Shown here piece by piece: positions 1 through 21,314 of a stretch of 21,314 nt of DNA (positions are counted from its first letter, which is position 1; the number at the start of each line of letters is the position of its first letter). The notes under the pieces were generated by a model. That model made no database searches. It was not told where the DNA came from and was given only the letters and a program-made list of their open reading frames with translations. Both the position numbers and the translations under genes were made by a program. The stretch is from a virus. The stretch covers positions 1 to 21,314 of IMG/VR virus record IMGVR_UViG_3300044695_004115; one strand, 5' to 3'.

Positions 1-76
1 TAAGGTCAGTAACCTCAGCCCCTGACGTACCAGCGTCAGCCGTTGGATCGTAATTGGGGTCAAAGAATTTTGCCAT
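1..76 (-). CDS. 5' end of an unidentified minus-strand gene, cut by the window edge
   Basis: Reading the minus strand from an ATG at 76 gives 25 open codons to the window edge, beginning MAKFFDPNYDPTADAG. The peptide is polar and Asp/Gly/Ala-rich, with no recognisable domain in the part visible. It is divergent from the plus-strand gene starting at 118, with 41 bases between. I infer a genuine gene because the start is a clean ATG and the opening residues look protein-like, but function cannot be assigned from this fragment. Confidence 0.55.
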   Translation of the reverse strand, partial: MAKFFDPNYDPTADAGTSGAEVTDL

Positions 77-113
77 AGTATCATTGTAGAAGCAATAAAT
101 CAACCAGGGTATT

Positions 114-127
114 CGCCATGCATGGCG
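114..127. repeat. 14-bp perfect palindrome over the start codon at 118
   Basis: The sequence CGCCATGCATGGCG is its own reverse complement and contains the ATG at 118. It could be an operator between the divergent genes at 76 and 118, or simply chance. No flanking bases extend the symmetry. Confidence 0.4.
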
Positions 128-459
128 CCGCAGGTTTCTTAGATAGCTTCATTCAAGACGAAGTGAAGTCCCGCTGCCTCAGCGAAGAAGATTTTGGTGC
201 ACCGCTCGACAATGAAGCAAATGATGTACCATTAATGGATATGTACAACCGAGGCTTGGTCGCATGTCAACAGGGGCGGGAAAGGAATCCACTGAATCTC
301 GAGGGGCAACGGCCTGGAACGACGGGGTACATTCCGTCAATGGAGGAGGGCCTGCAGATGGGGGCATCACCCAAGCCCAGGGCGTTAGTGCTGGACCTGG
401 AGGGGCCCAGCGAGGAGATGTTGGAGCAGTCACGCAAGCGTCGTGGTTTGAGCCGGTAA
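118..459 (+). CDS. Unidentified small protein; probably the 5' part of the DUF3310 gene in another frame
   Basis: An ATG at 118 opens a 113-codon frame. Its first ~49 residues (MHGAAGFLDSFIQDEVKSRC onward to about MDMYNRGLVA) have ordinary acidic, protein-like composition. From about 264 the codons in this frame become strongly G-ending and stop looking coding, while the overlapping frame that carries the DUF3310 domain takes on G-first codons typical of coding sequence. The two frames overlap for 196 bases, which is a lot for neighbouring phage genes. Either this is a separate small gene with a long overlap, or it is the N-terminus of the DUF3310 protein separated from it by a one-base deletion or a translational -1 shift. 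No canonical slippery heptamer was found. No family recognised. Confidence 0.45.
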   Translation: MHGAAGFLDSFIQDEVKSRCLSEEDFGAPLDNEANDVPLMDMYNRGLVACQQGRERNPLNLEGQRPGTTGYIPSMEEGLQMGASPKPRALVLDLEGPSEEMLEQSRKRRGLSR

Positions 460-746
460 CAGACGATTCTGGCTGCAAGGACGGTATTTGTCCTGTGCCC
501 TGGCTAACGAAAGAAAAGGCTCCGGTGCTCCAGGAGGATGTGGTTAATCATCCTTCTCACTACACCGATGGGGGCATTGAGTGCATTGAAGCCATTGAGG
601 CAGCTTTAACCACCGAAGAATTCCGTGGTTACTGCAAGGGCAACTGCATGAAGTATATCTGGCGTGAGAAGCATAAAGGCGGGACAGAATCACTGAAGAA
701 GGCACAGTGGTACCTCAACCGCCTTATTGATTTGGACGAAGCTTAA
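264..746 (+). CDS. DUF3310-domain protein
   Basis: The last ~68 residues match the DUF3310 family, small proteins common in tailed phages and sometimes labelled as nucleotide-kinase-like without proof. Visible hallmarks are VVNHPSHYTDGGIECIEAIE (residues 93-112), then GYCKGNCMKYIWR (122-134), then KGGTESLKKAQWYLNRLID. The preceding ~90 residues are Gly/Ala/Ser-rich and unlike the family. The first ATG of the frame is at 264, and the frame is open upstream only to 225, so the true 5' end may lie in the overlapping frame that begins at 118. The TAA at 744-746 overlaps the stop codon of the convergent nblA-like gene through a shared TTAA. The domain call is firm; the start is uncertain and the biochemical role is unknown. 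Confidence 0.75.
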   Translation: MSTGAGKESTESRGATAWNDGVHSVNGGGPADGGITQAQGVSAGPGGAQRGDVGAVTQASWFEPVTDDSGCKDGICPVPWLTKEKAPVLQEDVVNHPSHYTDGGIECIEAIEAALTTEEFRGYCKGNCMKYIWREKHKGGTESLKKAQWYLNRLIDLDEA

Positions 747-1048
747 AACGGTTGAAGCTCATCTTCGTCTTCGTCATCCTCGTCGTCGCCAATACAAGCG
801 GCGGCGAGTTCTGCTAATTCCAAGTCGGTGGGAATGTCGAAGTCAATCGAGATGTTTTCTGCTGCGAGGATATCTTTGATGGCATACCACTCCATCAGGC
901 GTTGGTGGTAGAGGTTCAGAAGTGCGTACAGCAATTCATCCCATGTCATCTCTTGCGCTGCAAGTTCTGCTTTGCGCATAGAAAATTGCAATTCCAACGG
1001 GAGTTCAAATTCCCTGGGCTCGACTGATCTCTCCATTCCAGCCTTCAT
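743..1048 (-). CDS. nblA: NblA-like phycobilisome degradation protein with acidic C-terminal tail
   Basis: Residues ~14-67 align by eye with the cyanobacterial NblA family. The shared features are an opening ELPLELQFSMRK, matching the family's LSLEQQFS(I/L)R pattern, a central M-[ST]-x-[DE]-[EQ] element (EMTWDEL), then LLNLYHQRLMEWYAIKDIL, matching the LYEQM...Y..LL helix. NblA is a short helical adaptor that tethers phycobilisomes to the Clp protease so the antenna is broken down under starvation. Phage copies are known from freshwater cyanophages such as Ma-LMM01 and PaV-LD. The family is usually ~55-65 residues; this one has 101, with ~13 extra at the N-terminus and a ~30-residue tail ending in a run of Asp/Glu (residues 88-97). 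The gene sits just downstream of the endolysin, 24 bases away. A second ATG at residue 5 is an alternative start. Confidence 0.83.
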   Translation of the reverse strand: MKAGMERSVEPREFELPLELQFSMRKAELAAQEMTWDELLYALLNLYHQRLMEWYAIKDILAAENISIDFDIPTDLELAELAAACIGDDEDDEDEDELQPF

Positions 1049-1072
1049 TTGCGTGTTGCAATTATTCTAATG

Positions 1073-1732
1073 CTAGCTGGCGGACAGAAGATCTGCTTCT
1101 TGGTCGTTAAAATCAAACCAAGGGTTTTCATCAATCCGGAAGTTGTTTCCAAACTCTGCCAGGATGTATGGACTCATAAGTTCTTCCAAGCGTCGCACTG
1201 CTTTCACCTGATGAGGTGCTGCGGTGTAATTGCGGAATGCCGTCAACAATACCTCGGTAGAGGCCCAGGGATTTGCATCAACTCCTTGGAGGAACAAGTT
1301 GATTTCTTCTCGGCGTCGATCCAGGAGATTACCAACGACTTGATGATCAGCGTTGAATATCCACCGGCCCATTTCCCGCGTAGCACCGCAGTAATCTTCG
1401 TGTTCAATGCAATCGATAATGGCGCTGTAAAGGAAGGGTTCCCAGCCGATGGAGTGAATGAAAGAAATCAAGGCTTGACGCATGCCGTCATCAAGGCCTA
1501 GGTTTTGCTTTAGCAGCTGGGTGTCAATGATATTTGTTTCGTGGAATAACAGCTCTAGTGCTTTTTGTGGACTGCAACGTTGACCACGTTTGACAGGAGA
1601 GCCGTCAGGGTAAAACTGTGTGCCGTAACCAATGGTGTACGGATCTTTCCCTGTGTGAGGATCTGCGAAAGCTTGTTCGTTAAAACCTTCGTATTTCCTG
1701 ATCAGATTAAGCGCAGCGGAAAGATCCGACAT
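1073..1732 (-). CDS. Endolysin, T4-lysozyme type (glycoside hydrolase family 24)
   Basis: This is a muramidase that would cleave host peptidoglycan at lysis. Counting from the ATG at 1732, the GH24 catalytic triad pattern is visible: Glu15 in RKYEGF, Asp24 nine residues on (as in T4 lysozyme Glu11-Asp20), and Thr33 in YTIGYGT. A C-terminal GRWIFN...LLDRRREEINLFLQG segment matches the usual end of phage lysozymes. After it a ~50-residue extension has no recognised function. Length is 219 residues against ~150-165 for the family. A TTG at 1756 would add eight residues, but it would put a perfect inverted repeat inside the coding region; I prefer the ATG directly after that repeat. No signal peptide or holin partner is evident nearby. 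The nblA-like gene follows immediately. Confidence 0.9.
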   Translation of the reverse strand: MSDLSAALNLIRKYEGFNEQAFADPHTGKDPYTIGYGTQFYPDGSPVKRGQRCSPQKALELLFHETNIIDTQLLKQNLGLDDGMRQALISFIHSIGWEPFLYSAIIDCIEHEDYCGATREMGRWIFNADHQVVGNLLDRRREEINLFLQGVDANPWASTEVLLTAFRNYTAAPHQVKAVRRLEELMSPYILAEFGNNFRIDENPWFDFNDQEADLLSAS

Positions 1733-1733
1733 A

Positions 1734-1753
1734 GGAGTAACATTAGTTACTCC
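1734..1753 (-). promoter_or_regulatory. Perfect hairpin one base upstream of the endolysin ATG
   Basis: On the minus strand GGAGTAAC and GTTACTCC form a perfect 8-bp stem with a TAAT loop, ending one base before the ATG at 1732. The 5' arm holds the only Shine-Dalgarno-like GGAG, so folding of the mRNA would hide it. A plausible reading is a translational brake on lysozyme synthesis; a protein-binding operator is the alternative. Confidence 0.5.
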
Positions 1754-1767
1754 CAATCATACACAAT

Positions 1768-1893
1768 TTACTTACCTTGGCCGCGTGTTTGTTTGCGTCC
1801 GTGATTAGGAAGTGAGTGTTGCCCCTGTCCTTGACGAGTCTTTTTAGGGCGGGATTCAATCTTTACGACTGAGCTGGACTTGGGTTTGGCCAT
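1768..1893 (-). CDS. 41-residue very basic protein, cyanophage-type
   Basis: ATG at 1893 to TAA at 1768 encodes a 41-residue protein beginning MAKPKSSSVVKIESRPKKTR and ending in a Gln/Gly/Arg/Lys-rich tail (TRGQGK). About a quarter of the residues are Lys or Arg and there is no hydrophobic core, which suggests a nucleic-acid-binding or disordered peptide. From memory, similar very short proteins with a KIESKPKKTRQG-like stretch occur in cyanophage structural regions, so I treat it as real although it is too short for most gene finders. It lies in the 180-base space between the 99-residue gene and the endolysin, in the same direction, 18 bases after the former stops. Function unknown. Confidence 0.65.
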   Translation of the reverse strand: MAKPKSSSVVKIESRPKKTRQGQGQHSLPNHGRKQTRGQGK

Positions 1894-1911
1894 GGGAAAC
1901 CAATGTGGTGC

Positions 1912-2211
1912 TCACCATTTTACACGGTGGCTCCAGTAGCGTGCAGACATTTTGTCGGGATTTGAGTCTTGCGCATTGTGACGTGCGTAATAAGACTTGC
2001 GACGGGCCTTGTCCTTTTCTGAAGTTGGGTTTTTACCTGCGCCTTCAACTCCTTGCTGTCCAAATCTGATAATTTTTTCTTCACCGTCTTTACATGCTTT
2101 TACAACATGAGACTTTGTGGCGTGACCTGGAGTGCGCTGCGGTTTGTTGCAGGCCATTTTATCTTTTGCCAACTTGGCAGCACCAGCGGCCTTTTTGCGT
2201 TTGTCAGACAT
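1912..2211 (-). CDS. Conserved small basic phage protein, function unknown
   Basis: A 99-residue, strongly basic protein. It has a Lys/Ala-rich start, a central HVVKACKDGEEKIIRFGQQG (β-hairpin-like) and a C-terminal RRKSYYARHNAQ...DKMSARYWSHRVKW. This central-plus-terminal pattern, with IRFGQ.G, KSYxARH and SARYWxxxxKW, is one I recall in small proteins of tailed phages and some algal viruses (DUF5872-type, name from memory). No enzymatic motif is apparent; nucleic-acid binding is a guess from charge. Its ATG overlaps the TGA of the 905-residue gene by one base, so the two are probably translationally coupled. Confidence 0.75.
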   Translation of the reverse strand: MSDKRKKAAGAAKLAKDKMACNKPQRTPGHATKSHVVKACKDGEEKIIRFGQQGVEGAGKNPTSEKDKARRKSYYARHNAQDSNPDKMSARYWSHRVKW

Positions 2212-4928
2212 CAGAATCCTTTAAACATCGATGTAAATTCACCCAAGATTTGGCTACCTGTCTTTGATTTGTAATCTGTTTCTTCATCATCCAATCCTAA
2301 GTTAAAGATACTTTTTTCTTTGGTGGTTGTCTCATCTGTTGTATCGGTGTCCTCATCACCAAAGAAACTTTGGATAGTACCAAGGGATGCGGATGGATCA
2401 CTTAAGTCAAGTCCTTTTAACTGAAGGGCGCTGCCTGCGCCCGCCTTGGTGAGAAGCTGCTGCTCACTTCGGTCCGTATCGGGGAACAAGTCTGTGTAAA
2501 ACTCATCTTCTGTTCCCTTGTAACCGGCCTGTTGAAAGACTCTGTACATTTCCGTTTCTGATTTGATCGAGTCTGTCTTGTAATCTTCGGGCCTTTCAAT
2601 ATAATCAACACCTAAAACTTTTTGAGTAGGCTTCTCACCTTTTTCATTCAGGTATTTGATCTGCTCTCTGATTTGTTGTGCGGAACCCGTGCGTAATGTC
2701 TCTGCAACTAAGTCTTTAAATTCACCCAGGTTGCCCTGGAAATCCTTCAGGCCAACAGCATCCAGCGCTTTTTGCCAAGTAGCTTTATCCGTTGGGTCTA
2801 GGCCCTGCAACATCTCATCGGCAAACTCTTCTGGCGTGATGAATTGACCAAAGATTGATCCCTGTTTTAGTGCTTCTTCTTTAAGAGAAGGCAAGATTTT
2901 ATTGTAAATTTCATCTTGTACTTTCCCTGCGTTTAATACGTCTTCTGCCGGGTCGTATCCCAAACCTTTCCCCTTGACCTGGAAGTGCATTCGCGCAAAT
3001 TGTTCTTTGTTATTTGGATCAATACCAAAGCGATAAGCCTGGCTTGCCCAGTATTCATCACCGGCTTTTGCCTTTTCCCAATCATCTGCTACTACCTGAG
3101 ACTGTTGAGAGTAAGCATCAGTCCTGGCCTTGTCCCCAGTGGGATTGAAATAAAAGTCGGCATTAAAGTAACGGTCGGGAGTATTTTGAACTTGAGCTAA
3201 AAACTGATCGGCACGCAAGTTGGCAACCTGACTAACAGCGTTTAGCATGTCTTGCGTTTGGAACGGGTTTTGTTCTTGTTGCCGAACATCAAGGTACTCC
3301 GTGAATTCACTGATTGAACGAGAGGTGTTAAAACGTGGGATCAAATACTTGTCCATAAAATCCCTTGCAAACTGCGCTTCAACTTTGATGGTGTCTTTTG
3401 CTGCCTCGGTGCTGTAACCAAGTTCAACTTCTTGTTCGTACTTCTTCTTCAGCTCCGTATCAAACCATTGTTGCCAGTTGTAGGTGGTGCTGTTGTTGAC
3501 ACCTGTTATGTTTTGAAGGCTTTTCTCCAGGGAATCCTGGGACGCTTTGCCAGATGTAAAAGAAAGAATACCACCAACCCCAGAATCGCCAAGGATGCTG
3601 TTACTGAGTTCTTTGTTGATGTCCATGATTTCTCCAAAGCCGGAAAAACCTTGCATAAGGCCAAGCATTTGTTCTTTTCCCTTGGCCTTCTTCATTTGTT
3701 CAATGGTGTCCTTTAACACATTTTGAGTTAACGCACCAAATTTCTTGGCGTCTACTGTTGCCTTTTCACCAACGGCTTGGTTTACTGCATCTTCTAATTC
3801 CGTGACGCCATACCCAGCATTCAAGTTGTAAGCAAAACTTACTTGTTTGTCTTCTGGTCGTTGGGACAAACGGAACAGTGCGGCGAATTCATCAGGTTTC
3901 TCTGGGTTTAAAAACTTCTCTTTGCCCAGTGTTTTCCAGTATTGATCACCTGCTTTTGCTTTATCCCATTCAGCAGAAACCTGTGGCACTGCCAAAAGGC
4001 GTTCAGTTTGTGTGTCAGTATTAAGGCCTAGCTGGAGGCTACGGGCAGCCTGAATGTCGGCATCGGTTGGCTTGCGTTCCAGGTATTGGTTTGCTGCTGT
4101 TGTTTGTTCTGCGGCATTGCCACGCATCCCTGCCGCCTTCCCTTGAGATGTGTAATGTTGAAGGTAATAAGAGTTTTCAGAATACCTTTGGGTAATGTCA
4201 ATATCATCATTAGCAACTGCGGCTTGCCACTTTTGCCCTACATCTGGATTGATTGATTTGTAGTACTTTGGATCAAAGTCACCGTACTGCGGTTTTGCCC
4301 CCAGGTTTGCATCCCAGGTTTGTAGCTTTTCAGTTGAGTAAAAAGCTTTGAAGTAATCCTCTAATTGTGATTTAGTTACATCACTAATACCCTGGAGCTT
4401 TCTAATTTGCTCCCTTTGCGTAACATAGTCTCCCCCTTGAGTTGAATTAGCTGTTGCAAGGACGGTATTGTAGGCGTTATTTTTGCTTGTGTTCTCAGTG
4501 TTTAGAGCTGTATTTTCTTGGTTTCTTTGTGTGTTTAAGTTGTTTGTTTGTTCGTTGTTTCGGTAAGTCGTTGCCGTACTTGCAGCTTTATCGCGCAATG
4601 CTTGAGTTGCTGGTAAATAAGTAAGACTGTCTAGCCCTCCAAACCTTGAGCTAATTGCTTGTCTAACGCTTTGATCGGTAATATTGTCCCTTGGTACCGA
4701 CCCTGCGCTAATCCAGCCAGGCCCCGGCGACGAAGACTGAGCCGCAGTGTCGGTTACGACGGTATTGTAATAATTTTGTCCTTTGATAACATACGAAGAC
4801 GTTCCAGTTTTTACCCAAAGATTTACCGTGCCTGAGTTCTCTAGATTAGTTGGAAAATTAGTTTGGTAGTCTGTTTTCTCCTGTGCCAGATTCCACTTTT
4901 TGTTTGTTGGATCGTAAGATAATGCCAT
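2211..4928 (-). CDS. 905-residue putative internal virion or tail protein
   Basis: I do not recognise a named family. The protein is Gln/Asn/Asp-rich and largely predicted helical, without signal peptide or membrane segments. Visible parts: an N-terminal β-like region (1-100); an Asn/Thr/Gln-rich low-complexity linker (~120-165); a stretch at ~217-265 with DPKYYKSINPDV and then HYTSQGKAAGMRG, resembling the DPxYYLxxNPDV...HYxxxGxxEGR motif of many bacterial surface and secreted proteins; two similar ~40-residue segments at ~314-355 and ~610-650, each containing KAKAGD(Q/E)YW; a C-terminal FQQAGYKGTEDEFYTDLFPD segment; and an acidic tail. Size, position among structural genes and internal repetition fit a tail or ejection protein; this is inference. 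The start ATG overlaps the HNH stop in a TAATG. Confidence 0.75.
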   Translation of the reverse strand: MALSYDPTNKKWNLAQEKTDYQTNFPTNLENSGTVNLWVKTGTSSYVIKGQNYYNTVVTDTAAQSSSPGPGWISAGSVPRDNITDQSVRQAISSRFGGLDSLTYLPATQALRDKAASTATTYRNNEQTNNLNTQRNQENTALNTENTSKNNAYNTVLATANSTQGGDYVTQREQIRKLQGISDVTKSQLEDYFKAFYSTEKLQTWDANLGAKPQYGDFDPKYYKSINPDVGQKWQAAVANDDIDITQRYSENSYYLQHYTSQGKAAGMRGNAAEQTTAANQYLERKPTDADIQAARSLQLGLNTDTQTERLLAVPQVSAEWDKAKAGDQYWKTLGKEKFLNPEKPDEFAALFRLSQRPEDKQVSFAYNLNAGYGVTELEDAVNQAVGEKATVDAKKFGALTQNVLKDTIEQMKKAKGKEQMLGLMQGFSGFGEIMDINKELSNSILGDSGVGGILSFTSGKASQDSLEKSLQNITGVNNSTTYNWQQWFDTELKKKYEQEVELGYSTEAAKDTIKVEAQFARDFMDKYLIPRFNTSRSISEFTEYLDVRQQEQNPFQTQDMLNAVSQVANLRADQFLAQVQNTPDRYFNADFYFNPTGDKARTDAYSQQSQVVADDWEKAKAGDEYWASQAYRFGIDPNNKEQFARMHFQVKGKGLGYDPAEDVLNAGKVQDEIYNKILPSLKEEALKQGSIFGQFITPEEFADEMLQGLDPTDKATWQKALDAVGLKDFQGNLGEFKDLVAETLRTGSAQQIREQIKYLNEKGEKPTQKVLGVDYIERPEDYKTDSIKSETEMYRVFQQAGYKGTEDEFYTDLFPDTDRSEQQLLTKAGAGSALQLKGLDLSDPSASLGTIQSFFGDEDTDTTDETTTKEKSIFNLGLDDEETDYKSKTGSQILGEFTSMFKGF

Positions 4929-5299
4929 TATCCAGCAGCAAATGTATCTGGTACCGTCTCAATATTATAAGTAAACAGGTCAATAATTTCTTGGTGTATC
5001 CAGGCTTCAATCCTGTTCATCCTTACTTCGGTGTAGTACGTCTGCTGTGGATACCATTCTTCCATTTTTGAACTAGCCTTGTTTGCATTACATCTTTTGC
5101 AGCAAGGCAGAAGGTTGTTCCGATTGCTGGAACCAGAACGAAACCTTGGGACAATGTGATCCAAGGATGTAGCTTGGTCCTCGCAATAACCACACTTGTG
5201 GTCCCACGCATCGTATATGGATTGACGGTAACGTTTCTTGGCCAATTTAGGAGTTAATTCAAGGAGAAGGGAAAGGGGTTCCTGCTCACAGTTGAACAT
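4928..5299 (-). CDS. HNH endonuclease, coupled to the 905-residue gene
   Basis: A 123-residue HNH nuclease. The core runs KCGYC (Cys36, Cys39), then SLDHIVPRFRSGSSNRNN with Asp47-His48 as the first H of the motif and the NRNN asparagines, then LLPCCKRCNANK with the second zinc pair Cys67/Cys70. A ~30-residue helical N-terminus and a ~45-residue C-terminal segment flank it. Phage HNH proteins of this kind nick or cut DNA, either as homing endonucleases or in packaging. Here the stop overlaps the next gene's start in TAATG, so it is integrated into a virion operon rather than isolated. The upstream 135 bases hold the divergent control region shared with the plus-strand HTH gene. Confidence 0.9.
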   Translation of the reverse strand: MFNCEQEPLSLLLELTPKLAKKRYRQSIYDAWDHKCGYCEDQATSLDHIVPRFRSGSSNRNNLLPCCKRCNANKASSKMEEWYPQQTYYTEVRMNRIEAWIHQEIIDLFTYNIETVPDTFAAG

Positions 5300-5434
5300 G
5301 CTCTTCGGTTGCCGTTAACTTATTCTAATTTCAGGACATGTAGACCAATGTAAACAAAGAGATGAAATCTTGCTTAAATCCATTGACGATCTGCCTGAGA
5401 CCCATAACGTACAGAGGCAAGCATATGCCTTTTT
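5300..5434. other. Divergent intergenic region between HNH and HTH genes
   Basis: These 135 bases separate two divergent genes and probably hold both promoters, but no convincing paired -35/-10 set was found. Present are ATTAGAATAA on the minus strand (5320-5329), GTTAAC just beside it, the palindrome GCATATGC (5421-5428) six bases before the HTH start, and a plus-strand frame beginning with TTG at 5370 (LLKSIDDLPETHNVQRQAYA) that overlaps the HTH gene in another frame. Confidence 0.4.
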
Positions 5435-5653
5435 ATGGCTAAGCATCCAGGTTGGGTCACGGTCCAACAAGCCGAAGAACTTCTCGGCATTGATAAAAAG
5501 ACTCTCTTCAAGTACCGCGATGATGGCACACTGAAGCTTGGCCCTCACTACGCTGCCTTTCCTGATACACGTTCACGCGACACCTATCGCTGGAACGTAG
5601 CAGCAGTACGTAAGCACCTTCACAAACTGGAGGCTGCTGCTACGGCAGCTTAA
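5435..5653 (+). CDS. Small winged-helix / HTH DNA-binding protein (MerR- or excisionase-like)
   Basis: A 72-residue protein whose first half is a typical helix-turn-helix: WVTVQQAEELLGIDKKTLFK (residues 7-26), followed by a wing-like YRDDGTLKLGPHYAAFP and a recognition-rich C-terminal helix TYRWNVAAVRKHL. It fits the excisionase or MerR-like fold, with one domain and no effector or enzymatic part, so a small transcriptional regulator or DNA architectural protein is the likely role. It is one of only a few plus-strand genes in the window and converges with the small gene ending at 5658, four bases away. The ATG at 5435 follows a run of five T; the frame is closed shortly upstream. An overlapping upstream frame that looks coding is discussed in the findings. 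Confidence 0.85.
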   Translation: MAKHPGWVTVQQAEELLGIDKKTLFKYRDDGTLKLGPHYAAFPDTRSRDTYRWNVAAVRKHLHKLEAAATAA

Positions 5654-5657
5654 GGTA

Positions 5658-5891
5658 TCAGTCTTCGGGCAGTATGCCTTCTGCGTATGCTGCCCAAGCA
5701 AGGCCAAGTGATTCCATGGAGGATAGTTCATTTGCCTCGTAGGGCAAGTTGACTACATCTCCAGTTTTGTAAACAGTGGGAGATCCGTCGTAATAAACGG
5801 AGCTGAATCCATATTGACGGCGTGTGAGTTGTTCTTCACTTGGAGCTTTAGTGGAGTCAACAACATCGCCAAAGCCTGGTGTGTTGGTCAT
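5658..5891 (-). CDS. 77-residue hypothetical protein, coupled to the glycosyltransferase gene
   Basis: A small acidic protein of 77 residues with no recognised family. Visible are a Pro/Gly start (MTNTPGFGDVVDSTKAPS), a central SSVYYDGSPTVYKTGDVVNL that could form β-strands, and a helical C-terminus ESLGLAWAAYAEGILPED. No signal peptide, membrane segment or cysteine. Its ATG overlaps the stop of the preceding glycosyltransferase-methyltransferase gene by four bases (ATGA at 5888-5891), so it is surely translated as part of that operon and is its last gene. It might be an accessory to the enzyme or an unrelated structural peptide. Confidence 0.7.
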   Translation of the reverse strand: MTNTPGFGDVVDSTKAPSEEQLTRRQYGFSSVYYDGSPTVYKTGDVVNLPYEANELSSMESLGLAWAAYAEGILPED

Positions 5892-7507
5892 GGCTTACGA
5901 AACACCAAAAGATTTTGAAGGAACCAACCCATATGATAACCCTTCTCAATAAAGCAAATTAATTGGGCTTCAGTTTCCCGGTCACGAATCAACCCTGTAT
6001 CTTCAAGTAGTAGTTCCCAATAGTCTTTGGTTTGACAGTTGATGTGACCAACGCCACCTTGGCCTGGTTTAGCGGCGGTCCAAATTAACACGCCGCCAGG
6101 TTCCAGTGCTTGATGCATTGTGTCAACAATCCGCTGATTTTCGGACCCATCAATGTGCTCTGCCACTTCCATGCATAAGACGACAGGTGCAGAATGCTCA
6201 AGATCAAAAAGACTCTTGCAAAGAAGGCGATCTTGATTCTCGACACGCAAATCAGTGTCGTAACCAATGCAATCAATTCCAAGGTCAGTAAAGCAATCAA
6301 CATAAGTACCTGGCCCGCAACCAAGATCTAGTACGTGTGTGGGATGAAGATTCTCCCCAATCCAACTTGTGAGTCGCTTTGCAAATGGACGTTCTTCGGC
6401 ATCGAGGTGATTGTAGTCAATCCTGGACGGCTCTCGTAACTGATACCAACCCGCGTGGTGAAGGGCATCGATTGTTTTAAAGATCTTGTCATATTTTGCT
6501 CCACAGGTTTCCAAGCTGTAACGTGACCTAGCAGTGGCTGCAACTACTTCACGATCGAGGTCACCAGCTGCGTGGATAGCGTCAATCCAATCTTGGAGAG
6601 TATGGCAGCGAAAACCTGTGTAACCTTCGATAATGGTTTCAGTAAATGCTCCGTAATCAACTGCAATTAACGGAGTGCCGCACAACATTGCTTCTACACC
6701 ACTGCCGCCGAATGGCTCAGTGAAATTAGTTGGCATCAAAGCTGCACGTGCTTTACCTAAGAAATCAGACCGCTCACGACCTACCAACGGACCGCCGTAC
6801 TTAATGTTCGGATGGCTCCAGGGGGTTGGATCACCTTGACCGTGGATGACAATTGGCCATGGACTGTGGCTTGCCAACTCCTTAATGGTGTCCATCCCTT
6901 TGACCGAACAGATGCGTCCAAGGAATGCAAGATATTCTCCTTCTTCGTAACAAGGATCCCAATCAGACAATTCAAAGTAATTAGGCACAACCCATTCGTA
7001 GTTTTTGCCTTGCCTTTTTTCTTGTCCCTGGTGGTAATGCATCCAGGCGTACGACTCAAAGATTCGAAAACTGTTCGGCATCAAAGTCGGATACCCAATC
7101 CCCGTTTCTACATGGTGATGAGTGGGGAACTTCTCCATGAGAATTTGATGGGCGTGCCCGAAGGGATGACAAATAATGTCATGTGGCTCCAGGCGTTTAC
7201 GCATTTCGACAATCAAGCGTTCTTCAAATGCTTGATGCCCTTCGCTGCCAATGGTTGCATCGTTGCCATGGAAGTCGGTTTTCTTCCGATTACCGTAAAA
7301 CTTCTTGAATTCTTTCTCGGTCAGGATTGGTACGTGCTCTGTTGCGCCAGCTTCACTTCCTTCGTTGCTGTACTCGATCACGTCATAGCCATACGCCTGC
7401 ATCATCTTGGGAAAACGCAAAGCCTTACCAGTAAATGCACAGTGAGAGTATTGACTGGTTGCCTGTGTGTGAAATATCCCAATCAGATGCAGGCGAGGTT
7501 TTGCCAT
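5888..7507 (-). CDS. Bifunctional glycosyltransferase (GT-B, GT4-like) fused to SAM-dependent methyltransferase
   Basis: Numbering is from the ATG at 7507 (539 residues). The N-terminal two thirds are a GT-B glycosyltransferase: an opening β-strand PRLHLIGIF, a phosphate-binding-loop-like LGRICSVKG (~196-204) and the classic E-x7-E donor-sugar motif EPFGGSGVEAML with Glu264 and Glu272, followed by CGTPLIAVDYGAF. From ~385 a class I methyltransferase follows: motif I VLDLGCGPGTYVDCF (~392-406), an acidic residue ending the next strand (IGYD), MEVAEHI (~446-452) and GGVLIWTAAKPGQGG. So one polypeptide could transfer a sugar and methylate it. There is no signal or membrane segment; it is cytoplasmic. 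A TTG at 7516 would add three residues. It lies in the fibre operon, which suggests virion glycosylation, though nucleotide or host-surface modification cannot be excluded. Confidence 0.88.
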   Translation of the reverse strand: MAKPRLHLIGIFHTQATSQYSHCAFTGKALRFPKMMQAYGYDVIEYSNEGSEAGATEHVPILTEKEFKKFYGNRKKTDFHGNDATIGSEGHQAFEERLIVEMRKRLEPHDIICHPFGHAHQILMEKFPTHHHVETGIGYPTLMPNSFRIFESYAWMHYHQGQEKRQGKNYEWVVPNYFELSDWDPCYEEGEYLAFLGRICSVKGMDTIKELASHSPWPIVIHGQGDPTPWSHPNIKYGGPLVGRERSDFLGKARAALMPTNFTEPFGGSGVEAMLCGTPLIAVDYGAFTETIIEGYTGFRCHTLQDWIDAIHAAGDLDREVVAATARSRYSLETCGAKYDKIFKTIDALHHAGWYQLREPSRIDYNHLDAEERPFAKRLTSWIGENLHPTHVLDLGCGPGTYVDCFTDLGIDCIGYDTDLRVENQDRLLCKSLFDLEHSAPVVLCMEVAEHIDGSENQRIVDTMHQALEPGGVLIWTAAKPGQGGVGHINCQTKDYWELLLEDTGLIRDRETEAQLICFIEKGYHMGWFLQNLLVFRKP

Positions 7508-7551
7508 TGTCAACAAACGCTATGACGGTGAAGGAACTAATTGTATTCCGT

Positions 7552-8493
7552 CTACCAAGAATAGATTAGAACCCGGCCTGCGCCACCTTTTCCACCAGCG
7601 CCACTTCCACCTGTGGTACCACCAGCACCACCGCCTCCACCACCGGAACCTAAACCGCCGTCACCTCCGTAGCCGCCAAGTGCGTTGCCGCTGTTGCAGC
7701 CACCGCCTGATCCACCGGTAGAAAGTAGGGGAGTTTGGCGACTATGGCCTCCAGAGCCGTTGCCAGCCGTAGCGCCTGCCGCGCCACCGTTCAACGTTGG
7801 AAATAGGTTCAAGACAGCGGTCTGAGATGCTGGTGCGTTGATGTTGCCTCCCACACCAGTAGAGCCACCTCCACCGCCTGCACCGCCGGAGAGAAGTAGT
7901 CCGGTCGTTGGGTATGTGATGTTTCCCCCTGCACCGTTAGCGACTGCACCACCGGCAGCACCGCCCTGTCCAGCGTAAGCAACGAAAGTACCTAATCCGG
8001 CAAGTAGAGTACCAGCGACTGTTGCAACAGCACCTGCGTTACCAGCGTTACCAACAACAGTAGCAGAAGCCGCAGTTGTACCTGCAGCACCTGCGTTGGC
8101 AAAACAAACGGTGTAAATAGCTGCTGTGGATTGAGCAATTGAAACGTAAGAAGGTATGCCAGCGGTTCCAAGGAGGCCGACAGTGGTTGAAGAAGCAGCC
8201 CCGTTACCACCAATGCCTGCTGAGACGTACAGGATGTCTGGCAGTAAAGGAGCCGGGATTTCTACTGTGGTAATGCCACCGCTACCACCACCGCCGCCAC
8301 CACCACGAGCAGTGACAGTTGCGCTGGGGAAACCACTGCCACCACCTGCACCGCCGCCGATGCAGACGATGCGAACCATGGCAATACCTGCCGGTTTCTC
8401 CCAGGGAACCCACTGTGTGTTGGCGTTTGCAAAACCTGGGAATACGTCGACAAAACCGTTTTGTGGTTTTGGGACATTGAATACGTTAAGCAT
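7552..8493 (-). CDS. Glycine-rich tail-tip / receptor-binding protein
   Basis: A 313-residue protein with a short globular start (~1-40, including GFVDVFPGFANANTQWVPW and a Trp/Pro turn), then VRIVCIGGGAGGG and a long series of poly-glycine clusters (GGGGGGGSGG, GGAGGGGGSTG, GGSGGGC, GGGGGGAGG), closing with GRVLIYSW. Glycine-rich adhesins of this sort, with a terminal GxVxI(Y/E) strand, form the receptor-contacting tip of phage long tail fibres (T4-like gp38 and related proteins). The architecture supports host recognition; no specific receptor can be read from it. Its ATG overlaps the stop of the 150-residue gene by one base (TGATG). Confidence 0.75.
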   Translation of the reverse strand: MLNVFNVPKPQNGFVDVFPGFANANTQWVPWEKPAGIAMVRIVCIGGGAGGGSGFPSATVTARGGGGGGGSGGITTVEIPAPLLPDILYVSAGIGGNGAASSTTVGLLGTAGIPSYVSIAQSTAAIYTVCFANAGAAGTTAASATVVGNAGNAGAVATVAGTLLAGLGTFVAYAGQGGAAGGAVANGAGGNITYPTTGLLLSGGAGGGGGSTGVGGNINAPASQTAVLNLFPTLNGGAAGATAGNGSGGHSRQTPLLSTGGSGGGCNSGNALGGYGGDGGLGSGGGGGGAGGTTGGSGAGGKGGAGRVLIYSW

Positions 8494-8945
8494 CAGTAGT
8501 TGCCTCCGATTATCATCGCTTGCCAGTTGGCGTTAGTTGTTTGCGCAACTGATTGAGTCACCAGAATATACCTAGCAGTAGGGATTGCAAAGTTCAAAGG
8601 AATTTCAATTTGGTAAGGCGCTGTTGTTACCGCTGAAACTGTCTGCGCTGCAGCCTGGACTTGGGCGATTAAGTCAGTGTTTGCGGTAGATGTCGCGCCA
8701 GTGTTGATTGTAGATAAATACACCTGCAGTGTTGTGGCAACTGAAGAGATAACACTTGTGGTCGAAACAAAAGAAAAACGAATCTTTTGAAGGTAAGAAC
8801 CGTCTGCGCCAGATGTAAATGCTAAGAAACAGTTGGTCCCGATGGTGCCAGGGGCAGTGGTGTTAACGTTTGCAGTTGTAGTTGTAATATCTGCAAAGCC
8901 GACGTTTGGGGTTAACGTCCAAATTGGCGAAGTGTTAGCGGGCAT
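8493..8945 (-). CDS. 150-residue putative fibre-associated structural protein
   Basis: No family recognised. The protein is Thr/Ala/Ser-rich (about a fifth Thr) with few charged residues, and alternates hydrophobic and polar residues as in β-structure: LQKIRFSFVSTTSVISSVAT, TLQVYLSTINTG, YQIEIPLNF, ARYILVTQSV. Such composition is typical of phage fibre or appendage domains. It lies between the collagen-like fibre gene (18 bases upstream) and the glycine-rich tip gene (one-base overlap), so a role in the same fibre, such as a connector or a jelly-roll head domain, is likely but inferred. There is no obvious Shine-Dalgarno before the ATG. Confidence 0.7.
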   Translation of the reverse strand: MPANTSPIWTLTPNVGFADITTTTANVNTTAPGTIGTNCFLAFTSGADGSYLQKIRFSFVSTTSVISSVATTLQVYLSTINTGATSTANTDLIAQVQAAAQTVSAVTTAPYQIEIPLNFAIPTARYILVTQSVAQTTNANWQAMIIGGNY

Positions 8946-8963
8946 GGCGGGTAAAAGTAAATG

Positions 8964-10886
8964 TTAGGGCATTGCTGCGCCGTAGTGAATAGCAAGAATA
9001 TCACCATATTTTGTTACGCCTGCAGGGCCGGTAGCCCCTGTTGCACCTGATACACCTATTACACCAGTAGCTCCTGTAATGCCTATCACTCCTGTGGCAC
9101 CTGTAACACCAGTGGGGCCAATAACGCCAGTGGCACCTGTTGGTCCTGTGATTCCCACACCAGTAGCGCCTGTTGGTCCCGTGATTCCAGTGGCACCTGT
9201 TACGCCCTGAACACCTGTGGCGCCGGTGATTCCAATGACACCCGTCGCACCTTGTACGCCAGTCGCACCGGTAACACCTGTTACACCTGTAGCACCTGCA
9301 ACGCCTGTAGCACCTTGAACACCTGTTGCTCCCGTAGTTCCAGCAACTCCTGTAGCGCCGGTTATTCCTACACCTGTGGCACCAGTTGGCCCGGTGGCAC
9401 CTTGTGGTCCGCTAACCAACGCTAAGAATACAGCTAGGTTATTCGCAAAGTTTGTCGAGCCTGTACCACCGGATGCAACTAAAGTTGCCGGATATGTCCA
9501 GTAGCTGGTTGACGTGCCAGGATTAACGTTCGTTGGGGTGCCGTTAACTTTCCATGTTTGGTAATTAGAACTGGAGCCTTGGTCCTGGATTGTAATAATT
9601 TCTGTATTGAAAACTTGCGCAAGAAAGATATCGATATCAATCGCATCGCTTGTTAAATGGCTAACGTTGATTTGCGTTGCACTTGCTTGTGTTGCGTTGT
9701 TCCAAATTACAAAACCTGCGCCTGGATCTCCGCTTGTAATTGTTGTCTTTGCGGAATACTTAAAGAGACTGGAAGAAAAACCTTGTGGTCCTGTGGCACC
9801 AGTGGGACCGGCAACACCTGTAGCGCCGACACCCGTGGCACCTTGTACGCCTGTAGCGCCAGTGGAACCCTGTACACCCGTGGCACCAGTGGCACCTGTA
9901 GCGCCCTGTATGCCGGTTGCACCTGTGATACCAACAACGCCTGTGGCACCTTGTACGCCAGTGGCTCCAGTGGCACCTGTAGCGCCTTGCGTACCAGTGG
10001 CGCCGGTAACTCCTGCAACACCGGTAGCACCCGTGGGACCAGTTATGCCCTGAACTCCGGTAGCACCTGTGACACCGGTAGGACCCGCAATGCCTGTTGC
10101 GCCCGTTACTCCAGTAACTCCTTGGATACCAGTGGGACCTTGTATGCCAGTGGCACCTGTTGGACCAGTAATACCTTGAACACCAGTGGCACCAGTAGGG
10201 CCGTCAATACCTGTGGCACCGGTGGGACCAGTGGGTCCATCTACGCCCGTTACACCTTGAATACCTGTGGCACCTGTGGGACCAATGGGGCCTGTAGCGC
10301 CGGTAACTCCAGTGACACCTGTAGGACCAGCTACGCCTGTGGGACCGGTAATACCTTGAATACCAGTTGCGCCTTGTGGACCAGTGACACCTTGTATGCC
10401 GCTCGCACCTGTAGGGCCACTTGGACCTGTGGGGCCTGTAGTACCAGAGGGACCAGTAGGACCGGTGGGGCCGCCACTAGGGCCAGTGGGACCTGTCGGG
10501 CCAATCATTGTATAGACCTTCGCCAAACCGGCGGAATCGTATACAACCCAATCTGCGTTCTCATTGAGGACCACAGATTCGCCAGCGAGAAGCAAACCAG
10601 TCCACACAGTGGTTGTTAATGCACCATCAGTGTGATTGATGGTAATACTGTTGCTTAAAGTTGGATGATCATTCTTGATAAAACAGGTTCTTAAGTTGCG
10701 CTGAATAGTGGAGGTTGTGGGACCAGCGACAATTGTAGTTGTTGTGGCAGTTGTGATATTGGTGTCAAGCCTACCGGCGGACACATTACCGCTGTTGTTA
10801 TCTGCAAACGCAGCATGAACTTCAACATTCGTTGCCGCCGAAGTAACAATACGAACAGCATCCGACGTGGAAGTCAGCAGTAACAT
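8964..10886 (-). CDS. Collagen-like phage tail fibre with two Gly-X-Y blocks
   Basis: 640 residues. A β-rich N-terminal domain (~1-128, probably the virion-anchoring part) is followed by a long collagen-like block at ~129-369 and a globular domain at ~370-492 ([20 protein letters not shown] ... [14 protein letters not shown]). A second collagen block runs ~493-623, and the protein ends in [15 protein letters not shown]. The triplets are mostly G-x-T (GPT, GAT, GVT) alternating with GVQ/GIQ, and are richer in Thr and Val than in Pro. Short breaks such as GVGAT and GVGIT interrupt the register. Phage and bacterial collagen-like proteins form trimeric rods, so this is probably a trimeric side or tail fibre. 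Long reading frames on the opposite strand are products of the repeat. Confidence 0.9.
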
Positions 10887-10905
10887 TTCAGCCTACCTAC
10901 CGTAA

Positions 10906-10925
10906 TAATCTATTTTAATCTATTT
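10906..10925 (-). repeat. Two tandem 10-bp repeats upstream of the fibre gene
   Basis: On the minus strand AAATAGATTA occurs twice back to back, one helical turn per copy, in the 41-base gap between the 545-residue gene's stop and the fibre ATG at 10886. AT-rich, it may be a promoter or an activator site. No third copy was noticed. Confidence 0.5.
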
Positions 10926-10927
10926 GC

Positions 10928-12565
10928 TTAAGTTGCGGGCATGCCGCCTTGAGAAGGAATATACAGATTTCCTTCCTTGTCAAACATTGAGAAGCCTTGC
11001 ATGCGAATAAAGGTAGACGGTACGTTAAACAACTTTTGCATCATTGGCATCATCATCGGCGCTTGGCAGTTATAGGGTGGTACATCCATGTAAGAAAAAG
11101 CGTGCCTGGCCAGTTCGACACTGATTCTTTCTTGGTTTTTTTCATTTGTATCCACAAGTTGTTGTTCCCATTCAACCAAGCTGCCGTTGCTTATTGGAAC
11201 ATCTGACGGCTCGGGCGGGAATACGCCCTCCTTGAAACGCATTGCGTAAACATGTTTGCAATACCGAAATTCATCTAAGACTGGTGTCCACGTATCCGTC
11301 AAGGAGACCAACTCATTTCCTACCGTGGAGTAGTCGGCGTAAGTTGGCAAGCCATCTGATTTTGCACCGGGTAATGCTGGATCTGTACCTCTTAAGTAAA
11401 CAGAGCCAAAGTCTGTAAACAAACCAGGACTGTCCCTGGTCGTACCTTCTACTACCGACGCGTTTGGTGTGATAGTTGGTGGAACATTATATTCTGGTGC
11501 AGGGGCAACAATCTGCATTCCACGATTGACATTACCTGGTGTCATTGCATTATTGTTGACGAGACCATTGAGCGTAATGATTTCCTTGCGACCAGGCTTC
11601 ACGTTGCCGATGCTATTTCTAGGGAAGCACCTACGGTTGGAATCTTTTAGATTCATCATGAATGCATAATCTCGCCTTGTGAAATCTTGGCAAGAACAGC
11701 AGTAACGCGTACCCGTCATGAAGAAACGCCCCACGTTTGGCGGCCTGGTAGCAGGAGTAACCAGTGCTCGATCTGGGGTTGCCTCAACGGAACCACGCTT
11801 GCGAAGTGTCAATACACCGGTGAATGGGTTAGTGTCTACCAAGATGGCTTGAACGTATCCGTAGCGCTTCTGTGTTAACGGATCAATCGTATCCCTGGTA
11901 ATCGGCACACCATTCTGAGTGATAATTCGATCTTCTAAGATCTCACCGTTAATTGCCTTGAGTCCCCCTGGTACTCCTGGGAGTGCAACGTATAGCGGAG
12001 GTGGTAATGGATTTTGTGTACTCCAATCACCGGCCAACTGGACATACCAATATTCATCATCTTCCGTAACGGAAGCAATCGAAGCAGTTCTTGTGGTTAT
12101 GTAAAATTGCGGATCAAACCACTGACCAATGTTTTCATAGTTGTTGAATTGCGCAGCATGCCAATAGAACGGATTGGTAACGCGAGTGTTGCGTATGTTA
12201 TCAAACCGTAGACTTCCTGCGACCCGGATCCCGGACCAGTGCATCCCAAACTCTTTGTTAACTGTTGGGAAACCTTTGAAGATACCAGGTAATACTGGTG
12301 GGTTAGAGCCAGGTGTTGATGTTGCTCCTTGTGGGATCGGTACTTGGTATAAGAATGGATATTCGTATGACGTGTCCGTTACTGATGCTGTGGCCAGCTC
12401 GTAGCCACGGCGCCAACGCGCCCAAGAGGACTCCCGATCGAGAGCCGCAAAAGAGTTTGGGACACTGCCCTGTGAAAACTCTGTTGTAATTGGTTTTACT
12501 TTTGGCGGTTCAAAAGCTCGTTGCTTGCTGAAACCGTCAAACGAACCACCAAATTTTTTTGGCAT
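10928..12565 (-). CDS. 545-residue putative virion structural protein
   Basis: I do not recognise a family with confidence. The protein has a basic N-terminus (MPKKFGGSFDGFSKQR), many aromatic and proline residues throughout, and a compact cysteine cluster RYCCSCQDF at ~288-295 followed by TRRDYAFMMNLKDSNRRCF, which might bind metal. The C-terminal part (~440-545) has RYCKHVYAMRFKEG, then a helix with EWEQQLVDTNEKNQERISVE and a Met-rich PMMMPMMQKLF. There is no signal peptide or membrane helix. Placement upstream of the fibre gene and downstream of the 261-residue β-rich gene, three bases away, indicates a tail, neck or baseplate component. This assignment rests on context only. Confidence 0.65.
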   Translation of the reverse strand: MPKKFGGSFDGFSKQRAFEPPKVKPITTEFSQGSVPNSFAALDRESSWARWRRGYELATASVTDTSYEYPFLYQVPIPQGATSTPGSNPPVLPGIFKGFPTVNKEFGMHWSGIRVAGSLRFDNIRNTRVTNPFYWHAAQFNNYENIGQWFDPQFYITTRTASIASVTEDDEYWYVQLAGDWSTQNPLPPPLYVALPGVPGGLKAINGEILEDRIITQNGVPITRDTIDPLTQKRYGYVQAILVDTNPFTGVLTLRKRGSVEATPDRALVTPATRPPNVGRFFMTGTRYCCSCQDFTRRDYAFMMNLKDSNRRCFPRNSIGNVKPGRKEIITLNGLVNNNAMTPGNVNRGMQIVAPAPEYNVPPTITPNASVVEGTTRDSPGLFTDFGSVYLRGTDPALPGAKSDGLPTYADYSTVGNELVSLTDTWTPVLDEFRYCKHVYAMRFKEGVFPPEPSDVPISNGSLVEWEQQLVDTNEKNQERISVELARHAFSYMDVPPYNCQAPMMMPMMQKLFNVPSTFIRMQGFSMFDKEGNLYIPSQGGMPAT

Positions 12566-12568
12566 TGA

Positions 12569-13354
12569 TTAGAAGAAGCCGCCTTGCGCAGCAACGTGCG
12601 CACCTGGGATGTAACCAGAACTATTGGGACCATCCGGGAACACGCCAACGTAAACACGGTCGCCACGCTCAAGGTAAATTCCTTTGTTACGCAGTGGAGC
12701 TGTAGTACCAAGGCCGTTGGTATTGCCTGCGCTCACACTGGGAACTGCCAGTTGCGGCATCACATCCGAACAGTCAACCACACCGCTGTTTGCGGGGATT
12801 GTTTTGGCGAATAACACTTTGTAGTCACCAGAGCCAGGGATTGGTGTGGTTGTGCCACGTGTCTGGTAAAAGACAAAGGTAGCAGCGGGTTGATTCCCGT
12901 ATGCAATACCGTTGTACAAGAAACCAGACGTAGTACCGCCCGAATAATTCAATGCACTGTTGACGCCTGTCAGTGTGCCAGAACCAGTGTATGTGTAATA
13001 GCCGTAACCACTGTATGGTGCGCCAGCACCAGTGAGGGAACCTGTGGCGGATACAAAAACAATCTGTCCGCTAACCAGGGAGACTGGTGTTCCTGACGTT
13101 GTGGAATTTACTGTGTAGTCGGGGCCGCGATAAAAGTCGTTGCGTGTGATCGTGATGGAATCAATGACACCGCCACTGTTATTGTCTTCGCTCAGTGAGG
13201 CATCCATGTCTACCAAGATGGAAGGCGCTTGGCCACCTTGTACAAACAAAGTATTACTTGCTGCACTACCAACGGTTTGCGTTGTAACACGCACCGAATC
13301 AAATAAGGGCCTATCAACCAACAGTGGCTGCTTGTTTGTAGATGTCGAGCTCAA
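12569..13354 (-). CDS. 261-residue β-rich putative structural protein
   Basis: Ser/Thr/Gly/Tyr-rich with alternating strands, e.g. GYGYYTYTGSGTLTGVNSAL and QIVFVSATGSLTGAG, ending YLERGDRVYVGVFPDGPNSSG...GGFF. No enzymatic motif, signal peptide or known family. The composition suits a fibre, collar or decoration protein. The only in-frame start near the 5' end is TTG at 13354, because a TAG closes the frame a few codons upstream and the next ATG is ~48 codons in. Its leader carries an inverted repeat (13367-13393) shared with the divergent HNH gene. The 545-residue gene follows three bases after the stop, so they form one transcript. Confidence 0.65.
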   Translation of the reverse strand: MSSTSTNKQPLLVDRPLFDSVRVTTQTVGSAASNTLFVQGGQAPSILVDMDASLSEDNNSGGVIDSITITRNDFYRGPDYTVNSTTSGTPVSLVSGQIVFVSATGSLTGAGAPYSGYGYYTYTGSGTLTGVNSALNYSGGTTSGFLYNGIAYGNQPAATFVFYQTRGTTTPIPGSGDYKVLFAKTIPANSGVVDCSDVMPQLAVPSVSAGNTNGLGTTAPLRNKGIYLERGDRVYVGVFPDGPNSSGYIPGAHVAAQGGFF

Positions 13355-13366
13355 AGTAGACTTAAC

Positions 13367-13393
13367 ACCCTATCTCTGTTATATTGATAGGGT
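13367..13393. promoter_or_regulatory. Inverted repeat in the divergent region, overlapping a plausible plus-strand -10 box
   Basis: ACCCTATC (13367-13374) and GATAGGGT (13386-13393) are perfect inverted arms 11 bases apart. On the plus strand TATATT, a good -10 hexamer, falls in the loop, with TAGACT 17 bases further upstream as a weak -35. The arrangement suits an operator over a promoter for the HNH gene at 13418. On the minus strand it would be an mRNA hairpin in the leader of the 261-residue gene. Confidence 0.4.
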
Positions 13394-13417
13394 CCCCGAG
13401 AAACTCCCTTTATTCTA

Positions 13418-14017
13418 ATGGTCCAAACTGTTTTTACTTGCAAGAATTGTGGCAAAATTTTTGAACGTTCTGGCATGGCTGGGGCTACGTGCCGGGCTCG
13501 GGTAAGGCAACGTGGTTATGTTTTTTGTTCTAAAGGCTGTGGCAGCTACAAGCACGGTGGGTACAAAAATCAAGACTCGGAATATTGCTCGTGGAACGCA
13601 ATGAAGTCTCGTTGCAATAATTTAAACCATGGCTCTTATGCCCGCTATGGAGGCCGTGGTATTACGTATGATCCATCATGGGAAATTTATACAAATTTTC
13701 TTACTGACATGGGGCCAAAGCCAAGCCCTGAAATGGAGTTAGAAAGAATAGACAATGACAAAAACTATTGTAAAGAAAATTGCCGCTGGGCCACGCATAA
13801 AGAACAGACTCGCAACCGTGGCGGAAAACGTGCAACACGTCTTTACACGTTTAACGGGAAAACTCAATGCATTGCCGATTGGGCAAAAGAAGTTGGCATC
13901 AGCCCGCAATCAATGCAAAAACGGCTCAACAATGATTGGCCTTTGGAAAAAGCGTTTTCCAAAGAAAGGCACGACGCAAAAGGCAAACCACAAGTAAAGC
14001 CAAGGCAGAATACCTAA
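13418..14017 (+). CDS. HNH-type homing endonuclease with zinc ribbon and C-terminal HTH
   Basis: 199 residues in three parts. Residues 8-45 form a zinc ribbon (CKNCG, then single cysteines, then CSKGCG). Residues ~56-134 carry the nuclease signature YCSWNAMKSRC...YGGRGI...FLTDMGPKP...LERIDNDKNYCKENCRWAT...EQTRNR, a pattern widespread in phage and bacterial HNH-like endonucleases. Residues ~144-183 (YTFNGKTQCIADWAKEVGIS then SMQKRLNNDW) are a helix-turn-helix like the DNA-binding repeats of homing endonucleases. It is a plus-strand gene among minus-strand structural genes, almost touching the 88-residue gene's stop (2 bases), so it looks like an inserted free-standing homing gene. Codon use appears more A/T-rich than the neighbouring structural genes. 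Confidence 0.85.
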   Translation: MVQTVFTCKNCGKIFERSGMAGATCRARVRQRGYVFCSKGCGSYKHGGYKNQDSEYCSWNAMKSRCNNLNHGSYARYGGRGITYDPSWEIYTNFLTDMGPKPSPEMELERIDNDKNYCKENCRWATHKEQTRNRGGKRATRLYTFNGKTQCIADWAKEVGISPQSMQKRLNNDWPLEKAFSKERHDAKGKPQVKPRQNT

Positions 14018-14019
14018 CG

Positions 14020-14286
14020 TCAACCACCCATGCCTGACATCGCCATAAAGGCTTGGAAATTTGCAGGTAATTTCATCTTGGATTCAACCAAGGCATTGGG
14101 ATTGTTTTGCAATGCAAGGAAACGACCGAACAGATTACCGTCTTCCGCTGGTTGAAATTTAAATTTCTGAGCGGCTAGGTAATCTGTTTCGGCTTGTGGT
14201 TCTGAGAGGAAACTATCGCCAATCCCAACTTTCAAGGCTTCGCTTGGAAGGTAATCATACTCAGAGTATTTGTAAAAACGAGACAT
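14020..14286 (-). CDS. 88-residue hypothetical protein in the structural operon
   Basis: A small protein with no recognised family. An N-terminal Tyr/Ser-rich MSRFYKYSEYDYLPSEALKV is followed by an acidic-polar middle (FLSEPQAETDYLAAQKFKFQ) and a Met/Gly-rich end (FMAMSGMGG). No membrane segment or cysteine. The ATG lies five bases after the stop of the transglycosylase-like gene, so both are on one minus-strand transcript, and it converges with the plus-strand HNH gene. A small tail or neck component is the contextual guess. Confidence 0.65.
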   Translation of the reverse strand: MSRFYKYSEYDYLPSEALKVGIGDSFLSEPQAETDYLAAQKFKFQPAEDGNLFGRFLALQNNPNALVESKMKLPANFQAFMAMSGMGG

Positions 14287-14291
14287 TGTGA

Positions 14292-14954
14292 TTACTGAAG
14301 GAAGCCAAAGGGATTAAGTAGTCCCGACAAGTCTGGAAGCAGTGATTTAAGCACTGTTTCTTTCATCGCGTCAGCGATAGAGTTCCTTTTGCTTAACTCT
14401 GGCTTTGCTGCGCCCTGTAAAGCAGAAGACAAAATTTCTTCTACAGAACGTTGGCCGCTAGCCATTTGTTGTGGGGCGGCAACAGGAGTAGGCTGTGTCA
14501 GTGGGTCTCCCAGGGTTGTTTGTGCAGCCTTATAGAGGGAGCCTCCAGATTTGAATTTAGGGATCGAGGAGGCAACAGAAGTACCAAACGAATCTTTTGC
14601 TGTCAAAGAAACATTTGGATTGCCGCCAAGAATCGTGGCATACGCACGATCAATACCCATTTTTCCAGGCTGAAAACCACGGTCACGTAAAAATCGCTCA
14701 ACTGCAGGCATTTGTTCTGCAATTGTGTAGTTACCAAGCTTGGATTTATCTAGGTACTTTGCGCGTTCTGGGCCGCCAAACTGAATTAATCCGTAATAGT
14801 TGCCACCGGCACCACCGTAAACATTTGGGCGGAATCCAGACTCTTGGTGAATGAGCGCACCAAACTCGTACGGATCCAGGCCAAGCCGTTTTGCTGAAGA
14901 GAATACAGCTTGCCTGTCTTCTGGTTTTAGTGTTCCAACGCGTACTGGTGCCAT
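14292..14954 (-). CDS. Virion-associated lytic transglycosylase-like murein hydrolase
   Basis: 220 residues. The N-terminal ~115 residues fit a lysozyme-like SLT fold: FGALIHQESGFRPNV with Glu38 as the probable catalytic acid (the ESGF motif), then GGNYYGLIQFGG (51-61, the glycine-rich YGLxQ motif) and a later YATILGGNP (~105-113). The remainder is a Gln/Pro linker and a helical C-terminus ending LLNPFGFLQ. Such enzymes, carried in the virion, open the cell wall locally for DNA injection rather than lysing cells. The last ~49 residues resemble the C-terminus of the M23 peptidase encoded at 16550-17287, suggesting a shared attachment module. The ATG at 14954 lacks a good Shine-Dalgarno. Confidence 0.8.
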   Translation of the reverse strand: MAPVRVGTLKPEDRQAVFSSAKRLGLDPYEFGALIHQESGFRPNVYGGAGGNYYGLIQFGGPERAKYLDKSKLGNYTIAEQMPAVERFLRDRGFQPGKMGIDRAYATILGGNPNVSLTAKDSFGTSVASSIPKFKSGGSLYKAAQTTLGDPLTQPTPVAAPQQMASGQRSVEEILSSALQGAAKPELSKRNSIADAMKETVLKSLLPDLSGLLNPFGFLQ

Positions 14955-14967
14955 GGCTTTAGGTTTT

Positions 14968-15084
14968 TCAATCTCCTACCCAATTTGAACTTGCTCTGAG
15001 ACCAGGGATAAATACTGTTTGAAGAACCAGTGTTGATGCCAGGTAGGTCAGGGTTCGTTTAACAAATTTTGGGCAGAGAATCAT
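14968..15084 (-). CDS. Possible 38-residue hydrophobic peptide in the 216-base gap
   Basis: Within the only sizeable gap of this operon, an ATG at 15084 opens 38 codons beginning MILCPKFVKRTLTYLASTLV, with a hydrophobic middle that could span a membrane. No ribosome binding site is evident. A different frame of the same bases has a startless stretch (NPDLPGINTGSSNSIYPWSQ and on to KFKLGRRLKNLKPW) that looks equally protein-like, so at most one is real. Low confidence. Confidence 0.2.
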   Translation of the reverse strand: MILCPKFVKRTLTYLASTLVLQTVFIPGLRASSNWVGD

Positions 15085-15102
15085 GGGTTTAAAGCAACTA
15101 CA

Positions 15103-15141
15103 CTGGCCCCCGTGAATCAAAAGATTCGTGTCCAGTCGGCT
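15103..15141. repeat. Nested inverted repeat in the gap after the 292-residue gene
   Basis: On the plus strand ACTGG pairs with CCAGT as outer arms around an inner GAATC-AAAA-GATTC stem. The structure is imperfect between the arms and has no T-run, so it is a weak terminator candidate for minus-strand transcripts ending at 15171, or an RNA processing site. Confidence 0.35.
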
Positions 15142-15170
15142 GGGCTTACATGCTTTGCAATGCCAGGGTA

Positions 15171-16049
15171 TTACTTTTGTGTAGTGAAAATGGAGTCCTT
15201 GAACATTTCCAGGAGCCTTTGGGCCTCTGGCCCCTTAGGGTCAAACTTATCAACAGCGGACCCCATTGGTTGGATGCCTGTTGCGCCTGCGTATGAGGCA
15301 CTGGGCATTTCTGAGGGGAAGCCTAAGGGAGCGCTCTGAAGTGTGGGGCCCTGACTGAAGCCTGCATAAGGAGCCGCAGAGGCACCAGCAAAGGCATTCC
15401 TCGGCACAGTAGAAAGACCTAATCCTTGGGCCACCTTGCCAGCATCATAAGACGCAGGAGAAATAGGGGGCGTAGTTCCAAGGGGGGAGCTGGTGTCAAA
15501 CGGTAAGTTCAACGGTGAACCCATCTGACCTACGCCTTGCATGCGCTGAATGGCGTCGTAGCCTGACTGACCCGGCTTAACTTTTGCCGCAAGTTTTGGA
15601 TTAGCTTTAGCCCACATCTGCATACCCATATCTTCTGCAGATTGTTCGGCAGCAGAACCAGGGCCTGCAGCAACGGCTTTCTGGCGAGCGGCTTCGTAAC
15701 GTTGAAGCTCAGGGTCCTGTGCAGTTAGTTGGGCAACACGAGAAACTTCCTGTTGGTAAGCACGTTCTGTTGCGGGGGAAAAAGTCCCCTGCGGAGCGCC
15801 AGTAGATGTTGAATAACCTGCGTTACCACCACTGCCGCCACGATTTCCTAATCGTAACTCAGCATCACGATAAGACTCGCCAAATTTATCTTTAGGTGGA
15901 ATACTGCCAACACGAGTAGTGCGTCGTGCCGCATCAGCAGTCAAACCAGCTCCGAGAAGAGAACCTAAGCCTGCTGCAAAACGTCCGACTTGAGCTACAC
16001 CGCCAAGGGCGCGTGCACCTGCCAAGGCTGGTCCAAGTAATTGAATCAT
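15171..16049 (-). CDS. 292-residue putative internal virion / tail protein
   Basis: No family recognised. The N-terminus (MIQLLGPALAGARALGGVAQ, continuing GLGSLLGAGL) is a Gly/Ala/Leu-rich amphipathic or membrane-seeking segment of ~40 residues. A Gly/Ser/Thr linker follows, then a helical central part rich in Ala/Gln/Glu (YQQEVSRVAQLTAQDPELQR), then a Pro/Ser/Ala-rich low-complexity stretch to a short C-terminal helix LLEMFKDSIF. This organisation fits an ejected or internal head protein. The ATG at 16049 overlaps the preceding gene's stop in a TAATG and is preferred over a TTG nine bases upstream. The Gly/Ala N-terminus resembles that of the 205-residue gene at 20469. Confidence 0.65.
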   Translation of the reverse strand: MIQLLGPALAGARALGGVAQVGRFAAGLGSLLGAGLTADAARRTTRVGSIPPKDKFGESYRDAELRLGNRGGSGGNAGYSTSTGAPQGTFSPATERAYQQEVSRVAQLTAQDPELQRYEAARQKAVAAGPGSAAEQSAEDMGMQMWAKANPKLAAKVKPGQSGYDAIQRMQGVGQMGSPLNLPFDTSSPLGTTPPISPASYDAGKVAQGLGLSTVPRNAFAGASAAPYAGFSQGPTLQSAPLGFPSEMPSASYAGATGIQPMGSAVDKFDPKGPEAQRLLEMFKDSIFTTQK

Positions 16050-16510
16050 TAGCGCCAAACCTCATGTAAATAAATACGGGAACCAACTGCGGTGTCGGCA
16101 GGTCCAGGTAATGCCTGGATGAATTCAGCACCAGAGCGTTCGTAACGGTATCTGGCCTGGAACGGATCCTTGTAGTTTGGAACGTAAAGGATGCCGGCTA
16201 AACGGTTTGTTTCGTAGAGATAAATCTCATCCCAAACCTTTAAGGCTTCTTTGGCATTACTGGATCTAATGGTACGATCAACGTCACCAGCAATGCTTTC
16301 GAGGCGCGTAGAAGGAGAAGTAGCAACTTCAGTTTTCTTTTCAGCTGTGTCACAACGACCCAACTGAATAGCGAGCTTGTCGTAAAAATACGAATCCGGC
16401 ACGGTATTCATTGCTTCTTCCAGGCGGGCGTAATCGCCAGCCGGAACAGAAACAGTAAAGTAACCGAGGTGGTAACGAACTCTACTTTTGTCGTAGTCGC
16501 TTAACTGCAC
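16049..16510 (-). CDS. 153-residue putative head-tail connector or neck protein
   Basis: I cannot place it in a family with certainty. It is a soluble, mixed α/β protein: SDYDKSRVRYHLGYFTVSVP at the start, then an acidic helix GDYARLEEAMNTVPDSYF, a long central helix region (IAGDVDRTIRSSNAKEALKV) and a Tyr-rich end FQARYRYERSGAEF...GSRIYLHEVW. The YDKSRVRYHLGY opening and small size are reminiscent of neck or adaptor proteins I associate with cyanophages, from memory. GTG at 16510 is the start; a TATAAT (16533-16538) lies upstream with no good -35. The next gene is coupled by TAATG. Confidence 0.6.
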   Translation of the reverse strand: MQLSDYDKSRVRYHLGYFTVSVPAGDYARLEEAMNTVPDSYFYDKLAIQLGRCDTAEKKTEVATSPSTRLESIAGDVDRTIRSSNAKEALKVWDEIYLYETNRLAGILYVPNYKDPFQARYRYERSGAEFIQALPGPADTAVGSRIYLHEVWR

Positions 16511-16549
16511 TTCTACGTGTCGTTGTCTTTCAATTATAAAAGCAAGTAA

Positions 16550-17287
16550 TCAACCAAACAGGCCATTGAGATAATCTGATGTGGCGCTGGATTGACCCAT
16601 AAGTAACGGATCGTTTGTTCTGTAGGAATCCAGGAATCCCATGGGGTTGAGTGCTTGTGAAATTAAACCTCCAACCAACTGTTCTTTAAGCGTGTCTTGT
16701 ATTGTTTTCTTGGGTTTTTCTGGTTCTCTGCCCTGCAACTGAGCGCCGTACATGAATGCTTTAATGATGTCGTCAGCTCGAGAATCTGTGCCCCCTTGCG
16801 GTTGAGTCGGTGCTGCAGTTGGTGCAGTTGATGCAATAGCCCCGGCTTTGCCAAGGGATTTCATGTGTCCGAAACCAAGTTCGTATTTGTTATCTCCTGT
16901 GGTAAATGCTGCCAGGTTGCCGTAACCACCTTGATTAGCAAGGGGTTTGTATGTACCAGAGCCTTCAAAATAAACCGGAGTTCCTTCTGGAAGAGCCCAA
17001 TCTTCCCCCCGGTGAAACGAACTGGCCCCCTTGGTTGGGGCACTGCGCGGACCATACTTGGAAGTCAGGCTGATCCCAGCTTGTGGATTGAAATCATATT
17101 TGCCTTCTTTGTTTTTAATCAGTGCTGGGACTCTTTGCTCGCCAATGCGAACACCAGCCAAAGCAGAACGAATAGTAGAGGGATCAATATATTGTCCTGT
17201 CGAAAGATCTTTAACATAAACATGCTTATGGGGGCCGGTTGATACTCCGGTAGAACCCACCTGTCCTAAGTATGTTATGCCTGCCAT
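16550..17287 (-). CDS. M23 (LytM-type) zinc endopeptidase, apparently circularly permuted
   Basis: 245 residues. M23 enzymes cut peptide cross-links of murein and normally read HxxxD, then a catalytic His, then GxTGxSTGPHLHFEV...DP. Here the protein opens with that last element, LGQVGSTGVSTGPHKHVYVK then QYIDP (residues 7-36, HxH at His20/His22). It continues with the usual beginning: LTSKYGPRSAP (74-84), FHRGEDWALPEGTPVYFEG (His92, Asp96), GGYGNLAAF (120-128) and LGFGHM (His141). All expected zinc and catalytic residues are therefore present in rotated order. A Thr/Pro/Gln linker and a ~50-residue C-terminal module shared with the transglycosylase-like protein follow. A terminator lies just upstream of the ATG, so no N-terminal part is missing from the annotation. 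Probably a virion-associated hydrolase. Confidence 0.82.
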   Translation of the reverse strand: MAGITYLGQVGSTGVSTGPHKHVYVKDLSTGQYIDPSTIRSALAGVRIGEQRVPALIKNKEGKYDFNPQAGISLTSKYGPRSAPTKGASSFHRGEDWALPEGTPVYFEGSGTYKPLANQGGYGNLAAFTTGDNKYELGFGHMKSLGKAGAIASTAPTAAPTQPQGGTDSRADDIIKAFMYGAQLQGREPEKPKKTIQDTLKEQLVGGLISQALNPMGFLDSYRTNDPLLMGQSSATSDYLNGLFG

Positions 17288-17314
17288 GGTATCGTTTTAT
17301 TCTTCATTGTAAGA

Positions 17315-17340
17315 TTAAAAAACCCCTGGTTTCCCAGGGG
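17315..17340 (-). terminator. Rho-independent terminator, minus strand
   Basis: On the minus strand CCCCTGG-GAAA-CCAGGGG is followed by TTTTTT, a perfect 7-bp GC-rich stem with a tetraloop and U-tract. It ends transcripts coming from the right and separates them from the M23 gene. It sits ~15 bases after the displaced gene end at 17355-17405. Confidence 0.9.
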
Positions 17341-17354
17341 CTTGGTGGAGATAG

Positions 17355-17405
17355 TTATACGCGAATTAAATCAGCAGCAAGTACGCCAATAAAACGTTTC
17401 AGGTG
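17355..17405 (-). pseudogene. Displaced 3' end of the helix-hairpin-helix gene
   Basis: The minus strand here encodes HLKRFIGVLAADLIRV followed by TAA, with an in-frame TAG just upstream. The intact helix-hairpin-helix protein (17906-18316) ends QIKRVDWNAVLAADLIRV. The last nine residues are identical but seven of the nine codons differ at synonymous positions. This is an orphan gene tail, cut off by the HNH gene between the two copies, and it still precedes a strong terminator. Confidence 0.7.
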
Positions 17406-17431
17406 CTATAGTTTTATTTTGCTGCTTTGGA

Positions 17432-17875
17432 ATGAAAAGGATTAATCCGGATACGGGGCAGGCCTTTAAGCACGGGGATCGCCGAGAAGACGGCTTTATG
17501 TTCACTGGTTACAATTTTAAAAAAATAAAACAAGACGGCACCTTCCTGGAAGTATGGACAAGCCCTGAGCAAATAAACCACAAGAAAGCGTATGACAAAA
17601 AAAGAAGCCAACGCATTTCCATAGAAAACAGAAATTGGATGAACGAGTTAAAAGTGAGCCAAGGTTGCGCCTGCTGCGGATACAAAGATCACCCAGAAGG
17701 CCTTGACTTTGATCATCTTTATGATAAAAAATTTAACATCGGCAGGGGCGGCACGTTAAGCAAAAAAAGACTGGAGAAAGAAATTCAAAAATGCCAAGTT
17801 CTTTGTGGAACTTGTCATCACATAAAGACAAGAAATGAGCAAAAATTTAATGAACTAATGAAAAAGAGGGGTTGA
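17432..17875 (+). CDS. HNH homing endonuclease inserted at the end of the helix-hairpin-helix gene
   Basis: 147 residues, very lysine-rich. The HNH core is QGCACCGYKDHPEGLDFDHL with zinc cysteines Cys79/Cys82 and the Asp94-His95 pair, then a helical spacer (KKRLEKEIQKCQ), then VLCGTCHHIKTRNE with Cys125/Cys128 and His129. This is the usual layout of phage HNH proteins of the CxxCG...DFDH...LCxxCHxxKT type. The N-terminal ~70 residues, with a GYNFKKIKQDGTFLEVW β-segment, may contact DNA. It is on the plus strand against the surrounding minus-strand genes, is A-rich, and is flanked by two copies of the host gene's 3' end, each with a terminator. Its TGA lies in the loop of the downstream hairpin. 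Confidence 0.9.
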   Translation: MKRINPDTGQAFKHGDRREDGFMFTGYNFKKIKQDGTFLEVWTSPEQINHKKAYDKKRSQRISIENRNWMNELKVSQGCACCGYKDHPEGLDFDHLYDKKFNIGRGGTLSKKRLEKEIQKCQVLCGTCHHIKTRNEQKFNELMKKRG

Positions 17876-17885
17876 AACCCCTCTT
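17864..17885. terminator. Bidirectional terminator between HNH and helix-hairpin-helix genes
   Basis: AAGAGGGGTT and AACCCCTCTT form a perfect 10-bp stem with a two-base loop. On the minus strand it runs into TTTTT, a good U-tract ending the helix-hairpin-helix transcript; on the plus strand the following GTTTG is weaker. The TGA stop of the HNH gene occupies the hairpin centre (17873-17875). Confidence 0.85.
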
Positions 17886-17905
17886 GTTTGAGTTATGCAT
17901 TTAAA

Positions 17906-18316
17906 TTAAACCCTAATCAAATCGGCCGCCAGGACCGCATTCCAATCAACACGCTTGATTTGCTTCAGCTGTTCAAGATTATTGAATCTTTCACCCGACA
18001 GAGACATCTGAAGGTCTTTAATCTCACGCGCTGTTTTAAGGCCAATTCCCTTAATGTGATCCGCAAGCATTTGTGCGGTAGCGGAATTGACATTTAAACG
18101 GTGATCAGGGGGGAAATCCCGTGGGTCCTCTTTGGCTGCTTTATCTTTGACTTGAAGAGTTTTTACCTTTTTGGTAGCCTCTTCATCTGGGATAAGTTCA
18201 GAGTTGTAAGCGGTGTAAAGGCGACCGTCCTGATCTTCGACCATGAACCAATCGCCATTATCAAACTCACTAACAACTTTGACGCGAGCGCCAGTTTTTT
18301 TGTGCTGGTAAAGCAT
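17906..18316 (-). CDS. Helix-hairpin-helix (ComEA-like) protein with N-terminal SH3/KOW-like domain
   Basis: 136 residues. Residues ~1-42 look like a small β-barrel: KKTGARVKVVSEFDNGDWFM, then VEDQDGRLYTAYNSELIP, the pattern of KOW or SH3-like domains. A charged linker (45-72) leads to a helix-hairpin-helix unit LNVNSATAQMLADHIKGIGL followed by KTAREIKDL (74-102), the fold used by ComEA-like proteins for non-specific DNA binding through the GIG turn. The C-terminus is KRVDWNAVLAADLIRV. It lies directly after the capsid genes, where head-completion or DNA-associated proteins are common; that role is inferred. A 9-bp hairpin ends one base before the ATG. The gene's 3' end appears to have been replaced by a recoded copy delivered with the neighbouring HNH gene. 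Confidence 0.75.
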   Translation of the reverse strand: MLYQHKKTGARVKVVSEFDNGDWFMVEDQDGRLYTAYNSELIPDEEATKKVKTLQVKDKAAKEDPRDFPPDHRLNVNSATAQMLADHIKGIGLKTAREIKDLQMSLSGERFNNLEQLKQIKRVDWNAVLAADLIRV

Positions 18317-18317
18317 A

Positions 18318-18342
18318 AGGACCAGATGTTAATTCTGGTCCT
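18318..18342 (-). promoter_or_regulatory. Hairpin one base upstream of the helix-hairpin-helix ATG
   Basis: On the minus strand AGGACCAGA and TCTGGTCCT form a perfect 9-bp stem with a 7-base loop, then T, then the ATG at 18316. The 5' arm contains AGGA, the only Shine-Dalgarno-like sequence, so folding would hide it. There is no U-tract, which argues against a simple terminator. The layout mirrors that before the endolysin. Confidence 0.55.
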
Positions 18343-18354
18343 AGTTTAGCTTAT

Positions 18355-19164
18355 TCAGCTGACAGTGCGGCCAAGCAGGTAAGCTTCGATGTCTTCGTAG
18401 CCAGGGGCAATGTCAGGCTGGACGTAGCAGGTTTCCACAACCAGGTAACCAACACGACCGGCGGCGGCGTCACCGCTGGAGATGTAGAAACCACCGGAAG
18501 TCGTGGTGGAGTTTGCAGTTTCCTTAGCAAACACACGCATCGTGGTCGAGGCAGTAACCGGGTAGTTCACCACAGAACCAGAGACACCAGCGGCGCCAGT
18601 AGCGGTCAGGAAGGCGTTGGTACCATAACCGGCAGTGCCGCCAGCGAAGTAGATTTCGCCAGCTTGGAGGCCGGAAACAGTGGAAGTCAGGTTGGCTTGA
18701 ATCACGCCTTCACCCACGCCAGAAGCGGCGACAGGTGCACCACCGTTGCTGCGACCGAACGAAATGACGTTACCGGTAGCGGCATACACACCAGAGGCAA
18801 CACGGCCGTCACCCCAACCAGAGGCAACCGAAATGGCAGTGCGGTACACGTAAGCAGGCAGTGTGCTGCTACCAGAGATCACCATGCCCGTGATGTCGGG
18901 ACGAGTGTCATCCTGACGATAGGGAGAAGGAACGATCACGGCAGCGGAGTTAACGCTACCAGCACCAGAGGTGGTTGTCACTGCGACATAACCACGCTGC
19001 TGGAAATAACGGTAACCAGGCAGAGCAAGGACCGAGGTAGGGCCACCAAGGGAGCTGTCGAGAGCGCTACCGCCTTCGACAACAGAGTCAATGTTCTTGT
19101 ACCAGCCGTTCAGGGGTTCTGCCCAGTTGCCTGGGAAGATTTTTTTAGCGGACAAATAGGTCAT
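18355..19164 (-). CDS. Capsid-associated / decoration-type structural protein
   Basis: 269 residues, β-rich and Gly/Ala/Ser/Thr-dominated, with the N-terminal MTYLSAKKIFPGNWAEPLNG and a C-terminal DIAPGYEDIEAYLLGRTVS. No known enzymatic motif, signal peptide or membrane helix. It lies 35 bases downstream of the major capsid gene with a good AAAGGA ribosome binding site, and shares that gene's C-rich third codon positions, unlike most other genes here. Both features indicate strong late expression. A head decoration, vertex or second abundant virion protein is the likely role; the family is not recognised, so this rests on context and codon use. Confidence 0.7.
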   Translation of the reverse strand: MTYLSAKKIFPGNWAEPLNGWYKNIDSVVEGGSALDSSLGGPTSVLALPGYRYFQQRGYVAVTTTSGAGSVNSAAVIVPSPYRQDDTRPDITGMVISGSSTLPAYVYRTAISVASGWGDGRVASGVYAATGNVISFGRSNGGAPVAASGVGEGVIQANLTSTVSGLQAGEIYFAGGTAGYGTNAFLTATGAAGVSGSVVNYPVTASTTMRVFAKETANSTTTSGGFYISSGDAAAGRVGYLVVETCYVQPDIAPGYEDIEAYLLGRTVS

Positions 19165-19199
19165 TTATTTTTCCTTTTGTTAGTTGTTTACGTTATTGA

Positions 19200-20363
19200 T
19201 CAGATGTTACCGTCATCTTGCACGAAGCTGAACGCGGTGGTCACAAAGTCCTTGTTCAGGATTTCAAAACCGGCGTACAGTTGCCAAATAAGAATGATGA
19301 AACGGCTGAAATCGTCGTTGTTGTTGATAAGCACCTGGGCGTTCGGGCCACCGATACCAACACCAATCGCTTGAGGACCGAAGAAGTAGCCTTGAGCAGC
19401 TTCCCTTACGGCATAGTTAGAACCACCGTCAAAGGAAGTGTTGATGCTCTTGATCGGGAAGTTGGTGGATTCGAAGAACTTAACGCCTTCAAACTGCACA
19501 CCAGTCGGCATAACAGGTTCGCCAGCCAGGAAGTAGGCTTGACCAGCCTGGGGGCCTTGGTAGAAGCTGGCGTTGTTAGGCAGCATGGGGTTGCCCATGT
19601 ACATGCCTTGACCAGGATTACCAGCGTAACGAGCGATCTCACGGAAGTCAGGGTCACGACGCAGGTGCATCATGAACGTGGGATCGCAAATACAACGATA
19701 CAGACCATCGGCATAGGTCGGAACGTTGCGCTTGCGCAGGTCCTTAACAACGGTCAGCAGGTCGGTACGCACCTGGAACTGCTGCAGGTCAGCGGTGTAT
19801 TCAGTACCAGTGTAGGAAATACGGCCGGAAGCATCCTTGACCTTATTACCAGCGAAGTAGTAACCGCCTTGAGTTGTGGAAGCAGCACCGTTGGCTTCAG
19901 CTTTGGACAGTTCATCAATGAACACGCGGTCACGCCAGCGGCGATAGTCGTCAAGCAGCGTCAGGCTACCGATCGACTGGTGGAACATATTCAGGTTGCC
20001 GGTATCCAGCAGCATGCGCTGAGCGGTGACCAGCGTCTCCCGAGCAATCTTGAATGTGCTGGGCTGAGTCGGGTCGCCCGGATCCGCAGGACCAGTGTAC
20101 TCCTTAAGCACCACCAGAACTTTCTCTTTGGTGATGTTACGGCTGTTAGCGGTACCGATCGTTTGGTCAGCAATACGCTCACGGCTGTCCTTAGTACCAG
20201 GGGTACCCCAGAACTTGTAGCGGTCTAACTGAACGGTTTGGCCAGGCTGACGTGTGAAGTCGTGGACAACCACGGGCTCCACGGCCATCTCAGCGATGTA
20301 CGCAGGGTGGGGACGATAAAGTTCCGCACCTAAAATCTTTGGAAAGTCGTTATCAATAAACAC
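19200..20363 (-). CDS. Major capsid protein (probable)
   Basis: 387 residues. The features suit an HK97-fold capsid subunit of the N4-gp56-like group: an N-terminal region with HDFTRQPGQTVQLDRYKFWG (35-53, the QxGxTVxLxRY signature), a helical middle (KIARETLVTAQRMLLDTGNL and LDDYRRWRDRVFIDELS), LYRCICDPTFMMHLRRDPDF (221-240), and a β-rich C-terminus with hydrophobic FIILIWQLYAGFEILN. There is no obvious prohead-protease cleavage site. Start is GTG at 20363, supported by a strong GGAGGA nine bases upstream, the best Shine-Dalgarno in the window. Optimised C-ending codons agree with very high expression. The decoration-type gene follows. The family name is from pattern memory; the role as major capsid is well supported by size, context and expression signals. 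Confidence 0.8.
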   Translation of the reverse strand: MFIDNDFPKILGAELYRPHPAYIAEMAVEPVVVHDFTRQPGQTVQLDRYKFWGTPGTKDSRERIADQTIGTANSRNITKEKVLVVLKEYTGPADPGDPTQPSTFKIARETLVTAQRMLLDTGNLNMFHQSIGSLTLLDDYRRWRDRVFIDELSKAEANGAASTTQGGYYFAGNKVKDASGRISYTGTEYTADLQQFQVRTDLLTVVKDLRKRNVPTYADGLYRCICDPTFMMHLRRDPDFREIARYAGNPGQGMYMGNPMLPNNASFYQGPQAGQAYFLAGEPVMPTGVQFEGVKFFESTNFPIKSINTSFDGGSNYAVREAAQGYFFGPQAIGVGIGGPNAQVLINNNDDFSRFIILIWQLYAGFEILNKDFVTTAFSFVQDDGNI

Positions 20364-20468
20364 TTTGTTTTATCCTCCAGTGTCGCAGGAAGTGTGTTGT
20401 CAGGTGAAAGATTCAGACATGATTATGTCTTATCTAACACAAATTTTAGCAGCCCGTAATTTATTTAA
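20364..20468 (-). promoter_or_regulatory. Capsid gene leader and probable promoter region
   Basis: This 105-base non-coding stretch precedes the capsid gene. On the minus strand it contains an AT-rich start (TAAAAT as a possible -10 with no clear -35), a small hairpin AGACAT-AATC-ATGTCT (20415-20430) and the strong GGAGGA (20373-20378). I infer a promoter here because the gene is evidently highly expressed, but cannot define it. Confidence 0.45.
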
Positions 20469-21086
20469 TTACATGTACTGCATCGTTGGCGCTTTGTATC
20501 GTGCGCCAGGGGAATTACTGGATCCATAGGACTCGGGATCAACGGGCATGCCTTGTTGGAAGCCAGGGATTCCAACAAGATCACCGGCATTGGCAATACC
20601 GCCACCAACAAGGCCACCAAGTCCGCCTGCCATGGTTAAACCAATAGGAATTCCGGCCGTATTCACAAGTGCTTGAGATCCTCGAAGCCCAGTTTTGAAT
20701 TGATCTCTCACTTTGGAGGGATCGGCGCCTGCCGCAGCTGCCGCTCGAAGCATGTCACGAATAGCCTCCGAATTTTTAATTTCATTGGCAGACATCTTTG
20801 CTTTACGGGCTTGCGATCCAGGGTTTTCCATTACAACAGCACCAAGATTACGCATTGCTGTTGTAGCACGATTACGTAAACCAGGAATCTGTGTGCCAAG
20901 TAAAGCACCGGCTGCGCCAGCTCCCAGGGCTTCCATTCCCAAGCGGCCAGGGGCCTCTTCTTGAGCTTGTCCAGTAACAACGTTACCTAACGTAGCAAGG
21001 CCAGCGGCACCGAGGCCGCCAGCCACTGCAGACATTACTGGATTTCCGCTAATTACTTTTGCATACTTACCAGCTAGATTAAACAT
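20469..21086 (-). CDS. Gly/Ala-rich 205-residue putative internal virion protein
   Basis: No family recognised. Three Gly/Ala-rich hydrophobic stretches are visible: VMSAVAGGLGAAGLATLGNV (17-36), LGMEALGAGAAGALLGTQIP (49-68) and GIPIGLTMAGGLGGLVGGGI (145-164). They may be membrane-inserting or glycine-zipper helices. Between them is a basic helical region (RKAKMSANEIKNSEAIRDML and on to DPSKVRDQF). The C-terminus is polar and Pro/Ser/Gly-rich (YGSSNSPGARYKAPTMQYM). Such glycine-zipper proteins can form channels on ejection or act as scaffold-associated components. Being just upstream of the capsid gene, a scaffold-like or ejected protein is plausible. The ATG is one base past the previous gene's TGA. 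Confidence 0.65.
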   Translation of the reverse strand: MFNLAGKYAKVISGNPVMSAVAGGLGAAGLATLGNVVTGQAQEEAPGRLGMEALGAGAAGALLGTQIPGLRNRATTAMRNLGAVVMENPGSQARKAKMSANEIKNSEAIRDMLRAAAAAGADPSKVRDQFKTGLRGSQALVNTAGIPIGLTMAGGLGGLVGGGIANAGDLVGIPGFQQGMPVDPESYGSSNSPGARYKAPTMQYM

Positions 21087-21087
21087 T

Positions 21088-21314
21088 TCATTCCATCACA
21101 AACAATTTGTTAGCAACAGTCTGAGGCTGAGCTTGGTTCAGGACGCGCCAGGCATTCTGAGGATCGCGATTCATCATCTCGCCAAAGGTGCCCCAGAAAT
21201 TCTCAGGTGCTTGCGGAGCAGCAGCTGTCGGGGGAGCAGGGAAGTTGCCAGCTTGGAACTGACCAATCGACTGAGTCGGATAACCGCGTGTCTCAAGTTC
21301 CTGCTCGTTTTCGT
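21088..21314 (-). CDS. 3' end of an unidentified gene, cut by the window edge
   Basis: The minus strand is open from the window edge to a TGA at 21088, giving the last 74 residues of a protein. They are Gln/Glu/Ala/Pro-rich: an initial ENEQELETRGYPTQSIGQFQ, a Pro/Ala linker (FPAPPTAAAPQAPENFW), then GTFGEMMNRDPQNAWRVLNQ and a final VANKLFVME. No domain recognised. It ends one base before the ATG of the 205-residue gene, so both are on the same transcript. A Gln/Pro-rich tail upstream of a capsid operon would suit a portal or scaffold C-terminus, which is only a guess. Confidence 0.65.
   Translation of the reverse strand, partial: ENEQELETRGYPTQSIGQFQAGNFPAPPTAAAPQAPENFWGTFGEMMNRDPQNAWRVLNQAQPQTVANKLFVME

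Follow-up and report, generated by a model that had tools for sequence, protein, structure and literature searches.

A probable free-standing HNH homing element with a substitute gene end inside a helix-hairpin-helix gene of a cyanophage

Introduction

Mobile open reading frames (ORFs) that bring a foreign C-terminus to the gene they enter are known from fungal mitochondria, in atp6 of Allomyces and in atp6, atp9, cox2 and nad3 of Glomus, as the relevant passages of one report describe them (PMC3630166). They appear to be the closest known kind to the element described here, and the likeness to Allomyces atp6 drawn in an earlier note on this DNA holds good, the architecture being the same in so far as those passages describe it. 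In both cases an endonuclease ORF with a substitute 3' end lies inside a coding gene, and the native end beyond the insert stays close to relatives while the inserted end is diverged. Transcripts of the hybrid gene are formed in the fungal type, in which the native end is frequently silent. The fungal ORFs of that account are mitochondrial and belong to the LAGLIDADG or GIY-YIG type, whereas the present element is of the HNH type and phage-borne; in view of its family and its host, it would work like the fungal type and yet be no member of it. Measured against the same passages, the phage elements also differ in that a 5' version exists, that they bring a terminator of their own and have the HNH gene oriented opposite to the gene they enter, and that hybrid empty alleles occur.

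A free-standing homing endonuclease of a phage typically cuts the empty allele and is passed on preferentially in crosses. The seg and mob genes of phage T4 encode free-standing endonucleases; these genes are intergenic, and cleavage takes place hundreds or thousands of bp from them, according to the part of a review that treats them (PMC2988022). The present element resembles them, as portrayed there, in being phage-borne, lying outside introns and adjoining conserved genes, and HNH proteins are included among them; it differs in lying inside coding sequence with a substitute end. With mobE of phage Aeh1 it reportedly shares a free-standing HNH gene within a coding gene that stays functional, but the ribonucleotide reductase gene of Aeh1 is said to work in two pieces (genes-in-pieces), whereas here one gene piece is replaced. 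In design, the element is also like the engineered HomeR drive, which, in the portion of the paper that sets it out, combines a 3' coding target, a re-coded gene end, a foreign 3' UTR/terminator and a nuclease (PMC7968924); HomeR is a synthetic CRISPR system in flies, and the likeness is one of design, not of kinship. No phage endonuclease with a substitute gene end was found in the open-access PubMed Central literature, an absence that weighs little because subscription papers and preprints lie outside that scope.

Results

Anatomy of the insertion

The window, i.e. the whole stretch of DNA analysed, is a virus record of 21,314 bases. It is a fragment of an S-EIV1-like cyanophage, with genes resembling those of Synechococcus phage S-EIV1 (KJ410740). 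The features at and around its helix-hairpin-helix (HhH) gene are listed below; compared loci carry L numbers.

17906-18316, minus strand: HhH gene, whole, ending VLAADLIRV-stop
17942..18316, minus strand: resident part of the HhH gene 5' of the break, encoding up to ...KRVDW (Pfam HHH_3, E 4e-6)
17906..17941, minus strand: putative substitute gene end, 11 codons and stop (NAVLAADLIRV-stop), 24/36 nt identical to the native end of L012
17864..17885, both strands: cassette terminator-like stem, new end of the HhH gene and end of the HNH gene
17432..17875, plus strand: HNH endonuclease gene, 147 aa (PHROG 3106, E 2e-24)
17385..17431, no strand: cassette end between the HNH start and the orphan, containing the element-specific 18-mer 17387-17404
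17355..17384, minus strand: orphan, the apparently displaced native gene end VLAADLIRV-stop, 30/30 nt identical to nine HNH-minus loci (L012-L020)
17320..17343, minus strand: old terminator-like stem of the HhH gene, directly behind the gene in empty relatives
16550..17287, minus strand: M23-family peptidase gene, the next resident gene (Pfam PF01551, E 1.2e-7)

Judging from the sequences compared, a cassette consisting of a substitute gene end, a terminator and the HNH gene appears to sit inside the HhH gene, with the native end displaced. The earlier note had observed that the closing VLAADLIRV-stop of the HhH gene at 17906 recurs in the same direction at 17355-17384 (minus strand), with only GAT and ATT shared among the nine sense codons of the two copies. 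Both observations were confirmed, and the TAA stop is shared too. Of the two terminators proposed, that at 17864-17885 was recovered as given, and the lower stem lies at 17320-17343, a few bases off the claimed 17315-17340; five terminator-like sites were present in 17280-17960 against 0.9 expected from shuffles. The orphan tail is likewise real, but its identity to empty relatives starts at 17384 and not, as supposed, at 17405. Extension of the orphan 5' into the KRVDW codons was not significant, since 111 of 5000 shuffles and 247 of 6077 45-mers of the window scored as high.

The break in the native HhH gene lies right after GATTGG, about 5-6 bases 5' of the start of orphan identity. It is 36 nt ahead of the native stop, and the insertion is thus inside coding sequence and not intergenic. 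The native order GATTGG/GAGTCC/GTACTT... has given way to GATTGG/substitute end, the HNH gene and then GGC/GTACTT..., with five or six native bases lost. The substitute end is in frame with the resident HhH gene and diverged from the native end; against that of L012, three codons are identical, seven synonymous and two non-synonymous (N for E, A for S). A stop ends the HhH gene ahead of the HNH gene, another precedes the orphan, and no Rfam intron match was obtained at E 1 in 17100-18400, where only a sub-threshold microRNA family appeared. No ATG, GTG or TTG occurs in the open stretch 17355-17405 of the orphan.

Relatives with and without the element

The best 80 HhH loci among 589 viral contigs with an HhH relative were compared. 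Four carry the HNH element, 74 do not and two end too early to be judged; HNH presence or absence at one site varies among close relatives. According to a prediction of the earlier note, the HhH gene of HNH-less relatives should end in the orphan version itself, with the old terminator next. It does so, which supports the insertion of a cassette into the gene with the old end left stranded. In nine empty loci (L012-L020) the HhH gene ends in the exact 30 nt of the orphan. L012 equals the window for 606 nt from the first base of the orphan through the downstream sequence, and 297 of the 300 nt before the break also agree, but only 24 of 36 do over the last 12 codons (in this last-36-nt comparison set, L017 aligns badly downstream, 233/600). 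The pattern points to the window being an L012-like genome with an insert, the cut-off codons having been replaced and the originals lying beyond the HNH gene. Between the HhH and M23 genes, the gap is 67 bp in the closest empty loci versus 618 bp in the window, a net 551 bp. An orphan tail in HNH-less relatives, the observation that would have spoken against insertion, was found in 0 of the 74 empty loci within 1.5 kb, each scanned as far as its sequence reaches (in one locus only 107 nt downstream).

Nine further viral contigs, with nine different sample numbers, contain the element; the element-specific 18-mer at 17387-17404 is exact in these HNH+ contigs and occurs at no other place in the viral collection. 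A 16-mer following the substitute stop was tried as a sign of the element at other sites and rejected, as its 36 occurrences comprise ten at the HhH gene and 26 in unrelated context.

In the lineage to which the window belongs, the gene end of the HNH+ loci L004, L007, L008, L009 and L085 is identical to that of the window. Outside this end the loci vary by a few percent, with at most few differences in the 100 nt immediately upstream of the break. A second HNH+ lineage of five contigs, with HNH 82-83% and HhH 87.5-88% identical to those of the window, has the same junctions on a different background. Its substitute end agrees with that of the window at 24/30 nt and its orphan at 25/30, and four of the five positions at which the orphans differ are third codon positions. 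These differences fit each orphan having been a working gene end until its own insertion, a support that is only suggestive because the sites are so few.

The HNH protein, a PHROG 3106 HNH endonuclease, is a complete 147-aa frame outside any intron or intein; it (17432-17875) gave no Pfam HNH match at E 0.1. Its confidently predicted structure (model pLDDT 93.7) has HNH nucleases as its best PDB matches, all weak (E 0.055 at best). Cys pairs, which we take to be zinc-binding, and a DxDH-type motif are conserved among 18 HNH relatives, the motif roles being presumed. No promoter was recognised for the HNH gene, the one weak site inside the gene comparing with 1.5 expected by chance. By family and by its presence and absence among relatives, the protein is probably of the free-standing phage homing endonuclease type.

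Divergence of the two ends and hybrid alleles

The new end had been called recoded in the earlier note, a reading not borne out here: the substitute end is no further from the native one than natural alleles are from each other, and selection for recoding is unsupported. Among 35 distinct native HhH ends, the mean pairwise identity is 21.4/30, as compared to 22 for the window pair and 19 for the second lineage, and the terminase pairs of L132, L211 and L112, described below, have percentile ranks of 30, 41 and 17 among natural pairs. As such divergence is ordinary among natural alleles, a diverged origin of the substitute end suffices to explain it; a role for the divergence between the two ends is possible.

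In four empty HhH loci, the last 36 nt start as the substitute and finish as the native end. Each has a single switch, which falls between positions 18 and 24 in L003 and L005, 24 and 28 in L006, and 15 and 18 in L011. The terminase of L214 is also a hybrid with one switch, plus three private bases, and at the conserved gene equivalent to window 16049-16510, L009/L084 and L090/L103 resemble hybrids by eye. Empty alleles that are part substitute and part native suggest failed homing or loss of the cassette. They would be working genes without HNH, and resistant ones if the substitute end is left uncut.

Recurrence at other genes of related phages

To go by their sequences, the same architecture appears at a terminase gene, at a DUF3310 gene and at the conserved gene of unknown function corresponding to window 16049-16510, with two HNH families. 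A locus in which the body and the orphan side resemble the same empty relative and the attached end does not was counted in favour of insertion with a substitute end. The flanks of 64 further HNH relatives, L154, L191 and L192 being left out, were scanned for translated repeats; this gave three more cases, and no countable orphan in the remaining 61. A repeat in L150/L151 (score 49) is AT-rich with stops, and hence was not counted.

In L132, the gene of the terminase large subunit (Pfam Terminase_6C) has 225 nt in two copies that are 77% identical. The orphan ends like the nearest relatives L193 and L194 and the attached end does not: against these relatives the 300 nt before the end are 92.7-93.7% and the orphan with 120 nt beyond it 93.4-94.2% identical, and the attached end reaches at best 79.7% identity to any compared locus. 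GC3 is 0.24 in the attached end versus 0.49 in the orphan. In L137, the DUF3310 gene has the attached end KYLWRCMLKGKPVEDLKKCQWYLERLIQTFED and the orphan KYVWREKHKGGTESLKKAQWYLSRLIELDG; among 80 DUF3310 relatives of the gene of the window, 78 are of the orphan type, none of the attached type and two of neither by pattern. L126 presents the mirror image, at the 5' start of the gene equivalent to window 16049-16510. Its stub is the native start, agreeing with L060, L066 and L067 at 89/90 coding and 45/45 upstream nt, and its working start matches the HNH-bearing L128-L130 (82/90 and 42/45).

Among 80 terminase relatives a second tail is present in L211 and L213, where both the attached and the stranded end encode VWLVNGLARKGQLHLDY with synonymous codons. 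L211 and L207 are 89.6% identical in the body, 76.5% over the attached end, 98.0% over the orphan and 97.3% downstream. The terminase of L112 has a further second tail, on a contig shared with the occupied L008. In L020 and the L087 group, a cassette with the stranded end RIYLHEVWR is placed at the 3' end of the 16049-type gene, and its endonuclease is of a different family (HNH_3, PHROG 99). L020 is 96.8% identical to L019 in the body, 62.7% over the attached end and 99.3% downstream. For L112 and L087, a close empty relative is absent from the compared set.

An HNH gene of the same family as in the window overlaps by a few bases the stop of a DNA-polymerase-like gene ending SWGEIKKK in L135, L139, L140, L141, L142, L144 and L149; the flank scan gave no orphan in these loci.

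Annotated phages

A scan of 17 annotated phage loci, each with one of the two HNH families, was set against a null with a 99th percentile of 47.6 and a maximum of 357, the latter inflated by related loci inside the null. One locus stands out, that of Klebsiella phage pKp383, and the other 16 gave no detectable orphan. In pKp383, an orphan lies behind the helicase and an HNH_3 gene, and matches the helicase end of Geezett at 73/77 nt and that of SBP at 63/75. The own helicase end of pKp383 is 50-78% identical to that of Geezett in the last 60-nt windows and 91-98% further 5'. Its divergence from Geezett begins about 300-380 nt before the stop, and the orphan is far shorter than the stretch that was replaced. 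Geezett may not be an empty allele, because another gene, with no Pfam match and HNH-like by eye, follows its helicase; as an empty allele, SBP makes the better comparison. Klebsiella phage RCIP0080 shares its gene end and HNH gene with pKp383 and carries an orphan too. In KP34, EFA-2 and 536_P3, the last of them T3-like, the HNH family of the window lies at DUF3310-type gene ends, with no detectable orphan there. A repeat in Pantoea phage PdC23 (score 49) was rejected, as it involves unrelated genes.

Chance occurrence of gene-end repeats

Repeats of a gene end (last 9 residues, at least 7 identical, plus stop, with the second copy within 1.5 kb) were counted in 5566 open stretches of at least 80 aa from 353 overlapping, redundant sequences. 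This gave 34 rows, themselves redundant because the loci overlap. An HNH-motif ORF lies between the copies in 25 of them. Seven have a 616-nt spacing, the intervening ORF being an HNH_3 endonuclease in the two inspected (L020 and L087), and the last two, in the unrelated contig L119 and in a collagen-like repeat of the window, have no endonuclease ORF. A piecewise scan of three phage contigs (85.7, 84.6 and 124 kb) gave many repeats within other genes and, by reading of the rows, five gene-end repeats, each flanking an HNH-type gene. A peptide repeat RVLPDNYWPT, 271 nt apart, was also seen in two phage contigs (L363 near 39151 and L370 near 88455).

Discussion

Insertion, substitution, displacement, empty and hybrid alleles, and recurrence at other genes are all observed in the loci compared. 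We consider it probable, with good confidence, that a free-standing phage HNH homing element has inserted within the 3' coding end of the HhH gene, bringing a substitute piece and a terminator. For cleavage, homing and the roles of the arms and of divergence, we infer the following course. Besides the endonuclease, the mobile unit would include a terminator of its own and a replacement for the piece of the gene that lies on the element's side of the break. The HNH protein would cut the native allele near GATTGG/GAGTCC, and a coinfecting HNH+ genome would be the template for repair. The gene body would provide one homology arm, and the displaced native end with the downstream sequence the other; the whole unit would be copied and the gene would stay complete. 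The displaced end would then be an outer homology arm that has lost its role in the gene. Divergence of the ends and the foreign terminator may hinder repair from finishing in the gene end before the endonuclease is copied, and an early finish, or later recombination of the two ends, would produce a working HNH-minus allele, part substitute and part native. The substitute end may be an occasional by-product, because most of the scanned HNH relatives are without an orphan. Against this account stands pKp383, in which the replaced stretch exceeds the orphan by far, as plain co-conversion would give. The ordinary size of the difference between the ends, the lack of a recognised HNH promoter and the absence of close empty relatives of L112 and L087 from the compared set also count against it.

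Unlikely, but a serious contender, is intronless homing with one-sided repair, in which the donor end is plain co-conversion, the orphan an accident and the substitute end no functional part of the element. The HNH gene would normally stand just behind the gene in a diverged phage, and repair of the break would have relied on homology towards the gene and on a chance join at the far side. This agrees with the orphan-less KP34, EFA-2 and 536_P3, with the 61 of 64 scanned relatives that are likewise orphan-less, with an end difference no larger than between natural alleles, and with the early onset of divergence in pKp383. It does not sit well with the HhH gene, where substitution begins at the break with few differences at most in the nearest 100 nt upstream and where an identical junction occurs on two backgrounds, nor with orphans that recur at several genes, at both gene ends and with two HNH families.

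Local duplication we regard as improbable. In that reading, the gene end was first doubled where it stands, the HNH gene then entered between the two copies, and the attached one drifted synonymously. In its favour, the last residues encoded by the two ends agree at the HhH gene and in L211. Against it, the native end is the orphan and not the attached copy, the L137 peptides are far apart, the attached start of L126 matches the other HNH-bearing contigs L128-L130, and the GC3 values of the two L132 ends are unlike. For present-day alleles local duplication is refuted, unless it was ancient and the unit spread afterwards. An assembly chimera or a chance repeat might be suspected of mostly metagenomic contigs and a repeated peptide of only nine residues, but has next to no probability given the nine sample numbers with the 18-mer, the few such repeats without an endonuclease, and the arrangement at another gene (helicase) in two isolate records. 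That the tail is a separate short gene, a case raised in the earlier note, or the insert an intron or intein has the repeated peptide and nothing beyond it in its favour, and is dismissed in view of the missing start codon, the stops ahead of the insert and of the orphan, and the lack of an Rfam intron match.

The homing element with a substitute piece would show how an endonuclease gene that supplies its own repair patch can occupy a conserved gene with neither an intron nor an intein, and the coding sequence of conserved genes would thereby be open to free-standing elements. It is also a possible cause of gene-end shuffling next to phage nuclease genes. Beyond the earlier observation, the comparison shows the arrangement at several genes and at either gene end, with two HNH families and in two isolate records, and it adds the hybrid empty alleles. 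A wider idea, to which we lean slightly less than to its opposite, is that phages host recurrent natural home-and-rescue drives: at least two HNH families would carry the displaced piece (3' or 5'), its divergence would be maintained since homing aborts when the copies are alike, and the hybrid empty alleles would be drive-made functional resistance alleles. Such a natural system, readable in populations, would bear on the problems of engineered rescue drives, namely premature repair and functional resistant alleles.

Other genes of the window

A second HNH endonuclease gene of the window (13418-14017, plus strand; PHROG 3377, E 7.5e-46) is oriented opposite to its neighbours; a scan across it for translated repeats gave none that was convincing (best score 39) and no orphan end. 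A third HNH protein (4928-5299, minus strand) is similar to the HNH portion of IscB (NCBIfam E 5e-12, well short of the cut-off); it may be resident rather than mobile, because S-EIV1 carries an HNH nuclease gene at a like place. The S-EIV1 terminase frame (L002 14689-17229, KJ410740) has about twice the length of related frames, which align to it in two separate pieces, the pattern expected of an intein. The window also encodes, at 8964-10886 (minus strand), a long collagen-like GPTG/GATG repeat protein, which is likely a tail or fibre part.
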